DNA from: Petroclostridium xylanilyticum
GTDB lineage: Bacteria; Bacillota; Clostridia; SK-Y3
Length of the DNA stretch: 64,000 bases
Reading direction: 5' to 3'
Assembly: GCF_002252565.1 (NCBI RefSeq)
Contig: NZ_NPML01000007.1
Coordinates: 1-64,000 of the forward strand
The position numbers and the translations under genes were made by a program. Of this stretch, positions 1-64,000 are shown in pieces (within the stretch, counting starts at the first letter, position 1; the number at the start of each line of letters is the position of its first letter). Below the pieces are notes generated by a model that worked only from the letters and a program-made list of their open reading frames with translations, had not been told where the DNA came from and did not search any database.

Positions 1-456
1 ACAAAAAGAAGAGGTGTAAACCGTTATAAGAAAACTAAAAACATTATTAAGTTGGAGTGCCTTATTCGTAAAGTCCATAAAAAAATAAAAGACATTCGTA
101 CAAATTATTTACATCAAGAAACTGCTAAACTGGTGAAAGCCAAGCCAGAGTTTGTGTGTATGGAAAATTTAAATATTAAAGGTATGGTTAAAAACCATAA
201 ATTAGCAAAATCCGTACAAGAACAAATGTTTAGCGAGTTTCGTAGAATAATGGAATATAAATGTAAATGGAATCATATTAGGTTTATAGTAGCAGACAGG
301 TATTATCCATCAAGCAAGACATGTAGTGAATGTGGATATATTTTAGATAAGATGTCTTTATCAACAAGAAAATGGGTGTGTCCTGAATGTGGAATAATGC
401 ATGACAGAGATATAAATGCAGCTATAAATCTAATGAAATATGGAAAATCAGTATAA
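1..456 (+). CDS. tnpB: IS200/IS605-family TnpB (OrfB), C-terminal part
   Basis: The frame is open from the first base, so these are the last ~151 residues of a protein that starts left of the window. They hold the RuvC-like glutamate (CMENLNIKG), a four-cysteine zinc finger (CSECG ... CPECG) and the final aspartate context HDRDINAAINL, which together define TnpB of IS200/IS605 transposons. In studied relatives TnpB is an RNA-guided DNA nuclease that uses an RNA made from the right end of the element. No tnpA is visible here; it could lie to the left or be absent. This part shows no frameshift. Whether the full gene is intact cannot be judged. Confidence 0.93.
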   Translation, partial: TKRRGVNRYKKTKNIIKLECLIRKVHKKIKDIRTNYLHQETAKLVKAKPEFVCMENLNIKGMVKNHKLAKSVQEQMFSEFRRIMEYKCKWNHIRFIVADRYYPSSKTCSECGYILDKMSLSTRKWVCPECGIMHDRDINAAINLMKYGKSV

Positions 457-601
457 TTCACTTAACGAATTATGTTGGTATGTACGGTGTCGTCACATCG
501 GAATTTAAGCCTTTGGAGAGTCATACCAAACGCAAGTAGGATTCCGAAAGCGGACTCTATGAATAAGGAAAAGAACATAAAAGTTATAAATTTTATAACT
601 T
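457..601 (+). ncRNA. IS200/IS605 right end, candidate omega (re)RNA
   Basis: The non-coding stretch straight after tnpB has the layout of a right end that yields the guide RNA of TnpB. A long hairpin pairs TTGGTATG (475-482) with CATACCAA (522-529). After it, AGTTATAA (582-589) faces TTATAACT (593-600), a subterminal palindrome of the kind TnpA recognises. By analogy the RNA would run through the 3' part of tnpB to about here, and the flank just beyond would be the guide. The exact tip of the element is not resolved. A further palindrome (603-609 with 613-619) may already be host DNA. Confidence 0.5.
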
Positions 602-629
602 TTTATAAGTTTCTTATAACGGAATTATT

Positions 630-1673
630 ATGCTATTAAAAAAATTAACTGAGGCAATTGGAGTTTCCGGAAATGAAAAAGCTGTTAGAGACATTATTAT
701 AAAAGAAATTGGTAATGATTGTGAAAATATTGCCATCGACCGTATGGGAAATCTTATAGCTCTCAAAAAAGGTACAGAAGGTAATGGAAAAAAAGTGATG
801 CTGGCAGCGCACATGGATGAAGTTGGCTTAATCGTTACAGGAATCACTGATACAGGGTTTATTAAATTTAAGCCTGTCGGAGGTATCGATGCCAGAATTT
901 TAGTTTCCAAGAAAGTTGTTATAGGGGATAATAGAATTCCAGGGGTAATTGGTCTTAAAGCAATTCACCTGCAGGAACCCGGTGAAAGAAAACAGGCTGT
1001 AAAAGTTAAAAACCTGTACATAGATATTGGTGCCAAAAACAAAGAAGATGCTGAGAAAAAAGTAAACTTAGGGGATTATATTGGTTTTGATAGCAGCTGC
1101 GTTGAGTTTGGCAATAACCTGGTTAAGGCAAAGGCCCTGGATGACCGCGTAGGTTGTGCAATTCTCATTGAAATGCTAAAAGAAAGATACACATTTGATT
1201 TATATGCCTGTTTTACCGTCCAGGAAGAAGTGGGATTAAGAGGTGCCGGCGTGGCGGCATATACAGTCAGCCCTGATTTAGCACTTGTCGTAGAAGGGAC
1301 CACATGTTCAGATGTTCCAGGCGCAGAAGAACATGAACATGCAACAACTCTGGGGCATGGTCCTGCCGTATCTATCATGGATAGAGCATCCTATTCCAAC
1401 AAAGGTTTATCCCAGCTTCTATATAATCTGGGAAAAGACAATAATATCAAAGTCCAGTATAAGCGGACTACTTTTGGAGGTAATGATGCAGGCAAAATCC
1501 ATTTAACAAGAGAAGGTATTCCAACTGCTGCTATTTCAGTACCTTGCAGATATATCCATTCACCGGTATCGGTTATGAATTTGGACGACTACGAAGGATG
1601 TAAAAAAATTGTCCGGTTATTTTTACATGAGATTGGGAAAAAAGAAATTAATAAATGGGAGGAAATAAAATGA
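630..1673 (+). CDS. M42 family metallo-aminopeptidase
   Basis: 347 residues, the usual size for M42 (PepA/FrvX/YsdC-type) aminopeptidases, cytosolic dizinc enzymes that form large complexes and trim peptides. Expected metal and catalytic residues are visible: H61 in AAHMDE, D171/D172 in ALDDR, E199/E200 in VQEE, E222 in VEGTT and H310 in YIHSP. It overlaps the next gene by ATGA and is paralogous to it. The ribosome binding site is poor (only CGGA at about 620-623), although the second gene has a strong one. An IS200/IS605 right end lies within about 30 bases upstream and may have replaced the original leader. Substrate preference cannot be read from sequence. Confidence 0.93.
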   Translation: MLLKKLTEAIGVSGNEKAVRDIIIKEIGNDCENIAIDRMGNLIALKKGTEGNGKKVMLAAHMDEVGLIVTGITDTGFIKFKPVGGIDARILVSKKVVIGDNRIPGVIGLKAIHLQEPGERKQAVKVKNLYIDIGAKNKEDAEKKVNLGDYIGFDSSCVEFGNNLVKAKALDDRVGCAILIEMLKERYTFDLYACFTVQEEVGLRGAGVAAYTVSPDLALVVEGTTCSDVPGAEEHEHATTLGHGPAVSIMDRASYSNKGLSQLLYNLGKDNNIKVQYKRTTFGGNDAGKIHLTREGIPTAAISVPCRYIHSPVSVMNLDDYEGCKKIVRLFLHEIGKKEINKWEEIK

Positions 1674-2656
1674 TTGATTTACTAAACAAACTGACACAAA
1701 CCTACGGCCCTTCTGGAAATGAAGAACTGGTAAGGGAAGTTATTATGAATGAGATTAAAGAATATGTTGACGAAATAGATATAGATCCCTTAGGTAATTT
1801 AATTGCCAGAAAAAAAGGGGATGGGAAAAAATTAATGTTTGCAGCCCATATGGATGAAATAGGGCTGATTGTCACATATATTGACAAAGAAGGTTTTCTG
1901 AGATTTTCAAATGTTGGGGGAGTCTCCCAATACTATTCCCTATTTCAGAGAGTAAAATTCAAAAATGGTATTATAGGAATCCTGGGATATGAAGAAAAGA
2001 TTGAAGAAATGAAGGATTTAAAAATTGAGAAGATGTATATTGATATTGGCGCAAAAAGTAGAGAAGAAGCAGAAAAACTTGTGAATATCGGCGATGTGGC
2101 CTGTTTTGCAGGTGATTTTCACTATAACTTAAATAAGGTATCTTCCAAGGCTTTGGATGACAGGCTGGGATGTTATATGTTGATTGAAGTGATTAAAGCA
2201 TTAAAAAATCATTCCAATGACCTTTATTTTGTCTTTACCGTCCAAGAAGAACTCGGACTAAGGGGTGCCAAAACATCCGCTTTTTCTGTAAGTCCTGATT
2301 ATGCCATTGCGGTAGATGTAACTGACACCGGCGATACTCCCGGTTCAAAGCCAATGGCATTAAAACTTGGAAGAGGCCCTGCAATTAAAGTTAAGGATAA
2401 TTCAATTATCACCCATCCCTTTGTCCGTACTTTAATGATTGATACAGCAAAAGAAACGGGTATTCCATATCAGCTGGAAGTTTTAGAACGCGGAGGTACC
2501 GATTCCGGGGCCATACATCTTACAAAAGGCGGAATACCTTCAGGCGTCCTCTCTATTGCTACAAGATATATACATTCTCCTGCAGAAATGGTGGACTTTG
2601 ATGATGTTAAAAATGGAATTGCTTTATTAACTGCAATTGCAGCTAAAGAAATATAA
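1670..2656 (+). CDS. M42 family metallo-aminopeptidase (second copy)
   Basis: 328 residues. I start at ATG 1670, because GGGAGGAAA sits 6-12 bases before it and the ATGA overlap couples it to the preceding gene; an in-frame ATG at 1655 would fall before that site. Metal ligands match the family: H60 in AAHMDE, D163/D164 in ALDDR, E193/E194 in VQEE, D216 in AVDVTD and a C-terminal YIHSP histidine. The upstream paralogue has glutamate where this one has D216. M42 assemblies can be built from more than one subunit, so the pair may form a mixed complex; that is inference. Confidence 0.93.
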   Translation: MIDLLNKLTQTYGPSGNEELVREVIMNEIKEYVDEIDIDPLGNLIARKKGDGKKLMFAAHMDEIGLIVTYIDKEGFLRFSNVGGVSQYYSLFQRVKFKNGIIGILGYEEKIEEMKDLKIEKMYIDIGAKSREEAEKLVNIGDVACFAGDFHYNLNKVSSKALDDRLGCYMLIEVIKALKNHSNDLYFVFTVQEELGLRGAKTSAFSVSPDYAIAVDVTDTGDTPGSKPMALKLGRGPAIKVKDNSIITHPFVRTLMIDTAKETGIPYQLEVLERGGTDSGAIHLTKGGIPSGVLSIATRYIHSPAEMVDFDDVKNGIALLTAIAAKEI

Positions 2657-2738
2657 AATCAGTATTCCACACATGATACTACTCAACCTCTATGGTACAT
2701 GTAAGATATTTAATGCGATAAATATACAAACAAATAAA

Positions 2739-2766
2739 GCAGGATTTTAGCAGGTTTATGTAGAAT
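2739..2766 (+). promoter_or_regulatory. SigH-type promoter upstream of the beta-CASP gene
   Basis: GCAGGATTT (2739-2747), a 12-base spacer and GTAGAAT (2760-2766) match the Bacillus SigH consensus RnAGGAwWW-N11-12-RnnGAAT at every defined position. The start would lie about 80 bases before the ATG at 2854. A close variant occurs at 53431-53457. SigH drives entry into sporulation in known Firmicutes; its role here is inferred. Confidence 0.5.
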
Positions 2767-2853
2767 ATAATGTATAATATATATGTAATGTAAATTCTTT
2801 GATGCAATACATATAGTAATAAATACACTATAACAAAAGAGTGGGGTGGGGTC

Positions 2854-4485
2854 ATGAATGTTACATTTTTAGGGGCGGCAAAAACGGTTACAGGCTCATG
2901 TTACTATCTTGAGGTTAATAATAAAAAAATACTGGTGGATTGTGGCCTGTTTCAGGGACATGAAGGGGATAGGGAATTAAATTATGAGCCGTTCCCGTTT
3001 CGTATGGATGAATTGGATTATGTGCTGCTCACTCATGCGCATATAGACCACAGCGGCAGAATTCCAAAGCTATATAAAGATGGTTACAGGGGTGAAGTTA
3101 TTGCAACAAAAGCCACTGTTGAACTATGTGAAATCATGCTTCCTGACAGTGGACATATACAGGAGATGGAAATTGAATGGACTAACAGAAAAAGGTTAAG
3201 AGCAGGAAAAGCTCCTGTAGAACCTTTATATACGTATCAGGATGCCATTGATTGTATATCTGTTTTTAGAAAAGTATCCTATGATGAATTTATAAAGCTT
3301 CAGGGAAATATTACAATCCGGTTTAGGGATGCAGGGCATATTTTAGGCTCGTCCATTTTAGAAATGTGGGTGAATGAAAATGGTCATGAAACTAAAATCG
3401 TGTTTTCCGGGGATTTAGGTAATAAAGATATGCCTATACTGCGCGACCCAACCATTATAGATAGTGCCGATTATTTATTTATCGAATCCACTTACGGTGA
3501 CAGGTTGCACCATCAAAATGAAAACAAGGTAGAAAAGTTTGTAGATATTATTATTGAAACAATCGAAAAAGGAGGCAACGTAGTAATTCCTTCTTTTGCT
3601 GTAGGACGTACACAGGAAATTATTTATGACCTTCATAAACAGTTATCTAAATATGATGAAAAAATTAAAAAATTGTTCAATATCCCCGTATATGTAGATA
3701 GTCCATTGGCAATTTCAGCAACGGAGGTATTTAGAAACAATTTGGACTGTTATGATGAAGAAGCCAGGGAATATGTAAAAAATGGGGATAATCCTTTGGA
3801 TTTTCCGACTCTTAAATTTACGACAACGGCAGAAGAATCCAAAGAATTAAATGAAAAAGATGAAAAAATGATTATTATTTCTGCCAGCGGTATGTGTGAG
3901 GCAGGGAGAATCAAACATCATCTAAAGCATAACCTCTGGAGACCTGAATCAACAATATTATTTGTCGGCTACCAAGCTGAAGGAACGCTGGGAAGAAAAA
4001 TACTGGATGGGGCAAAAAAAGTGAGAATTTTTGGAGAAGAAATTTCTGTTAATGCGCGAATTGAATCCATTGACAGTTTTTCCGGGCATGCAGACCAAAA
4101 AGGCTTGTTGGATTGGATAGATGCCTTCAAGGATAAACCAAAGAAAATATTTATTATCCATGGGGAAGCGAACAGCCAAAAAATATTTGCAGAAAAGATT
4201 CAGCAGCAGTTTAATATAGAATGTATCATACCTGATAAAGGTGAAACCTTCTCCATTACACCAAATAGAGTAATTACTGCAGCAACTGCTAATGAACAGG
4301 ATAGGAAATATAGATATTCACGTCTTCAATTGTTAGAATATACCCGGTTAATTGAAGAAGAAGTACTGGAACTTTCTGACTTTATAAAAAATACTATCAC
4401 TAAAGAAACTGATGATATTATGGTAGAAAGTTTATTATATAAACTTAAAGATTTAGAAAAAAATCTTCGTACATTGGTTAAATAG
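2854..4485 (+). CDS. Beta-CASP metallo-beta-lactamase, CPSF-like ribonuclease family
   Basis: 543 residues. The N-terminal metallo-beta-lactamase fold has H61, H63, D65 and H66 in the motif HAHIDHSG, then H162 (AGHILGSS) and D187 (SGDLGN). A beta-CASP domain follows (SFAVGRTQE, SASGMCEAGR), then an RMMBL-type segment (DSFSGHADQKG). This architecture is shared by eukaryotic CPSF-73, archaeal aCPSF and bacterial homologues, which cut RNA. About 70 extra C-terminal residues are charged and helical. It stands alone, with a strong GGGGTGGGG ribosome binding site. RNA processing is the family expectation; the bacterial target is unknown to me. Confidence 0.87.
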   Translation: MNVTFLGAAKTVTGSCYYLEVNNKKILVDCGLFQGHEGDRELNYEPFPFRMDELDYVLLTHAHIDHSGRIPKLYKDGYRGEVIATKATVELCEIMLPDSGHIQEMEIEWTNRKRLRAGKAPVEPLYTYQDAIDCISVFRKVSYDEFIKLQGNITIRFRDAGHILGSSILEMWVNENGHETKIVFSGDLGNKDMPILRDPTIIDSADYLFIESTYGDRLHHQNENKVEKFVDIIIETIEKGGNVVIPSFAVGRTQEIIYDLHKQLSKYDEKIKKLFNIPVYVDSPLAISATEVFRNNLDCYDEEAREYVKNGDNPLDFPTLKFTTTAEESKELNEKDEKMIIISASGMCEAGRIKHHLKHNLWRPESTILFVGYQAEGTLGRKILDGAKKVRIFGEEISVNARIESIDSFSGHADQKGLLDWIDAFKDKPKKIFIIHGEANSQKIFAEKIQQQFNIECIIPDKGETFSITPNRVITAATANEQDRKYRYSRLQLLEYTRLIEEEVLELSDFIKNTITKETDDIMVESLLYKLKDLEKNLRTLVK

Positions 4486-4558
4486 TACTTTATTTTTTTA
4501 CCGAAATATTGTAATATATTCATAAAGATTTCCTAGAGAGTGCTATAAATAGAAGAAG

Positions 4559-4592
4559 GGATGCGACTGAGGAACCGTCACCTGTCGCATCC
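4559..4592 (+). repeat. Intergenic palindromic repeat (GTCGCATCC family)
   Basis: GGATGCGAC (4559-4567) pairs with GTCGCATCC (4584-4592) around a core containing GAGGAACCGTC. The same core and arms recur at 45418-45487, so this is one copy of a dispersed intergenic element rather than a plain terminator. No T-run follows. Confidence 0.6.
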
Positions 4593-4661
4593 TTTGTAGA
4601 GCGGAGAGTATGGTAGCGATAACAGTAAAAACAAAATAATGTAGTATGGGAGGATGGTTAT

Positions 4662-6185
4662 ATGTTAAAATTCATATTTGTGGTACTTTACGTAGTACTT
4701 ATGCTGGGAATAGGTTTTGTAAGTATGAAGAAGGCATCTACTTTACAAGACTTTTTTTTAGGCGGAAGAAAAATGGGACCATGGATTTCCGCTTTCGCTT
4801 ATGGAACAACATATTTTTCTGCAGTTCTATTTATCGGTTATGCCGGTAAAATCGGATGGGGTTTTGGTCTCTCTTCAGTATGGATTGGTGTAGGTAATGC
4901 ACTGCTGGGAAGCTGGTTGGCTTGGGTTATCCTGGCCAAAAAAACCAGGGATATGACACACCGGTTGGACGCTTCTACAATGCCCGAATTTTTTGAAAAA
5001 AGGTATGACAGTAAAGCGCTCAAGGTCTTTTCCGCTCTTATTATTTTTATCTTTCTCGTCCCTTATTCTGCTTCGGTCTATGCAGGACTAAGCTATTTAT
5101 TTGAATCAGTATTTGGTATCCCATATGTTTACTGTATGTTGTTTATGGCTATCTTGACTGCAATTTATCTTGTATTAGGCGGATATGTAGCCACGGCGAT
5201 GACTGACTTTATCCAAGGGATCATCATGATCTTCGGTGTTATTATAATGATTGGATATGTACTGACAAATCCTGCTGTTGGTGGTTTGACGGAAGGTATG
5301 GCCAGATTGTCACAAATTCCTAAAGATGGTGCGCGATTGGTCAGCTTGTTTGGTGGGTCCAACTGGCTTGGATTATTATCTCTTATCGTATTAACCAGTT
5401 TTGGAAGCTGGGGCTTACCCCAGATGATTCATAAGTTTTATGCAATAAAAGATGAAAAATCTATTTCAAAAGCAACAGTCGTATCAACCGGTTTTGCAGC
5501 ATTAATTGCGTGCGGTGCTTATTTCGTAGGTGCTTTTGGAAGACTGTTCCTGGACAATCAGGTGCCTCTGACAGGTGGAAAACCAAATTATGATATTATT
5601 ATACCTGAACTGCTAAAAATTGCTCTCCCGGAAGCTGTATTAAGCATCATATTGCTTTTAGTTTTATCGGCATCAATGTCTACTCTCGCTTCCATCGTCC
5701 TTACATCAAGCTCGGCGATTGCAATTGATTTGGTACAGGGTTATATATTCCCCAAGATGAAAAAAGAAATTAAAAAGGAAACAGTAATGCTTTTAATGAG
5801 AGTATTATGCCTTGTATTTATTGTATTTTCCTTTATTGTTGCATATAAGCCTAATGCAATCCTGGTTCTCATGTCGTTTTCATGGGGAACTGTTGCAGGG
5901 TCATTTATAGGACCGTTCTTGTTCGGACTTTACTGGAAGGGTACTACTAAATTGGGTGCATGGGCAGGTATGCTGGGAGGATTCTTAACCTCCATTATTC
6001 TTGCATTATCTAGTAATTTGAATGCTTCACAGGCGCCAATGTTCGGAATGATTGCAATGCTTGTTTCCATCATAGCGGTTCCTGTAGTAAGCTTCATTAC
6101 CCCTAAGCTGTCACACAACCATATAGTAGAAATTTTTAATTCCAAAGTTAACGAAAACAATAAGGTTGGTTTGGATTTAGATTGA
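4662..6185 (+). CDS. Sodium:solute symporter (SSS family)
   Basis: 507 residues with about 13 hydrophobic segments, the size and pattern of the SSS (PutP/PanF) family of sodium-coupled uptake carriers in the membrane. The N-terminus has the family signature of a first helix followed by FFLGGRKMGPW. The ribosome binding site GGGAGG lies 9-14 bases before ATG 4662. The gene heads the aryl-acid cluster in the same direction as the PaaK and Ior genes, so an aromatic acid or amino acid is a plausible substrate, but the sequence does not show specificity. A hairpin terminator and a leader-like element separate it from paaK. Confidence 0.88.
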   Translation: MLKFIFVVLYVVLMLGIGFVSMKKASTLQDFFLGGRKMGPWISAFAYGTTYFSAVLFIGYAGKIGWGFGLSSVWIGVGNALLGSWLAWVILAKKTRDMTHRLDASTMPEFFEKRYDSKALKVFSALIIFIFLVPYSASVYAGLSYLFESVFGIPYVYCMLFMAILTAIYLVLGGYVATAMTDFIQGIIMIFGVIIMIGYVLTNPAVGGLTEGMARLSQIPKDGARLVSLFGGSNWLGLLSLIVLTSFGSWGLPQMIHKFYAIKDEKSISKATVVSTGFAALIACGAYFVGAFGRLFLDNQVPLTGGKPNYDIIIPELLKIALPEAVLSIILLLVLSASMSTLASIVLTSSSAIAIDLVQGYIFPKMKKEIKKETVMLLMRVLCLVFIVFSFIVAYKPNAILVLMSFSWGTVAGSFIGPFLFGLYWKGTTKLGAWAGMLGGFLTSIILALSSNLNASQAPMFGMIAMLVSIIAVPVVSFITPKLSHNHIVEIFNSKVNENNKVGLDLD

Positions 6186-6189
6186 TTAA

Positions 6190-6245
6190 ACCAATCTCTT
6201 AGCCTTGGAGTTTTCGCTTTTGAAATGAACTGGCACAACGTATAT
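6190..6245 (+). promoter_or_regulatory. Leader-like element, copy A (before first paaK)
   Basis: Two blocks, CTCTTAGCCTTGGA (6196-6209) and TGAACTGGCACAACG (6226-6240), recur nearly unchanged and in the same order at 11536-11589, upstream of the ACT-domain gene. The bases between are not conserved. TTGGTTT in the end of the symporter gene can pair with AAACCAA just before block one. A hairpin at 6251-6281 follows. This looks like a conserved cis-acting RNA or protein site, but I do not recognise it. Confidence 0.35.
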
Positions 6246-6250
6246 CCTGT

Positions 6251-6281
6251 AAAGGTTAGAAGAGAACGCCTTCTAACCTTT
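6251..6281 (+). terminator. Hairpin between symporter and paaK
   Basis: AAAGGTTAGAAG (6251-6262) pairs perfectly with CTTCTAACCTTT (6270-6281) over a 7-base loop, followed by an AT-rich stretch instead of a clean T-run. It could terminate the symporter message or be the expression platform of the preceding element. Confidence 0.55.
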
Positions 6282-6381
6282 ATATATTATATATATTGAT
6301 ATATAAGGAAATAGTTTGCACCCAAAACAGTGGACAAAGGTGCGCAATTGTTCTTTAATGAAGAAAGGGGTCAATTGTATT

Positions 6382-7680
6382 ATGTTTTGGTCAAAAGAAC
6401 AAGAATGTATTTCCAGAGATGAGTTAAAAAAACTTCAATTATTTAGACTGAAAGAAACGATTAAAAGAGTTTACAACAATGTTCCTTTCTATAGAAAACG
6501 GTTAGACTCCATAGGGCTTTCACCTGAAAATATCTCTTCCCTGGATGATTTAAAAGAAATTCCTTTTACTACAAAGGATGACATACGTGAGCATTATCCT
6601 TACGGACTGTTTGCTGAGCCTATGAAAAAAATAGTGAGGATACATGCTTCTTCCGGTACTACCGGCAAGCCAACGGTTGTAGGCTACACCAAAAATGACC
6701 TGAACACATGGTCGGAATTGGTGGCCAGAGTCATTGTGGAGGCCGGTGGCAATGAAGACGACGTGGCCCAGGTAGCTTTTGGTTACGGGCTGTTCACCGG
6801 AGCTTTTGGCCTTCACTACGGCCTTGAAAAAATAGGGGCTGCTGTAGTACCCTGTTCGAGCGGTAATACCGAAAAACAGATAATGCTGATGAAGGATTTT
6901 GGGACCACATTGCTTGTCAGTACACCATCCTATGCTTTATATATGTCAGAAGTGGCTCAGGAATTAAATATAAAAAGAGAAAATTTAAAGCTCCGTTTAG
7001 GATTATTTGGCGCTGAGGGTTCTACTGAAGAGATGAGGAATGAACTCGAACAGCGTTGGGGAATAGTCGCTACAGAAAATTATGGATTGAGTGAAATTAT
7101 CGGTCCGGGAGTTTCGGGGGAATGCATTTATAAGCAAGGTATGCATATCGCAGAAGACCATTTCATTCCTGAAATAATTAATCCGGATACAGGAGAAGTT
7201 TTAAACTGGGGTGAAAAAGGTGAATTAGTTATTACTACCATCACCAAGGAAGGATTTCCATTATTACGTTATAGAACAAAAGATATCACATGGTTAACTG
7301 ATGAACCCTGCCAATGTGGCAGAACACTCGCCAGGATGGCAAAAGTCCAGGGCAGATCCGATGATATGTTGATTATCAAAGGTGTTAATGTATTTCCTTC
7401 TCAAATTGAAAGTGTGCTGATAGGACTTGAGCATATCGGACCTCACTATCAAATTGTTGTACGAAAAAAAGGATTTGTAGATACCCTGGAAGTTTTGGTT
7501 GAGCTCATTGACGGCAGTATGCTTGAAAAATTTAGCGAGCTTGAAAAATTGGAGCATACAATCAGGCATAAGCTCCACACAATCCTGGGACTGGATGCAA
7601 AAGTAAGGCTGGTTGAGCCTAAAACCATAGAACGTTCCATGGGAAAAGCGAAGAGAGTGATTGATTTGAGAAATAGTTAG
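6382..7680 (+). CDS. paaK: Phenylacetate-CoA ligase (AMP-forming), first copy
   Basis: 432 residues from ATG 6382, chosen because AAAGGGG lies at 6364-6370 and the N-terminus then matches the paralogue at 10168; an in-frame ATG at 6316 has no such site. Adenylating-enzyme motifs are present: SSGTTGKPTVVGYT (ATP P-loop), YGLSEIIGPG and the C-terminal [19 protein letters not shown]. The enzyme joins arylacetates to CoA at the cost of ATP. Next to an indolepyruvate oxidoreductase it may also run backwards to make ATP, as proposed for anaerobes and archaea. Which aromatic acid it prefers is not visible. Confidence 0.9.
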   Translation: MFWSKEQECISRDELKKLQLFRLKETIKRVYNNVPFYRKRLDSIGLSPENISSLDDLKEIPFTTKDDIREHYPYGLFAEPMKKIVRIHASSGTTGKPTVVGYTKNDLNTWSELVARVIVEAGGNEDDVAQVAFGYGLFTGAFGLHYGLEKIGAAVVPCSSGNTEKQIMLMKDFGTTLLVSTPSYALYMSEVAQELNIKRENLKLRLGLFGAEGSTEEMRNELEQRWGIVATENYGLSEIIGPGVSGECIYKQGMHIAEDHFIPEIINPDTGEVLNWGEKGELVITTITKEGFPLLRYRTKDITWLTDEPCQCGRTLARMAKVQGRSDDMLIIKGVNVFPSQIESVLIGLEHIGPHYQIVVRKKGFVDTLEVLVELIDGSMLEKFSELEKLEHTIRHKLHTILGLDAKVRLVEPKTIERSMGKAKRVIDLRNS

Positions 7681-7775
7681 TAATGCACCCAGCATTCAGC
7701 AAATTATGGACTTATCAATATAGTAAATGTTATAATACTATTAATTATACGTAATATACTGTTCGCAGTTCATGG

Positions 7776-7826
7776 TTGGGTTTTTAAAGCTCGGAACTTA
7801 GAACTTCGAACTCGAAACTACGATTA
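7776..7826 (+). repeat. Short degenerate GAACTTCGAACT-type repeat
   Basis: A run of near-repeats (CTCGGAACTTAGAACTTCGAACTCGAAAC) sits between paaK and iorA; it resembles the CTCCGAACTCCGAAC repeat at 33256-33286. The 157-base gap also holds TATAAT at 7731-7736 without a convincing -35 box. The repeat ends just before the iorA ribosome binding site. Confidence 0.4.
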
Positions 7827-7837
7827 GGGGGGTTCTT

Positions 7838-9583
7838 ATGAAAAAGTTAATGTTAGGTAATGAGGCAATTGCCAGGGGGGCATATGAAGCCGGCGTTACC
7901 GTCGTCTCTTCATATCCTGGTACTCCAAGTACTGAAATTACCGAAGCAATTTCCAAATACGATGAGATATATTCCGAATGGGCACCCAATGAGAAAGTTG
8001 CAATGGAGGTTGCAATTGGTGCTTCTATTGGTGGTGCCCGGGCAATGAGTGCAATGAAACACGTAGGTCTCAATGTTGCCGCAGATCCATTATTTACCTG
8101 TTCTTATACCGGTGTAAATGGAGGTCTGGTGTTTGTCGTAGCTGACGACCCTGGAATGCACAGTTCTCAAAATGAACAGGATAGCAGGCATTATGCCAAG
8201 GCATCAAAAGTGGTGATGCTGGAACCATCCGACAGCCAGGAATGTAAGGATTTTACCATAAAAGCTTACGAGCTGAGTGAAAAATACGACACTCCGGTTA
8301 TCATAAGACTTTCAACCAGGGTATCCCATTCACAAAGTTTGGTTGAAATTAGTGATAGACAAAACATCCCTTTAAAAGAATATAAAAAAGATTTTCAAAA
8401 ATTCGTTATGATGCCTGCAATGGCACGTAAAAGACATGTATTTGTAGAAGAAAGAATAAAAGCTCTGAAAGAATATGCAGAAAATTGTGAACTTAATAAA
8501 ATAGAATGGGGAGACAAAAAAATTGGGGTTATTACCAGTGGAATTGCTTACCAGTATGCCAGGGAAGCCCTTGGTAATGTTTCTTATTTAAAGCTTGGCA
8601 TGGTATATCCGCTCCCTGAAAAACTTATTGCTGATTTTGTAAGCCAGGTAGACCAGGTTTATGTCATCGAAGAGCTGGACCCGATATTTGAAGAACATTG
8701 CAAAAAATTAGGGTGTAAAGTAATCGGTAAAGAACTATTACCTATTCTCGGAGAATTAAGCACCGAAATTATAAAGGAAAAAATATTGGGAATTAAAGTA
8801 GAGAATAAAATCAAACCTAATGAAGAAATTCCGGTCAGACCGCCTGTAATGTGTCCTGGATGTCCTCATAGAGGAATGTTTTATATTCTTAAAAAGTTGA
8901 AACTTGTAGTAAGCGGAGATATAGGTTGTTATACCCTCGGTGCATTACCACCGCTGGAATCCATGGATACTTGCATTTGTATGGGTGCCAGTGTGAGCGC
9001 TGCATTAGGTATGGAAAAAGCCAGAGGAAAAGAATTTAGCAAAAAGCTTGTTGCCGTTATTGGCGATTCGACATTTATACATTCCGGTATTACAGGTTTA
9101 ATTGATATCGTATATAATAAAGGAGTTTCTACAGTCATTATATTAGATAATTCCATTACAGGTATGACAGGACACCAGCACAACCCAACGACAGGATTTA
9201 CAATCAAAGGAGAACCTACAAAGCAGGTTGATCTGGTTAAGCTTGCTAATGCAATTGGAGTAGAAAGAGTCAGAGTGGTTGATCCTTTTGATTTGGATAC
9301 CTTTGAAAAAGTAGTTAAAGAAGAGGTTGCAGCCGAAGAACCTTCGGTAATTATCTCACAACGTCCCTGTGCACTGTTGAAACATGTTAAATTCGATGGA
9401 CCGCTTTCAATCAATCAAGACAAGTGTACAAGCTGTAAAATGTGTATGCGCCTGGGCTGTCCGGCCATTTCAAATCAGGATGGAAAAATTAGGATCGACA
9501 TAACTCTCTGCAACGGTTGCGGTTTATGTGTTAAAGTTTGTAAATTTTCAGCAATAGAAAAGGCGGGTGATATCAATGGCTAA
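7838..9583 (+). CDS. iorA: Indolepyruvate:ferredoxin oxidoreductase, alpha subunit
   Basis: 581 residues. The N-terminus (GNEAIARGAYEAGV ... YPGTPSTEI) is the pyruvate-oxidoreductase-type domain. A thiamine diphosphate site follows around residues 385-450 (GDIGCYTLG, IGDSTF, DNSITGMTGHQ). Two 4Fe-4S ferredoxin motifs close the protein (CTSCKMC and CNGCGLC). With IorB it decarboxylates aryl-pyruvates from aromatic amino acid transamination to aryl-acetyl-CoA, reducing ferredoxin; the enzyme is oxygen-sensitive and cytosolic. The ribosome binding site is AGGGGGG. It overlaps iorB by 8 bases. Both flanking genes are PaaK paralogues, which supports a role in aryl-acid metabolism. Confidence 0.95.
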   Translation: MKKLMLGNEAIARGAYEAGVTVVSSYPGTPSTEITEAISKYDEIYSEWAPNEKVAMEVAIGASIGGARAMSAMKHVGLNVAADPLFTCSYTGVNGGLVFVVADDPGMHSSQNEQDSRHYAKASKVVMLEPSDSQECKDFTIKAYELSEKYDTPVIIRLSTRVSHSQSLVEISDRQNIPLKEYKKDFQKFVMMPAMARKRHVFVEERIKALKEYAENCELNKIEWGDKKIGVITSGIAYQYAREALGNVSYLKLGMVYPLPEKLIADFVSQVDQVYVIEELDPIFEEHCKKLGCKVIGKELLPILGELSTEIIKEKILGIKVENKIKPNEEIPVRPPVMCPGCPHRGMFYILKKLKLVVSGDIGCYTLGALPPLESMDTCICMGASVSAALGMEKARGKEFSKKLVAVIGDSTFIHSGITGLIDIVYNKGVSTVIILDNSITGMTGHQHNPTTGFTIKGEPTKQVDLVKLANAIGVERVRVVDPFDLDTFEKVVKEEVAAEEPSVIISQRPCALLKHVKFDGPLSINQDKCTSCKMCMRLGCPAISNQDGKIRIDITLCNGCGLCVKVCKFSAIEKAGDING

Positions 9584-10154
9584 TACATCCGTTATGATTG
9601 TAGGGGTAGGTGGCCAGGGTACTTTGTTGGCCAGCAGGATTCTCGGAAATGTAGCTATAGATCAAGGGTGTGATGTAAAGGTTTCCGAAGTGCATGGCAT
9701 GGCCCAAAGAGGTGGAAGCGTTGTAACATATGTTAAATATGGTGATAAGGTATATTCTCCTGTTATTTCAGAAGGAGAAGCAGATATCATACTGGCATTC
9801 GAGAAACTTGAGGCATACAGGTGGCTGCCTTATCTGAAAAAAGAAGGAAAATTAATCATTAATACTCAGAAAATTGATCCTATGCCGGTAATAGTGGGTA
9901 ATGCAAAATATCCTGAACAAATCATAGAAAAAATAAATCGTTTGGGCGTTAATGTTATACCGGCAGATGCATTAAAACTTGCTTTAAAAGCCGGAAATGT
10001 TAAAGCAGTAAATGTTGTTCTACTGGGATTGTTGGCCAAATATACTGATATTAGCAAAGAATCATGGATTAAAGCAATTAAGGGAACGGTTCCCGGTAAG
10101 TTCCTTGATATAAATATGGCGGCTTTTGATTTAGGTTATAATTTAGAAGAGTAG
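9576..10154 (+). CDS. iorB: Indolepyruvate:ferredoxin oxidoreductase, beta subunit
   Basis: 192 residues from ATG 9576, inside the end of iorA. The N-terminal [14 protein letters not shown] and [13 protein letters not shown] motifs are those of the gamma-type domain of 2-oxoacid:ferredoxin oxidoreductases, which forms part of the CoA and catalytic interface. An in-frame ATG 9 bases earlier is possible but lies further into iorA. The stop is 13 bases from the next start, so iorA, iorB and the second paaK form one transcription unit. Confidence 0.94.
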
Positions 10155-10167
10155 AGGAGGAGCTTCA

Positions 10168-11472
10168 ATGAATTGTTGGAACCCGACATGTGAATGCATG
10201 TCACGGGATGAGATGAGAAAATTACAATCTGAGAGGTTAATCAACACCGTTAGAAGAATATATCACAATGTGCCTTTTTACCGGAATAAGATGCAGCAAG
10301 CAGGTTTGGTCCCTGAAGACATAAGATCTGTTGAAGATCTACGTAAATTGCCTTTTACTTATAAACAGGACCTAAGGGATACTTATCCCTATGGCTTGTT
10401 TGCAACTCCATTAAGTGAGATTGTAAGAATCCACGCTTCTTCAGGTACTACAGGAAAACAAACGGTAGTAGGCTACACCAGGAATGATATTGCCACATGG
10501 TCGGAAGTAATGGCAAGGACTCTTACCGCTGCTGGAGCTAATAAAGAATCCTTTATTCAGGTTGCCTATGGTTATGGACTATTTACGGGGGGGCTGGGCG
10601 TCCACTATGGCGCCGAAAGGATTGGAGCCTCTGTTATTCCCATATCCGGTGGAAATACAAAACGGCAGGTTCAAATAATGAAGGACTTCGGTACAACTAT
10701 TCTGGCCTGTACACCTTCTTATGCCCTTTTTTTGGCTGAAACCCTGGAAGAAATGGGGATCAGCAAAGAAGAACTTAAACTTAAAGCCGGAGTTTTTGGT
10801 GCTGAACCGTGGACCAATAACATGAGAAAAGAAATTGAAAGCAAATTGGGAATCATAGCAATTGATATTTACGGCCTCAGTGAAGTCATAGGCCCGGGCG
10901 TTGCCTATGAATGTGCATGTCAGAATGGACTGCATATATCAGAAGACCATTTTATCCCTGAAATTATAAACCCTGAAACGGGAGAAGTGCTGCCGGAAGG
11001 CGAAAAAGGTGAGCTGGTATTTACAACGGTTACAAAAGAAGGGTTGCCGCTTATCAGATATAGAACAAGGGATATTTCCTCTCTTACCTATGAGAAATGT
11101 GATTGCGGCAGGACATTGGTAAAAATGGCCAGAGTATCCGGACGTACCGATGATATGTTAATTATTAGGGGTGTAAACGTATTTCCATCTCAGATTGAAA
11201 GCGTTCTTTTAGAAATAGGTGAAACTGCGCCACATTATTTATTAATTGTGGACCGTGTAGGAACATTAGATACTTTGGAAGTATTAGTGGAAATGTCGGA
11301 TAAGTTATTCTCAGACGAAGTAAAACGCTTGGAAGAACTTGAAAAGAAAATAAAAAATGCCATTGAAAGCACATTAGGTGTTACAACCAAGGTTCGTCTG
11401 GTAGAGCCTAAAACCATTGAACGAAGTGAAGGAAAGGCTAAGAGGGTTATTGATAAGAGAAATTTGAAATAG
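10168..11472 (+). CDS. paaK: Phenylacetate-CoA ligase (AMP-forming), second copy
   Basis: 434 residues, strongly similar along its length to the copy at 6382. It has [24 protein letters not shown] and the C-terminal [20 protein letters not shown] hinge. GAGGAGG lies a few bases before ATG 10168, and translation directly follows iorB. Two PaaK paralogues around one Ior enzyme suggest two substrates (for example phenyl- and indole-acetate) or separate directions of the reaction; the sequence does not decide. CXC residues near the N-terminus (CECM) occur in both copies. Confidence 0.9.
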
Positions 11473-11517
11473 CGAGGAAATGGTAATTAGATGGTTGCAA
11501 GTAAGCCTAAACTATAT

Positions 11518-11590
11518 AGTTCACCTATTTACAGGCTCTTAGCCTTGGAACTCCTTAATTCTTGGAGTATAGGTGAACTGGCACAATGCG
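11518..11590 (+). promoter_or_regulatory. Leader-like element, copy B (before ACT-domain gene), three-way junction
   Basis: The blocks CTCTTAGCCTTGGA and TGAACTGGCACAATG match copy A (6196-6240) at nearly every base. Here they fold well. AGTTCACCTAT (11518-11528) pairs with ATAGGTGAACT (11569-11579) over 11 perfect base pairs. Inside it, GGCT/AGCC (11534-11544) and ACTCC/GGAGT (11550-11568) form two small hairpins, giving a three-way junction with GGCACAATG single-stranded after it. It ends about 37 bases before the start codon. I do not recognise it as a known riboswitch or T-box. Confidence 0.4.
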
Positions 11591-11626
11591 TTATATTATA
11601 ATCTCTTTAAAGGAGGGCATATTTTT

Positions 11627-12058
11627 ATGTTAGTAAAACAAATTTCCGTATTCCTGGAAAACAAGTCGGGAAGATTGGCTGAAGTTACCAGCATTTTAGG
11701 AAACAACAACATTGATATCAGTGCCTTATCTATTGCAGATACTACAGACTTTGGCATCCTCAGGTTGATTGTCAATAAACCCGAAGAAGCGGAAAAAGTT
11801 TTAAAAGAAAATGGTTTTACCGTAAGCTGTACCAACGTTATTGCAATTGCAGTTGTAGATGAACCGGGTGGATTGGCAGCTGCATTAAAAGTATTAGATA
11901 AAGCTGCTATCGGAATAGAATATATGTATGCATTTGTAGGCAAAACCACTAATGAAGCTTTAGTGATTTTGCGTGTCGAGGAGCCTGAAAAAGCAGTTGT
12001 TGAATTGGATAAAAACAATATCAGAGTACTACCGTCTGAAAGAGTATATGAGTTATAA
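11627..12058 (+). CDS. Tandem ACT-domain protein
   Basis: 143 residues from ATG 11627, chosen for AAAGGAGGG at 11609-11616. The protein is two ACT domains in a row (residues ~4-68, starting VKQISVFLENKSGRLAEV, and ~70-140, starting NVIAIAVVDEPGGLAAAL) with no catalytic domain. ACT domains bind amino acids. Short stand-alone proteins of this type are often found beside Ior/PaaK genes in Clostridia and archaea and are thought to sense amino acids. Its place last in the aryl-acid cluster, behind its own leader element, fits an aromatic amino acid sensor, but that is inference. Confidence 0.85.
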   Translation: MLVKQISVFLENKSGRLAEVTSILGNNNIDISALSIADTTDFGILRLIVNKPEEAEKVLKENGFTVSCTNVIAIAVVDEPGGLAAALKVLDKAAIGIEYMYAFVGKTTNEALVILRVEEPEKAVVELDKNNIRVLPSERVYEL

Positions 12059-12079
12059 ATTGAGCATATAAAGAAAAAA

Positions 12080-12117
12080 ATGATACATGGAGATGTGTCT
12101 CCATGTATCATTTTTTT
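12080..12117 (+). terminator. Rho-independent terminator of the aryl-acid cluster
   Basis: ATGATACATGGAGA (12080-12093) pairs with TCTCCATGTATCAT (12098-12111), 14 perfect pairs with a 4-base loop, followed by seven T. Confidence 0.92.
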
Positions 12118-12610
12118 GTATTAATGATCTTTGATAGGCATGCGAATTTGAAATACAAGTATAGAAAAGACATTTCTGGTGTAAAAGATTTTATGTAGAT
12201 ACGGTAGTTTGCATTTCGACAATTTACGACTTGTTATGTCGAGTTTTGCGATAAATTTTTGTTATTTTTTGAAGGACTTTATAGCATTTCCAGAGAATAG
12301 GTTATCTATAACATAGATTATAATTTATTCACTGCAATGATTATAATTTTTGCTTTTTTACATTAAATGTATAGGTTGCTCCAATGCATATAGTACTAAA
12401 CTATTATAAAATTTCAATACGCCATGCGTTATCGGTTAATGATTAGATTATATAATATCATAATCATAAAATCAAATTGTATTATTTTGATTATATGGTA
12501 AAAAAAATCAATTTTATAGATTGACAAATTTTTCTTACGATAGTATTATATAAATATAATATGTTTATGATATAGTACTAACTATAATAAATGAAAAAGG
12601 AGGTGGAGGA
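12118..12610. other. AT-rich intergenic region upstream of the cas operon
   Basis: 493 bases without a supported gene. It holds an inverted pair of Spo0A-box-like heptamers, TTCGACA (12215-12221) and TGTCGAG (12237-12243); the Bacillus consensus is TGTCGAA. It also holds the cas promoter near its end. The remainder is AT-rich without long repeats. Confidence 0.5.
12521..12549 (+). promoter_or_regulatory. Promoter of the cas operon
   Basis: TTGACA (12521-12526), a 17-base spacer and TATTAT (12544-12549) form a near-consensus housekeeping promoter about 60 bases before cas6. Confidence 0.6.
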
Positions 12611-13297
12611 ATGACTTATCATGAAATTATTATTACTGTTCTACTCAATGAAAACATACCAATGGAGAAAAGCTATGAAATAATATCCAGATTTATATCG
12701 AGAGCTATGCTGGGAGATCATCTGCTTAAGGAGTTGCATGAACAAAAAGGATATAAGCACTATGTTTTATGCAGCCTATATCCGTTAGAATCAGATAAGA
12801 TTTATCGAAAAGGGAGAATGTACGCATTCAACCTTAGAGGGCTTGATGTCAATTTTATCCTAAAGATGAAGCGTCTAATTATGACGGTTCAAGAGGGTCC
12901 AATGAAGGCTATTACTGCAGAAATTCGACAGCAGCATTATCGTCCTATTAGGGAGATTTATACGCTAACACCGGCGGTTGCTACCATAAACGGTAAAAGC
13001 TGGACAAGAGAAGACGGCATAGGGTTATTGATGGAGAGAATTCACATAAATGCTATCAAGAAGCATAGAAGTTTCTATGGTGATTTGCAGGAACCTGCAG
13101 AAAATTTTATTGAAGTGATTGAACAGACAAACGATAAACCCATCAGAATCCGCTACAAAAATACATCCTTGCTTGGATGCAAATTAAATCTGATAGTGAA
13201 ACAAGATGAACTCTCCCAGCGTCTTGCGTTTACCGTAATGGGTAGTGGATTGTTGGAAAAAAATACCATATGCTGTGGCTATTGCCGTGCCAAATAA
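12611..13297 (+). CDS. cas6: CRISPR RNA endonuclease Cas6
   Basis: 228 residues; first gene of the cas operon. The C-terminus GSGLLEKNTICCGYCRAK carries the glycine-rich loop and closing motif typical of Cas6. N-terminal histidines at 37, 43 and 50 are candidates for the catalytic base. Cas6 cuts the long array transcript inside each repeat, leaving an 8-base 5' handle (ATTGAAAT for this repeat). A strong AAAGGAGGTGG site lies just before ATG 12611. The next gene begins 13 bases after the stop. Confidence 0.9.
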   Translation: MTYHEIIITVLLNENIPMEKSYEIISRFISRAMLGDHLLKELHEQKGYKHYVLCSLYPLESDKIYRKGRMYAFNLRGLDVNFILKMKRLIMTVQEGPMKAITAEIRQQHYRPIREIYTLTPAVATINGKSWTREDGIGLLMERIHINAIKKHRSFYGDLQEPAENFIEVIEQTNDKPIRIRYKNTSLLGCKLNLIVKQDELSQRLAFTVMGSGLLEKNTICCGYCRAK

Positions 13298-13310
13298 GGA
13301 GGTGAAACGA

Positions 13311-15047
13311 TTGATTTATGATTTGTTGGAATACTTTAAAGATAATCCGCGCAGCAACCAGCTAGTGATTGACCAATACACACTTAAGAGTGGTCTGTAT
13401 ATCCGTCTGAACAAAGACGATACCGAAAGTATGCTGGTAGTGAAAAAACGGGAAATACCCCAGGGAGAGCTGTACGACTGGTTTAAAAAGGCTGATTATT
13501 TTAGTTGTATTACCGATACCAACAAAGCATTTGATGCTCCTAAAAAAGTCATGCACAATAATAATTATTTTACCCTGTTTTTTAAAACAAAATCCTTACT
13601 GGAACAAGGAAAGCTGAAAGATGATTTTATAGATCATGTTCCTGTTTTTTACGATAAACTGATACGAAAGCTGGATAGTAAAGATGTGTTGGATTTTTCT
13701 CAAAAGGCTGGATTAGTTCCGGTGAATGAGGAGGCAATTATCCATAACAGGGATATCATTCTTGAAAAGCTGCCGGAAATCGCGAGAAAAGCAGTGGAAC
13801 TTGAATTAAAAGATGATGACTATGTGAAGCTGTTTTTTGAAGAGGATATGGAAGCTTACCAGCGGGAATACATACGTTACTACTATCCTTATATCTTTAA
13901 TAAAAATGATTTTAATATTGCGCATGGCGGCACCATATATGGGTTATCGGCAGCAAACATGGGGCTCAATACAAAGAAACCTTTTTTGGAACACAAAACA
14001 ACCAATTTTAAGGTTCCGTTTCGTATCAGCCTTGAAGATGCAATGGAAGCAAAAAAGCTGTTTGAATGGTTATCAAACCAAAAGAATGAAGACGGTAAAC
14101 CTATTAATGAAGGGTATATTCCTTTGACGGACAAAGCACTTATTACGCTGGAAGATAAAATTACCAACAAACGGAATATGCATTATGTACATGTGGAAAA
14201 AGGAACAGATACCGTTATTGATGATTACGATTTTTTACCCGGAATCACTGATGAGATTAAAAAATTCGAACCCATTAACTATCTTATGCTGGAGTATTAT
14301 GATGCTCCTGCTACTTCATCCAGACAAAAAATGGAGCAGATGGTGGACAAGTATCTTTATGGTTTCAAACTAAAAAGGTATTATAAAACCAATCCCAAGG
14401 ATATAAAAGGGCTTTCTCATAAACTGATGAACCTGTTGCTGCTTTCGCGCAAGGCGATGGAGGATTTTTTCATCAAAGGGGATGACCGGGCAATAAGTCA
14501 TTGTGTAGACCGGATTACGTTAGGACTGGTAAAAGAGAAAATCAATGAAAAGGAAACGGTATTTTTTCATAATACCGGTTGTGCGATCAATATCCGGTTG
14601 GCATTGCTGAAATATTTTGACATAGGAGGTAAAAAGGATATGGGTGATAGAGTACGGCAAATGTTTGAGCGGCTTGCAGGCAAAGTTGACAGTGATGATG
14701 TTGCAGCCTGTGAGAATGACAGTGAATTTTATTTTGCAGCGGGACAGCTTGTACGGTATATTTTGCTACAAAGCGAAGCAAAGGAGCTGAATCATGATAT
14801 GGTAGATGCTTTTCTCAATGCTGCAAAGGTAAAAAGGTTTAAATATGAATTAAAAGGCATTTATCAAAAATATAATCATGCACTTAAATTGCGGAGTAGG
14901 CGGTTCAATCATCTTCTCAGTATGGTGATGGGATATGACATTGAAGACCATGCACAAATCGACTATGATATGTTTTTAGCAGGTCTGGCTGCAAAAAATG
15001 TAATGTATATGGTGAAGGAGGAGAATGATCATGAAAATGAAAAATAG
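13311..15047 (+). CDS. cas8b: Type I-B large subunit Cas8b
   Basis: 578 residues. I place the start at TTG 13311 because AAGGAGG lies at 13297-13303; earlier in-frame codons fall inside cas6. Position (after cas6, before cas7), size and composition match the Cas8b/TM1802-like large subunit of the type I-B interference complex, which reads the PAM and stabilises the target R-loop. I see no clear catalytic motif, as expected for Cas8. The family assignment rests mainly on gene order, because Cas8 proteins diverge fast. It overlaps cas7 by 17 bases. Confidence 0.82.
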   Translation: MIYDLLEYFKDNPRSNQLVIDQYTLKSGLYIRLNKDDTESMLVVKKREIPQGELYDWFKKADYFSCITDTNKAFDAPKKVMHNNNYFTLFFKTKSLLEQGKLKDDFIDHVPVFYDKLIRKLDSKDVLDFSQKAGLVPVNEEAIIHNRDIILEKLPEIARKAVELELKDDDYVKLFFEEDMEAYQREYIRYYYPYIFNKNDFNIAHGGTIYGLSAANMGLNTKKPFLEHKTTNFKVPFRISLEDAMEAKKLFEWLSNQKNEDGKPINEGYIPLTDKALITLEDKITNKRNMHYVHVEKGTDTVIDDYDFLPGITDEIKKFEPINYLMLEYYDAPATSSRQKMEQMVDKYLYGFKLKRYYKTNPKDIKGLSHKLMNLLLLSRKAMEDFFIKGDDRAISHCVDRITLGLVKEKINEKETVFFHNTGCAINIRLALLKYFDIGGKKDMGDRVRQMFERLAGKVDSDDVAACENDSEFYFAAGQLVRYILLQSEAKELNHDMVDAFLNAAKVKRFKYELKGIYQKYNHALKLRSRRFNHLLSMVMGYDIEDHAQIDYDMFLAGLAAKNVMYMVKEENDHENEK

Positions 15048-15948
15048 AGTGTACGGCGTAGTAGGAATTAAGAGCGTGATGTCCAATTGGAATGCTGATT
15101 TTACGGGAAGGCCTAAGACGATATCCAACGGCGATATCTTCGGCAGTGACAAGGCGTTCAAATATCCCATTAAACGCATGTGGCAGGCACAGGGTGAAAA
15201 AGTAGTATATATCAAAAGCTATAAAATAGAAAAGAATAAGCTTCAGCCCAACGATTTAAATGAACAATATACTAAAGTATTTGGCACTAAGCTGGATAAA
15301 AACACACCATCTCTTGAAGTGTTAAAAAATTTATTTTCTGCAGTGGATGTGATGAATTTTGGCGCGACGTTTGCTGAGCAAGGACAGAATATCAGCATTA
15401 CCGGTGCAGTACAGGTGGGACAGGGAATGAACAAGTATGAGGAAACCAATGTTGAAACCCAGGATATTTTGTCTCCTTTTAGGAATCCGTCCAAGGAAGA
15501 TGCGGACGCTTCCAGTTTGGGTACAAAAATCATTGCGGATGAAGCACATTATTTTTATCCATTTTCAGTGAACCCTCACAATTATGATGATTTCTTGAAT
15601 TTGGGAATAGAAGGTTTTGAAGGATATACGGTAGAAGCCTATGAAAAATTCAAAAAGGGCTGCCTGATTGCGGCAACGGCTTATAACACCAACAGCAAAT
15701 GTGGCTGCGAAAATGAGTTTGCTATTTTTATTAAGGTTAAAGAGAACAGTTTGCTGTATTTGGCTAATCTTGATACCTATATTGAATTTAGTAAAAAAGA
15801 TGGTAAGAATTATATCGACCTTACAAAGCTGGCGCAGCTCTTGTCAAGCAAAATGGCAGAGATTGAAGATATAGAAATATATTATAATTCCATAGATACC
15901 GAAGTAGGACTTGCAGGACTTACGTGTAAGACCTATCCATTGTATTGA
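15031..15948 (+). CDS. cas7: Type I-B backbone subunit Cas7
   Basis: 305 residues from ATG 15031, nine bases after AAGGAGG; an ATG at 15025 is too close to that site. The protein begins RVYGVVGIKSVMSNWNADF and contains NFGATFAEQGQNISITGAVQ, the RRM-type Cas7 core. Six or more copies would coat the crRNA spacer in the Cascade complex. It shares one base with the next start (TGATG), indicating translational coupling that keeps subunit ratios. Confidence 0.88.
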   Translation: MKMKNRVYGVVGIKSVMSNWNADFTGRPKTISNGDIFGSDKAFKYPIKRMWQAQGEKVVYIKSYKIEKNKLQPNDLNEQYTKVFGTKLDKNTPSLEVLKNLFSAVDVMNFGATFAEQGQNISITGAVQVGQGMNKYEETNVETQDILSPFRNPSKEDADASSLGTKIIADEAHYFYPFSVNPHNYDDFLNLGIEGFEGYTVEAYEKFKKGCLIAATAYNTNSKCGCENEFAIFIKVKENSLLYLANLDTYIEFSKKDGKNYIDLTKLAQLLSSKMAEIEDIEIYYNSIDTEVGLAGLTCKTYPLY

Positions 15949-16697
15949 TGGTGGTGGTAATGCAAATGGAAGCTCTAAAATTTACGCTTGCAGGAAAGAG
16001 TGCTTTTTTTAAAAAGCCCGATGTCAACACTAAAATTTATTTTACCTATAATAATATCCACAAGGTGGCATTGCTGGGCTTGTTAGGTGCAGTAACAGGA
16101 TTGAGCGGGTATTATAAAGATGAAGCAACCGACAAAAAAGGAAAGCCGGAATTTTATTCAAGCTTATGCAATTTGAAAGTATCAGTGGTTCCCAATGCCT
16201 ATAGAGGATATTTTACTAAAAAGATTCAGTATTTTAACAACAGTACAGGCTATGCTTCCGATGAAGAAGGAGGAAATCTGCAGGTCTTTGAACAGTGGTT
16301 GGAAAATCCTTGCTGGACCATTTATATATATAACGGAGGGATTTCTCAAGACTTGTGGAACAAGCTTTGTGATTATATTCAGAATAATAAGTGCGTATAT
16401 ATTCCTTATCTTGGAAAGAATGATCATCCTGCTGTAATCACCGATGCTGAAATGATAAAACTAGAACCGGTACAAGAAAATCATGTGGATTCACTGTTTC
16501 CCGGAAGTTTGGATCTCCTGGATGATACACAAGCATATCATGGAAGACCCTATATTTTTACCGAGTATGCGCCTTATGCATTGGAAGACAAATATAATTT
16601 CTATCTGTTAAAGCGTTTTATATATACAAATTGTCTGATTAAACAAACCATTCCGGATACTTTTCGCTACAATGAACTTGTATTGGCTTTTTACTAA
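15948..16697 (+). CDS. cas5: Type I-B Cas5
   Basis: 249 residues if started at ATG 15948, which overlaps the cas7 stop. ATG 15960 and 15966 are equally plausible, and homologues usually start near the MEALKFTLAG segment. The sequence MEALKFTLAGKSAFFKKPDVN-like opening (here residues ~7-27) and the G-rich turn LLGLLGAVTGLSGYY are characteristic of Cas5, which caps the 5' handle of crRNA. The upstream ribosome binding site is weak (GGTGGTGG). Confidence 0.88.
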   Translation: MVVVMQMEALKFTLAGKSAFFKKPDVNTKIYFTYNNIHKVALLGLLGAVTGLSGYYKDEATDKKGKPEFYSSLCNLKVSVVPNAYRGYFTKKIQYFNNSTGYASDEEGGNLQVFEQWLENPCWTIYIYNGGISQDLWNKLCDYIQNNKCVYIPYLGKNDHPAVITDAEMIKLEPVQENHVDSLFPGSLDLLDDTQAYHGRPYIFTEYAPYALEDKYNFYLLKRFIYTNCLIKQTIPDTFRYNELVLAFY

Positions 16698-16755
16698 GCT
16701 AATAATATGCAAGTATGACTGCCAAGAGAAGATTAATGTTTAAACATAATTAAGG

Positions 16756-16791
16756 AAGGGGTATTTCAAAAGAGTGTTTTGAAATACCCTT
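16756..16791 (+). terminator. Hairpin between cas5 and cas3
   Basis: AAGGGGTATTTCAAAA (16756-16771) pairs with TTTTGAAATACCCTT (16777-16791), with one bulged G and a 5-base loop. No T-run follows; the cas3 ribosome binding site comes within 10 bases. It may act as a partial terminator or RNA-processing site inside the operon. Confidence 0.55.
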
Positions 16792-16812
16792 CAGCTTAAA
16801 GGAGCGATGAAA

Positions 16813-19203
16813 ATGTACACGCTTTGTTGCATGGACAGTATTTTAGATAAGGCTCCCTATTGGGCCCATACGCATGAGAAAAAAACAAATGAACTTCTTG
16901 CTGAACACATGCAAAAATGTATGGATTATTTTGATCTTTACTGCCGGAAAAAGGATTTGGATAAAATAATTAGAAATACCATTAAGGCTTGTGGTATCAG
17001 TGAAATACAGACTGCATATGACATGTTTGTTAACGCAATCTATATGCATGATATCGGCAAGATAAACCCAAAGTTTCAAAGAGATGTTTTGGGAAACTTT
17101 TATTTCAAGAAAAGCTATGATGGTGATACAAGACATTCAATGGCATCTGCTTTCATTTATATTGATATTTTATACCCTAAAATTAAATATAACAAAACAC
17201 TTTCATATGTCTTGTTTACCTTTGCATATGTCATTTCAAGGCACCATGGTTCGCTGAAAAGTGCTGATGAATTTTTGCAGCAATTGAGTGACCTTGAAGG
17301 GTTGAATTATTATTCGCACCAAGCGGAAGAATGGATTGAAGATATCATAAGCACGGAAGAGGGCTACAGCCAAATCAAGAAAATGCTTAAGCTGAACGAA
17401 ATACCATTCTATATATTAAATAAGCTGCTTTTTGCTATGATTACCGCCTGTGATTACTGTGCCACCCATGAATATATTAATGGACAAGCAATGGATATAA
17501 ATGTGATTGAACATATTGATATGATGCGGAATACATATCAAGAAGGTGAGATTTACAAAGGGATACAAGCATATAAGCAGGATTCAGATTTTTTTGCGGA
17601 TTGTCCTATCAACGCGCTTCGTAGTGAAATATTTTTGGAAACAGAAAAACGGTTAGAGGAAAATGCTTCGGAGAAGATATTCTATCTTGAAGCTCCTACC
17701 GGAAGCGGAAAGACAAATATGTCCATTAATCTGGCACTTAAGCTGATTGAGATGAATAAAGAAATCAACAATATTTTTTATGTTTTCCCTTTTAATACCC
17801 TTGTAGAGCAGACAGCGGGTGTTTTAAATCAATACTTTCCTGAAGAAACAGCAGTAATCAACTCCATTACTCCAGTAATTATGGAAGAGGATGATGAAAC
17901 AAGCACCTCCTACGAAAAGGCTTATATAAACAGGCAGTTTTTTAATTATCCTATTGTAGTTACTTCTCATGTTAATTTATTCGGTGCCTTGTTCGGCTGT
18001 GACCGGGAAAATGGTTTTGCACTTACCAAACTATGCAACAGCGTTGTGATTCTTGATGAAATACAAAGTTATAAAAACAGCATATGGCGGCAAGTGATTA
18101 TGATGCTGGATAAGTATGCACATTTATTAAATATTAAGATCATCATTATGTCGGCGACATTGCCTAAAATGGATAGGCTTTTGGGAGAAGAAAGTAAAGG
18201 CTTCATAGAGTTAGTAAAGGATGTGGATAAATATTATCAAAATCCATTGTTTAAGGATCGTGTAAAGCTTGATTTTTCCATGTTGTCAGATAAGAAGATA
18301 GATTTGAATGCGCTTGCGAACAAAGTACTGGAATTTAAAGACAAAAAGGTATTAGTTGAATTTATAACTAAGGGAACTGCACGGGAATTTTATAATATCT
18401 TAAAAGATAGGTGCGAATCTGTAGAAGAGCTAACCGGAGATGATAATAAGCTGAAACGCCATGAAGTAATTGAAAAAATTAAGAATCAAAAGAGTATTAT
18501 TGTCGTTGCTACCCAGGTAATTGAAGCAGGAATTGATATAGACATGGATATAGGGTTTAAGGATTCTTCCATTCCGGACAGTGAGGAACAGTTTCTTGGG
18601 AGGATAAACCGTTCTTGTAGAAAAACGGGATGCATTGCTTTCTTTTTTAACTACGATAATCCACAGGTGGTATATAGAAATGATGCTCGAACCAATTATC
18701 CTATTACAGACAAAAAGATTTCTGAAATGTTGAAACAAAAGAAATTCGGAGAAATATATAATTTGGTCTTAAAGGATGTTTTTAATAAAACAGAACTATT
18801 GAATAATCAAAACATTTCTTTTTTATTAAGAGCGGCACTTATGTCAGATTTTGAGAAAATAGCAAAACAGTTTCGCTTGATCGAAAGAAATGCACAATTA
18901 TATCTTGCATATCAGATGAATACAGGTGAGGAAATCATAGATGGTCGAGAAATTTGGCGTAAGTTTAAGCAATTATGCTTAGATAAAGAAAAAGGATATG
19001 CTCAAAAAAAGGTGGAGCTTTCAAGGCTAGCTGAAAAGATGTCGTATTTTACATATAACGTATACAACATTGAGAATAAAAACTTCGGATGCGATGACGA
19101 ATTTGCAGGTTATTATTATATTGAAAACGGCGAAAGGTTTATTACCGATGGTAAGTTTGATCGAAAGGCTTTTTCAGCGGAATTTGGAGGGATGTTTTTG
19201 TAA
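16813..19203 (+). CDS. cas3: CRISPR helicase-nuclease Cas3 (HD plus helicase)
   Basis: 796 residues from ATG 16813, eight bases after GGAG; ATG 16807 is only two bases away from it. The N-terminal HD nuclease has YMHDIGK and ISRHHGS. The superfamily 2 helicase follows: Walker A in EAPTGSGKT (~294-302), the DEAD-like box DEIQ (~415-418), MSATLP, and motif VI FLGRINRSCR. Cas3 is recruited by Cascade and degrades the invading DNA. Both domains appear complete, with no frameshift. It shares one base with cas4 (TAATG). Confidence 0.95.
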   Translation: MYTLCCMDSILDKAPYWAHTHEKKTNELLAEHMQKCMDYFDLYCRKKDLDKIIRNTIKACGISEIQTAYDMFVNAIYMHDIGKINPKFQRDVLGNFYFKKSYDGDTRHSMASAFIYIDILYPKIKYNKTLSYVLFTFAYVISRHHGSLKSADEFLQQLSDLEGLNYYSHQAEEWIEDIISTEEGYSQIKKMLKLNEIPFYILNKLLFAMITACDYCATHEYINGQAMDINVIEHIDMMRNTYQEGEIYKGIQAYKQDSDFFADCPINALRSEIFLETEKRLEENASEKIFYLEAPTGSGKTNMSINLALKLIEMNKEINNIFYVFPFNTLVEQTAGVLNQYFPEETAVINSITPVIMEEDDETSTSYEKAYINRQFFNYPIVVTSHVNLFGALFGCDRENGFALTKLCNSVVILDEIQSYKNSIWRQVIMMLDKYAHLLNIKIIIMSATLPKMDRLLGEESKGFIELVKDVDKYYQNPLFKDRVKLDFSMLSDKKIDLNALANKVLEFKDKKVLVEFITKGTAREFYNILKDRCESVEELTGDDNKLKRHEVIEKIKNQKSIIVVATQVIEAGIDIDMDIGFKDSSIPDSEEQFLGRINRSCRKTGCIAFFFNYDNPQVVYRNDARTNYPITDKKISEMLKQKKFGEIYNLVLKDVFNKTELLNNQNISFLLRAALMSDFEKIAKQFRLIERNAQLYLAYQMNTGEEIIDGREIWRKFKQLCLDKEKGYAQKKVELSRLAEKMSYFTYNVYNIENKNFGCDDEFAGYYYIENGERFITDGKFDRKAFSAEFGGMFL

Positions 19204-19688
19204 TGCTTACCGGTACTATTGTAAATTACTATTTTCACTGTAAAAGACAGTGCTGGCTGTTTTACAATAAGCTGAATATGGAAGATAATTCAGAAGATGT
19301 ACATATCGGACGGGTATTGCACGAATTAAAATTGGGAGATTCCCCGGATGCAGCTATTGAGAATGTCAAACTTGATAAAATCACTCCTGAATATGTGATT
19401 GAGATGAAAAAATCCGATGCAGATTTAGAAGCTGCAAAAGCACAGCTTATGTTTTATTTATTAAAATTGGAGAGCAAAGGAATTATGCGAAAAGGACGGC
19501 TTGAGTGTATCGAAAAGAATAAGCAAGATAAGAAAGTGCATATTGTTGAGCTGACTGATGAAAATAGACAGAAGTTTGAGTTGCTTTGCAGAGAGATTGA
19601 GAACTTCTTAACTTCTCCCACTCCTCCTGCTGCAATAAAAGAAAACAAATGTAAGAAATGTGCCTATTATGAATACTGCTTTGTTTAG
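19203..19688 (+). CDS. cas4: CRISPR adaptation nuclease Cas4
   Basis: 161 residues. Four cysteines fit the Fe-S cluster of Cas4: C13 or C17 near the N-terminus and C150, C153, C159 at the end. The RecB-like nuclease region shows GRVLHE, the IEMKKS motif and QLMFYL. Cas4 trims new spacers and selects the PAM together with Cas1-Cas2. The start codon overlaps the cas3 stop, and cas1 follows within about 12 bases. Confidence 0.93.
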   Translation: MLTGTIVNYYFHCKRQCWLFYNKLNMEDNSEDVHIGRVLHELKLGDSPDAAIENVKLDKITPEYVIEMKKSDADLEAAKAQLMFYLLKLESKGIMRKGRLECIEKNKQDKKVHIVELTDENRQKFELLCREIENFLTSPTPPAAIKENKCKKCAYYEYCFV

Positions 19689-19700
19689 GAGGGAACGTTG

Positions 19701-20986
<1,286 letters not shown>

Positions 20987-21175
20987 CTTTTTCCAACCAC
21001 AAGTGTAAAATTGACATATAATATATTGGTGTAACCATTACTATAAACAGGTTAGATGGTTTATACAAAAGTAAGAGGCATTTTATTAAGTGCACTTGGA
21101 AAAAATAGTAGCAAAATTAGAAATCATGCGGTATCATATACTATAGTTGCAGTACAAAACCTGCATTTTATTTTG
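20987..21175 (+). promoter_or_regulatory. CRISPR leader
   Basis: 189 AT-rich bases between cas2 and the first repeat. The repeat orientation (ATTGAAAT at the 3' side of each repeat) puts the leader on this side. It contains TTGACA (21011-21016) and several AT boxes but no properly spaced -10. An inverted pair TAACCAT ... ATGGTTTA spans about 21032-21063. GCAG/CCTGC can pair about 12 bases before the first repeat. Confidence 0.75.
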
Positions 21176-24100
21176 GTAGAACCGAAACATACGATGTATT
21201 GAAATATAATATCAAAGATGTATTCAATGCAGTAATACAGTGTAGAACCGAAACATACGATGTATTGAAATTACATGAATAAGCTTATCGAAGCAAACAA
21301 GCAATAGTAGAACCGAAACATACGATGTATTGAAATTTAGCTGAATAACGCGGTCAAATAAGCCGTGTCGAAGTAGAACCGAAACATACGATGTATTGAA
21401 ATTGGAGTTAAAGTTTCCGAACAGACGACTTCCGTTGGTAGAACCGAAACATACGATGTATTGAAATATAATAAGGTTTTCGCCTTCATAAAATAGGGCG
21501 TAAGTAGAACCGAAACATACGATGTATTGAAATATCTGTTTTTCTGTTATCTCGATCATGCTTAATCACGTAGAACCGAAACATACGATGTATTGAAATA
21601 CAGTAAGGGTTACGGAAGTTCAGTTGATTAACACGTAGAACCGAAACATACGATGTATTGAAATACCCTCAATTTCGCGGCTGTGACTTCCTGAACGGGG
21701 GTAGAACCGAAACATACGATGTATTGAAATTAAATCTTTTCTTTAAGTTTGAATGGTTCCATTATTGTAGAACCGAAACATACGATGTATTGAAATTTAC
21801 AAGCAATTCATACGGAATTTCAAGGGCTGCGCGTAGAACCGAAACATACGATGTATTGAAATATAAGACTAAAAATATTAAAGACATAGGAATAAAGGTA
21901 GAACCGAAACATACGATGTATTGAAATTCCAGCAGTATGTCGTTCCCTGGGCATGTTGCCTTTGTAGAACCGAAACATACGATGTATTGAAATAAGTGTA
22001 GACCAGTACTGATTGATAATATAATACGTGTAGAACCGAAACATACGATGTATTGAAATTAGAGTCTTTTGACTGCTGCAACAAGCATTTTCCTGTAGAA
22101 CCGAAACATACGATGTATTGAAATACGCCCGGCACTGCGGGAAGCGCCGCTGGATCCGTTGTAGAACCGAAACATACGATGTATTGAAATGAAAAACATA
22201 CTCTCTCAATTTTCTGCCCATCAGGAGTAGAACCGAAACATACGATGTATTGAAATACCACGCTCCAAAGCAATTCCACATTATAAAAAGCGTAGAACCG
22301 AAACATACGATGTATTGAAATATAAAATAAAATGTATCTCAATTTTAGAACCTGATTCCGTAGAACCGAAACATACGATGTATTGAAATATATCTGAACA
22401 TGAGAAGTTGCAAAAGATTGAAGCTGTAGAACCGAAACATACGATGTATTGAAATCCGCAACACGTTGGGCGTACTACAAAGGTGTGCTTAGTAGAACCG
22501 AAACATACGATGTATTGAAATTTTTTACCGTATTTTGAAGTAAATTATAGCCCCTGTAGAACCGAAACATACGATGTATTGAAATATCTTTAAAACAGGT
22601 TTACCATTCGACCCTACTTTAGTAGAACCGAAACATACGATGTATTGAAATTTTTTTATCAAATATAACTTTGATCTTAACTACCTGTAGAACCGAAACA
22701 TACGATGTATTGAAATGTTAATGGAAGAATGCAAATCAGAACAGGAAGCGCAGTAGAACCGAAACATACGATGTATTGAAATTTAAACACAAAACTAACT
22801 GACAAATTGGAGTCTACAAGTAGAACCGAAACATACGATGTATTGAAATAAAATTGCATTGGCTGTATAATCATTGCAGAATTTAGTAGAACCGAAACAT
22901 ACGATGTATTGAAATGTTTTAACCATTGTTTAACCTCCCTAAATTATATTAGTAGAACCGAAACATACGATGTATTGAAATTTGTATTACATTGTAAATA
23001 AATGGAAATAATATATAGTAGAACCGAAACATACGATGTATTGAAATGGCTTCATTGCTTTTAACTCCGTTTCCTCTGTTATTGGTAGAACCGAAACATA
23101 CGATGTATTGAAATTGAACTCCCTAAGGTTTATTATTTACCTAGTGAACAGTAGAACCGAAACATACGATGTATTGAAATTTGCTCCAGCACGTTATAAA
23201 AACTATAGCGTGCTGGTAGAACCGAAACATACGATGTATTGAAATTTAAGTACCACAGATAAATCAACACCTGTTAAATCGTAGAACCGAAACATACGAT
23301 GTATTGAAATCAAAAAAAACCTCCATTCTTAAATTAATCAAGCCTAGTAGAACCGAAACATACGATGTATTGAAATAAAATCAAACAGTGAAGGCAGATT
23401 CTTTAAAAAACGTAGAACCGAAACATACGATGTATTGAAATTCGAATTTAAGAGTAAGGTCTGCTGCGAGCATGGCTGTAGAACCGAAACATACGATGTA
23501 TTGAAATTCTGTGACGCCTGATCCATATCCTTATAAGCAGTTTGTAGAACCGAAACATACGATGTATTGAAATTCCGGATTTGATGCTTTTACCACAGCA
23601 ATGCTTAGGTAGAACCGAAACATACGATGTATTGAAATTATGCAAGCCATTTTCCTATATGTTTTCTTCTTATGTAGAACCGAAACATACGATGTATTGA
23701 AATATAACAGAAAACAGATGGAAATATGTTGCAGCGGATTAGTAGAACCGAAACATACGATGTATTGAAATGCGACACAGGGAGAAGTGGAAGTATTGAC
23801 TAATGGTAGTAGAACCGAAACATACGATGTATTGAAATATTGCAGGAGTAAAAGGTTACAGCGAATGGCTAAAAGGTAGAACCGAAACATACGATGTATT
23901 GAAATTCTTGCTAAAAAAATAGAATTATATAAAACCGAAAGTAGAACCGAAACATACGATGTATTGAAATTTTTTTTCTCTCTTTGAGCATTTTGGTTGG
24001 TTTCAAGTAGAACCGAAACATACGATGTATTGAAATACTTTTAAAACAGGTTTACCATTCGACCCTACTTTGTAGAACCGAAACATACGATGTATTGAAA

Positions 24101-24297
24101 TCGTCTGATATGTTGGCACCTATAACTGATGCTATAAGTAGAACCGAAACATACGATGTATTGAAATTTGAAAAGTACGCAAATATATAAAGAAATGGAT
24201 AAGTAGAACCGAAACATACGATGTATTGAAATAAGACAGGAAAAAGGTTATTTTCTGCCATTTATTAGTAGAACCGAAACATACGATGTATTGAAAT
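21176..24297 (+). CRISPR. CRISPR array, 48 repeats and 47 spacers, type I-B
   Basis: The 30-base repeat starts GTAGAACCGAAACATACG and ends ATGTATTGAAAT. I count 48 copies, all identical as read, with 47 spacers of 34-38 bases (mostly 35-36). ATAC and GTAT inside the repeat can form a short hairpin next to the expected Cas6 cut, which would leave ATTGAAAT as the 5' handle. The adjacent operon and the leader position support left-to-right transcription and new spacers at the left. Spacers 22 (22586-22621) and 44 (24037-24071) are almost the same. The last repeat is intact and touches an istB fragment, unlike the degenerate end usual for old arrays. Confidence 0.98.
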
Positions 24298-24806
24298 ATA
24301 ATGTACAATAAGAAGCTTAAAACGCTAAGTTCTCTTGAATTTATATCTACCGGTCAAAACGTGATACTCGCAGGGAATCCCGGTACAGGTAAAACCCATC
24401 TTGCGATAGGATTGGGCATAAAAGCTTGCCTTAAAGGCTATAAGGTGCTTTTTACGACAGTGCCTATACTAATAAACCAGCTTAAAGAGAGCCGTTCAGA
24501 GAAGAACTTACGGCTTTTGAAAATAGGTTTGAGAAATATGATCTGGTTATAGCAGATGAACTAGGTTACATTTCCTTTGATAAGGAAGGATCTGAACTGC
24601 TGTTTACCAATCTATCATTAAGGGCCGGGAGAAAATCAACAATTATAACTACTAATTTATCATTTGAAAGGTGGGGAGAGATATTTAAGGATCCTGTCAT
24701 GACAGCTGCAATGATTGACAGACTAACTCACAAAGCTTACATAGTGAATATGAACGGTAACTCATTCAGGCTCAAAGAGACCAGAGAATGGATGCAGAAA
24801 CAATAA
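24298..24806 (+). pseudogene. istB: IstB-like ATPase (IS21 family), truncated and frameshifted
   Basis: The frame from about 24298 carries NKKLKTLSSLEFI and a Walker A motif AGNPGTGKTH. It then hits a frameshift near 24511-24513 (one base missing), after which another frame continues AFENRFEKYDLVIADELGYISFD to a stop at 24804-24806. About 90 N-terminal residues of a normal IstB (~250 aa) are missing, because the last CRISPR repeat sits in their place. No istA is present. IstB helps target transposition of IS21 elements; this copy cannot be functional. Confidence 0.85.
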
Positions 24807-24940
24807 TTTTAACAACCATGTCATAAGAAGGGGGGCGAATAGTTTAAGAAGTTTATTTAAGGCTACCTGCAACTCGGGAGAAAAAAGTTTTTTAAGTGCG
24901 GTTTACAATGAGATGTTCCTGTATGATAGCCTGTTAAGGC

Positions 24941-25034
24941 GCCAGCCGCCCATCTCCCTCTATGCTCGAACTTCATAGCCATACTTCGAGGGGGTGGGGG
25001 CTGGCCCCATCGGCTGGCTAATCATAGAGGGGAG
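24941..25034. repeat. GC-rich island with interleaved complementary arms
   Basis: GCCAGCCG (24941-24948) is complementary to CGGCTGGC (25011-25018), and CTCCCTCTATG (24954-24964) to CATAGAGGGGAG (25023-25034) with one bulge. The order is 1-2-1'-2', as in a pseudoknot. CTCGAA (24965-24970) and TTCGAG (24985-24990) form a hairpin in the middle. It could be a structured RNA or transposon end. Confidence 0.45.
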
Positions 25035-25166
25035 GCTCGTTGTCAACCGGATTCTTGAAAAAGTTTTTTCCCTATGTGAAAGGAAAATTCTAATGTTAAT
25101 TATTTACACTAATGTCATCTTTAAGAGGGGTAAAATTTAATTATAAAAAGGGTGGGTTGTTCTATT

Positions 25167-25238
25167 CCGACTAAAGTCGGCTGAAAGCGTATTTAGACTG
25201 GAAGTCCACGGTTTTTGACCGAATCCGCTTTCAAGCGG
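25167..25238. repeat. Pair of short palindromes
   Basis: CCGACTAAAGTCGG (25167-25180) and CCGCTTTCAAGCGG (25225-25238) are each perfect 6-bp stems with 2-base centres. CTGAAAGCG beside the first can also pair with CGCTTTCA in the second. This is typical of extragenic palindromic repeats. Confidence 0.5.
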
Positions 25239-25350
25239 ACTAAAGCAGGAATGGAAAATAAAGCATATTGCAGCGGATTAAATAATCTGCACCTTGATAC
25301 TTTAATAGAGAAGAAGCGCTCTAATCTATCTACAAAGCAAAAAAATGTGA

Positions 25351-26133
25351 TCATTTCCGCATGGATAGATTAAATGGCTGTTTTACACATTCTGCCACAG
25401 TAATAATCTGTTCATCATAAGAAGGCTGGATTGTTTTTCCGGGAGGAACAATTAAAAATCTGGACTCATCCCAATTCCCATTTAAAAAGTCAACCAGTAG
25501 TGATTTATCTCCCGTCACTTCATCATAATTCCATTTTAAAAATTCGGCACATTGTTTAGTATATTCTTTATGACCGGTATTGTTAAATTCAGGCCAGTCA
25601 ATAAATGTACACCATTGGTATTCATTAAACCAGTTTTGCTCCATCTCCATGAGGTAATCTGCATTTTCTTCCCCGTATTTTTCAATATATTGGTTTCGGA
25701 TAAAATCATATCTTTCTTTTCCTGGCATAGGAGTATTCTCAAGCCAGCCTGCAGAATACCAGTACACCCCTTTATGAGAGTCGAAATATTCTTTATATCT
25801 TTCTTTAGATCCTAATAGGAGTGTAATACAGTCATGAGCTTTGGGGACTACAATTTTATATTTTTTAGAGGAAAGACCGATAATTCCATTGCTGCACAGT
25901 GCGTAGCCCAATAAAATAGCGTCAAAATCTTCATTCATACAGGATTTATAAGTATACCAATCATCACCCCGATCTATTTTATCGATTTCATGTTGTACCC
26001 TTTCCCGTAATAAATTAGGCTCATCGTGAAAACCTTGCCTCATATAAGTAATATCGATAAAGTTCTTCGACTTTGCTGCAATCAAACTTAGCTCTCGAAA
26101 TAATACTTTACAAGCAATAACCTTTAACCTCAC
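25351..26133 (-). CDS. DUF1638 domain protein
   Basis: 260 residues. The central motifs GYALCSNGIIGL and PKAHDCITLLLGSKERY are the signature of DUF1638, whose members occur in anaerobes and methanogens, in several cases beside corrinoid or methyltransferase genes. No such genes are nearby here. Cysteines (C8, C65, C85, C102 by approximate count) might bind metal or a cofactor, but no function is established. It is the second gene of a minus-strand pair with the DUF3189 gene, 125 bases apart. Confidence 0.78.
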   Translation of the reverse strand: MRLKVIACKVLFRELSLIAAKSKNFIDITYMRQGFHDEPNLLRERVQHEIDKIDRGDDWYTYKSCMNEDFDAILLGYALCSNGIIGLSSKKYKIVVPKAHDCITLLLGSKERYKEYFDSHKGVYWYSAGWLENTPMPGKERYDFIRNQYIEKYGEENADYLMEMEQNWFNEYQWCTFIDWPEFNNTGHKEYTKQCAEFLKWNYDEVTGDKSLLVDFLNGNWDESRFLIVPPGKTIQPSYDEQIITVAECVKQPFNLSMRK

Positions 26134-26258
26134 ATTATCACTTCGCTTTGCTGCATTAAGATTAAGATATTGGATAATATATTCTATATAATTTGAAAGA
26201 ATCCTTTTATAATAGTAAAAGAAAATATTATTTTACAAAAAATCATAAAATTTCTCAT

Positions 26259-26717
26259 CTATTCTTTGTAAAGACGATATTTTACATTTTTAACCACTTC
26301 TACAATATTGTAATATGCATCCAATGAACCTTTTATTACAATTGGTCTTCCAATAGCAACCATGCCACACCCTCTGGATAGAAAACCTCCAATTTTCATT
26401 AAAAGGTTCACATTAGTATGAATATTAATTAATTGTAAATTTCCTTTATTTCCTAAAATGTCATTTAAGCTGTTTAATGCCTGGATGACGATATTTGCAC
26501 TAAAGCGCCTTCCCATAGTGCAAATGACTGTTCCATGATCATCAATTCCCACAACCTTGATTAAACCCCATTCTTTTTTACAAGAGGTATCAAAATTTGT
26601 TTTTTCTATAATTTCTTTTGGGTTGGGAATTCTGTCAGAAGGCAATATTCCTAAATGAATATGGGCAGCCAGAACAGAGGAATGCGATCCTCCTGAACAA
26701 TGATATATGATAATCAT
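26259..26717 (-). CDS. DUF3189 family protein
   Basis: 152 residues. The N-terminus MIIIYHCSGGSHSSVLAAHIHLG matches the start of DUF3189 proteins of Clostridia and other sporeformers. The YHC..GGSHSS segment looks like a phosphate- or nucleotide-binding turn, and a second cysteine lies in SRGCGMVAIGRP. Function is unknown. It faces the PLP enzyme gene across a 165-base divergent gap. Confidence 0.75.
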   Translation of the reverse strand: MIIIYHCSGGSHSSVLAAHIHLGILPSDRIPNPKEIIEKTNFDTSCKKEWGLIKVVGIDDHGTVICTMGRRFSANIVIQALNSLNDILGNKGNLQLINIHTNVNLLMKIGGFLSRGCGMVAIGRPIVIKGSLDAYYNIVEVVKNVKYRLYKE

Positions 26718-26821
26718 TCTAATCCTCCATAGTGCGATTTTTAATTATTAAAAATAGTAGTCTTTATTGTTTGCTGATTTATATTCATTTATTCAGGCTT
26801 TTTTCCTAAGATATTTACACG

Positions 26822-26850
26822 TTGCTTAACATGCATACTTATGTTAAAAT
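26822..26850 (+). promoter_or_regulatory. Promoter of the YnbB-type gene
   Basis: TTGCTT (26822-26827), a 17-base spacer and TAAAAT (26845-26850) lie about 30 bases before the start codon. Confidence 0.45.
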
Positions 26851-26882
26851 ATACGCATCACTAGAAAGGATGATCTATTTAT

Positions 26883-28175
26883 ATGCAAAGAGATATAGCT
26901 GATTTGTTATTTCAAGAATTTAATATAAGCAAAAAGACTTATATTTTATCAAAAGAAGTAGAAGAGCAAGTTGCGGATAAATTCAGCGAAATAGATTACA
27001 TAAGCCGGTTCAACCAGTATAAAGTATTAAAAGCTTTTCAAAACAATCATATTAGTGACAGTCATTTTGTAGAAACAACAGGATATGGTTATGACGATTT
27101 AGGCAGAGATGCTTTAGATGCTGTTTATGCAGAAACTTTTAGAAGTGAAGATGCATTAGTCAGGCATCATATTGTTTCCGGCACCCACGCTCTTGCACTA
27201 TGCTTATATGGGGTTTTAAGGCCGGGAGACACATTGATTTCAGTTACAGGAAAACCCTATGACACCTTGGAAGAAGTAATAGGTATAAGGGGGAAAAATA
27301 ATGGATCTTTGAGAGAACTGGGTATAAAATACCAACAGGTAGACCTTACACCCATGGGAACAATAAACTATGATGAAATAAGTGCTTCTATTGATAAAAA
27401 TACAAAAGTAGCAATGATTCAGAGATCTAAGGGATATGATTGGAGACCTTCTTTAACGGTAAAAGAAATAGAGAGGTTAATTCATACCATAAAAACTATT
27501 AATCCTGATACAATATGTTTGGTAGACAACTGTTATGGTGAATTTGTTGAAACCATTGAACCTACAGAAGTAGGAGCTGACCTGGTTGCCGGATCGCTGA
27601 TAAAAAACCCTGGTGGCGGTTTGGCTCCTACAGGTGGATATATTGCGGGGAAGAAAGAGTATATAAAATTAGCTGCTTACCGTCTGACATCACCAGGAAT
27701 AGGGAAGAAGTGTGGGGCATCCCTGGGGATGAATCGACACCTCTTTCAAGGATTTTTTATGGCTCCGCATATTGTTTCACAAAGTTTGAAAGCAGCCATA
27801 TTCTGTGCGGCGCTGTTTGAAAGGCTTGGCTTTGAGGTATGTCCTAAATCTGATGAAATCAGGACAGATATTATCCAGGCAATAAAATTTAATAACCCGG
27901 AACTGCTGATAAGCTTTTGCCAGGGAATACAAAAGGGTGCTCCCATCGATTCCTTTGTAAGACCTCAACCATGGGATATGCCGGGTTACGACTCTCAGGT
28001 TATTATGGCTGCGGGAGCATTTATCCAGGGATCTTCAATTGAATTAAGTGCAGATGCTCCAATCAAACCTCCTTATATTGCCTATATGCAAGGAGGGCTA
28101 ATCTGGAACCATGCTAAATTGGGAATTATCATTGCACTTCAAGATATGATGGACAAAGGTTTATTAAAAATATAA
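26883..28175 (+). CDS. ynbB: PLP-dependent YnbB / aluminium-resistance family protein
   Basis: 430 residues. HHIVSGTHALALCLYGVLRPGD, DNCYGEFVE and the likely PLP lysine in GSLIKNPGGGLAPTGGY identify the Cys/Met-metabolism-type fold I enzymes annotated as methionine gamma-lyase family or aluminium resistance protein (B. subtilis YnbB). Its reaction is not established. The ribosome binding site GAAAGGA is about 12 bases from ATG. In many Firmicutes this gene lies near hfq, miaA and lexA, as here. Confidence 0.88.
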   Translation: MQRDIADLLFQEFNISKKTYILSKEVEEQVADKFSEIDYISRFNQYKVLKAFQNNHISDSHFVETTGYGYDDLGRDALDAVYAETFRSEDALVRHHIVSGTHALALCLYGVLRPGDTLISVTGKPYDTLEEVIGIRGKNNGSLRELGIKYQQVDLTPMGTINYDEISASIDKNTKVAMIQRSKGYDWRPSLTVKEIERLIHTIKTINPDTICLVDNCYGEFVETIEPTEVGADLVAGSLIKNPGGGLAPTGGYIAGKKEYIKLAAYRLTSPGIGKKCGASLGMNRHLFQGFFMAPHIVSQSLKAAIFCAALFERLGFEVCPKSDEIRTDIIQAIKFNNPELLISFCQGIQKGAPIDSFVRPQPWDMPGYDSQVIMAAGAFIQGSSIELSADAPIKPPYIAYMQGGLIWNHAKLGIIIALQDMMDKGLLKI

Positions 28176-28192
28176 ATATACTTAATAACTGC

Positions 28193-28222
28193 AAGAAGGT
28201 ACTGCACGGACAGTACCTTCTT
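28193..28222. terminator. Bidirectional terminator between ynbB and lexA
   Basis: AAGAAGGTACTG (28193-28204) pairs with CAGTACCTTCTT (28211-28222) over a 6-base loop. It lies between two convergent genes, with T-rich or A-rich flanks on each side. Confidence 0.85.
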
Positions 28223-28239
28223 TATATAATGCAATTGAA

Positions 28240-28875
28240 CTAAAGTTTTCTAAAAACACCAATAACTTTTCCAAGTATTGAAACTTCCTTAACAATGATA
28301 GGATCCATAAATTGATTTTCAGGTTGCAATCTAAAATATCCGTTTTCTTTATAGAACCTTTTTACTGTTGCCTCGTCTTCAATTAGTGCTACAACAATAT
28401 CACCATTATTGGCAGTATTTTGTTTTCTTATAATCACTAAATCACCATCTAATATTCCGGCATCAACCATGCTTTCTCCGCTTACACGAAGCATAAACAC
28501 ATCACTGTTCTGGGCTAATTCAACAGGTAAAGGAAAAGTATCTTCAATATTTTCCACGGCTAAAATAGGTTGCCCGGCAGTAACTTTTCCTAATATCGGA
28601 ACCTGAATTAGTTCCCTGGCAGGCATAATATTGCTCAATGAAGGATTTTTACGAGCTTTGTTTTCTATAATTCTCAAAGCTCTGGGTTTAGAAGCATCTT
28701 TATGCAACAAGCCCTTTTTTTCTAATCTTTCCAAATAACCATGTACTGTAGATGTAGATTTCAATCCGACAGCACTGCATATTTCCCTGACAGAAGGGGG
28801 ATATCCTTTTTCCTCAATTTGTTCATTTATAAAATCCAATATCATCTGCTGCTTTTCAGTCAATTTTTTTTGCAT
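28240..28875 (-). CDS. lexA: SOS repressor LexA
   Basis: 211 residues. The winged helix-turn-helix covers residues 1-70 ([26 protein letters not shown]). The self-cleavage site is A100-G101 (KVTAGQP), with serine S135 (SGESM) and lysine K172 (EATVKRF). LexA represses DNA-damage genes and cuts itself when RecA is active. Its own promoter (TTGATA, 17 bases, TATAAT on the minus strand) carries a LexA-like palindrome at 28914-28927, and the divergent yneA-like gene has further boxes, so it probably controls both. Confidence 0.97.
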
Positions 28876-28913
28876 AAATCAGGACACCTTTCCCATTAAA
28901 TTTTAATGTCATT

Positions 28914-29021
28914 ATAACATATGTTACACAATATATCAAACGAATGTTCGTAAAAATTTTAAAAATTTATTGACTTAGAACAAATGTTCTGGTACAATTA
29001 ACCACATAGAACATCTGTTCG
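28914..29021. promoter_or_regulatory. Divergent lexA/yneA control region with LexA boxes
   Basis: Three boxes fit GAAC-N4-GTTC: 28937-28950 (one mismatch, CAAAC), 28977-28990 (AGAACAAATGTTCT) and 29008-29021 (AGAACATCTGTTCG). A fourth palindrome at 28914-28927 keeps the core AACATATGTT in the lexA promoter. The plus-strand promoter TTGACT (28970-28975), 17 bases, TACAAT (28993-28998) has one box in its spacer and another just downstream of its -10. Confidence 0.88.
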
Positions 29022-29042
29022 TTTTGGTGGGGAGGAAGAAAT

Positions 29043-29354
29043 ATGAGAACTAAAACGCAGCTCAAGCTGAAGATTATTAATAAAAAGCGCTTTGTAACAT
29101 TTATTACTTCAATTTTAATCCTTTCAGTCATTCTAACTGTTATGTTTTTTGCCCAAACATCCGTTCGAGGTCAAGCTGAAAGTAATTATATTTATGTACA
29201 TATTGCTACTGGAGATACATTATGGGATATAGCATTACGTTATAATCAAAACCATAAGGATATTAGAAATTTTATTAATGAAATCATGCTGGAAAATAAT
29301 ATGGAAACTGCAATGCTCACTCAAGGGCAAATACTTAGAGTTCCTGTTAAATAA
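29043..29354 (+). CDS. yneA: YneA-like LysM cell-division suppressor
   Basis: 103 residues: a basic N-terminus, one membrane segment (~17-37) and a C-terminal LysM domain (YIYVHIATGDTLWDIALRYN). Size, architecture, LexA-controlled divergent position and neighbour match B. subtilis YneA, which delays division during the SOS response from the cell surface. The ribosome binding site GGGGAGG lies 6-12 bases before ATG. Sequence similarity outside LysM cannot be judged by eye. Confidence 0.8.
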   Translation: MRTKTQLKLKIINKKRFVTFITSILILSVILTVMFFAQTSVRGQAESNYIYVHIATGDTLWDIALRYNQNHKDIRNFINEIMLENNMETAMLTQGQILRVPVK

Positions 29355-29446
29355 CTAGTTACTTTTTTATGATTGTATGATATACTAAAAGAAATATATG
29401 GTTAAAATAATACTATTGATGTTATGATTAGAGTTGGAGGAAAGCA

Positions 29447-29623
29447 ATGCCACGTAAGGAATGTATATTAGAAGATAGATTGTGTACCAACTGCGGAGAT
29501 TGTAATATGTGTGATATAGATAGCAGTAAAATTTGTACCAGCTGCGGAAAATGTATTGATGATGATGCGGATTACAGAGCTATCGGAATTGATGACATAT
29601 TAGAATTGGAAGTAAATAAATAG
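29447..29623 (+). CDS. Small cysteine-rich protein, probable Fe-S binding
   Basis: 58 residues (start MPRKECILEDRLCTNCGDC), a gene too short for most callers. Eight cysteines are spaced C6, C13-x2-C16-x2-C19-x2-C22, C30-x2-C33-x2-C36, like a compact two-cluster ferredoxin or a zinc ribbon; the C-terminal 20 residues are acidic. TTGGAGG lies 6 bases before ATG 29447, and the frame ends at TAG 29621. I do not recognise a named family. Its site directly after the SOS genes and before a tyrosine recombinase is noteworthy. Confidence 0.78.
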   Translation: MPRKECILEDRLCTNCGDCNMCDIDSSKICTSCGKCIDDDADYRAIGIDDILELEVNK

Positions 29624-29648
29624 GGAAGGGAAGAGCGACAATGTATCC

Positions 29649-29684
29649 GGAAGGGGAAAGGGAGTTATTATTCCCCTTCCTTTA
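29649..29684. terminator. Terminator between the cysteine-rich gene and the recombinase
   Basis: GGAAGGGGAA (29649-29658) pairs with TTCCCCTTCC (29671-29680), followed by TTTATT. It serves two convergent genes and overlaps the last codons of the recombinase. Confidence 0.7.
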
Positions 29685-30648
29685 TTATGTTTGCCAACGG
29701 ATTTTGGTCTACGGCATTTCGCAATTGTTCATTATCTACATGCGTATAAATTTCGGTGGTGGATAAGTTTTCATGGCCCAAAATTTCCTGTAATGCTCTT
29801 ATGTCAACTCCACCGTGTTTATACATTAGTGTGGCGGCAGTATGACGCAACTTATGAGTTGAATATTTTTCAGGATCCAGCCCGGCTTGTTTTATATACT
29901 TCTTTACAATATATTGAACAGTTTTATTGCTAATTCTTTGTTTTCTCTCACTTAGAAAAAGGGCATTTTTATCTTTAACGCCATTGACAGGACGTACACG
30001 CAAATAGTTATTGATAGCATTAATACAAGCCTTATTAAGGTATATTGTTCTTTCCTTATTGCCTTTGCCAACAACTGTTAAAGTATCATTTTTAATTTTA
30101 TTTAAGTTTATACTTACAAGTTCAGAAAGCCGTAAGCCACAATTTAAAAATAACGTCAGTATCGCGTAATCTCTTTCTTTATATTCACCATTTATTGCAT
30201 ATAGTAATTGTTTACTTTCTTCAAGGTTCAAATATCTGGGCATGCGCTTTTGAATTTTTGGAGATTCTAGTTCTTTAGCAGGATTAATATCTATGAGCTT
30301 TGCTTTTGTATTAAGGTAACTAAAAAATGATTTTATACTGGCAACCTTTCTGGCCCGTGAGTTTGCATTATTGCCACGTTTACGATTAACATAAGCCATA
30401 TATTCGTATAAATCGCTTAAAGTTATTGTTTTAATTAACTCAACATTTATATCATCAATTGGTATTTTTTCAAAATCAGCATCTTTATCAACATAACCTT
30501 TATGTATCTTCATAAATCTGAAAAATGTCCTTAAATCAAAAAAGTATTCTTTTGTTGTATTTTTTGATTTGCCTTTAATTGTTTCCATATAACTTAGATA
30601 GTCTCGAATAACTTGCGGCGCTTCACTAAAATCAATCATAACTTCCAC
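29668..30648 (-). CDS. Tyrosine recombinase (XerC/XerD-like)
   Basis: 326 residues. An N-terminal SAM-like core-binding domain spans ~10-110. The catalytic domain has the first arginine in NCGLRLSELV, HKLRHTAATLMYKHG (HxxR) and a second histidine in LGHENLSTTEIYTHV with the nucleophile tyrosine Y. All residues needed for strand exchange are present. Stand-alone Xer-type enzymes resolve chromosome dimers or act on mobile DNA; being next to lexA without phage genes suggests a chromosomal role. A perfect inverted repeat lies right before it. Confidence 0.9.
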   Translation of the reverse strand: MEVMIDFSEAPQVIRDYLSYMETIKGKSKNTTKEYFFDLRTFFRFMKIHKGYVDKDADFEKIPIDDINVELIKTITLSDLYEYMAYVNRKRGNNANSRARKVASIKSFFSYLNTKAKLIDINPAKELESPKIQKRMPRYLNLEESKQLLYAINGEYKERDYAILTLFLNCGLRLSELVSINLNKIKNDTLTVVGKGNKERTIYLNKACINAINNYLRVRPVNGVKDKNALFLSERKQRISNKTVQYIVKKYIKQAGLDPEKYSTHKLRHTAATLMYKHGGVDIRALQEILGHENLSTTEIYTHVDNEQLRNAVDQNPLANIIKEGE

Positions 30649-30651
30649 TCC

Positions 30652-30683
30652 TGATTATACAAAATTTTTATTTTGTATAATCA
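30652..30683. repeat. Perfect 13-bp inverted repeat upstream of the recombinase
   Basis: TGATTATACAAAA (30652-30664) and TTTTGTATAATCA (30671-30683) are separated by six bases. Both arms contain a TATAAT box reading outward. It abuts the recombinase ribosome binding site, so it could be an operator, a promoter element or a recombination site. Confidence 0.7.
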
Positions 30684-30823
30684 TATCACAAATTTTTACC
30701 AGTGTCCAGACTTTTCTATTTTGATTTCTATTTTAATTCTAATTTGGGAAAAATAATTTGGGTGATGTTTTTATGATAATAAGACTAGGCTATTTTGTTG
30801 CGATCATAAAAGCAATATTGGAG

Positions 30824-30866
30824 ATAAAAAATAATCACCCTGCCTCGCTACTGCGGGTGATTATTT
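30824..30866 (-). terminator. Terminator after tRNA-Glu
   Basis: On the minus strand AAATAATCACCC pairs with GGGTGATTATTT (plus strand 30855-30866 and 30829-30840) and is followed by a T-run. Confidence 0.8.
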
Positions 30867-30886
30867 CATTTAAAAATTTTATATAA

Positions 30887-30962
30887 TGGTGACCCTAAGG
30901 GGATTCGAACCCCTGTTACCGCCGTGAGAGGGCGGCGTCCTAGGCCACTAGACGATAGGGCC
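30887..30962 (-). tRNA. tRNA-Glu (anticodon CTC)
   Basis: The minus strand gives a full cloverleaf. The acceptor GGCCCTA pairs with TAGGGTC, the anticodon stem is CCGCC/GGCGG with loop CTCTCAC, the T-loop is GGTTCGAATCC, and the CCA end is encoded (30887-30889). Anticodon CTC reads GAG (glutamate). Length with CCA is 76 bases. Confidence 0.96.
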
Positions 30963-30986
30963 AAGTTCTAATGTGGTGCAGGTAAT

Positions 30987-31015
30987 ATTATACACCACAT
31001 TTTGTCACTTGTAAA
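30987..31015 (-). promoter_or_regulatory. Promoter of tRNA-Glu
   Basis: On the minus strand TTTACA (31015-31010), a 17-base spacer and TATAAT (30992-30987) lie about 25 bases before the tRNA. An inverted repeat GTGGTG/CACCAC overlaps it. Confidence 0.65.
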
Positions 31016-31025
31016 TACCAAAGTT

Positions 31026-31604
31026 TTATTTTAAATTTCTGCTGCCCGGCTTGATGAAAGGTATCCCTTGCTTACAGAGAGGACAATTTTCAGGTTCATA
31101 GGATTCAACCTCCATAGATATTACTGCCTCAAACCTTGTTCCAAAGTCAATTTTACCTCCGGTCCTGTCTACTACTGCTCCTACTCCTGCAACTTCTCCA
31201 CCGGATTCCTGAACAATTTTTATAACTTCTCTTACCGAGCCCCCTGTAGTCACAACATCTTCTACTACCAGTACTTTTTGTCCTTTTTCAATAGTAAAAC
31301 CTCTTCTAAGGGTCATAATTCCGTTTTCCCTTTCAGCAAATATGTTTTTCACCCCCAGCCAGCGGCTTACTTCATAAGACATCTGAATTGCACCTATCGC
31401 CGGTCCTATTACCACATCAACACCTGCATCTTTGAATTTGTCAGCCAATGCCTTGCATAGCTCTTCACTATACTTGGTATACTGAAATATCTTTGCACAC
31501 TGTAAATATTTATTACTATGACGGCCCGATGTCAAAAGAAAATGTCCCTCTAACAGTACACCTGCTTCTTTTAAAATCTCTAATACTCTTTCCCTTGTAA
31601 TCAT
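31026..31604 (-). CDS. pyrE: Orotate phosphoribosyltransferase
   Basis: 192 residues. The PRPP-binding motif [14 protein letters not shown] (~114-127) is diagnostic, and FAERENG and SGRHSNKY complete the fold. The enzyme joins orotate to PRPP, giving OMP, the substrate of PyrF. It is the last gene of the pyr operon, behind the phosphatase gene. The ribosome binding site GAAGGGGAG is well placed. Lengths and motifs are standard. Confidence 0.96.
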
Positions 31605-31640
31605 AAAAATTCTCCCCTTCTATATCTTTTTTATATAACT

Positions 31641-32297
31641 TTATACGTCCTTTTTCCTCCACCAATCCTGTTTGGCAAGGGTGCTCAACTCACCCAAGTG
31701 AGCATTATCTCCCTCAATTACCACCGTGTAATTATCATCTTTAATATTAACAATTGTTATGGATGCATTATCATGCCATTGAATATCTGTAAATTCCTCA
31801 AGCGGCTTGCCGTAAAAATAGCAGAGCAATGCTTTAATAACCGTACCATGGGTAACTACACAGATATCTTTCTTTTTATTATCTTTTATAATCTTTATAA
31901 TTTCTTTTACCACCCTGTTTTGAAATTCGACCATGGATTCTCCGTTTGGCATTTGAAGCAAATAGGGTTTGTTTTCCCAGTGATGGTAAGCTTCCGGCCA
32001 CCTGTGAGGTAAATCGGCCCAGGGTACATCCTCCCATTCACCGCCATTAATTTCTCTTAAACCTTTAACAACACGGATAATCAACCCTTTTTGTTCACTA
32101 ATGTATTTTGCAGTTTGAAAAGCCCTCGAAAGGTCGCTGGAATATAAAACATCTATATGTTCTTTTGATAGTCTTTCAGCTAGCTTTTGTGCCTGCAAAT
32201 GCCCGTTTGGAGTTAAATGAGAATCGGTATGTCCATGAAATCTGCGGATAATATTCCCTTCAGCTTCACCATGTCTAACTAAAATCAAACGTGTCAC
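31641..32297 (-). CDS. Histidine phosphatase family protein
   Basis: 218 residues beginning with GTG; AAGGAGG precedes it. LVRHGEAEGN (residues ~5-14) holds the catalytic histidine, with SDLSRAFQTA, E88-type GEWE and VTHGTVIKALL as the remaining phosphatase signatures. It belongs to the phosphoglycerate mutase-like superfamily; substrate unknown. Insertion between pyrD and pyrE within the operon suggests a link to nucleotide metabolism, but it may be a passenger. Confidence 0.88.
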   Translation of the reverse strand: MTRLILVRHGEAEGNIIRRFHGHTDSHLTPNGHLQAQKLAERLSKEHIDVLYSSDLSRAFQTAKYISEQKGLIIRVVKGLREINGGEWEDVPWADLPHRWPEAYHHWENKPYLLQMPNGESMVEFQNRVVKEIIKIIKDNKKKDICVVTHGTVIKALLCYFYGKPLEEFTDIQWHDNASITIVNIKDDNYTVVIEGDNAHLGELSTLAKQDWWRKKDV

Positions 32298-32310
32298 AAG
32301 GATTACCTCC

Positions 32311-33300
32311 TTAATTCGGTTCCACTTTCCCTATTATTTCCTTTACATCATAAATGTTATTCTTATGGAGATAACTTTCTAATCCTTCCAAAACTTTTAT
32401 ACACGCTAAAGGGTCAACAAAATTTGCAATTCCTACAGCCACTGCAGAAGCACCTGCCAACATAAATTCTACGGCGTCTTCTCCGGTCATTATTCCCCCC
32501 ATTCCGATAATTGGCACTTTTACGACTGATGCCACCTGCCATACCATTCTAACAGCTATAGGCTTTACAGCCGGTCCCGATAAACCACCCACATTATTAG
32601 CCAGGATTGGTTTGCGGGTATTAATATCTATTGCCATGCCTAATAATGTGTTAATTAATGATATCGCGTCTGCTCCTCCGTCCTCTGCAGCCTTTGCAAT
32701 CTCCTTGATATCTGTAACGTTGGGTGAGAGTTTTACAATGAGCGGTTTTTTGCAATATTTTTTTACCTGTTGTGTAATGTTATTCACGGTACCGGCATTT
32801 GTTCCAAAAGCTACTCCACCTTCCTTTACATTTGGACAGGAAATATTCATTTCTATCAAATCTATGTCGCTATCACTTAGAATTTCCGCCATGGTGCAAT
32901 ATTCTTCCACGGTATTGCCGGAAATGTTTGCAATAATTTTTGCAGTAAATTGTCTTAAAAATGGAACTTCGTGTTCTACAAAATATCTTACACCTGGGTT
33001 TTGCAATCCAACGCTATTGAGAATTCCTGCAGGCGTTTCGGCAATCCGCGGCGGTTTATTTCCCTGTCGCGGTGTAAGGGTTAATCCCTTTACACATATT
33101 CCCCCCAGCCGGTTCAGGTCAAAATACTCTCCATATTCCCTGCCAAAGCCAAAAGTTCCCGAGGCAGTGATGACGGGATTATTAAGTTGGATTCCTGCAA
33201 TGTTAATTTTCATATTGAATGAGCGTTGAGATGCACCATCATTTTCACAATTATAACTCCGAGCTCCGAACTCCGAACTCCGAACTTTATAATTACTCAT
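32311..33300 (-). CDS. pyrD: Dihydroorotate dehydrogenase B, catalytic subunit
   Basis: 329 residues from ATG 33300, which GAGGTG (33308-33313) serves and which overlaps the pyrK stop. The ordinary family start would be ATG 33213 (MKINIAGIQ), but it has no ribosome binding site. The extra ~29 N-terminal residues (YKVRSSEFGARS...) are encoded by a CGGAGTT repeat that seems to have inserted between the genes. Motifs ITASGTFGFG, ISCPNVKEGG, VKLSPNVTD and GMGGIMTG are those of the class 1B flavoenzyme, which works with PyrK and NAD to oxidise dihydroorotate. Confidence 0.94.
   Translation of the reverse strand: MSNYKVRSSEFGARSYNCENDGASQRSFNMKINIAGIQLNNPVITASGTFGFGREYGEYFDLNRLGGICVKGLTLTPRQGNKPPRIAETPAGILNSVGLQNPGVRYFVEHEVPFLRQFTAKIIANISGNTVEEYCTMAEILSDSDIDLIEMNISCPNVKEGGVAFGTNAGTVNNITQQVKKYCKKPLIVKLSPNVTDIKEIAKAAEDGGADAISLINTLLGMAIDINTRKPILANNVGGLSGPAVKPIAVRMVWQVASVVKVPIIGMGGIMTGEDAVEFMLAGASAVAVGIANFVDPLACIKVLEGLESYLHKNNIYDVKEIIGKVEPN
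33256..33286 (-). repeat. CCGAACTC tandem repeat inside the pyrD leader codons
   Basis: Four imperfect units of about 8 bases (CCGAGCTC, CGAACTC, CGAACTC, CGAACTTT, with a CC phase) lie in the first codons of pyrD. A related degenerate copy lies at 7785-7818. Confidence 0.5.
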
Positions 33301-34081
33301 CAAACATCACCTCATTCCCCCAGAATACAGGACCATCCTTACAAACATGCTTGTATTCCCAAGCACTATCAGATTTTATCTTGCAAGCGCACACCAGACA
33401 CGCACCAATCCCACATCCCATTCTTTGCTCCAAAGAGATTTGACAGGGAACGGCATATGTTTTACAGATACTGTTAACCATCTTAAGCATTGGTTGTGGT
33501 CCGCAGGCATAAACAATATCAGTCTTGCCCTGTTTTAATTTTTCTTCCATCAATTGCGTTACATATCCTTTATATCCATAGCTTCCGTCATCGGTAGCTA
33601 TTTGCATTTCTGAACATACCTTATTAAAATCTTCTTCAAGAACTACCATGTCTTTATTTCTGAATCCCAAATATGCTGTTATGTTTTGAGCTGAAATTGA
33701 CTTGGCAAGCATTAGAAGCGGAAATACGCCTATTCCTCCTCCAATAAGCAGTGGTTTAGCATATTTAGTTTCTAAAGTATATGAAGTTCCAAGAGGACCT
33801 AAGATATCTATACAATCACCTATCGTTTTGCTTGCCAGTAATTTTGTACCCTCGCCTTTTATCTGAAAAACAAATCGTACTTCATTCTTTTCAACATCAA
33901 CATCACATATACTGATAGGTCTTCTTAAAATTGCATTTAAACCGTTATCACATTTAATATTCAAAAATTGTCCCGGCTTGGCCTGTTGGGCAATCTCTTG
34001 ACTTATTATCCTCATATCAATAATTCCAGGAGCAATTTCTTTTTTATTACTTATTTTGCAAAGATGGTTTTGTTTGAACAT
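33293..34081 (-). CDS. pyrK: Dihydroorotate dehydrogenase electron transfer subunit
   Basis: 262 residues. The FAD-binding RRPISICD motif, the NAD-binding GGGIGVFPLL motif and a C-terminal 2Fe-2S set (CGIGACLVCACK ... HVC) are present, as in PyrK of Firmicutes. It passes electrons from PyrD to NAD+. The end overlaps the pyrD start. Confidence 0.95.
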   Translation of the reverse strand: MFKQNHLCKISNKKEIAPGIIDMRIISQEIAQQAKPGQFLNIKCDNGLNAILRRPISICDVDVEKNEVRFVFQIKGEGTKLLASKTIGDCIDILGPLGTSYTLETKYAKPLLIGGGIGVFPLLMLAKSISAQNITAYLGFRNKDMVVLEEDFNKVCSEMQIATDDGSYGYKGYVTQLMEEKLKQGKTDIVYACGPQPMLKMVNSICKTYAVPCQISLEQRMGCGIGACLVCACKIKSDSAWEYKHVCKDGPVFWGNEVMFDE

Positions 34082-34123
34082 TTTTTCTCCTCTCTACTAT
34101 AAAAATATATATTATTTTTATAT

Positions 34124-37100
34124 TTATATTTTTGTAATGTCTATTACCTCCAGATCCTTTTCTTCTTTATTTAACTTAAGGCTGGCTATAACAGCTTTTG
34201 CAGTGTCTAGGGAAGTCAAGCAGGGGATGGATTGTTCGACAGACTTTCTCCTGATTTTAAAACCGTCTCTTTCCGGCTGCCTTCCTCGCGTAGGAGTATT
34301 AATTACCAGGCTAAATTTTCCTGCCTGTATGAGTTCCAGTATATCCGGCGAGCCTTCACCGATTTTTTTAACAACATTGGCAGCAATATAATTGCTGTTA
34401 AGTTTATGTGCTGTATTTCCTGTCGCATATAATTTAAACCCTAATTTTTCAAAATCCTGTGCTATCGCAATCAGTTCTTGTTTATCCGTATCTCTGACAG
34501 TCATTAATATATTGCCTTTTTTAGGAATCTTAAGTCCTGCACCGATCAAGCCTTTATACAGAGCTTCCGCAAAATTCTCAGAAATTCCCAGGACTTCTCC
34601 CGTCGACTTCATTTCCGGTCCCAGGCTTATGTCTACATCATGCAGTTTTTCAAAGGAGAATACAGGCACCTTAACGGCTACATATTTTCCTTCCGGATGT
34701 AAGCCCGTACCATATCCTAAATCTTTTAATTTTTCACCCAGGACTATCTTTGTCGCCAAATTCACCATTGGTACATTGGTAACCTTGCTGATATAAGGCA
34801 CCGTTCTGCTGGAACGGGGGTTAACCTCTATCACGTATACCTGGCTGTCGTACAAGACAAACTGTATGTTGATGAGCCCTTTAACGTCCAGGGCTTTTGC
34901 CAGCTTACAGGTATAGTCTACAATTATATCTTTATATTTCCGGTCAATGGTTTGGGTTGGGTAAACAGATATACTATCTCCCGAATGTACTCCTGCCCTT
35001 TCCAGGTGTTCCATAATTCCTGGAATGAGGATGTCTTCACCATCACAGATAGCATCTACTTCTATTTCTTTTCCCATCATATATTTATCAATCAATATCG
35101 GGTGCTCCTGTTTTACCCGATTGATAATTTCCATAAACTCAGTGATATCATTTTCATTATAAGCGATTTCCATTCCCTGTCCGCCAAGTACATAGGATGG
35201 CCTTACAAGGACGGGATACCCTAACTGCTGTGCTGCATCCAAAGCTTCTTCCAGTGTAAAGACAGTCCTGCCAGCCGGTCTTGGGATGCCGCACTTCTCC
35301 AGTATTTTATCAAATTTCTCCCTATCTTCGGCAGCATCGATATTTTCAGCCGAGGTTCCTAATATTTTTACACCTAATTCTTTTAATGTTTTGGTCAGCT
35401 TTATAGCTGTTTGGCCTCCGAATTGCACAATGGCACCATACGGCTTCTCAGTTTCGACAACATATTCAATGTCTTCCGGAGTTAAAGGCTCAAAATACAG
35501 ACGGTCGGACGTATCAAAGTCGGTACTAACCGTTTCGGGGTTATTATTGGCTATAATGGTCTCATATCCCGCCTCTTTTAAAGCCCATACCGAATGGACA
35601 GAACAGTAGTCAAACTCTATTCCCTGTCCGATTCTGATAGGTCCCGAACCTATCACCAGAACCTTTTTATTAGCCGATTGTTTTACTTCTGAATGTTCAT
35701 CAAATGTGGAATAATAGTAGGGCGTTACAGCTTCAAATTCTGCAGCACAGGTATCAACCATTTTATACGATGGATGGATGTTATGCGATTTTCTCAAATC
35801 TCTAACCTGTTCTCTGGTGCTGCCGATAAATGAGGCAATTACTGCATCGGTATACCCCATTTTTTTGGCTTTTAGTAATGTCTCTTTATCCAGTTGTTTA
35901 ATGGTTTTAGATTTTAATGTGTTTTCCAACTGTATAAGCTGATTGATTTTTTCCAGGAAAAACAGGTCTATTTTTGTAATGCTATTGATTTCTTTAACGG
36001 TAATTCCACGTCTTAAAGCTTCTGCTATAACAAAAATCCTCTCATCATCAATATTTTTAATCCTCGAATAAATTTCCTGGGTTGATAATTTTTTTAGATG
36101 CGGCAGCTCTATGTTAAATAATCCAAGCTCAAGGGAGCGGATAGCTTTCATCAAGCCGCCCTCAAAGGAAGAGCTTATTGCCATTACTTCTCCTGTCGCC
36201 TTCATCTGTGTGCCTAACGTCCTTTTTGCCTTTACAAATTTATCAAAGGGCCACTTTGGAATTTTTACGACTACATAGTCAAGGGTAGGTTCAAAGCAGG
36301 CATAGGTTTTACCTGTAACCGCATTTTGTATTTCGTCCAAACCATATCCTATTGCAATTTTGGTTGCAACCTTTGCAATCGGATATCCGGTAGCTTTTGA
36401 CGCCAGGGCACTGGAACGGCTTACCCTTGGATTTACTTCGATTACCGCATACTCAAAACTATACGGATTTAAAGCAAACTGGACATTACACCCACCTTCT
36501 ATCCCCAGAGCGGAGATAATATTCAAAGCCGCGCTTCTTAGCATTTGATACTCTTTATCGGTAAGCGTTTGGGACGGCGCTACCACGATACTGTCCCCGG
36601 TATGCACTCCAACCGGGTCAATATTCTCCATATTACATACGGTGATGCAATTTCCTTTGCTGTCCCTCATTACTTCATATTCAATTTCTTTCCAGCCTGC
36701 AATACATTTTTCAATAAGGACCTGATGAACCCTGCTGAGTCTTAAACCATTAGGTGCAATTTCGGACAATTCCTGTTCATTATTTGCAATTCCCCCTCCT
36801 GTGCCGCCCAGGGTATAGGCAGGGCGTACGATAACAGGAAATCCTATCTCCTTAGCAAAAGCAAGAGCATCCTCATAGGTACTTACCACTTTGCTGGCAA
36901 TGACAGGCTCACCAATTCTCTCCATGGTATCTTTAAATTCCTGACGGTCTTCTGCCATCTTAATAGCTTCTACTGCTGTTCCCAGAAGCTTTACGCCTTG
37001 CTGCTGCAAAAAGCCCTCTTCAGCCAATTCCATTGCAAGGTTAAGACCTGTTTGTCCCCCAAGTGTAGGGAGTATACTGTCAGGTTTTTCTTTAATGATG

Positions 37101-37330
37101 ATTTTTTTAATGATCTCAGGAGTTAATGGTTCTATATAAACCTTGTTGGCAATATTCTTGTCTGTCATGATGGTTGCCGGATTGCTGTTGACGAGTATGA
37201 CTTCGATGTTTTCTTCTCTTAGTGCCCGGCAGGCTTGTGTTCCTGCATAATCAAATTCTGCCGCCTGCCCGATGATGATTGGGCCTGACCCGATGACCAA
37301 TACCCTCTTTACATCTTTTCTTAAAGGCAT
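34124..37330 (-). CDS. carB: Carbamoyl-phosphate synthase, large subunit
   Basis: 1068 residues with the expected duplication: two ATP-grasp halves ([19 protein letters not shown] and [19 protein letters not shown]) each preceded by a GSGPI(I/R)IGQ motif, and a C-terminal MGS-like allosteric domain that binds UMP in relatives. It makes carbamoyl phosphate from glutamine-derived ammonia, bicarbonate and two ATP. Starts one base into the carA stop (TAATG). Confidence 0.97.
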
Positions 37331-38415
37331 TAATTTTTCCCCTTTCCGTATATTTTCATTAGTTCTAAAAATTCATCGAATAAATATGCTGTATCTTTGG
37401 GCCCGGGTGACGCTTCCGGGTGAAACTGCACGGTAAAGACAGGCCTGTCTTTATAACGGACACCTTCGATAGTCCCATCGTTCATGTTAATATGGCTGAT
37501 TTCTGCTTTTGTTTTATCTAAAGAAGCTTCTACAATGGTATAGCCATGATTTTGGGATGTGATATAAGTAAGATCCTTTTTGATATCTTTTACTGGATGG
37601 TTGCAGCCTCTATGTCCGTATTTTAACCGTTGAGTATCCGCACCATTGGCCAAAGCAGTTAATTGATGGCCGAGACATATGCCAAATATGGGCTTTCCCG
37701 AGTCCATCAGTTTTTTAATATTTTTTATAACCTCCGAACAATCCTTTGGGTCCCCTGGTCCATTGGATAGCATAATTCCATCAGGGTTATGCCTTAAAAT
37801 TTCATCTGCACTACTTCTCGCAGGGAATACTATAACGTCGCAGCCTCTATTGACCAGAGAACGTATGATATTTGCTTTAGCGCCTAAATCAATTACTGCA
37901 ACCTTATAGCCTTCTCCGGGATATTTCTGTATTTCCTTGCATGTAACCTCATCTACAGGATTATTAATTCGGAAATTTTTTATTTCATCCAACCTTTGAC
38001 GAATATCAAAATTGGGATCTGTGGAAATAATACCGTTCATTGTACCCTTATCCCTTAAAATTCTGGTTAGTGCCCGAGTATCAATTCCCTCAATTCCTAT
38101 AATATTATATCTTTTAAGATACTCATTTAAAGTTTCGGTAGAACGCCAGTTGCTAGGTGTTTTACATAATTCTCTTACGATAAACCCTTTTACCTGGGGT
38201 TTTATTGATTCAAAGTCATCTATATTAACGCCATAGTTACCTATTAACGGATATGTCATTGTCACAATTTGACCGCAATAAGAAGGGTCAGTAAGTATTT
38301 CCTGATATCCTGTCATACCGGTATTGAATACGATTTCTCCGATTACTTCCCCTTCTGCGCCAAAACTATTGCCTTTAAAGATTGAGCCATCTTCTAAAGC
38401 CAATATTGCCTTCAT
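37330..38415 (-). CDS. carA: Carbamoyl-phosphate synthase, small subunit
   Basis: 361 residues. The glutaminase domain carries the cysteine nucleophile in [11 protein letters not shown] and the histidine/glutamate pair in [10 protein letters not shown]. It releases ammonia from glutamine and passes it to CarB. The N-terminal domain begins [15 protein letters not shown]. Its place inside the pyr operon suggests that it is the pyrimidine-specific enzyme. Confidence 0.97.
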
Positions 38416-38449
38416 GTTTTATCCCACCTTTCAGTATAATGAACTATTT

Positions 38450-39370
38450 TTATATTATACAATTCAGTATCTCATCTCTCATCCTTATGGCTTCTTCTCT
38501 TGCTGCTGCAGCAAATTCTTTTTCTTCATATTTTTTGTTTATATATGCACACATGATTCCACGGGAAGAATTTACAATTGCACCTAGTCCGTCCTTGTTA
38601 AAACAGTTGGCAACATCCTTCGCTGTTCCACCCTGTGCCCCATATCCAGGAACCAGGAAGTAAGTGTTGGGCATTATTTTTCGTAATTTTGCAGCCTGTT
38701 CCGGGTAAGTCGCGCCTACTACTGCACCGATATTGCTGTATCCCTTTTGTCCCATGCATTGACTTCCCCATTGATTTACCAGTGCTGCAATTTTTTCATA
38801 GACTGTTTCACCTGCTGTCATCAGATCCTGTACTTCACCCGATGACCTATTGGATGTCTTAACCAGGATAAATATGCTTTTATTATATTTGCTGCAGTCA
38901 TTAATAAAAGGTTGAATACCATCTGTTCCCAGGTAAGGGTTTACTGTAATGCTATCGGACGCAAAGGCATCAACGTAAATATCCCCTTCGATTTGAGTTT
39001 TACCCAGGTATGCGGTAGAATAGGCTTCTGCAGTAGACCCAATATCATTTCTTTTGACATCGGTAATAACATATAACCCTTTATTTCTGGCATACTCTAT
39101 TGTTTCGTAAAGCGTCTTGATTCCTTCAACACCATACATTTCGTAATAGGCTGACTGGGGCTTGACAGCCGGAATAATATCGCAAAGCTCATCTATTAAC
39201 TTTTTGTTAAACTCCAGAATGGCCTGCGCCACCCCTTTGAGATTCCTTCCGCACCGGGTATAACACTCTTCCCTGATAAACTCCGGTACATATTCAATCC
39301 TCGGGTCCAGCCCAACCACCGAAGGATTATTCTTTTGCCTGATTTTATCAATTAATATATCTATAGACAT
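38450..39370 (-). CDS. pyrF: Orotidine 5'-phosphate decarboxylase (type 2)
   Basis: 306 residues from ATG 39370, eight bases after GGAGG. The catalytic DVKRNDIGSTAEAY motif is present. Length above 300 and the opening NNPSVVGLDPRIEYVP mark the longer type-2 family. It decarboxylates OMP to UMP, the last step. A short intergenic repeat lies between it and pyrC. Confidence 0.95.
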   Translation of the reverse strand: MSIDILIDKIRQKNNPSVVGLDPRIEYVPEFIREECYTRCGRNLKGVAQAILEFNKKLIDELCDIIPAVKPQSAYYEMYGVEGIKTLYETIEYARNKGLYVITDVKRNDIGSTAEAYSTAYLGKTQIEGDIYVDAFASDSITVNPYLGTDGIQPFINDCSKYNKSIFILVKTSNRSSGEVQDLMTAGETVYEKIAALVNQWGSQCMGQKGYSNIGAVVGATYPEQAAKLRKIMPNTYFLVPGYGAQGGTAKDVANCFNKDGLGAIVNSSRGIMCAYINKKYEEKEFAAAAREEAIRMRDEILNCII

Positions 39371-39385
39371 TCTCCATACCTCCAA

Positions 39386-39458
39386 ATGAAAATTTAGAGG
39401 CTAGAAGCTAGCGGTTAGAGGGCAAAATTACTCCCCGCTACCCGCTGCCCACTGCCCA
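39386..39458 (-). repeat. Short intergenic repeat between pyrC and pyrF
   Basis: Contains GAGGCTAGAAGCTAGCGGTTAG and then CCGCTACCCGCTGCCCACTGCCCACTA, both made of imperfect 7-8 base units. It does not interrupt the ribosome binding site of pyrF. Confidence 0.4.
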
Positions 39459-40751
39459 CTATAACAATACTTTTTGTCTTACAATTACTTTTCCCCCTAC
39501 AATGGTGTAGTGCACTGTTCCTTTTAACGTATAACCATGGTAGGGTGAATTTCTGCTTTTTGATTGGAACTTATTGATGTCCACTATATATTCTTCATTT
39601 TTATCAATCACTATGACATCTGCAGGCCTGTTAATCCCCAGGGATCCTTTATTCAATCCCAGGATATTAGCAGGATTTACACACATTTTTTGCAGTAACT
39701 GGCTCATGGTTAAGATACCGGTATCTACCAGGTAGGTTATTCCTAAAGCAAGGGCTGTTTCGAAACCTACAATTCCATTTGCTGCTTTATCAAATTCAAC
39801 ATTTTTTTCATCTATATGGTGCGGAGCATGGTCAGTTGCAATAACGTCAATGGTTCCATCTTTTAAGCCCTCCTTAACTGCTTCTACATCTTCTTCCGTC
39901 CTTAAAGGCGGGTTCATTTTGGCAGCAGTGTTGTAGCCTTCCACAGCTTTATCCGTTAATGTAAAATAGTGAGGACATGTTTCACAGGTCACTTTTACGC
40001 CTCTGGCCTTGGCATGACGGATGATTTCAACCGCTCCCGCTGTACTTACATGGGCAATGTGTATGGGCGTTCCGGTTACTTCTGACAGGACAATGTCCCT
40101 TGCAACCATTACATCTTCTGCGGCTCGGGTGATGCCTTTCAATCCTAGATAGGTAGACATGTATCCCTCGTTCATTACACCGTCGCCTACAAGTGTCAGA
40201 TCTTCACAGTGGGATATTACAGGAGTATCAAACATGTTTGCATACTGCAATGCTCTTCTCATGAGAGAAGAATTCATGACAGGTTTTCCATCATCGGAAA
40301 CAGCCACAACACCTGCAAACTTCAATTCCCCTATCTCAGCTAACTCTTCACCTTTCAATCCTTTCGTGATAGCCCCGATGGGATATACATTTACCACTCC
40401 TACATTTTTAGCCTTTGTCTTTACGTATTCTACTATCGCTTGGTTATCTATGACAGGATTTGTATTTGGCATGCATGCAATGGAAGTAAAACCTCCAACT
40501 GCTGCACTCCTCGTCCCGCTTTCAATGTCCTCTTTATATTCATAACCAGGTTCCCGGAGGTGGCAATGCATGTCTATCAGCCCGGGTACAACAAGTTTTC
40601 CTTCTGCGTCAATAACCTCAATATCCCCTCCACTGTAATCAAGTTCTTTATCAATTTCTACAATTAAGCCGTTTTCAATATATATATCCAATTTATCATC
40701 TCTTCTATTTTTCGGATCAATTACATGTCCATTTTTAATTAATATTCTCAT
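39459..40751 (-). CDS. pyrC: Dihydroorotase
   Basis: 430 residues from ATG 40751; AAAGGGTGG is just upstream, and an in-frame start 21 bases earlier lacks it. [10 protein letters not shown] (metal histidines), ATDHAPHH and the carbamylated-lysine region are class I dihydroorotase motifs. It closes carbamoyl aspartate to dihydroorotate. It overlaps pyrB by 17 bases. Confidence 0.95.
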
Positions 40752-41676
40752 TGCTACCACCCTTTCTAGCAAATAGATAAAGTACAGCCATCCTTACAGC
40801 AACACCGTTCGTAACCTGCTCATTGATGAGAGATTTCTCGCCATCTATTACATCCGATGATAGCTCTACACCACGGTTCACAGGACCAGGATGAAGAAGA
40901 AGTGCATCTTCCTTGGCAAACATAAGTCTTTTATCGTCAATTCCAAAAAACCTCGCATATTCCCGCGTGGTTGGGAAAAGGCCTCTTTTTTGCCGCTCCA
41001 GCTGTATTCGGAGCCCCATAACAACATCAGCATCCAGTAAAGCTTCCTGGACGCTATTAAAGACTTTTACCCCCGTCTTTTCAATTTCCGGTGGAATGAG
41101 CGTTGCCGGCCCGGCTACACAGACTTCTGCACCTAGCTTTGTTAAGCCCCAAATATTACTGCGTGCCACTCTGCTATGTGCAATATCGCCGATAATAGCA
41201 ACCTTTAATCCCTTTATTTTTCCTTTTTTCTCCTTTATTGTCATCATATCCAGAAGTGCCTGTGTAGGGTGTTCATTCATGCCATCCCCTGCATTAATGA
41301 CAGAAGCCTTTACGTTTTTTGCTAAAAGGTGTGGAGCCCCTGACATAGGGTGGCGGATAATGATAATGTCGGTTCCCATCATATCAATGGTTTTTCCTGT
41401 ATCTATTAAAGTTTCACCTTTTGCAACGCTGCTTCCGGAGGCGCTGATATTTGCTGCACTGGCACTCATATATTTTGCAGCCAGTTCAAAAGATAAACGC
41501 GTTCTGGTGCTATTTTCGTAAAAAAGGGTAATGATCGATTTCCCCTGTAAATGAGGGGTCTTTTTATTTTTTTGTGAAAGTACATATTTCATGGTTTCAG
41601 CATTGTTCAAAATGTATTTAATTTCTTCAGCCGATAAATCCTTAAGCCCAAGAAGATCTTTTCTTTTACCCAGCAT
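40735..41676 (-). CDS. pyrB: Aspartate carbamoyltransferase, catalytic subunit
   Basis: 313 residues. [16 protein letters not shown] binds carbamoyl phosphate, and HPTQALLDM and LHPGPVNRG complete the active site. The regulatory chain PyrI is not in the window, as in Bacillus, so this is probably an unregulated trimer. It catalyses the committed step. Confidence 0.96.
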
Positions 41677-41714
41677 ATTTCAATCACCTCATATTAAATA
41701 AATCATATGTTTTC

Positions 41715-41750
41715 AAAAAGAGTAGTAGGACATGCCTTACTACTCTTTTT
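41715..41750 (-). terminator. Hairpin terminator between uraA and pyrB
   Basis: AAAAAGAGTAGTAGG (41715-41729) pairs with CCTTACTACTCTTTTT (41735-41750), with one bulge. A T-run is present in both directions. Lying inside the operon, it likely lowers pyrB-pyrE expression relative to uraA, but no PyrR-binding sequence is visible in the 79-base gap. Confidence 0.75.
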
Positions 41751-41755
41751 AATTC

Positions 41756-42976
41756 CTAAACATTTTGAGGAAGTAATTTATTCGCAATGATTCCTACCAA
41801 CGCAGCTAAAAATAACCCGGACACTTTAAAAGTTTCAGTAATTGCAATATCTCCCACTCCCAGTCCCACTACAAGTATGAGAGAGACTATAATCAAATTT
41901 CTACTATGGGTGAAATCTAATTCAGCTTCCGATATGGTTCTCATCCCAATACTTGCAATCATACCAAACAATATGAGGCTTACTCCTCCCATAACAGGAA
42001 CAGGAATGGTTTGTAAAATTGCCCCCAGCTTACCAACAAGGCTAAGAATAATTGCATAAACTGCTGCAATTCTGAGAATTTTAGGATCATATACCTTTGT
42101 TACTGCCAAAACACCGGTATTCTCACTGTACGTGGTGTTTGCCGGACCTCCAAAGCAGCCGGCGACAAAGGTAGCTAACCCATCCCCCAGTAGAGTTCTG
42201 TGCAATCCGGGGTCTTTAAAGAAATCCTTCCCGACAACTGCACCATTTGTAGTAATATCACCGATATGTTCCATGAAAGTTACAATTGCTATCGGAGCTA
42301 TTAGAGAGATGGCAGTCAAATTAAACGCGGGAAGGGTAAAAAATTCTCCTCTTAATATAGAAATAAAGTTAAACCAATCAGCATCAACAATGGCCTGTGT
42401 ATTTATAAGAGGTTTTTCACCGGTGAGCTTAAGATAATCCAGGATTAGGGTTAAAATATATCCAGAAGCTATACCAATAAGTATGGGTACTAATTTAAAG
42501 AAACCTTTATCAAAGACTGTAACAACGATTACTACCAGTAAGACAAATACCGCAATGTACCAGTTACCTGATGCCATATCTACTGCAACAGGACTTAAGG
42601 TTAAACCGATTACCATAATAATTGGACCGGTAACGACAGGAGGGAAAAAGCTTCTAATCTTTTCTACACCTATTAGTGCTACCAACTCTGATAGGATAAC
42701 GTACACCAAACCGGCTGCCATAATCCCGCCCTGTGCAGCTGGAATACCATAATTTTTTACTACTAATTGTATTGCACCTATAAAAGCAAAACTGGAACCG
42801 AGAAACACCGGTACTTTCTTACCGGTAATATAATGAAATACTAACGTTCCAACACCTGCAGTGAACAGTGCAACAGCAGGATGCAGGCCTGTTAATGCTG
42901 GAACTAAAACAGTCGCTCCAAACATCGCAAATAAGTGCTGCAAACCTAAAATATAAGATTTTACGCCATTGGACAT
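41756..42976 (-). CDS. uraA: Uracil permease
   Basis: 406 residues from ATG 42976 (AAAGGGGA before it); the upstream in-frame extension has no site. It has about 14 hydrophobic segments and the NCS2 family motifs LQHLFAMFGATVLVP near the start and FGGPANTTYSENTG(V) in the middle. It brings in uracil by proton symport. The location between pyrR and pyrB is the same as pyrP in B. subtilis. Confidence 0.94.
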   Translation of the reverse strand: MSNGVKSYILGLQHLFAMFGATVLVPALTGLHPAVALFTAGVGTLVFHYITGKKVPVFLGSSFAFIGAIQLVVKNYGIPAAQGGIMAAGLVYVILSELVALIGVEKIRSFFPPVVTGPIIMVIGLTLSPVAVDMASGNWYIAVFVLLVVIVVTVFDKGFFKLVPILIGIASGYILTLILDYLKLTGEKPLINTQAIVDADWFNFISILRGEFFTLPAFNLTAISLIAPIAIVTFMEHIGDITTNGAVVGKDFFKDPGLHRTLLGDGLATFVAGCFGGPANTTYSENTGVLAVTKVYDPKILRIAAVYAIILSLVGKLGAILQTIPVPVMGGVSLILFGMIASIGMRTISEAELDFTHSRNLIIVSLILVVGLGVGDIAITETFKVSGLFLAALVGIIANKLLPQNV

Positions 42977-43082
42977 TTTAAATTCCCCTTTCACTTTTCT
43001 TGTTATATATTTACTAACCCCCATGTAGTATCACTTATCACTGCATGGATAGTAATAAATCCAGCCCCACGCCATTGAGATC

Positions 43083-43637
43083 TTATTCTACATTGCTCTG
43101 GTCTTGATTACTAATGACCACTTTATTAACTCCATCTATTTCTTTAACTTTCACATGTACTACTTCATTTTTGGACGTAGGTACATTTTTTCCTACATAA
43201 TCTGCTCTAATGGGAAGTTCTCTATGTCCCCTGTCAATCAAGATTGCCAGTTGAATCATTTTAGGCCTTCCCAAATCCATGATTGCATCAATTGCAGCCC
43301 TTACCGTACGTCCTGTATATAGTACATCATCTACAAGAACAATTTTTTTACCTGTGATTGAAAAACCAATTTCAGTACCATTAATTACCGGATGTTCGGA
43401 AAGTAAACTTAAATCATCCCTATAGAGTGTAATATCAAGAATCCCAACAGAAATTTCCGTACCTTCCACTTCTTTTATTTTTGAAGCTATTCTTTGAGCT
43501 AACGGCACACCGCGTCTTTGAATTCCAATTAAAACCAGTTCTTCAACTCCCTTATTCTTTTCAATAATCTCATGAGATATCCTTGTTATGGCTCTTTGCA
43601 TTGCCTGCTCATCCATAATTTCTGCTTTTTCAACCAT
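43083..43637 (-). CDS. pyrR: PyrR, pyr operon attenuator and uracil phosphoribosyltransferase
   Basis: 184 residues from ATG 43637, which aligns with the B. subtilis start; TTG 43643 is better spaced from AAGGAGA. The PRPP loop [16 protein letters not shown] is present, and [18 protein letters not shown] is the conserved opening. It binds the leader RNA of its own operon when UMP is high and lets the terminator form. The leader at 43681-43830 has the expected target. Confidence 0.95.
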
Positions 43638-43680
43638 TTCCAAATTACATCTCCTTCCTTCATGGTTTATCATAAATTTG

Positions 43681-43800
43681 ACAAAATAAAAAACTTCTTA
43701 CCGGCCGGTAAGAAGTTGAAACGTCACAAAAACTCCACAAAAATATATGCTTAGCCTATCGCAAGCATCTCCCTCTCAACCTTACCAGCCTCACAGGACT
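43681..43800 (-). promoter_or_regulatory. PyrR attenuator (antiterminator/terminator leader)
   Basis: On the minus strand AGTCCTGTGAGGCT (43800-43787) matches the PyrR site ARUCCNGNGAGGYU. GGTAAG...GTTGA next to it can pair with TCAACTTCTTACC (antiterminator). The terminator AACTTCTTACC/GGTAAGAAGTT (43692-43717) follows with a T-run (43681-43691). Confidence 0.88.
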
Positions 43801-43837
43801 AATTTAAAGGTTAACCACTTTTTATCAAGTTTATTTA

Positions 43838-43866
43838 ATTATATACCAAGTATTATATTTTGTCTA
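43838..43866 (-). promoter_or_regulatory. Promoter of the pyr operon
   Basis: TAGACA (43866-43861), a 17-base spacer and TATAAT (43843-43838) precede the attenuator by about 35 bases. It lies across the stop codon of the rluD-like gene. Confidence 0.75.
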
Positions 43867-44793
43867 CTATTTTATTAAATTTTTACGCAATAGATTTAAT
43901 AATTTGTCGAAATAAGGGGGCGGAGACACTTCAAATTCCAGATATTCATTGGTTGTTGGATGGATAAATCCAATTATTTTGGCATGTAAAGCCTGTCCGT
44001 TTAAATTAAACCTATCTTTTTTTGGCCCGTAGACAGGGTCTCCAATGATAGGGTGACCGATATAACTCATGTGCACCCTTATTTGATGAGTTCTGCCTGT
44101 CTCCAGCTTACACTCTATATATGAATAGTTGCCTAATCTTTCAAGTACTTTAAAATGTGTTACAGCGTTTCTACCATTTTTAGTAGTAACACTCATTTTT
44201 TTTCTATCTACAGGATGCCTTCCTATGGGTGCATCGATGATTCCGCTATCATTTTTTAAAGCACCATATACGATGGCTACATATCTTCTGCTGAGAGAAT
44301 GATCTTTAATCTGTTTGGCCAGCTTGATGTGAGCCCTATTATTTTTTGCAACCAACAGCAAGCCGGAGGTATCTTTGTCAATTCTATGGACAATACCAGG
44401 ACGGATAATACCGTTAATTGCAGAAAGATTATCCCCACAGTGTTTCATAAGTGCATTCACCAGCGTACCGGTATAATTTCCTGCAGCAGGATGAACAACC
44501 ATCCCCTGGGGCTTATTAACCACAAGCAGGTCTGCGTCCTCGTAAACAATATCCAGTTCAATGTCCTCGGCTTTTATTTCAAGCTTTTCCGGTTCAGGTA
44601 TTTCAACATGAACCATATCATTGGCCTTAACCTTGTAATTTTGTTTCACAGCTTTATTATTCACTTGAACAAGTCCGTCGTTTATAATTTTCTGTGCATA
44701 AGAACGGGACAGGTCCTTTATTTTATCACTTAAGTATTTGTCAATTCTTATATTATTGTCCTCTTTTGCTACTATCAACTGCTGCGTGGTCAT
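43867..44793 (-). CDS. RluA-family pseudouridine synthase (RluD/YlyB-like)
   Basis: 308 residues. An N-terminal S4 RNA-binding domain (residues ~12-75) is followed by the catalytic motif HRIDKDTSGLLLVAKN with the aspartate nucleophile, and later GRTHQIRVHM. It isomerises uridines in rRNA. Location between lspA and pyrR equals ylyB of B. subtilis. AAAGGATG at the end of lspA is its ribosome binding site. Confidence 0.93.
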   Translation of the reverse strand: MTTQQLIVAKEDNNIRIDKYLSDKIKDLSRSYAQKIINDGLVQVNNKAVKQNYKVKANDMVHVEIPEPEKLEIKAEDIELDIVYEDADLLVVNKPQGMVVHPAAGNYTGTLVNALMKHCGDNLSAINGIIRPGIVHRIDKDTSGLLLVAKNNRAHIKLAKQIKDHSLSRRYVAIVYGALKNDSGIIDAPIGRHPVDRKKMSVTTKNGRNAVTHFKVLERLGNYSYIECKLETGRTHQIRVHMSYIGHPIIGDPVYGPKKDRFNLNGQALHAKIIGFIHPTTNEYLEFEVSPPPYFDKLLNLLRKNLIK

Positions 44794-45261
44794 TTACGCT
44801 TCATCCTTTTTTTCTTCGTATTTAAAAAGAAGATAATATGACAGCAAAACGGTTCCTACCACTACAAATGAATCTGCAACATTAAATACAGGCCAGTTAA
44901 TCAGGTTAAAATCAAAAAAATCTATGACATAACTGTATCTGATCCTATCAATAAGGTTGCCTACAGCCCCACCTAATATCATGGACAAACTTACCATCAG
45001 TAATTTGTTTCCCGGTTTTTTCTTGATTATATAGTAGATGATTGCAAGCATAATAATGATAGTAACTATGACAAAAAACCACTTTTGATTTTGAAGTATT
45101 CCAAAAGCTGCACCCTTATTTTTAACAAATGTAAGATGGAATACATTTTCTATCAAGGGAATAGTCTCATAATTGATGAGCTTTGTAGCTGCCAAATACT
45201 TTGTGTATTGGTCTAATCCTATGATCACTGCTATAATGATAAACCAAATCAAATATCTCAA
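44794..45261 (-). CDS. lspA: Lipoprotein signal peptidase
   Basis: 155 residues with four membrane segments. The catalytic aspartates are in YVIDFFDF (D114) and NVADSFVV (D130); GNLIDRIR is the conserved box. It removes signal peptides from prolipoproteins at the membrane. No ATG is present: TTG at 45261 is possible, but TTG three codons later is better spaced from AAGGGG. Confidence 0.94.
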   Translation of the reverse strand: MRYLIWFIIIAVIIGLDQYTKYLAATKLINYETIPLIENVFHLTFVKNKGAAFGILQNQKWFFVIVTIIIMLAIIYYIIKKKPGNKLLMVSLSMILGGAVGNLIDRIRYSYVIDFFDFNLINWPVFNVADSFVVVGTVLLSYYLLFKYEEKKDEA

Positions 45262-45568
45262 CCCCTTATGGTTATTTTCTAATAAATTATAGCATTACTC
45301 AGGGGCATTGTAAATGGTTGAGGCGATTTTCCGGCCTCAGCATTCCATATATGATGGTACCCACCCGAATCGGTGGGCAGTTTTTACTCCCCACTGTCCA
45401 CAGTCGCATGGGGCTTCGACATGGGGACGGTTCCTCAGTCGCATGAAAAGCGCATTCGACAGACGAACCGTCCCCATGTCGCATCCCTTCTTCCTGCTAA
45501 ACCGGACTTTTTCTGTGGTTTCGATTTTACTCCCCACTCCCCACTGTTCACTCCCCACTATTTTCATA
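45262..45568. other. Intergenic repeat-rich region
   Basis: 307 bases without a supported gene. It holds the dispersed palindrome at 45418-45487 and several CCCCACT(GTTC/GTCC)ACTCCCC runs (about 45382-45405 and 45532-45560) like those found elsewhere in intergenic DNA. No promoter or RNA gene is evident. Confidence 0.6.
45418..45487. repeat. Intergenic palindromic repeat (GTCGCATCC family), second copy
   Basis: GACATGGGGACGGTTC (45418-45433) pairs perfectly with GAACCGTCCCCATGTC (45465-45480), 16 bp, around 31 bases. The flanks GCGACTGAGGAACCGTC (minus strand) and TGTCGCATCCC are shared with the copy at 4559-4592. Confidence 0.7.
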
Positions 45569-46210
45569 TTAATCGGGCAGCTGGTCTTTATACTCCTTAT
45601 TGCTTATCTGATCCATGTCGTCAACCATTCCCTGCTTATCAGTTTCATTTGTATAATATTCTTCATAATCATGGTATCCTCCCATATCCTGGGGTGTATC
45701 GGCAGAACCATATTTCATAACATCGTACAACTGATCCATTCCTTCATATTCATCATCTTCCTGTTTATTTAAATACTTTCTTCCAAAGGGTGCATCTATT
45801 ACTTTTTCCTCAACAGGACGGTTGTTCATTAAATACTCCATATCAATTTCTTTTTTCTTTTCACAATCAATGCATAAACGTGCGGATGGTAATATTTCCA
45901 ATCGCTCTTCACCAATTTCTTTACCGCATAACTCACATTTTCCATAAGTACCATTCTTAATTCTCTGGAGTGCATCATGTATTTCTTTAATTTGATGCTC
46001 CTCGCTTACCTGCAGCCCCATATTATGTTCTAATTCAAACATTTCTGAGCCTAAATCTGCGGGATGATTATCGTAATTTGAAAGTTCACCTGCTGAGTAT
46101 TTATCACTTTCCCCCATATCAAATTTCTTCATATCGTTCAGTACATGGTCATGTTGTTGCTTTTCCTGTAAAAGCAATTTTCTAAATTTATCTAATTTCT
46201 TACTATCCAT
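45569..46210 (-). CDS. TraR/DksA-type zinc finger protein (YteA/YlyA-like)
   Basis: 213 residues from ATG 46210, with GGAGG nine bases before. A coiled-coil N-terminal half (residues 1-90) is followed by the four-cysteine finger CELCGKEIG ... RLCIDCEKK. The last 60 residues are acidic and tyrosine-rich, as in Firmicutes YteA/YlyA proteins. The position next to lspA is that of ylyA in B. subtilis. Function is possibly in RNA polymerase binding or sporulation; uncertain. Confidence 0.85.
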   Translation of the reverse strand: MDSKKLDKFRKLLLQEKQQHDHVLNDMKKFDMGESDKYSAGELSNYDNHPADLGSEMFELEHNMGLQVSEEHQIKEIHDALQRIKNGTYGKCELCGKEIGEERLEILPSARLCIDCEKKKEIDMEYLMNNRPVEEKVIDAPFGRKYLNKQEDDEYEGMDQLYDVMKYGSADTPQDMGGYHDYEEYYTNETDKQGMVDDMDQISNKEYKDQLPD

Positions 46211-46371
46211 CTGTTTATCCTCCAATGAATAAAATTCACAAGTCCACAGACCTTTTATCTGATATGTTTCTGTGAACAGATATGAGCAAACTTATTTGTA
46301 CTCAAAATTAATTTTCCCTAAAAACATATGCGTTATTATTAAATAATTAAGTATAAATTTCCTTAAAATGA

Positions 46372-46399
46372 TTGAAAAATAATCATAATGCTATATAAT
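46372..46399 (+). promoter_or_regulatory. Promoter of mtnP
   Basis: TTGAAA (46372-46377), 16 bases and TATAAT (46394-46399) lie about 40 bases before the start codon, in the 232-base divergent gap. Confidence 0.55.
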
Positions 46400-46442
46400 T
46401 TAAAATGAGCAAAATATAATTACTACCTGAGGAGGAATCATA

Positions 46443-47198
46443 ATGGATAAACGTGCAGATATCGGAGTATTTGGAGGTTCTGGCTTTTATTCCTTTTTAG
46501 AAAATGTCGAAGAAATAGAAGTGGATACTCCGTATGGAAAACCAAGTGACAAAATAGCTCTTGCTACAATTGGAAATAAAAAAGTGGCATTTCTTCCCCG
46601 TCACGGGAAAAAACACCAATACCCACCTCATTTAGTCCCTTACAGGGCCAATATCTACGCTATGAAAATGCTTGGAGTTAAAAAAATTATTGCTCCAAAT
46701 GCCTGCGGCAGCCTTCAACCGCATGTCAAGCCGGGAGAATTTGTAATATGCGACCAGTTTGTTGACCGGACCACAGGCAGAGCCGATACGTTCTTTGAAG
46801 GCCCGGAGGTAAAACATGTCAGCCCGGCTGACCCGTATGATCCGGAATTGAGAAAACTGGCAATCGAAACAGCCAGGGAACTTAATATTCCCGTCCATGA
46901 AACCGGTACAGTTGTTGTTATCCAGGGCCCCAGGTTCTCTACAAGGGCAGAAAGCCGATGGTTCAGCAAAATGGGCTGGGAAGTTATCAATATGACCCAA
47001 TATCCGGAATGCTACCTTGCATTGGAAATGGAAATACCTTATGTAAATATTTCTCTTATTACCGATTATGATGCGGGTCTGGAAGGCCGTGACGATATAA
47101 AGCCGGTTACCCATGAAGCTGTCCTGAAAGTTTTTAACGAGAACGTGGAAAATGTAAAAAAATTAATTTATACGATGATAGAAAAAATGGAGTTGTAA
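46443..47198 (+). CDS. mtnP: S-methyl-5'-thioadenosine phosphorylase
   Basis: 251 residues. GVFGGSGFYSF, the phosphate-binding RHGKKHQYPPHLVPYRAN, and NMTQYPECYLALEME are motifs of MtnP/PNP. It cuts methylthioadenosine, left over from polyamine or other SAM-using reactions, into adenine and methylthioribose phosphate. GAGGAGG precedes ATG. mtnA follows 3 bases later and takes the product, so the pair begins methionine salvage. Confidence 0.94.
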   Translation: MDKRADIGVFGGSGFYSFLENVEEIEVDTPYGKPSDKIALATIGNKKVAFLPRHGKKHQYPPHLVPYRANIYAMKMLGVKKIIAPNACGSLQPHVKPGEFVICDQFVDRTTGRADTFFEGPEVKHVSPADPYDPELRKLAIETARELNIPVHETGTVVVIQGPRFSTRAESRWFSKMGWEVINMTQYPECYLALEMEIPYVNISLITDYDAGLEGRDDIKPVTHEAVLKVFNENVENVKKLIYTMIEKMEL

Positions 47199-47201
47199 AA
47201 A

Positions 47202-48251
47202 ATGAGTAACAAATTAAAACCGATCCAATGGGAAAATGGTGTATTAAAACTGATTGACCAGACAAGGCTGCCCACCGAGTTTATTATCAATGAATACACT
47301 GACTATATTGGCGCAGCCAAAGCTATCAAAGATATGATTGTAAGAGGAGCTCCTGCTATCGGGGTTACGGCAGCTTATGGGATTGTATTGGGCGCCAGGG
47401 AATTCCGAGATAACAGCAAAGAAGTTTTTATGCAAAAAATGAATGAAGTATGTGATGTATTGCGTAATACAAGGCCGACAGCAGTAAATCTTTTTTGGGC
47501 AATAGATAGAATGTATGCTGTTCTTCAAAATAATGAAAACAAAGAAGTTGCAGACATAATCAATATCCTGGAAAAAGAGGCAAATGCCATTTATAACGAA
47601 GACGTAGAAATTAATAGAGCCATTGGCCAGTTTGGAAACAGCCTTATTCATCCCGGAGATATAATTCTTACCCATTGTAATGCCGGCGCATTGGCAACTG
47701 CTGATTTTGGTACAGCGTTGGGAGTAATTAGAGCAGCCCATGAAGCCGGAAAAAATATTTCAGTTTTTGCCGATGAGACCAGACCGTTTCTTCAAGGAGC
47801 CAGATTGACAGCATTTGAACTTCAGCATGAAGGTATCCCTGTAACGTTAATTACTGATAATATGGCAGGTCACTTCATGAAACAGAAGAAAATTAATTGT
47901 GTCATAGTAGGTGCCGATAGAATAACAACCAATGGTGATGTGGCAAATAAAATTGGTACATATAGTGTTGCAGTGCTGGCTAAAGAAAATAACATACCTT
48001 TTTATGTCGCTGCACCTATTTCGACAATTGATTTCTCTTTAGAAGATGGTGAACAAATTCCTATTGAGGAAAGGAATCCGCAGGAAGTTACTCATATAGC
48101 CGGAGTACAAATTGCACCGGAAGGGATAAAAGTAGCTAACCCGGCCTTTGATGTAACACCTAATAAATATGTAACAGCAATTATTACTGAAAAAGGTGTC
48201 ATTTACCCGCCTTACAACGAAAATATTCTCAAATTGAAAAATGAAAAATAG
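47202..48251 (+). CDS. mtnA: S-methyl-5-thioribose-1-phosphate isomerase
   Basis: 349 residues. [33 protein letters not shown] (catalytic cysteine) and [17 protein letters not shown] (catalytic aspartate) identify MtnA, related to eIF2B. It changes methylthioribose phosphate to the ribulose form. No other mtn genes are in the window, so salvage may stop here or use another route. Confidence 0.95.
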
Positions 48252-48253
48252 AA

Positions 48254-48276
48254 AAAGCAGGACATTGTCCTGCTTT
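48254..48276. terminator. Bidirectional terminator between mtnA and aroB
   Basis: AAAGCAGGAC (48254-48263) pairs with GTCCTGCTTT (48267-48276) with a 3-base loop. The genes on either side converge. Confidence 0.75.
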
Positions 48277-48279
48277 ACT

Positions 48280-49425
48280 TTATGTTACATGTTCCAATGC
48301 ACTGAATATATTCTCTTTTGTAACTTCTGTAGTTTGAATCACTCTACCAATCCTAACCGGTAATATGAACTTTAGTTTATTTTTTTCTTGTTTTTTATCC
48401 CGCAGCATTTCCTCATAAACTTTATTGCAGTCGATATCTTTCACTTTTACAGGTAATCCAAATCGCTGCAACAATGACAATATTCGTTCATAGTCATTAT
48501 AAGCTAACAGATTGTTGCTATAAGCAATAAACGCTGCAGCAGCCATACCTACGGATACACACTCTCCGTGCAGCAACGAAAAATCCAATACGCTCTCGAG
48601 CGCATGGCCAATCGTATGACCAAAGTTTAATATAGCTCTCAATTCCTGTTCCGTCTCGTCCTGCTGCACTACCTGCGATTTTATGATACAATTTTTCCAT
48701 ACTACATACTTTAAAGTATTTGTATCCAGCTTAAGGATACTGTCAATGTTTTGCTCCAGGTATTCAAAAAAGTCATAATCGTAGATGACGGCATGTTTTA
48801 TTACTTCAGCCATCCCGGATATAAATTCTCTTTTAGGCAGCGTCTGCAAAACTTTTAAATTCATATATACCAGCGAGGGTTGATAAAAAGAACCGATTAT
48901 ATTTTTGCTTCCTTGATAATCTACCCCCACTTTTCCTCCCACACTGCTATCCACCTGGGCCAACAGGCTGGTAGGTACCTGCACAAACTTAATCCCACGC
49001 ATGAAAGTAGAGGCGGCAAATCCTGCGATATCCCCCGTCACCCCTCCACCTAAGGCAATTATTACAGACTTTCTATCCAATCTATGTTTTAAACATTCGT
49101 CATAAATGAGAGAAATAGTGTCGAGGTTTTTATTTTGTTCTCCTGCTTGAAAAACAAATTTATTGCATATAAATCCTTGACCGGATAACAAATGTTGAAG
49201 CTGCTCACCGTAATGATTATCTACATTCGTATCAGTAATAATCAAGACTTTAGAGGAGAAATTTTTTTCCTTTAGTATCCCGGGAAGTTTAAAAAAATCT
49301 TCTTCGAAATAAATAGGATAGCTTCTTTCTTTAAAATCCAGTACTATCTTTTCCACCGTATCACCGTCCTGCATCATTATTTCAATAAATCCATTGTCCT
49401 GGTTGAGCAACATCATGTATTTCAT
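48280..49425 (-). CDS. aroB: 3-dehydroquinate synthase
   Basis: 381 residues. The NAD-binding GGGVTGDIAGFAASTFMRG and metal-binding motifs (LNFGHTIGHALES, LLHGECVS) identify the second shikimate enzyme. The start is unclear: ATG 49425 lacks a good ribosome binding site and leaves ~30 residues more than most homologues, whose match begins near VLDFKERSYPIYF. It closes the sepF/divIVA cluster, which is unusual for a shikimate gene. Confidence 0.93.
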   Translation of the reverse strand: MKYMMLLNQDNGFIEIMMQDGDTVEKIVLDFKERSYPIYFEEDFFKLPGILKEKNFSSKVLIITDTNVDNHYGEQLQHLLSGQGFICNKFVFQAGEQNKNLDTISLIYDECLKHRLDRKSVIIALGGGVTGDIAGFAASTFMRGIKFVQVPTSLLAQVDSSVGGKVGVDYQGSKNIIGSFYQPSLVYMNLKVLQTLPKREFISGMAEVIKHAVIYDYDFFEYLEQNIDSILKLDTNTLKYVVWKNCIIKSQVVQQDETEQELRAILNFGHTIGHALESVLDFSLLHGECVSVGMAAAAFIAYSNNLLAYNDYERILSLLQRFGLPVKVKDIDCNKVYEEMLRDKKQEKNKLKFILPVRIGRVIQTTEVTKENIFSALEHVT

Positions 49426-49452
49426 GTTTTGCCGTCGGCTTCAACATTCCAC

Positions 49453-49911
49453 TCAATCCTCTATCTTGGAAGCAATGTCTTTCATCATATCCAACTGTGC
49501 ATAGATCAAGGACTCAATTTTAGCTTTAAATACGCCAAAGCTGCGTTTGAGGTCTTCATATCTATAATTAATTTTTGAAACTTCTTGATTTGCATCAGCA
49601 ATCATCTGACTTGCCTTCATTTCAGCCTCTTTTAATATATTTTCCGCTTTGGCATAAGCATTTTTCTTAATATCTTCTCCTGTGCTCTGGGCAACAAGTA
49701 AAGTATTTTGCAATGTTTCTTCAATCGCTTTATAGTGTTGGATACCCTCATTTAACACTGCAATTTTATCTTTTAATTCAATATTTTCCTTATATAACTT
49801 TTCATAGTCTTCAACTATTTTTGTAAGAAACTCCTCTACTTCCAATTCACTATAACCAAAAGGTTTTTTTCTAAACTTTTTATTTTCGATATCCAATGGT
49901 GTCAACACCAA
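49453..49911 (-). CDS. divIVA: DivIVA-domain cell-division protein
   Basis: 152 residues, no ATG; TTG 49911 or GTG 49908 are the starts. LTPLDIENKKFRKKPFGYSELEVEEFL is the DivIVA membrane-binding opening, and the remainder is coiled coil. Such proteins mark curved membranes at poles and septa. Its place after ylmH is the same as in other Firmicutes. Confidence 0.92.
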   Translation of the reverse strand: MVLTPLDIENKKFRKKPFGYSELEVEEFLTKIVEDYEKLYKENIELKDKIAVLNEGIQHYKAIEETLQNTLLVAQSTGEDIKKNAYAKAENILKEAEMKASQMIADANQEVSKINYRYEDLKRSFGVFKAKIESLIYAQLDMMKDIASKIED

Positions 49912-49921
49912 TACCAGCCCC

Positions 49922-50707
49922 CTAAATGAATCTCTTAATCGTAATATTTATTCTTCCTTTCCGGGTTATACCTCCTACAGTGTCCAGAAGCATTCTTCCA
50001 TGCCCTCTAACCGAAATAACATCCCCTTCTCTTAAAACTTGGGAAGGTGAATTGGATAATTCCCAATTAACATTTACTTTTTCAGAATGGATATAAGGTA
50101 GAACCTTACTCCTGGATTCCCCCAGCGCAACACTAAGCACCGAATCCAACCTTAATGTTGCAACTGTACCATGTATTTCTTTGTATTTTTTCTGTGGAAT
50201 TGCAACTTTTTGGATATCCACTTCTTTTAAAACAACATTACTGTTTGCAACTTTATTTAAATTCATTAAAATATATTGACTTATATCAGATACAGTAAAA
50301 ATATAACTTAACGTATCATTGATTAAAATATCACCAATTTTTTCCCTTTTTATACCCAAGGCCAGAACAGCACCCAAAAAATCTCTGTGACTCAGCTTGT
50401 TAAAATTGCTCCCCGCTGCTTCCAGTATAGATATGGGATAACATATTTCAGCAGGGCTCATATAATCAGGGAAAATTGAAATTATTTTTCTTTCAGCCTC
50501 TTCATATCCTCCCCAGCAATGTATATCAAGGCCGTTTATATTCTTTAGCTTCTGAATCAGTAGATTTTGCTGATATGGGTCTAAAAAACTTGTAAACCTT
50601 TCTTCATGATATTTTAAAGACATAACTGCTTGATCCAGTACTTTTGATACAAACAGCTTGTCCTCACTTGTTTTGAGAGTTTCCAATATTTCCTGCTTAT
50701 TAAACAC
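49922..50707 (-). CDS. ylmH: YlmH, S4-domain RNA-binding protein
   Basis: 261 residues, GTG start with AGGAG seven bases before. The S4 domain is in the C-terminal third (LRLDSVLSVALGESRSK ... VNWELSNSPSQVLREGDVISVRGHGR). YlmH is linked to septum placement and ribosome rescue in Gram-positive bacteria. Confidence 0.9.
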   Translation of the reverse strand: MFNKQEILETLKTSEDKLFVSKVLDQAVMSLKYHEERFTSFLDPYQQNLLIQKLKNINGLDIHCWGGYEEAERKIISIFPDYMSPAEICYPISILEAAGSNFNKLSHRDFLGAVLALGIKREKIGDILINDTLSYIFTVSDISQYILMNLNKVANSNVVLKEVDIQKVAIPQKKYKEIHGTVATLRLDSVLSVALGESRSKVLPYIHSEKVNVNWELSNSPSQVLREGDVISVRGHGRMLLDTVGGITRKGRINITIKRFI

Positions 50708-50716
50708 TATCGTCTC

Positions 50717-50989
50717 CTAAAATGTTATTAAAGAATCTATTAATGGTATAATCAAATATTGAATCAATAACCAGGCAACAATAGGTGAAAAATCAATCAT
50801 CATGCCTCCACCTATTGATGACCGGCTGATAAGATTCCTGATTGGGGCAAGAATAGGCTCGGTTACCTGGTATATAAACTGTAGAATAGGATTATCTCTA
50901 TTGATTGGCAACCATGAAACAATTACACGGGCAAAAATTAAATAGCCTACAATCTCCAAAAGAGTCATTAAAGAATTTCTTATCAACAT
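50717..50989 (-). CDS. yggT: YggT family membrane protein
   Basis: 90 residues from ATG 50989 (TTGGAGGAG ribosome binding site right upstream; the in-frame TTG at 51001 is part of it). Two hydrophobic segments and VSWLPINRDNPILQFIYQVTEPILAPIRNLI identify the YggT/YlmG family. Members are linked to division and nucleoid shape. Confidence 0.92.
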   Translation of the reverse strand: MLIRNSLMTLLEIVGYLIFARVIVSWLPINRDNPILQFIYQVTEPILAPIRNLISRSSIGGGMMIDFSPIVAWLLIQYLIIPLIDSLITF

Positions 50990-51001
50990 GTGCTCCTCCA
51001 A

Positions 51002-51439
51002 TTACAAATTCCAGGGAAATACCCCTTTATTTCTCAATTCATCTTTAAAGTCACCCATAATATCTACATTATATGGCGCAATTAAAAATATTCCATTTGA
51101 TACCTTTTGTATATTTCCGTCTAAAGCATAAACTGAACCACTCAAAAAATCTACAATTCTTCGTGCAACATCTTTTTCTACTTCTTCAAGATTAATGACT
51201 ACAGGCTTTTTGCTTTTAAGGTGGTCAGCAATGTCTTTGGCTTCATCAAAACTCTCGGGCTGCATTACAACCACTTTTAATTGGGTCGTGGTATGAATAT
51301 TCACAATTTTACTTTTTTTGCTTGAATGATGTGTAAAATCAGGTTCTGCCACTTCTTCTTTATGTACTGCTTCTTCTTCTAATTCCTCCTGGTTTTCAAG
51401 GCCTACAAAATTTAACACTTTATTAATTAAATTACTCAT
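51002..51439 (-). CDS. sepF: Cell-division protein SepF
   Basis: 145 residues. A short N-terminal amphipathic helix (INKVLNFVGL) and an acidic linker precede the SepF core (VVVMQPESFDEAKDIADHL ... VVINLEEVEKDVARRIVDFLSGSVYALDG). SepF anchors FtsZ at the membrane. GGGGGG precedes ATG. Confidence 0.95.
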   Translation of the reverse strand: MSNLINKVLNFVGLENQEELEEEAVHKEEVAEPDFTHHSSKKSKIVNIHTTTQLKVVVMQPESFDEAKDIADHLKSKKPVVINLEEVEKDVARRIVDFLSGSVYALDGNIQKVSNGIFLIAPYNVDIMGDFKDELRNKGVFPWNL

Positions 51440-51472
51440 AATATGATACCCCCCTAGCCAATTATAACATTA

Positions 51473-52174
51473 CTACTTATACTGGCGTTGTCCAAATATT
51501 GCTGTACCTACTCTGACAATATTTGCGCCTTCTTCTATAGCAACTTCAAAATCTCCTGTCATTCCCATAGATAAATATTCCATATCAACATTATCATACT
51601 TTTTTTGTTTTATGTCAATGGACAAATCCTTTAATTTTCTAAAATAAGGCCTGACTTCTTCAGGATCCTGTGTGTAAGGTGCAATGGTCATCAGTCCTTT
51701 TACCCTAATATTGGGTAATCTGGAAATTTCTTTTACAAACTCATCACACTGTTCCACACTGATTCCAAACTTGCTCTCTTCTCCAGCAACATTTACCTGA
51801 ATAAGTACTTCCATAATCTTGTTTATTTTTTCAGCCCTTTTGTTGACTTCCATAGCCAATTTAACACTATCGATAGAATGAATAAGGTCTACTTTATCAA
51901 CAATATATTTTACCTTGTTTGTTTGAAGATGACCTATAAGATGCCATTTTACCCCTTGAGTCCTGTCAATTAAATCATATTTTTGAATAATTTCCTGAAC
52001 TTTATTCTCACCTATATGATTTATGCCTAATTTGATGGCTTCGTTTATAATACCGGCATCTACAGTCTTAGTAACAGCAACAAGGGTTATTTCCTCAGCA
52101 TTTCTACCTGCTCTTTCAGCAGCCTGATCTATCCTGGTTCTAATATTACTAATATTATCTTTTAATTGAGTCAT
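51473..52174 (-). CDS. yggS: YggS family PLP homeostasis protein
   Basis: 233 residues. VAVTKTVD holds the PLP lysine, and LIGHLQTNK, SIDS and LSMGMTGDFEVAIEEGANIVRVGTAIFG are family signatures. It keeps vitamin B6 pools in balance. In Firmicutes it is ylmE, upstream of sepF, as here. Confidence 0.95.
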   Translation of the reverse strand: MTQLKDNISNIRTRIDQAAERAGRNAEEITLVAVTKTVDAGIINEAIKLGINHIGENKVQEIIQKYDLIDRTQGVKWHLIGHLQTNKVKYIVDKVDLIHSIDSVKLAMEVNKRAEKINKIMEVLIQVNVAGEESKFGISVEQCDEFVKEISRLPNIRVKGLMTIAPYTQDPEEVRPYFRKLKDLSIDIKQKKYDNVDMEYLSMGMTGDFEVAIEEGANIVRVGTAIFGQRQYK

Positions 52175-52184
52175 GCTATCATCC

Positions 52185-53399
52185 TTATCGAATTAATTTT
52201 CCTTCTTCAATATTATTGGATTTAGTAATAACTTCATCATATAATAACAAACCATTATCATTTAAATTATTTTCTTTTACAATAGCAAAATCATTATTTT
52301 TAAAAAGTATTTCAATCTCACGGAACCTGGCAACTCTATCCTTAATAATGTAAACGCCTGTTTTCCCGTTTTGCACTCGTACCGCCGACACAGGAATCTT
52401 AAAACCTGAATACGCTTGTTTTATTATATCAATATTTACTTTTCTTATTTCATGCATTGAGTCTATATACTTATTTGAAGATAAAACTACTACTGCTTTT
52501 CCTTTTTCCTCAGAAGATATATAGTAAACAGATGCATCAACAACTGTATTTTTTATATCCTTAAATCGCACATTTACCTTATCTCCGACTTTCAACGGAT
52601 AAATTTTTTTTGCGTCCATTAAAAATCCAATATACCATTCAAAATTATCAATGATCTTGGCAACTGGTTGTCCAACTTTTCCTTCTGTCTTGCTGTTAAA
52701 ATTAATATTGTCCAGACTTTGAAAATCCGACGGTTTAAATTCATTAATTTTTTCCGGAACTAAAATCTGTTCCATTCCGTCAATATTATAAGACAATATA
52801 CCAGATACCTCGGTAATCAAGTCCACTTTGCTGGACCTTAGCTGATTTTCATAATTTTCCTTCTCTTTTTTCAAAGCTTCTAAATTCTGTCCGCTTGCAC
52901 CTTTCTCACCGCTAATAATTAGCTTCTTATCCAGTATTTTATTGATATCTTCTTTTATCTGAAAGAGTTTAGCTGATTTATGATCATAGGAAATATTTAT
53001 AACTTCATTGATTTTATTACTAATTTGTTTTTCCAGCTTTTGTAAATCCTCTGAAAAAATATCATTTTTTGCTTGATTATTGTTAATATCAGCTATCCTT
53101 TCGTTTATTCTTTTAATTGCTTCTTGAATTTTGGGGTCTACATGGTTTTTATATACTGTAGCTACTTTTGACCCTTTTGCAATTCTTTCTCCTTCTTTAG
53201 CAATTTCATCAAAACTTCCTGCAATATTTGAATATAAAAGTTTTTCTTCTCTAATGATATATCCTGTCGTACTTTCACAATCTTCTAGTATTCCAAATTT
53301 AACAATATCAGTTCTAATTGGGGTATTTAAATAAACATATAGCGACCATAGATATAGTAAGATAACGCCAGCTAAAACTATTTTTGTAAATTTGCTCAT
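52185..53399 (-). CDS. HlyD-like membrane-anchored protein
   Basis: 404 residues. One membrane segment near the N-terminus (residues ~5-25), then lipoyl/barrel-sandwich segments and a coiled coil (residues ~90-200), a C-terminal beta-barrel region (KVGDKVNVRFKDIKN). This resembles HlyD-family adaptors that are often next to sepF in Clostridia. No partner transporter is nearby. A SigH-like promoter and an AGGAGGAG ribosome binding site precede it, suggesting expression with the division genes at stationary phase. Confidence 0.78.
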   Translation of the reverse strand: MSKFTKIVLAGVILLYLWSLYVYLNTPIRTDIVKFGILEDCESTTGYIIREEKLLYSNIAGSFDEIAKEGERIAKGSKVATVYKNHVDPKIQEAIKRINERIADINNNQAKNDIFSEDLQKLEKQISNKINEVINISYDHKSAKLFQIKEDINKILDKKLIISGEKGASGQNLEALKKEKENYENQLRSSKVDLITEVSGILSYNIDGMEQILVPEKINEFKPSDFQSLDNINFNSKTEGKVGQPVAKIIDNFEWYIGFLMDAKKIYPLKVGDKVNVRFKDIKNTVVDASVYYISSEEKGKAVVVLSSNKYIDSMHEIRKVNIDIIKQAYSGFKIPVSAVRVQNGKTGVYIIKDRVARFREIEILFKNNDFAIVKENNLNDNGLLLYDEVITKSNNIEEGKLIR

Positions 53400-53430
53400 T
53401 AATACTCCTCCTGGAAATATACATTGTATA

Positions 53431-53457
53431 TTTCTACATAAAGGCTAAAAATCCTGC
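53431..53457 (-). promoter_or_regulatory. SigH-like promoter of the HlyD/sepF operon
   Basis: On the minus strand GCAGGATTT (53457-53449), 12 bases, GTAGAAA (53437-53431). It fits RnAGGAwWW-N11-12-RnnGAAT except the last base. AAGCAGGATTTT plus TTTATGTAGAA are shared with the promoter at 2739-2766, both in sequence and spacing. Confidence 0.4.
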
Positions 53458-53507
53458 TTTATCTTAAAAAAATTATTTTTATATTTATTTTATTTACATA
53501 TTTACTG

Positions 53508-53630
53508 CTAATGATTTACATGGCAGATAAAGTCAAATCGTAAGTTCACGGTTCACGGTTCACAGCAAAAGTTATTAAATCGTTTATTACTGTAAACTGA
53601 AAGCTGTGAACCGTGAACTGTGAACTATAT
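53508..53630 (+). repeat. Dispersed palindromic element, copy 1
   Basis: About 120 bases, nearly identical (by eye 85-90 percent) to the reverse complement of 62003-62118. Within each copy GTTCACGGTTCACAGC faces GCTGTGAACCGTGAAC, so the element folds into a long hairpin. It lies between hfq and the HlyD operon, in the 288-base gap; the terminator of hfq follows at 53638-53675. Confidence 0.8.
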
Positions 53631-53637
53631 AAAATTA

Positions 53638-53675
53638 AAAAGGTCCTTGAAAATATAAGTCAAAGACCTTTTTAT
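53638..53675 (-). terminator. Terminator of hfq
   Basis: On the minus strand AAAAAGGTC pairs with GACCTTTTT over a 20-base loop-region that also pairs partly (TTTGA/TCAAG); a T-run follows. Confidence 0.8.
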
Positions 53676-53687
53676 TTTTTCCTTTAC

Positions 53688-53933
53688 TTATTCATCTTTT
53701 TCATTGCTGTTTAGCAATAAATTGACCTGTTTAGCCGGAATGATAGTAGAGATAGCATGTTTGTATACTAACTGCTGCTTACCATCCGTATCCAGCACTA
53801 CAGTAAAATTATCAAATCCTTTAACCATCCCTTTTAATTGAAAGCCATTTGTTAAGTAGATGGTTACAGGAATATGCTCCTTTCTCACTTGATTTAAAAA
53901 TACGTCCTGCAGGTTGATTGTAGTTTTGTTCAT
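53688..53933 (-). CDS. hfq: RNA chaperone Hfq
   Basis: 81 residues from ATG 53933. The Sm1 motif ([27 protein letters not shown]) and Sm2 ([11 protein letters not shown]) are complete, including the Q9-equivalent (LQDVFLNQ) and KH (YKHAIS). It binds A-rich and U-rich RNA as a hexamer. miaA lies upstream at 54081 in the same direction. Confidence 0.97.
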
Positions 53934-54080
53934 CAAAATCCTCCCCTAAATATGTATAATTATATATTTATATATTGTCCCGAAAATGATGCTAATGCAA
54001 GACATTAGTTTCACTTTCAGAAATATAGTAAATGGAAAACTTATTTATTGCAGTGGTTCCATTACTCAACAATCATTATA

Positions 54081-55025
54081 CTACATTATACCAATTTCTG
54101 CTATATATTTTAGACATTTTTCTATTAGTTCTTTTTTACTATCTTCTTTATGAATATGTATCCAGTGTATCCGCTTATCTCTTCGAAACCACGTAAGCTG
54201 TCTTTTGGCATATCTGCGGGTATCCCTTTTTAATATGTCAATAGCCTGTTCAAACGTAGTCTCACCGTTGAGATAGTCTATAATTTCTTTATAGCCCAAT
54301 CCTTTCATTGAAGTCATTTCTTTGTTGTAGCCCATATCCAGCAATTTCTGCACCTCATTTACCAGCCCTTGTTCAATCATTATCTCTACTCTTTCATTAA
54401 TCCTTTGATAAAGCCATTCCCGGTCCATTGTAAGACCGATCATAGCCAGTTTATAGGGTGAAGGTTCTTTTCTCGACTCTTCCTGGTGCCTGGAAATTGG
54501 AATTCCAGTGTACTTATACACCTCAAGGGCCCGGATAATTCTTCGTGTATCATTCGTATGAAGTCTTTGCGCTGTAACAGGGTCTACTTCTTCTAACATC
54601 TTATGAAGATATTCATTTCCATTGGTTTCTGCGAGAATTTGCAGTTGATTTCTATAGTCCCAATCACATATGGTTTCAGAAAATTTAATATTGTCTGTTA
54701 CAGCATTGACATATAATCCTGTTCCTCCAACCATTATTGGAAGCTTACCTTTTGAAATAATTTCATCTATATAACGGTCAGCTAATTCTTTGTATCTTGC
54801 AACGCTAAATTCTTCATCGGGAGTAATCTCATCCAGCAAATAATGTTTTACACCTTTTCGCTCTTTTGGTGTAGCTTTTGCTGTGCCTATATCCATATAT
54901 TTATATATTTGCATTGAATCAGCGGATATAATCTCACCATTAATTTTTAATGCTAATTCAACTGATAGTCCTGTTTTTCCGACAGCTGTCGGACCTACTA
55001 TGACAATTAAAGGCTTTTGGCTCAT
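54081..55025 (-). CDS. miaA: tRNA dimethylallyltransferase MiaA
   Basis: 314 residues from ATG 55025, with GAGG nine bases ahead; ATG 55040 overlaps the mutL stop. The P-loop GPTAVGKTGLS and DSMQIYKYMDIGTAK are present. It adds a dimethylallyl group to A37 of tRNAs, which MiaB then methylthiolates; both genes are in this block. Confidence 0.95.
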   Translation of the reverse strand: MSQKPLIVIVGPTAVGKTGLSVELALKINGEIISADSMQIYKYMDIGTAKATPKERKGVKHYLLDEITPDEEFSVARYKELADRYIDEIISKGKLPIMVGGTGLYVNAVTDNIKFSETICDWDYRNQLQILAETNGNEYLHKMLEEVDPVTAQRLHTNDTRRIIRALEVYKYTGIPISRHQEESRKEPSPYKLAMIGLTMDREWLYQRINERVEIMIEQGLVNEVQKLLDMGYNKEMTSMKGLGYKEIIDYLNGETTFEQAIDILKRDTRRYAKRQLTWFRRDKRIHWIHIHKEDSKKELIEKCLKYIAEIGIM

Positions 55026-55036
55026 AGTTATCAACC

Positions 55037-56905
55037 TCATATTATACGCTTAAACTGCTTTTCTATATAATGTTTAGACATAGATATTATAATCGGCCTC
55101 CCGTGCGGGCATGTGTTGATATTATCCAACCTTAATATATCTGATACCAGCCGTTCTATTTCCTTGCTATGCATGGTTTTATTCGCTTTTATTGCTGACT
55201 TGCAAGCTATGCTATATAAGGCACGAGATTCAATATCAGTGATAATTTCTTTTTTAGAATGCTGAAGTAATTCAACGATTTCTATAAAAAGGTCTTTTAG
55301 CTCCTGCTCTTCAATAGAAACCGGAGTCTGTCTAATTACAATTGAATTATTCCCAAAATCTTCTACTTCAAACCCTATATTCTTAAAAAATTCAATATTC
55401 TCTTTTATAATTTCAATTTCAATGTTTGAAAGAGGAATTACTACAGGTATAAGCAAAGTCTGTGCGCAAACCACATGATTTCTATGCTCTACCAGCAGTT
55501 GTTCATATTTTAACCTTTCGTGAGCTGCATGCTGGTCTATTAATAATATTTCTTCGTCTTTTTGTACGATGATATAAGTATTGAAAATTTGTCCGATAAT
55601 TTTAAAATCATATAAGCTCGGAGTTTGGAGTCCGGAACGAGGGACAGCAGTTACTGACTTTGTTTCAATAGTAGTGCTATTCTTCATTTGGTATAAATCA
55701 TCAGAATTTATAGCAGGCATACTTTGTTCTGTTTTTGTATCAGTTGCAGCATCATGTTTACTATGGTATTGATAATTATTGTGTGATATTGTACTTTTAG
55801 GAATCTTTATTTCCTGTTGTATTATATCTTCTTTGATATAAATATTGCTTTTTTCATTAGCAGCAGGGACATATTCAAATATATTCTTTTTAGGTATAGT
55901 AACTTCAGGAATGTGCTTCTGGGCATATAAGGCATTTTTTACAGCCCAGTATACTGCCTGATAAACCTGCTTTTCATCGGAAAATTTTACTTCCATTTTT
56001 GTCGGGTGTACATTTACGTCAATGAATGCCGGGTTAATGTTCAAATGGAGAATAACTACCGGAAACCTGTTGACCAGCAATATATTTTTATAAGCCTCTT
56101 CAACTGCATAAGTTAGTATTTTGCTTTTTATATACCTTCCATTTATAAAAAAGCTTTGTAATCCCCGGTTTGCTCTTGCAATGTCAGCTTTACCAACCAA
56201 TCCTGCAACCTCTATTCCACCATCACAATGATCAAGAGGAATCATTGATTTTACATAGTCTTTCCCAAACAAGCTATATACACAGCTCATCAAATTATTA
56301 TCTCCCGGGGTAAAAATTATTTCTTTCCCGTTATTGATATATCTAAAAGAAATTTCCGGATGTCCCAATATCATTTTGTTTACAATATCACTTATATATC
56401 CTGCTTCGGTAGAATCTTTTTTTAAGAATTTCATCCTTGCAGGGGTATTATAAAAGAGATTCTTAACTATAATCGTCGTGCCCTGCGGGCATCCTATATC
56501 TTCCTGTTTTAAAAGTTTTCCTGCTTTTACGACTACATGGATTCCTTCATCAGAATATGAGGTTTTTGTTATTAATTCTACCTGGGAAACAGCTCCAATA
56601 CTGGCTAACGCTTCTCCTCTAAACCCTAAGGTTTCAATGTGGTCCAAATCTTCTGCAAATTGTATTTTACTTGTAGCATGGCGTTCAAAAGCTATCGCTG
56701 CATCATCTTTATCAATGCCATTTCCATTATCCGAAACCCTTATATATGTGATACCGCCATTTTTAATTTCAATGGTAATGGCTTGAGCTGCAGCATCTAT
56801 TGAATTTTCTATTAATTCCTTTACCACTGATGCAGGACGTTCAACCACTTCCCCGGCTGCAATCATATTTGCTACCTTCGGGTCCAGTATATTAATTTTC
56901 TTCAT
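55037..56905 (-). CDS. mutL: DNA mismatch repair protein MutL
   Basis: 622 residues. The GHKL ATPase has AAGEVVERPASVVKELIENSIDA and DNGNGI, GFRGEALASI; the C-terminal endonuclease region contains DQHAAHERLKYE and CPHGRP. The Asp-Gln-His-Ala motif predicts nicking activity, as in bacteria without MutH. Overlaps miaA (ATGA). Confidence 0.95.
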   Translation of the reverse strand: MKKINILDPKVANMIAAGEVVERPASVVKELIENSIDAAAQAITIEIKNGGITYIRVSDNGNGIDKDDAAIAFERHATSKIQFAEDLDHIETLGFRGEALASIGAVSQVELITKTSYSDEGIHVVVKAGKLLKQEDIGCPQGTTIIVKNLFYNTPARMKFLKKDSTEAGYISDIVNKMILGHPEISFRYINNGKEIIFTPGDNNLMSCVYSLFGKDYVKSMIPLDHCDGGIEVAGLVGKADIARANRGLQSFFINGRYIKSKILTYAVEEAYKNILLVNRFPVVILHLNINPAFIDVNVHPTKMEVKFSDEKQVYQAVYWAVKNALYAQKHIPEVTIPKKNIFEYVPAANEKSNIYIKEDIIQQEIKIPKSTISHNNYQYHSKHDAATDTKTEQSMPAINSDDLYQMKNSTTIETKSVTAVPRSGLQTPSLYDFKIIGQIFNTYIIVQKDEEILLIDQHAAHERLKYEQLLVEHRNHVVCAQTLLIPVVIPLSNIEIEIIKENIEFFKNIGFEVEDFGNNSIVIRQTPVSIEEQELKDLFIEIVELLQHSKKEIITDIESRALYSIACKSAIKANKTMHSKEIERLVSDILRLDNINTCPHGRPIIISMSKHYIEKQFKRII

Positions 56906-56926
56906 AGCGACCTCCGTAACTTTCTT

Positions 56927-59560
56927 TTACAGTCTTCTTGCCTTTTGCTGCAACTCGTACAACACATTCATCGCCTCAATGGGTGTCATGGTAGTAATTT
57001 CGATTCTTTTCAATGCATCGATGATTTCATTGCTGCCTAGGCCAAATATTCCCATCTGGTCTTCTGATGTACTCTCATTTTTTTTATGCAATTTTTGCTT
57101 GACTTTTACCAGGGAACTTCTGTTTACATCAGCGTCCTCTAATGTCTTTAATATCTGCTTGGCCCTATTTATTACTTCAATTGGTACACCGGCCAGCTTT
57201 GCAACTTCTATTCCGTAGCTGTCATCTGCTCCTCCGCGGATTATTTTGCGCAGGAAAGTAATATCATCACCCCGTTTTTTTACTGCAATACAATAATTCT
57301 TTATTCCCTGCAGTTTATCTTCCAGTTCGGTAAGCTCATGATAATGGGTAGCGAATAAAGTCTTCGCCCCAACTTTTTTTACATCGCATACATATTCAAT
57401 CACAGCCCATGCAATACTTAATCCATCGTAGGTACTTGTACCTCTGCCTATCTCATCCAGTATTAATAAACTTTTTTGTGAAGCATTATTGAGAATATTT
57501 GCAACCTCACTCATTTCAACCATAAAAGTACTCTGTCCCGATGCAAGGTCATCCGATGCTCCTACCCGTGTAAAAATCTTATCGACGATACCTATTTTGG
57601 CTGATGAGGCAGGAACAAAGCTGCCTATCTGGGACATTAGCACAATTAATGCAACCTGCCTCATATAAGTAGATTTTCCCGCCATATTAGGGCCGGTAAT
57701 GATGGAAAGTCTATTATCTCCGTTATCCAGGAATGTATCATTAGGTACAAACATATTGCTGCTTAGCATTTTCTCAACTACCGGATGCCTTCCGTCTTTA
57801 ATGATGATTTTATCTGAAAGGTCCACTTCCGGCATACAATAGTTATTTTTTTGTGCAACGTCAGCTAAAGAGCACAAAACGTCCACCGCTGAAATAGTTT
57901 TTGCACTCTTTTGAATTCTATCCAGCTGTGAGGAAATTTTTTCCCTTATATCGCAAAAAAGCTGATACTCTAATTGAACTATCTTTTCTTCCGCCCCTAA
58001 AACATTATTTTCTATTTCTTTCAATTCAGGGGTAATATATCTTTCACAATTTGCTAAGGTTTGTTTTCTTATATATCTTTCCGGAACATTTGATAAATGT
58101 GATTTTGTTACTTCAATAAAATACCCGAATACCTTATTAAATCCTATTTTTAAATTTTTAATTCCCGTTTTTTCCCGTTCTTCGTATTCTAAAGAAGCAA
58201 TCCACTGTTTTCCTTCTACTGTTGCTCTTCTGAGCTGGTCAACCTGCTCATTGTATCCTTCTTTTATGATGCCGCCTTCCCGCACTGAAAACGGTGGATC
58301 ATCCATAATTGCAACATCAATGAGTTGGTAGATATCTGCTAATATATCTAACTGGTTATACATTTCTTTCAAGAGTGAAGTATCACACTTTTCCAGGTTG
58401 CTTTTTATTTCAGGCAAATAACTAATTGACTTTTTTAGAGCAATCAAATCCCGGCAGTTAACGGAACCGTAAATAACTTTACTCAATAAGCGTTCAATAT
58501 CATATATGTTTTTTAAAGAGTCCATCAATTCCTGTCTTAATAAGTTATTGGTAAACAATTCATTAACTGCCTGTAATCTTTTATTAATATGTGTACAATT
58601 CATCAGCGGCTGTTCTATCCATTTCCTCAGCAGCCTGCCGCCCATGGCAGTTTGAGTCCTGTCCAACACCCAGAGCAAAGAACCCTTTTTTGCTTTTTCC
58701 CTCATTGTCTCGGTTAGTTCCAAATTCCTGCGGGTAGAAATGTCAATATCCATGAAATTGTTGGTTGAATAATAATTCACGGTAGTAATATGAGACAAAT
58801 TTATTTTCTGGGTCTGCTCAAGATACTCTAACAAAGCACCAACGGATCTCACTGCATGATGGTTATCCTTTAGGCCAATGCTATTGAGGTTTAAAATTTT
58901 AAACTGGTCGGCAATCTTTTTTGAAGCCGTATCCAAATCAAAACTCCAGTCATAAAAATATTCTACATAGCAGTTAAACCTGTCTTTGAGTAATTTACAG
59001 GTTTGCCGGTCATCAATCATCTCTTTATTTGCAATGGCTTCCGATGGACAATATCTTGCCAGTTCATTCATCAATTTCGCTTTATAATCTTCATGACTAA
59101 ACTGTGTTGCATATAGCTCCCCGGTTGTTACATCCACCAGTGCTATGCCAATTCCCTCCAAATCTTTATATAAACATGTAAGAAAATTATTTTTTTTCTC
59201 ATCTAATATGGAAGTATCTGTAATAGTCCCAGGGGTAACTACGCGAATTACATCCCTTTGTACAATTCCCTTTGCTTCACTGGGGTCTTCCAACTGTTCA
59301 CATATCGCTACTTTGTATCCCTTATTCACAAGCTTGGCAATATAGGAATCGGCAGAATGGAACGGAACACCGCACATAGGGGCCCTCTCTTCCTGCCCGC
59401 AGTCTCTACCGGTCAATGTTATTTCCAATTCCCTTGAAGCAATTTCGGCGTCGTCAAAAAACATTTCATAGAAGTCTCCAAGGCGGAAAAAGAGTATGCA
59501 ATCTTTATATTGTTCTTTTATCTGTACATATTGCTGCATCATAGGTGTTAAAGCAGCCAT
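56927..59560 (-). CDS. mutS: DNA mismatch repair protein MutS
   Basis: 877 residues. The mismatch-binding FRLGDFYEMFF (with the Phe-x-Glu) is at ~24-34. The ATPase carries GPNMAGKSTYMRQ (Walker A), DEIGRGTSTYDG and the C-terminal beta-clamp and tetramer region. Typical of MutS1; the gene precedes mutL with 21 bases between. Confidence 0.96.
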   Translation of the reverse strand: MAALTPMMQQYVQIKEQYKDCILFFRLGDFYEMFFDDAEIASRELEITLTGRDCGQEERAPMCGVPFHSADSYIAKLVNKGYKVAICEQLEDPSEAKGIVQRDVIRVVTPGTITDTSILDEKKNNFLTCLYKDLEGIGIALVDVTTGELYATQFSHEDYKAKLMNELARYCPSEAIANKEMIDDRQTCKLLKDRFNCYVEYFYDWSFDLDTASKKIADQFKILNLNSIGLKDNHHAVRSVGALLEYLEQTQKINLSHITTVNYYSTNNFMDIDISTRRNLELTETMREKAKKGSLLWVLDRTQTAMGGRLLRKWIEQPLMNCTHINKRLQAVNELFTNNLLRQELMDSLKNIYDIERLLSKVIYGSVNCRDLIALKKSISYLPEIKSNLEKCDTSLLKEMYNQLDILADIYQLIDVAIMDDPPFSVREGGIIKEGYNEQVDQLRRATVEGKQWIASLEYEEREKTGIKNLKIGFNKVFGYFIEVTKSHLSNVPERYIRKQTLANCERYITPELKEIENNVLGAEEKIVQLEYQLFCDIREKISSQLDRIQKSAKTISAVDVLCSLADVAQKNNYCMPEVDLSDKIIIKDGRHPVVEKMLSSNMFVPNDTFLDNGDNRLSIITGPNMAGKSTYMRQVALIVLMSQIGSFVPASSAKIGIVDKIFTRVGASDDLASGQSTFMVEMSEVANILNNASQKSLLILDEIGRGTSTYDGLSIAWAVIEYVCDVKKVGAKTLFATHYHELTELEDKLQGIKNYCIAVKKRGDDITFLRKIIRGGADDSYGIEVAKLAGVPIEVINRAKQILKTLEDADVNRSSLVKVKQKLHKKNESTSEDQMGIFGLGSNEIIDALKRIEITTMTPIEAMNVLYELQQKARRL

Positions 59561-59571
59561 TATATCCCCCC

Positions 59572-59958
59572 TTAACTACAACCTCCGCAAGTGCCGCATT
59601 TACTTGAGGCACAGCCTTTTTCCCCTCCATCGATATAGAAGGTGATCACACTATTAATTGATTGAACCAACTGTTCAAATTCTTTTTTTGCATCTATATA
59701 TTCTCTTATCACCGGATTTTGGTTTAGAATTTCAAATTCTCTCTGCAGCTCTTGTTTTACTGCACTAATTTCTTCAGCATTTAACCGGTTGCGTTTCAAA
59801 ATCATTGCTGCTTGTCTTCTTTTTTCATTATACTTTTTTAATAGTTTTTGTGCTTCCTCGTCGTTCAGCTTGGCAATCTCGGCGTCTTTGAATCTCAGGT
59901 ACTGCTTTGAGCCAGCTAACATTTCGCCCAACTCTTTTGCTTTATCAATAACATCCAC
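59572..59958 (-). CDS. YlbF/YmcA family regulator (RicF/RicA-like)
   Basis: 128 residues, GTG start overlapping the miaB stop. A helical body (residues 1-105) ends in a cysteine tail CASSKCGTCGGCS. In B. subtilis RicA (YmcA) is next to miaB, and the RicA-RicF-RicT complex with Fe-S clusters controls RNase Y and sporulation/biofilm timing. The cysteine tail fits an Fe-S role. Whether it is RicA or RicF cannot be said. Confidence 0.8.
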   Translation of the reverse strand: MDVIDKAKELGEMLAGSKQYLRFKDAEIAKLNDEEAQKLLKKYNEKRRQAAMILKRNRLNAEEISAVKQELQREFEILNQNPVIREYIDAKKEFEQLVQSINSVITFYIDGGEKGCASSKCGTCGGCS

Positions 59959-61397
59959 TATAAATCCTCCTCAACCACTTGTCCTGCCAGAGACCACGTC
60001 TGTACTTCATTAATCCGGACATTTATTAAAGTCCCAATCATTTTTTCATTTCCTACAAAGTTTACAATTTTTCCTGTGCGGGTTCTGCCGGTAAGAACTT
60101 CCGGATTATTCTTACTATACCCTTCTACCAGCACCTCAACAATCCTTCCCATATATTGCTGATTTTTCTTTAAAGAAATTTCGTTCTGTATATCTAATAA
60201 TTTTTGAAAATTAGCCTGCTTCTCTTCTTTGCTTAATACATCCTCCATTTTTTCTGCAGGAGTACCTTTTCTGGGAGAATATATAAAAGTAAATAATGAG
60301 TCAAATTCTACCTGTCTAATAACATCCAGTGTCTCTTCAAAATCTTCATTTGTTTCTCCCGGAAATCCCACAATTACATCACTTGTAAGAGCAACACCCG
60401 GAATTGCAGCTTTTACCTTGCTGATGATTTCGAGATATTTTTCCTTCGTATATTTTCTGTTCATCATATCCAACACCTTATTACTACCTGCCTGGAAAGG
60501 CAAGTGAAGCTGCTCGCAAACATTTTCACATTCACTCATGGCTTTGATCAGTTTATCACTGATATCTTTTGGATGGGAAGTCATAAATCTAATCCGTTTT
60601 ATACCGCTGACGTCATTTACCATTTTTAATAAATCTGCAAAGTCAATTTCTTCATTTAAATCTTTGCCATAGGAATTTACATTCTGTCCCAACAAGGTAA
60701 TTTCTTTATAGCCTTCTGAAACCAGTTGAGTAATTTCATCTATGATATCTTTTGGATTTCTACTGCGCTCTCTCCCTCTTACATAAGGAACAATGCAGTA
60801 AGAACAAAAATTATTGCATCCATACATAATGGAAACCCAGGCTTTTACACTTCCTTCCCTGTGAATTGGAATATCTTCTACAATATAGCCGTCAGTATTT
60901 AATATATCTATTACGGTATAAGTCTCGTTCATAGCTTTTTCCAATACTTCCGGGAACCTGTATAATGTATGGGTACCAAACACCATATCGACGTGTTTAT
61001 ATTTCTTTTTGATTTGCTTAACAATATGCTCCTGCTGCATCATACATCCGCATATGCCAATTAACAAATGCGGTTTTCTGGTTTTCAAATGTTTTAATGC
61101 CCCTATATTGCCAAATACCTTTAATTCGGCATTTTCTCTCACGCAGCAGGTATTATAAAGTATCAGGTCCGCTTCTTCCTTGTCCTCAGTAAAATGATAC
61201 CCCATATCCCTCAACATTCCTCTCAGGCGTTCAGAGTCATTTTCATTCTGCTGACAGCCATAGGTAACAATCATAGCAAGCTTATTTCTACCGGAACGTT
61301 GTATATCAAAGTCATTTCTTTGCTTTATTCTGTTAATTATTTCTTTCTGCTTATTAATCTCATCTGCAGGAATTATAATTTTTTCTCTTTTACTCAT
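59958..61397 (-). CDS. miaB: tRNA methylthiotransferase MiaB
   Basis: 479 residues from ATG 61397 (GAGGTG before it). The N-terminal UPF0004 domain has three cysteines (YGCQQNENDS, NTCCVRE, GICGCM), the radical SAM motif is CNNFCSYCIVPYVRG, and a TRAM domain closes the protein. It adds a methylthio group to i6A37 in tRNA, using two Fe-S clusters. Confidence 0.96.
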   Translation of the reverse strand: MSKREKIIIPADEINKQKEIINRIKQRNDFDIQRSGRNKLAMIVTYGCQQNENDSERLRGMLRDMGYHFTEDKEEADLILYNTCCVRENAELKVFGNIGALKHLKTRKPHLLIGICGCMMQQEHIVKQIKKKYKHVDMVFGTHTLYRFPEVLEKAMNETYTVIDILNTDGYIVEDIPIHREGSVKAWVSIMYGCNNFCSYCIVPYVRGRERSRNPKDIIDEITQLVSEGYKEITLLGQNVNSYGKDLNEEIDFADLLKMVNDVSGIKRIRFMTSHPKDISDKLIKAMSECENVCEQLHLPFQAGSNKVLDMMNRKYTKEKYLEIISKVKAAIPGVALTSDVIVGFPGETNEDFEETLDVIRQVEFDSLFTFIYSPRKGTPAEKMEDVLSKEEKQANFQKLLDIQNEISLKKNQQYMGRIVEVLVEGYSKNNPEVLTGRTRTGKIVNFVGNEKMIGTLINVRINEVQTWSLAGQVVEEDL

Positions 61398-61608
61398 TTG
61401 CTGCACCTCTGTCTTTACATTTCAAATAATTATATTATCATATTTTTTCACACAATAAAACATTTATATTCTTATTAGGTGCATATTTTTTAGTTGATGA
61501 ATATTATTCATTTTATTATCCTCGAATATTTCCTGGGAATTAAGAAAATTCAAGATTTTATGACATTTCTTATCAAACTTTAATGAATTCTTGTCGTATA
61601 TTATATCA

Positions 61609-61636
61609 TAAAAATAGGATATGTTTTCACATATCC
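61609..61636 (-). terminator. Terminator of the small gene at 61638
   Basis: GGATATG (61617-61623) pairs with CATATCC (61630-61636); a T-run follows on the minus strand. It directly follows the stop codon. Confidence 0.7.
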
Positions 61637-61637
61637 A

Positions 61638-61880
61638 TCAATCAAGTCTCCTTGCCAGGCCTTTTCTTAATAGTTCTTTTACCAGGCTTTCACATTTGTC
61701 TTCCAGGTCAGTTGTCCCTGTATCTACGTCTTTATCAAAGAATCTCATCATAAGATATTCCACATCATTTGCATATTCAAATATCGAAATATCTTCATTT
61801 ACCACATTATCATTTTTCATTTGCCTGACGATATCTACATAATCTCCCCTATATTCTGAGCCATTCATTTCAATCCTCAT
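61638..61880 (-). CDS. Small protein of unknown function
   Basis: 80 residues, rich in Asp and Glu (about pI 4.5 by eye), mostly helical, no cysteines or membrane segment. It begins MRIEMNGSEYRGDYVDIV. AGGTGA lies 7 bases before ATG 61880, and a terminator follows at once, so it is probably a real single gene. I do not recognise a family. Confidence 0.65.
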   Translation of the reverse strand: MRIEMNGSEYRGDYVDIVRQMKNDNVVNEDISIFEYANDVEYLMMRFFDKDVDTGTTDLEDKCESLVKELLRKGLARRLD

Positions 61881-62174
61881 AAAATCACCTCAAAAGGTAT
61901 TTTACCCCTTTAGAGCAAATATTATAAAAGAATCTCCGATAGATTGCCCTATAAAAATCAAAAACTTCATATAGCATTATATCAAAAAATAATATATTAT
62001 TATTATATAGTTCACAGTTAACAGCTCTCAGTTCACAGTAGTAAACGATTTAATAGCCTTTACTGTGAACCGTGAACTGTGAACTTATTGACTTTATCTG
62101 CCATGTAAAATCATTATCAGTAAGTATATATATATTTTATCATTTATAAATCAAAGAGAAAAGGAAGAATGATT
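61881..62174. other. Intergenic region with the second dispersed element
   Basis: 294 bases between divergent genes. 62003-62118 is the second copy of the hairpin element, and the rest is AT-rich. No clear promoter box is visible. Confidence 0.6.
62003..62118 (-). repeat. Dispersed palindromic element, copy 2 (inverted)
   Basis: Reverse complement matches 53508-53630 over about 115 bases, including the flanking ACATGGCAGATAAAGTCAA. The two copies face each other across 8.4 kb that carry hfq, miaA, mutL, mutS, ylbF-like, miaB and the small gene. Confidence 0.8.
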
Positions 62175-62867
62175 ATGCAGCAAAGAAACCGGGTATGGGA
62201 AATAGATTTTATACGAGGTATTGCCATTATTCTGATGACCATATTTCATTTAATAGTCGACCTAAAAGACTTTTACGCTTATAAAATTGAATATCTAAGC
62301 GGATTCTGGTATTATGAAGGAAAACTATCCGCAATTCTGTTTATGCTTGTTTCGGGGATAAGCTGTACTTTTAGTAAAAATAATATCAAGCGGGGGCTTA
62401 AAGTTTTTTCATTTGGCATGCTCCTGACACTTACTACGTATTTTTATGATCCGGAAACATATATCCGATTTGGAATTCTGCATTTTTTAGGTGCCAGCAT
62501 GATTTTATATGATTTCATTAAAAATCTGAATAATAAAGTATTAATAGCTATCAGTATTTTATTTATTCTGGTAGGAAACATTTTTTCCAATATGCTGGTA
62601 GATTCCCCGTATCTATTTCCAATCGGGCTAATAAATAAAAACTTTGCTTCTTTAGATTATTATCCTTTATTCCCCTGGTTTGGAATATTTGCTGCAGGAA
62701 TTTTAATTGGAAAAACAGTATATAAAAACCGTAAAAGTATTTTTCCTTTTAATTTTAAACATGACTTCATTTCTCTTCTGGGTAAACACTCGCTGCCTAT
62801 TTATTTAATACACCAACCTGCGCTTTTGGCAATTTTATTTGTTATTCATAAATATATTTTAAAATAA
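62175..62867 (+). CDS. DUF1624 / HGSNAT-like membrane protein
   Basis: 230 residues from ATG 62175, nine bases after AAGGA. About seven hydrophobic segments. RVWEIDFIRGIAIILMTIFHLIVD is the opening of DUF1624 (heparan-alpha-glucosaminide N-acetyltransferase-like) proteins, which belong to the acyltransferase-type membrane families. The C-terminus (SLPIYLIHQPALLAILFVIH) is also typical. Substrate not known. Confidence 0.85.
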   Translation: MQQRNRVWEIDFIRGIAIILMTIFHLIVDLKDFYAYKIEYLSGFWYYEGKLSAILFMLVSGISCTFSKNNIKRGLKVFSFGMLLTLTTYFYDPETYIRFGILHFLGASMILYDFIKNLNNKVLIAISILFILVGNIFSNMLVDSPYLFPIGLINKNFASLDYYPLFPWFGIFAAGILIGKTVYKNRKSIFPFNFKHDFISLLGKHSLPIYLIHQPALLAILFVIHKYILK

Positions 62868-62994
62868 GACTGCTCTCATAGCATGAAAAATTGCGTAGTA
62901 AGACCTATTCAATGAACCTTTCAAAAAGTTATTTTGCATTGCACTTTTAGAATTTTATTATAGCCAAAATCCTTTTTTTGTAATGCACAGGGCT

Positions 62995-64000
62995 CTATTT
63001 TACCACAGGAAGCCTTAATTTTGTCTCATATATTCCACCATGATAAATCTTTTGAAAGGCTACCAGAGACTCTGTATCTTCAAAGAAGTTATTTCCTGTA
63101 TTAGGATTAGGGAATATATAGTTTTCCGCCCCTGAAGTTATCTGAAGTCTTATTTTATGGCCTTTTTTAAAGGTATTTGCTATTTTCGATGTCTTGATTA
63201 CATATTTTTCAATCTTACCTGGTTCCAAAAGAACCATCTTATCAAATCCCTGTCTAAACTTAGCTCTTAGAACTCCATCACACAGTCTTATAGAGTTTCC
63301 GTCCTCGTCTACGTCAGTAAGCCTCACCACCCAATCGGTATCTTTGGCTGAGCTGCTTGCATAAAATTCTACATACACATCTCCGGCTATACTAACATCC
63401 TCTGTCAAGGCATCCGACGTATAAACTAGTACATCCTTTCTTTTTTCCATATCTGTATAGTTTTCCGGCACGCCTATCTCATTTTCTGACATGTCAATAA
63501 TATGAGGTGCTGGATCGGCAGGGTCAAAATTATAGCTGTCTACGCCTACTTCATTAACTTTTTCAAATACTATCCTTCCATCTCCTGATGAAGTGTTGGC
63601 ATTTCCCCCGCTTGTAATATACATATCTGTCAAGCTGCTATTCTCCGGAGGCCAAGTATTACAGCCTACCCACTTATTGTCACCTACTGCATAATACTCT
63701 ACGGGACTTCCCTTATCTACGCTATTGTCGATTCCCTTCAGGTGCCTGTCAAACCATAATTGGTACAAATAGTCTATATCATCCCTCACACAGTTATTTC
63801 CAAATGAGACCTTGTGTATCTCTCTTAGACTGTTGGCATTGTGCATCCATGGTCCAAGTATTATCTTTTTATCTGACTTTGCATAGCTTTCTACTACTTG
63901 ACAGGCCTCAGTTGTTCCCATTCCATTATCATCATACCATCCTGATATTATCATAGCCGGAGCTTTTATTTTGTGTTTCAGCCTATACCAGCTTGACTTT
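62995..64000 (-). CDS. CocE/NonD-type hydrolase (X-Pro dipeptidyl-peptidase family), 5' end missing
   Basis: 335 codons, open at the right edge of the window, so the N-terminal part (catalytic serine) lies outside. GWYDDNGMGT and LGPWMHN carry the aspartate and histidine of the alpha/beta-hydrolase triad. The C-terminal beta-sandwich (DVSIAGDVYVEFYASSSAKDTDWVVRLTDVDEDGNS, here split across residues) is the X-Pro dipeptidyl-peptidase C-terminal domain. Such enzymes cut esters or Xaa-Pro dipeptides. Secretion cannot be judged without the start. Confidence 0.88.
   Translation of the reverse strand, partial: KSSWYRLKHKIKAPAMIISGWYDDNGMGTTEACQVVESYAKSDKKIILGPWMHNANSLREIHKVSFGNNCVRDDIDYLYQLWFDRHLKGIDNSVDKGSPVEYYAVGDNKWVGCNTWPPENSSLTDMYITSGGNANTSSGDGRIVFEKVNEVGVDSYNFDPADPAPHIIDMSENEIGVPENYTDMEKRKDVLVYTSDALTEDVSIAGDVYVEFYASSSAKDTDWVVRLTDVDEDGNSIRLCDGVLRAKFRQGFDKMVLLEPGKIEKYVIKTSKIANTFKKGHKIRLQITSGAENYIFPNPNTGNNFFEDTESLVAFQKIYHGGIYETKLRLPVVK

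Follow-up and report, generated by a model that had tools for sequence, protein, structure and literature searches.

Spacers 22 and 44 of a CRISPR array in Petroclostridium xylanilyticum were likely captured independently and on separate occasions from one and the same protospacer position in two variants of one element family. The array lies in the window, the stretch of 64,000 nucleotides (contig NZ_NPML01000007.1, positions 1 to 64,000, forward strand) that was analyzed. The two spacers are as follows.

22586 to 22621, + strand: spacer 22, 36 nt, ATCTTTAAAACAGGTTTACCATTCGACCCTACTTTA, the newer by polarity
24037 to 24071, + strand: spacer 44, 35 nt, ACTTTTAAAACAGGTTTACCATTCGACCCTACTTT, the older by polarity

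Positions 4–35 are identical in both spacers, and this run of 32 consecutive bases suggests that they share one protospacer. Positions 2–3 are TC in spacer 22 and CT in spacer 44, both changes being transitions, and spacer 22 has one additional A at the 3' end. The same difference can be aligned equivalently as a 1-nt deletion together with one base gained in a homopolymer (A[T]CTTT- / A-CTTTT). The sequence-only reading had placed the pair at exactly these coordinates, with the 32 shared consecutive bases and the TC/CT change, all of which we confirm; its further difference of one base at the end also stands as a single 3' base, but this is a difference in length, 36 versus 35 nt. Among 47 spacers, an identity of 32 bases has an expected number of about 1e-14 by chance. 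The next best pair, spacers 6 and 39 on opposite strands, scores 13 against 32 for the pair described here. With 16 matches and one gap it is at chance level (11 of 100 dinucleotide shuffles reach a score of 13), and we reject it as a second pair. No near-identical pair occurs among the 79 further spacers in the arrays of relatives.

Three reading frames are open in both spacers. The reverse frame, KVGSNGKPVLK, has a synonymous codon pair (AAG/AAA) at the first change and ATN/GTN at the second, while in the other two open frames both changes would fall in one codon. The pattern in the KVGSNGKPVLK frame is what natural coding variants would give, a weak hint given that three frames are open.

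The age of the spacers and the meaning of positions 2–3 depend on the orientation of the locus, which comprises the following features.

12611 to 13297, + strand: cas6b (PADLOC Cas6b, E=4e-79)
13245 to 15047, + strand: cas8b, large subunit for PAM and seed recognition (PADLOC Cas8b CAS-I-B, E=2e-138)
15025 to 15948, + strand: cas7b (Pfam PF05107, E=4e-34; PADLOC Cas7b, E=1e-35)
15945 to 16697, + strand: cas5b (NCBIfam TIGR02592 above cut-off; PADLOC Cas5b, E=7e-43)
16807 to 19203, + strand: cas3, HD nuclease and helicase (TIGR01587 and TIGR01596 above cut-offs)
19203 to 19688, + strand: cas4 (TIGR00372 above cut-off)
19698 to 20702, + strand: cas1b (TIGR03641, type I-B Cas1b, E=4e-118)
20699 to 20986, + strand: cas2 (TIGR01573 above cut-off)
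20987 to 21175, + strand: leader, between cas2 and the first repeat, by direct reading of position and direction
21176 to 24297, + strand: CRISPR array, 48 repeats and 47 spacers of 34–38 nt

The genes cas6b-cas8b-cas7b-cas5b-cas3-cas4-cas1b-cas2 lie upstream of the array on the same strand, with ORFs all of full model length. Cas8b (13245–15047) is assigned by the PADLOC model only and matches no NCBIfam or Pfam family at the thresholds used. By gene content the locus is a complete type I-B set, covering both interference and adaptation. The repeat is GTAGAACCGAAACATACGATGTATTGAAAT, 30 nt long and identical in 48 of 48 copies, and in the 3.86-Mb genome the array at 21176–24297 is the sole array with this repeat. 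The 3' end of the repeat is ATTGAAAT, which we take to be the usual type I-B 5' handle, its length also being assumed from established knowledge. The leader on the cas2 side puts the newest spacers at the left end of the array, and the handle together with the position of the leader makes the 5' end of each spacer the PAM-side seed. Both points, newer spacers to the left and positions 2–3 in the seed, had been proposed from the sequence, and the ATTGAAAT handle and leader position support them. The array thus contains two spacers of different age by polarity with differences at seed positions.

A simple sequence of events would produce such a pair. The cell would meet two sequence variants of one mobile-element or phage family at separate times, and Cas4-Cas1-Cas2 would cut both prespacers at a common PAM-side boundary. 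The distal prespacer ends would fall one base apart, a normal length slop (35/36 nt), and both lengths are inside the array's own range of 34–38 nt. The resulting guides would differ at seed positions 2–3, and each would probably work best against its own variant. In type I-B of Thermotoga maritima, a mismatch at any of positions 1–5 or at position 7 leaves little or no binding (PMC13199841), and on these data we predict that guides 22 and 44 probably cross-protect poorly. Both the existence of two variants and this pattern of cross-protection are what the two spacer sequences suggest.

Repeated sampling of one site needs no special cause. With ~1000–3000 usable sites assumed for one element family, 47 spacers taken from it would be expected to include 0.4–1.1 coincident pairs. 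Independent capture of one protospacer is also documented, which counts for two captures here: in type I-C priming in Legionella, 2 of 23 independent acquisitions fell at the same protospacer (PMC5071653). As there, one protospacer could be caught more than once here without special selection. The Legionella recapture, however, is experimental and has an invariant target, whereas spacers 22 and 44 come from one natural array. The pair is in our view a clean but ordinary case of a known phenomenon, in which one protospacer is sampled repeatedly. The interpretation in the sequence-only reading, either a second encounter after seed escape or adaptation primed on a variant, is retained in part. 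The renewed encounter with a variant is the best reading, given the common PAM-side end, the differing lengths, the unrelated neighbours and the repeats without drift; escape and priming fare less well, as discussed below.

What counts against two captures is that a protospacer was found for neither spacer in the collections searched, and with it neither variant. IMG/VR was scanned with a codon-degenerate pattern for KVGSNGKPVLK (strict and loose), with the other two open frames, with the exact 22-mer core and with the exact 17-mer halves; no protospacer for spacer 22 or spacer 44 was found in these pattern and exact-core scans. The left 17-mer half gives 19 matches with 9–15 mismatches across the spacer, and the loose pattern gives two, with 13 and 15 mismatches over 33 bases. 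All of these are chance matches. GTDB r220 contains nothing for the degenerate spacer core and nothing for the CRISPR repeat, and phage and plasmid records queried with spacer 22 and with the entire array return weak chance matches only. At up to 3 mismatches, the array itself is the sole match in its own genome, 60 relatives and 391 genomes of the class. A protospacer pair carrying the two-base change, which had been anticipated from the sequence, is therefore not found in IMG/VR, GTDB r220, the phage and plasmid records, or the own and related genomes. Elsewhere in the array, spacer 32 has a partial self-match on contig C18 that does not extend across the spacer.

A more specific history would make the pair a trace of escape. 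Spacer 44 would have selected an element mutated at seed positions 2–3, beyond the reach of cutting by crRNA 44, and the escaped variant would later have been resampled at the same protospacer to give spacer 22; priming from the imperfect match may have assisted. This history is one particular form of the two captures, and our confidences in the two overlap; we consider it possible but tentative. The differences are indeed at positions 2–3 and the newer spacer is to the left. The T. maritima type I-B data, in which mismatches at these positions abolish or nearly abolish binding (PMC13199841), also speak for it, as does a direct precedent in Legionella type I-C, where mismatches in the seed or PAM are confined to the older spacer and the newer one matches perfectly (PMC5071653). 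The statistics do not favour escape, however. The probability that both differences fall in positions 1–5, 7 and 8 by chance is 0.035 if they are independent and 0.15 if they are an adjacent pair, values computed post hoc, after the pattern was noticed. The two captures are separated by 21 unrelated spacers, and with no matching protospacer found there is no PAM or direction of change to read. Priming, moreover, is not preferential for the same protospacer: primed spacers typically derive from other parts of the target, beginning close to the priming site along the displaced strand (PMC5059440). Variants already coexisting among related phages account for the pair without escape. It is possible but rather unlikely that seed escape and re-vaccination at the same protospacer are naturally recorded here for a bacterial type I-B system, the pre- and post-escape guides both being kept in the array. 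If escape is true, the array would hold both guides, and the interference and priming that each brings about on either allele would be directly testable in bacterial type I-B, for which acquisition data are few (PMC8406132).

The closest known case is that of Legionella pneumophila Toronto-2005, whose type I-C spacers include pairs, one member older than the other, directed against overlapping sequence of the element LME-1 (PMC5071653, Fig. 7B); escape and natural priming are the explanation proposed by its authors (PMC5071653). As there, one system holds two spacers of different age, and spacers 22 and 44 presumably also have overlapping target sequence. In Toronto-2005 the element is known, and compared with the present LME-1 the older spacer is mismatched in the seed or PAM, whereas the newer one fits perfectly. 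That system is type I-C with a known target, whereas spacers 22 and 44 are type I-B and known from the array alone. Interference against variant protospacers in Legionella was measured in another strain, Lens, with a type I-F system (PMC5071653).

Two captures from two variants must also be weighed against copying within the array. Recombination or slippage could have duplicated a spacer-repeat unit, one copy of which then acquired three changes. In general, repeated spacers arise most often by duplication (PMC11472070). In that broad survey, ~3% of spacers are duplication candidates, of which 86% are classed as duplications and ~1% as reacquisitions; the survey groups almost identical spacers and is not specific to divergent pairs, and we count these rates against two captures (PMC11472070). 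The pair resembles the SpacerPlacer survey cases in that one array carries a spacer twice, in identical or almost identical form (PMC11472070). Those cases are mostly classed as duplications, but the sequence, length and context of spacers 22 and 44 argue against copying. A copy made within the array would at first match in both length and sequence, and these two do not. In place of an identical copy, copied neighbours or equal length, we find three differences, unrelated neighbours and lengths of 36 and 35 nt. The copies are 22 units apart. Neighbours 21 and 43 are unrelated, as are 23 and 45, so no block was copied. Duplication would also require that one copy changed by two substitutions and by 1 nt in length with none of the 48 repeats altered. 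The comparison is 3 changes in 36 spacer nt versus 0 in 1440 repeat nt (Fisher p ~1e-5), which argues against duplication plus drift. The fair control for drift is the older repeats, since new repeats arise by copying from the leader end, and the older repeats are also perfect. Duplication is an unlikely origin for the pair, and the particular course of one copied unit with three later changes is highly improbable.

It is likewise very improbable that there was one protospacer sequence and that the difference is an error, whether from imprecise end processing at capture or from sequencing or assembly. In favour of an error, the difference is at the extreme 5' end of the spacer, can be aligned as a pair of single-base indels that compensate each other, one of them in a T run, and belongs to a 41-contig assembly in which read quality is not visible. 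Against it, two adjacent changes and a length change are required, both spacers are within one 474,732-bp contig with distinct neighbours, and we know of no established mechanism by which Cas4-Cas1-Cas2 would misincorporate bases at the PAM-side end.

A genome of the same family has a related array just downstream of a Cas1 that is 90% identical. Its repeat, GTAGAACCGATACATAGGATGTATTGAAAT, is closely similar to GTAGAACCGAAACATACGATGTATTGAAAT; the array starts 477 bp past the cas1 match and the leader is partly similar. The spacers are wholly different from those of the array at 21176–24297. The cas1 gene of this same-family genome (L057, G003:C1:142000-161500) looks split, with codons 1–50 followed by a stop and, ~1.4 kb on, codons 32–334. 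From its sequence, this appears to be an insertion or a duplication of a part. Compared with phages, the array of a relative gives one weak match, in a Yersinia phage.

At the distal, old end of the array the last repeat is perfect. About 8 bases on is a 5'-truncated, frameshifted relic of an IS21 istB gene (24298–25151). Copies in the same genome, at C18:269540 and C19:31482, share 97% identity with it across 847 bp and have an open istB frame (265 codons). The old end of the array appears to be cut off, and older spacers together with the usual degenerate terminal repeat were probably lost through an IS-linked deletion. The first base of the spacers (21206–24267) is A or T in 39 of 47, which exceeds the 64.5% A+T of the spacers overall and is perhaps a trace of PAM-side selection. 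Spacer 31 (23181–23215) forms an almost perfect inverted repeat, CCAGCACG...CGTGCTG, such as a terminator or hairpin would give, and its crRNA could self-fold.

Follow-up and report, generated by a model that had tools for sequence, protein, structure and literature searches.

Why does a tyrosine recombinase gene carry a long palindrome directly in front of its start: is it a site on which the recombinase acts, an operator, a promoter element, or a hairpin of the messenger RNA? This question is raised by a locus of Petroclostridium xylanilyticum, whose neighbours within its GTDB class include named Clostridia. The window considered here is the whole stretch of DNA that was analysed, 64,000 nt in length. 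A first-pass annotation had proposed a Xer-type recombination site, with an operator or a simple promoter palindrome as alternatives. In the absence of any binding or recombination data, we hold it very likely that the palindrome at 30652-30683 is a dif-equivalent, i.e., the single terminus site at which the adjacent Xer-family recombinase works alone. The proposed Xer-type reading is supported by conservation of the dyad at orthologues, by covariation between protein residues and site bases, and by location at the terminus, while binding and recombination themselves are inferred. The dif role, the single recombinase and the extent of the system within the class go beyond what that annotation proposed. 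The features on which the argument rests are the following:

25446..31000, no strand: GC-skew turning point (replication terminus), with a flat maximum of cumulative G-C at about 25.4-31 kb and a fall afterwards
29668..30639, minus strand: Xer-family tyrosine recombinase, 323 aa, likely start ATG at 30639; inferred to read bases through positions 31 (Glu) and 239 (Lys)
30648..30652, minus strand: Shine-Dalgarno AGGAG of the recombinase, touching the palindrome (from sequence)
30652..30683, no strand: predicted palindromic Xer/dif-type site, with 14-bp perfect arms and an asymmetric 4-bp centre (TTTT on the plus strand, AAAA on the gene strand); conserved at orthologues, with which it covaries
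30654..30664, plus strand: left 11-bp arm ATTATACAAAA, with A at a5, C at a6 and T at a8, inferred to be a half-site bound by the recombinase; the 11-6-11 division of the 28-bp site is inferred from known dif sites
30665..30670, no strand: inferred 6-bp central region TTTTTA between cleavage points, from Xer/dif geometry
30671..30681, minus strand: right 11-bp arm, mirror of the left, from the symmetry of the 28-bp site

The palindrome (TGATTATACAAAATTTTTATTTTGTATAATCA) has the two 13-bp arms and 6-bp centre that the annotation had described, and its symmetry extends 1 bp further inward, giving 14-bp perfect arms around a 4-bp centre. Its reported position flush with the ribosome-binding site of the recombinase was accurate as well (the first base of AGGAG is palindrome base 30652), as was the presence in both arms of a TATAAT reading outward. 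On the gene strand, a single base separates this hexamer from the Shine-Dalgarno, from which we infer that it lies too near to serve as the gene's own -10 box. The search for other copies that had been recommended found the palindrome to be single in the 3.86-Mb assembly (41 contigs) at up to 3 mismatches. How unusual is such a structure? Perfect inverted repeats with arms of at least 13 and a loop of at most 10 were absent from all five first-order Markov versions of the window, against 10 matches at six places in the real window, so that symmetry alone says little: a palindrome of such size is by itself unremarkable here, and what is remarkable is its conservation. Between the recombinase and a likely pyrE, so labelled from open reading frame inspection only, stand a tRNA-Glu (CTC) and, downstream of it, a terminator-like inverted repeat of 12 bp (window positions 30829-30866 and 30887-30962).

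The recombinase belongs to PF00589, and its best solved relative is Escherichia coli XerD (137.2 bits, as compared with 64.9 bits for XerH). Among NCBIfam models the best is XerC, with 237 bits for a curated cut-off of 335.15, followed by XerD (210.9 for a cut-off of 329.6), so the protein passes neither of the two. Residues R170, K192, K195, H262, R265, H289 and Y298 do not change across eight aligned orthologues, and R170, K192 or K195, H262, R265, H289 and Y298 are the likely catalytic residues, assigned by motif. The protein thus qualifies as a Xer-family tyrosine recombinase with intact catalytic residues, inasmuch as these assigned roles hold. Orthologues were detected at E<=1e-75 in 186 of 293 sampled genomes of the class, the other 107 lacking one at this cut-off. 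The neighbours of the gene in the window are lexA and yneA. Control of the recombinase gene by LexA as part of the SOS response was considered and rejected, since the only two LexA-box matches (GAAC-N4-GTTC) of the window, 28978-28989 and 29009-29020, sit between lexA and yneA and not at this gene; at least two such matches occur in 15 of 100 shuffles.

Is the palindrome conserved in front of these orthologues? Its absence there would have refuted the first reading of the locus, and this did not happen. Direct inspection of orthologue upstream regions revealed dyads with different arms at the same place. The fetched regions were then scanned for the core AAATNNNNATTT flanked by eight positions of which at least six are paired, a rule that inflates pairing figures, in 166 distinct genomes (not 169, as the named records N44x, N39 and N40 duplicate G genomes). 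A dyad was found in 115 of the 166, and within 250 nt upstream of the gene in 92, whereas Markov versions of the same regions, which are resamplings and not exact shuffles, gave on average 4.15 sites per set, and 0.05 near the gene. Despite the inflation due to the 6-of-8 rule, few dyads of this kind thus arise by chance. With the addition of further sites found by pattern, a mirror-symmetric dyad, mostly with core AAATNNNNATTT, is present in 143 of the 166 distinct orthologue-bearing genomes; no site was found in the other 23, some of which had short loci.

The symmetry of these sites can be followed position by position in a training set obtained from 116 dyads, seven of which were dropped for lack of C at a6, leaving 109 rows that correspond to 108 distinct genomes after removal of duplicates (per-pair figures use the 109). 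The invariant C at a6 (109/109) is consequently a product of selection; six of the genomes concerned re-entered with the same dyad, and G205 with another, in a further set of 35. Arm pairs are complementary in 844 of 872 cases, and 85 of the 109 rows are perfect from a5 to a12 (8, 7 and 6 pairs in 85, 20 and 4 rows, respectively), over 28 arm types and 33 family labels, "named" counting as one. Pairing reaches 91% at a8 and 98% at a9, as compared with 34% and 30% if the two arms were independent, and the arms are unequal at a8 in two genera of one family (9 of 12 f8 rows). In contrast to the 7.2 cases expected, the 4-bp centre is self-complementary in none of 63 family-centre combinations, as a site needing direction would require. 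Two sister genomes, L194 (G042:C1:1470833) and L105 (G069:C32:5577), have the same arms and similar flanks, with a centre reading GAAC in one and GTTC in the other relative to the gene, so that the centre has been either flipped or mutated twice.

With a strict degenerate pattern of 28 bases, 139 of the 293 class genomes give a match, 128 of them a single one, as compared with 15 genomes for the reversed pattern; these figures come from a complete table of counts. Some matches lack mirror symmetry (e.g., G047, G119, G155, G168, G199, G217 and G300) and are probably due to chance; those of G217 and G199 were treated as such on this ground. A 3-mismatch match in G290 was also excluded, even though it is compatible with both residue-base rules described below. 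One genome holds two similar sites 5.5 kb apart (G280:C9:12847 and 18343), a pattern expected of an element integrated at dif. At G027:C21:158889 and G116:C1:2061795, additional but weaker dyads are found no more than a few hundred bases from genes, or gene fragments, of other tyrosine recombinases, which perhaps belong to mobile elements.

The distance between site and gene varies widely. In 87 of the 108 distinct cases, the site lies within 250 nt upstream of the recombinase gene, often touching the Shine-Dalgarno. In G042 and G069 it stands 1.2 kb beyond the end of the gene, in other genomes 1-9 kb to either side, and in a few cases much further away (14.4 kb in G003, 15.7 kb in G247, 59.2 kb in G129, 64.5 kb in G183 and 66.4 kb in G030). 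Because it can be downstream of the gene, or up to about 66 kb from it, the site is not simply a leader hairpin or an operator.

If not bound to the gene, to what is the site bound? GC skew ranges from +0.15 to +0.19 in the first 22 kb of the window; it is about zero between 22 and 30 kb and takes values of -0.07 to -0.24 beyond 30 kb, and long open reading frames occupy the plus strand up to 20.7 kb and mostly the minus strand beyond 28 kb. Of the 65 loci that extend 4 kb or more to each side of the site, 56 show a flip of the skew from plus to minus at the site; the nine without such a flip comprise six plus/plus, two minus/minus and one minus/plus, with G116, G022 and G040 among them. The median distance from skew maximum to site is 1.04 kb, against 3.1 kb for random positions of the same loci, and the maximum falls within 1 kb of the site in 31 of the 65, against 17% for random positions. 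In G200, for example, it lies 49 bp from the site, with the gene 2 kb off. On the scale of whole chromosomes, the gene is found at 0.408-0.499 of the chromosome from dnaA in 21 of 21 chromosomes (20 in one contig, one in two), and the site at 0.413-0.497 in all 11 for which a site was entered. Genes for XerD, intended as a negative control for terminus location, proved to be terminus-biased themselves (mean 0.431, range 0.344-0.487, 12 genomes), which makes gene position alone weak evidence; the skew maximum at the site carries more weight. One dyad site of about 28 bp per chromosome, at the terminus, is what a single-recombinase Xer/dif system calls for, and this criterion is fulfilled here.

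The link between site and enzyme comes from their joint variation. All sufficiently variable protein columns were scanned against six arm positions in 56 family-arm representatives; the top column is residue 31 for a5 (z 21) and residue 239 for a8 (z 16), the latter being also first for a9. With A at a5, residue 31 is Glu; with G or T it is Ala, Gly or Val (once Gln). At residue 239, Arg or Glu accompanies C at a8, and Lys accompanies T or G, or in five genomes A, while Asn, Ala, Pro, Ser and Asp all go with A. The correspondences of Glu31 with A at a5, and of Arg239 or Glu239 with C at a8, have no exception in the 109 training rows (108 genomes) or in the 35 further genomes. These rules were scored on one arm only (the left in gene orientation for the training set, either strand for the others), and six of the 35 further sites (G115, G044, G213, G196, G256 and G021) were first found with patterns favouring A at a5. 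On a tree built without these columns, parsimony counts nine switches per trait, base and residue always changing jointly. As the covariation came out of a scan of many columns, and the genomes are related, the unit of evidence is these nine switches and not 143 events.

By a motif alignment, residues 31 and 239 are presumably the counterparts of Cre residues 43 and 259. According to PMC7438526, the preference of the phage recombinases Cre and Dre for loxP or rox is set by three residues of helices B and J, namely 43, 259 and 263. Similarly, PMC5241119 describes how helices of the XerH N-domain and a helix of its C-domain enter the major groove, the C-domain helix at the outer part of the site. 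Since residues 31 and 239 covary with arm bases and would fall in regions matching these contacts, the recombinase itself very probably reads the site, the contact being inferred without binding data. It is also strongly indicated, on comparative sequence evidence and again without binding data, that a single recombinase would recognize both arms, the mirror arms following residues 31 and 239 of one protein.

Could the palindrome rather serve the expression of the gene, or act as a switch? An operator of the recombinase gene, bound by the recombinase or by some other DNA-binding protein, would account for the sites close upstream and against the Shine-Dalgarno, and autorepression by bound recombinase is a quite plausible side effect. 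Such an operator leaves unexplained the sites 1-2 kb downstream or 2-66 kb off, the skew maximum at the site itself even where the gene is 2 kb away, and the covariation with the recombinase. We regard this possibility as very improbable, and the simple promoter palindrome also put forward in the annotation fails on the same distant and downstream sites. The same objections meet an mRNA leader hairpin or thermosensor beside the ribosome-binding site, even with a strong hairpin adjoining the Shine-Dalgarno in the transcript (-16.2 kcal/mol, z -3.95) and a slight excess of sense-strand G.T mismatches (9, against 6 A.C/C.A). Six of these nine mismatches come from one family and one position, and sites outside any leader show the same symmetry, so that a leader structure is hardly credible as an explanation, with a side role of the stable hairpin in translation remaining possible. 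An invertible switch, in which the recombinase flips the DNA between two such sites, has a precedent in tyrosine recombinases such as RecV of Clostridioides difficile, and the opposite centres of G042 and G069 would suit it. Inversion needs two sites, however, and no second inverted copy exists in the source genome at up to 3 mismatches, the strict pattern being likewise single in 128 of the 139 genomes with a match; membership among inversion switches is not met, and we give this explanation next to no credence.

More serious, if still unlikely, is an ordinary two-recombinase dif in a clostridial form, with the recombinase as the XerC partner and a retained XerD on the other arm. The source genome encodes, outside the window, a separate true XerD (374.3 bits, G000:C4:218315-219181), and it is one of the 11 genomes out of 32 in which XerD exceeds the curated cut-off. 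XerC is the top NCBIfam model for the recombinase, the arms resemble known Xer arms, and those of the two genera of family f8 are slightly unequal. Against this, the score of the recombinase remains under the XerC cut-off, and both arms change together, tracking the same two residues of one protein. In addition, four of the 32 genomes (G091, G199, G206 and G220) have no XerD-model match at E<=1e-20 other than the recombinase, and a dyad site was found in three of these four. Bacillus-type dif, searched by a consensus with up to 3 mismatches allowed, hardly occurs in the class sample (5 of 293 genomes, all at 3 mismatches, versus 60 of 149 genomes of a phylum sample); at the same tolerance it was found neither in the four class members of the phylum sample nor in the source genome. 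A diverged two-recombinase dif could evade this pattern, and given the retention of XerD in 11 of the 32 genomes, a two-recombinase role is not fully excluded. A 46-bp palindrome beyond the end of the recombinase gene in L015 (G059), just before position 1501, contains TTTACATAATATATATTATGTAAA, which seems to resemble two canonical XerD arms; the palindrome is possibly a terminator, or else the remnant of a former dif.

How does a one-recombinase dif compare with the systems already known? It shares with XerCD/dif of Bacillus and most bacteria the 28-bp 11-6-11 layout, the terminus, the single copy and Xer-like arms; XerCD/dif differs in its two recombinases, its two different arms and, for the Bacillus type, a sequence pattern scarcely seen in the class. 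The clostridial site does not qualify as such a dif, no canonical dif with a conserved XerD arm being found in G000 at up to 3 mismatches of the Bacillus-type consensus. Cre/loxP and Dre/rox combine mirror arms, an asymmetric centre and one recombinase, and are in this respect like the clostridial site; unlike it, they are phage systems with an 8-bp spacer and 13-bp arms, and are not chromosomal. XerS/difSL of streptococci and lactococci also relies on one recombinase whose gene adjoins the site, with an inner half-site ..CCGAAAA. In contrast, difSL is 31 bp long with unequal and imperfect arms, and XerS has 356 aa (both points from PMC5357621). The clostridial site is a symmetric dyad and not a 31-bp unequal one, and the recombinase scores 153 bits for a XerS cut-off of 267, so that this membership is not met either. 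XerH/difH of Helicobacter and Campylobacter, again a one-recombinase system, has in common with the clostridial site a variable distance to the gene, difH lying 66-282 bp away in some species and tens of kilobases in others, near the skew shift (PMC2731167). The difH arms are, on the other hand, unequal (AGTTATGAAAA / AAAAGTTTGA) and more alike between species in the passage of the published table that was compared, from which the clostridial site differs. Together with the XerH score, which is lower than that of XerD, this rules out membership. XerL/dif of Legionellales resembles the clostridial site in its one recombinase, its uninterrupted inverted-repeat arms of 10-12 bp and its terminus location. 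It belongs to another lineage, its recombinase gene is more than 400 kb from dif in L. pneumophila, and the part of PMC9765430 from which these points come describes no arm-residue covariation. The clostridial site is set apart from XerS, XerH and XerL by its near-perfect symmetry, combined with arms that drift from lineage to lineage in keeping with a two-residue code, and by its wide distribution in the class.

The XerS, XerH and XerL systems are described, in PMC5357621 and PMC9765430, with a comparable mechanism of dimer resolution, and a model for the clostridial site can be inferred by analogy with known Xer/dif systems. Each site would be occupied by two recombinase monomers, one on either of its mirror-image 11-bp arms; the inner arm would be read at a5 by residue 31 of an N-terminal helix, and the outer arm at a8/a9 by residue 239 of a C-terminal helix; for both residues covariation is observed, and helix and contact are inferred. 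When sister chromosomes are fused into a dimer by homologous recombination, the two copies of the site would synapse, probably under the control of FtsK/SpoIIIE, and strand exchange across the asymmetric centre would resolve the dimer. Gene and site would form a linked module, yet one free to separate, and this linkage would be the reason why the site usually stands at the ribosome-binding site of the recombinase.

The resolution of chromosome dimers is basic to the cell cycle. We consider it probable, with less assurance than for the site itself, that a large part of the class Clostridia has swapped XerCD/dif for a one-recombinase system with co-evolving site and enzyme. About nine target changes at each of the arm positions a5 and a8, each with a change of residue 31 or 239 and at the places of the engineered Cre/Dre switches, would then amount to a readable Xer recognition code, and the retained XerD would have lost its dif role. 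The review PMC5357621 counts Firmicutes as users of XerCD, streptococci and lactococci excepted, a picture that a one-recombinase dif over many clostridial families would change if true. Such a system might also account for the failure, in C. perfringens and C. beijerinckii, of a dif search seeded from Bacillus, which its authors put down to low GC (PMC3025954). No description of a clostridial one-recombinase dif system occurs among the literature matches listed, and six of the site sequences, searched as text, are absent from the searched literature; the clostridial dif predictions of Kono 2011 (PMC3025954) may include some of these sites. The site provides mapped termini and likely integration sites for phages and tools, and its natural enzyme-target pairs, with a simple two-residue code, are directly testable and usable for recombinase engineering. 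Which Xer proteins does a clostridium need? This becomes a plain question of gene removal.

Similar sites also occur in viral contigs. One exact arm pair of the Clostridium type was searched there and gave no match. In contrast, exact sites with TTATACAAAAT arms are present in 13 viral stretches (L245-L257), two of them shorter than 400 bases, possibly reflecting phages that use or copy the host site or dif machinery, integration not being shown. Only L246 of the 13 also holds a host-type recombinase by tblastn. Tailed-phage genes were recognized in all six stretches whose proteins were scanned (L247, L249, L250, L252, L253 and L257), and L253 has an integrase of its own.
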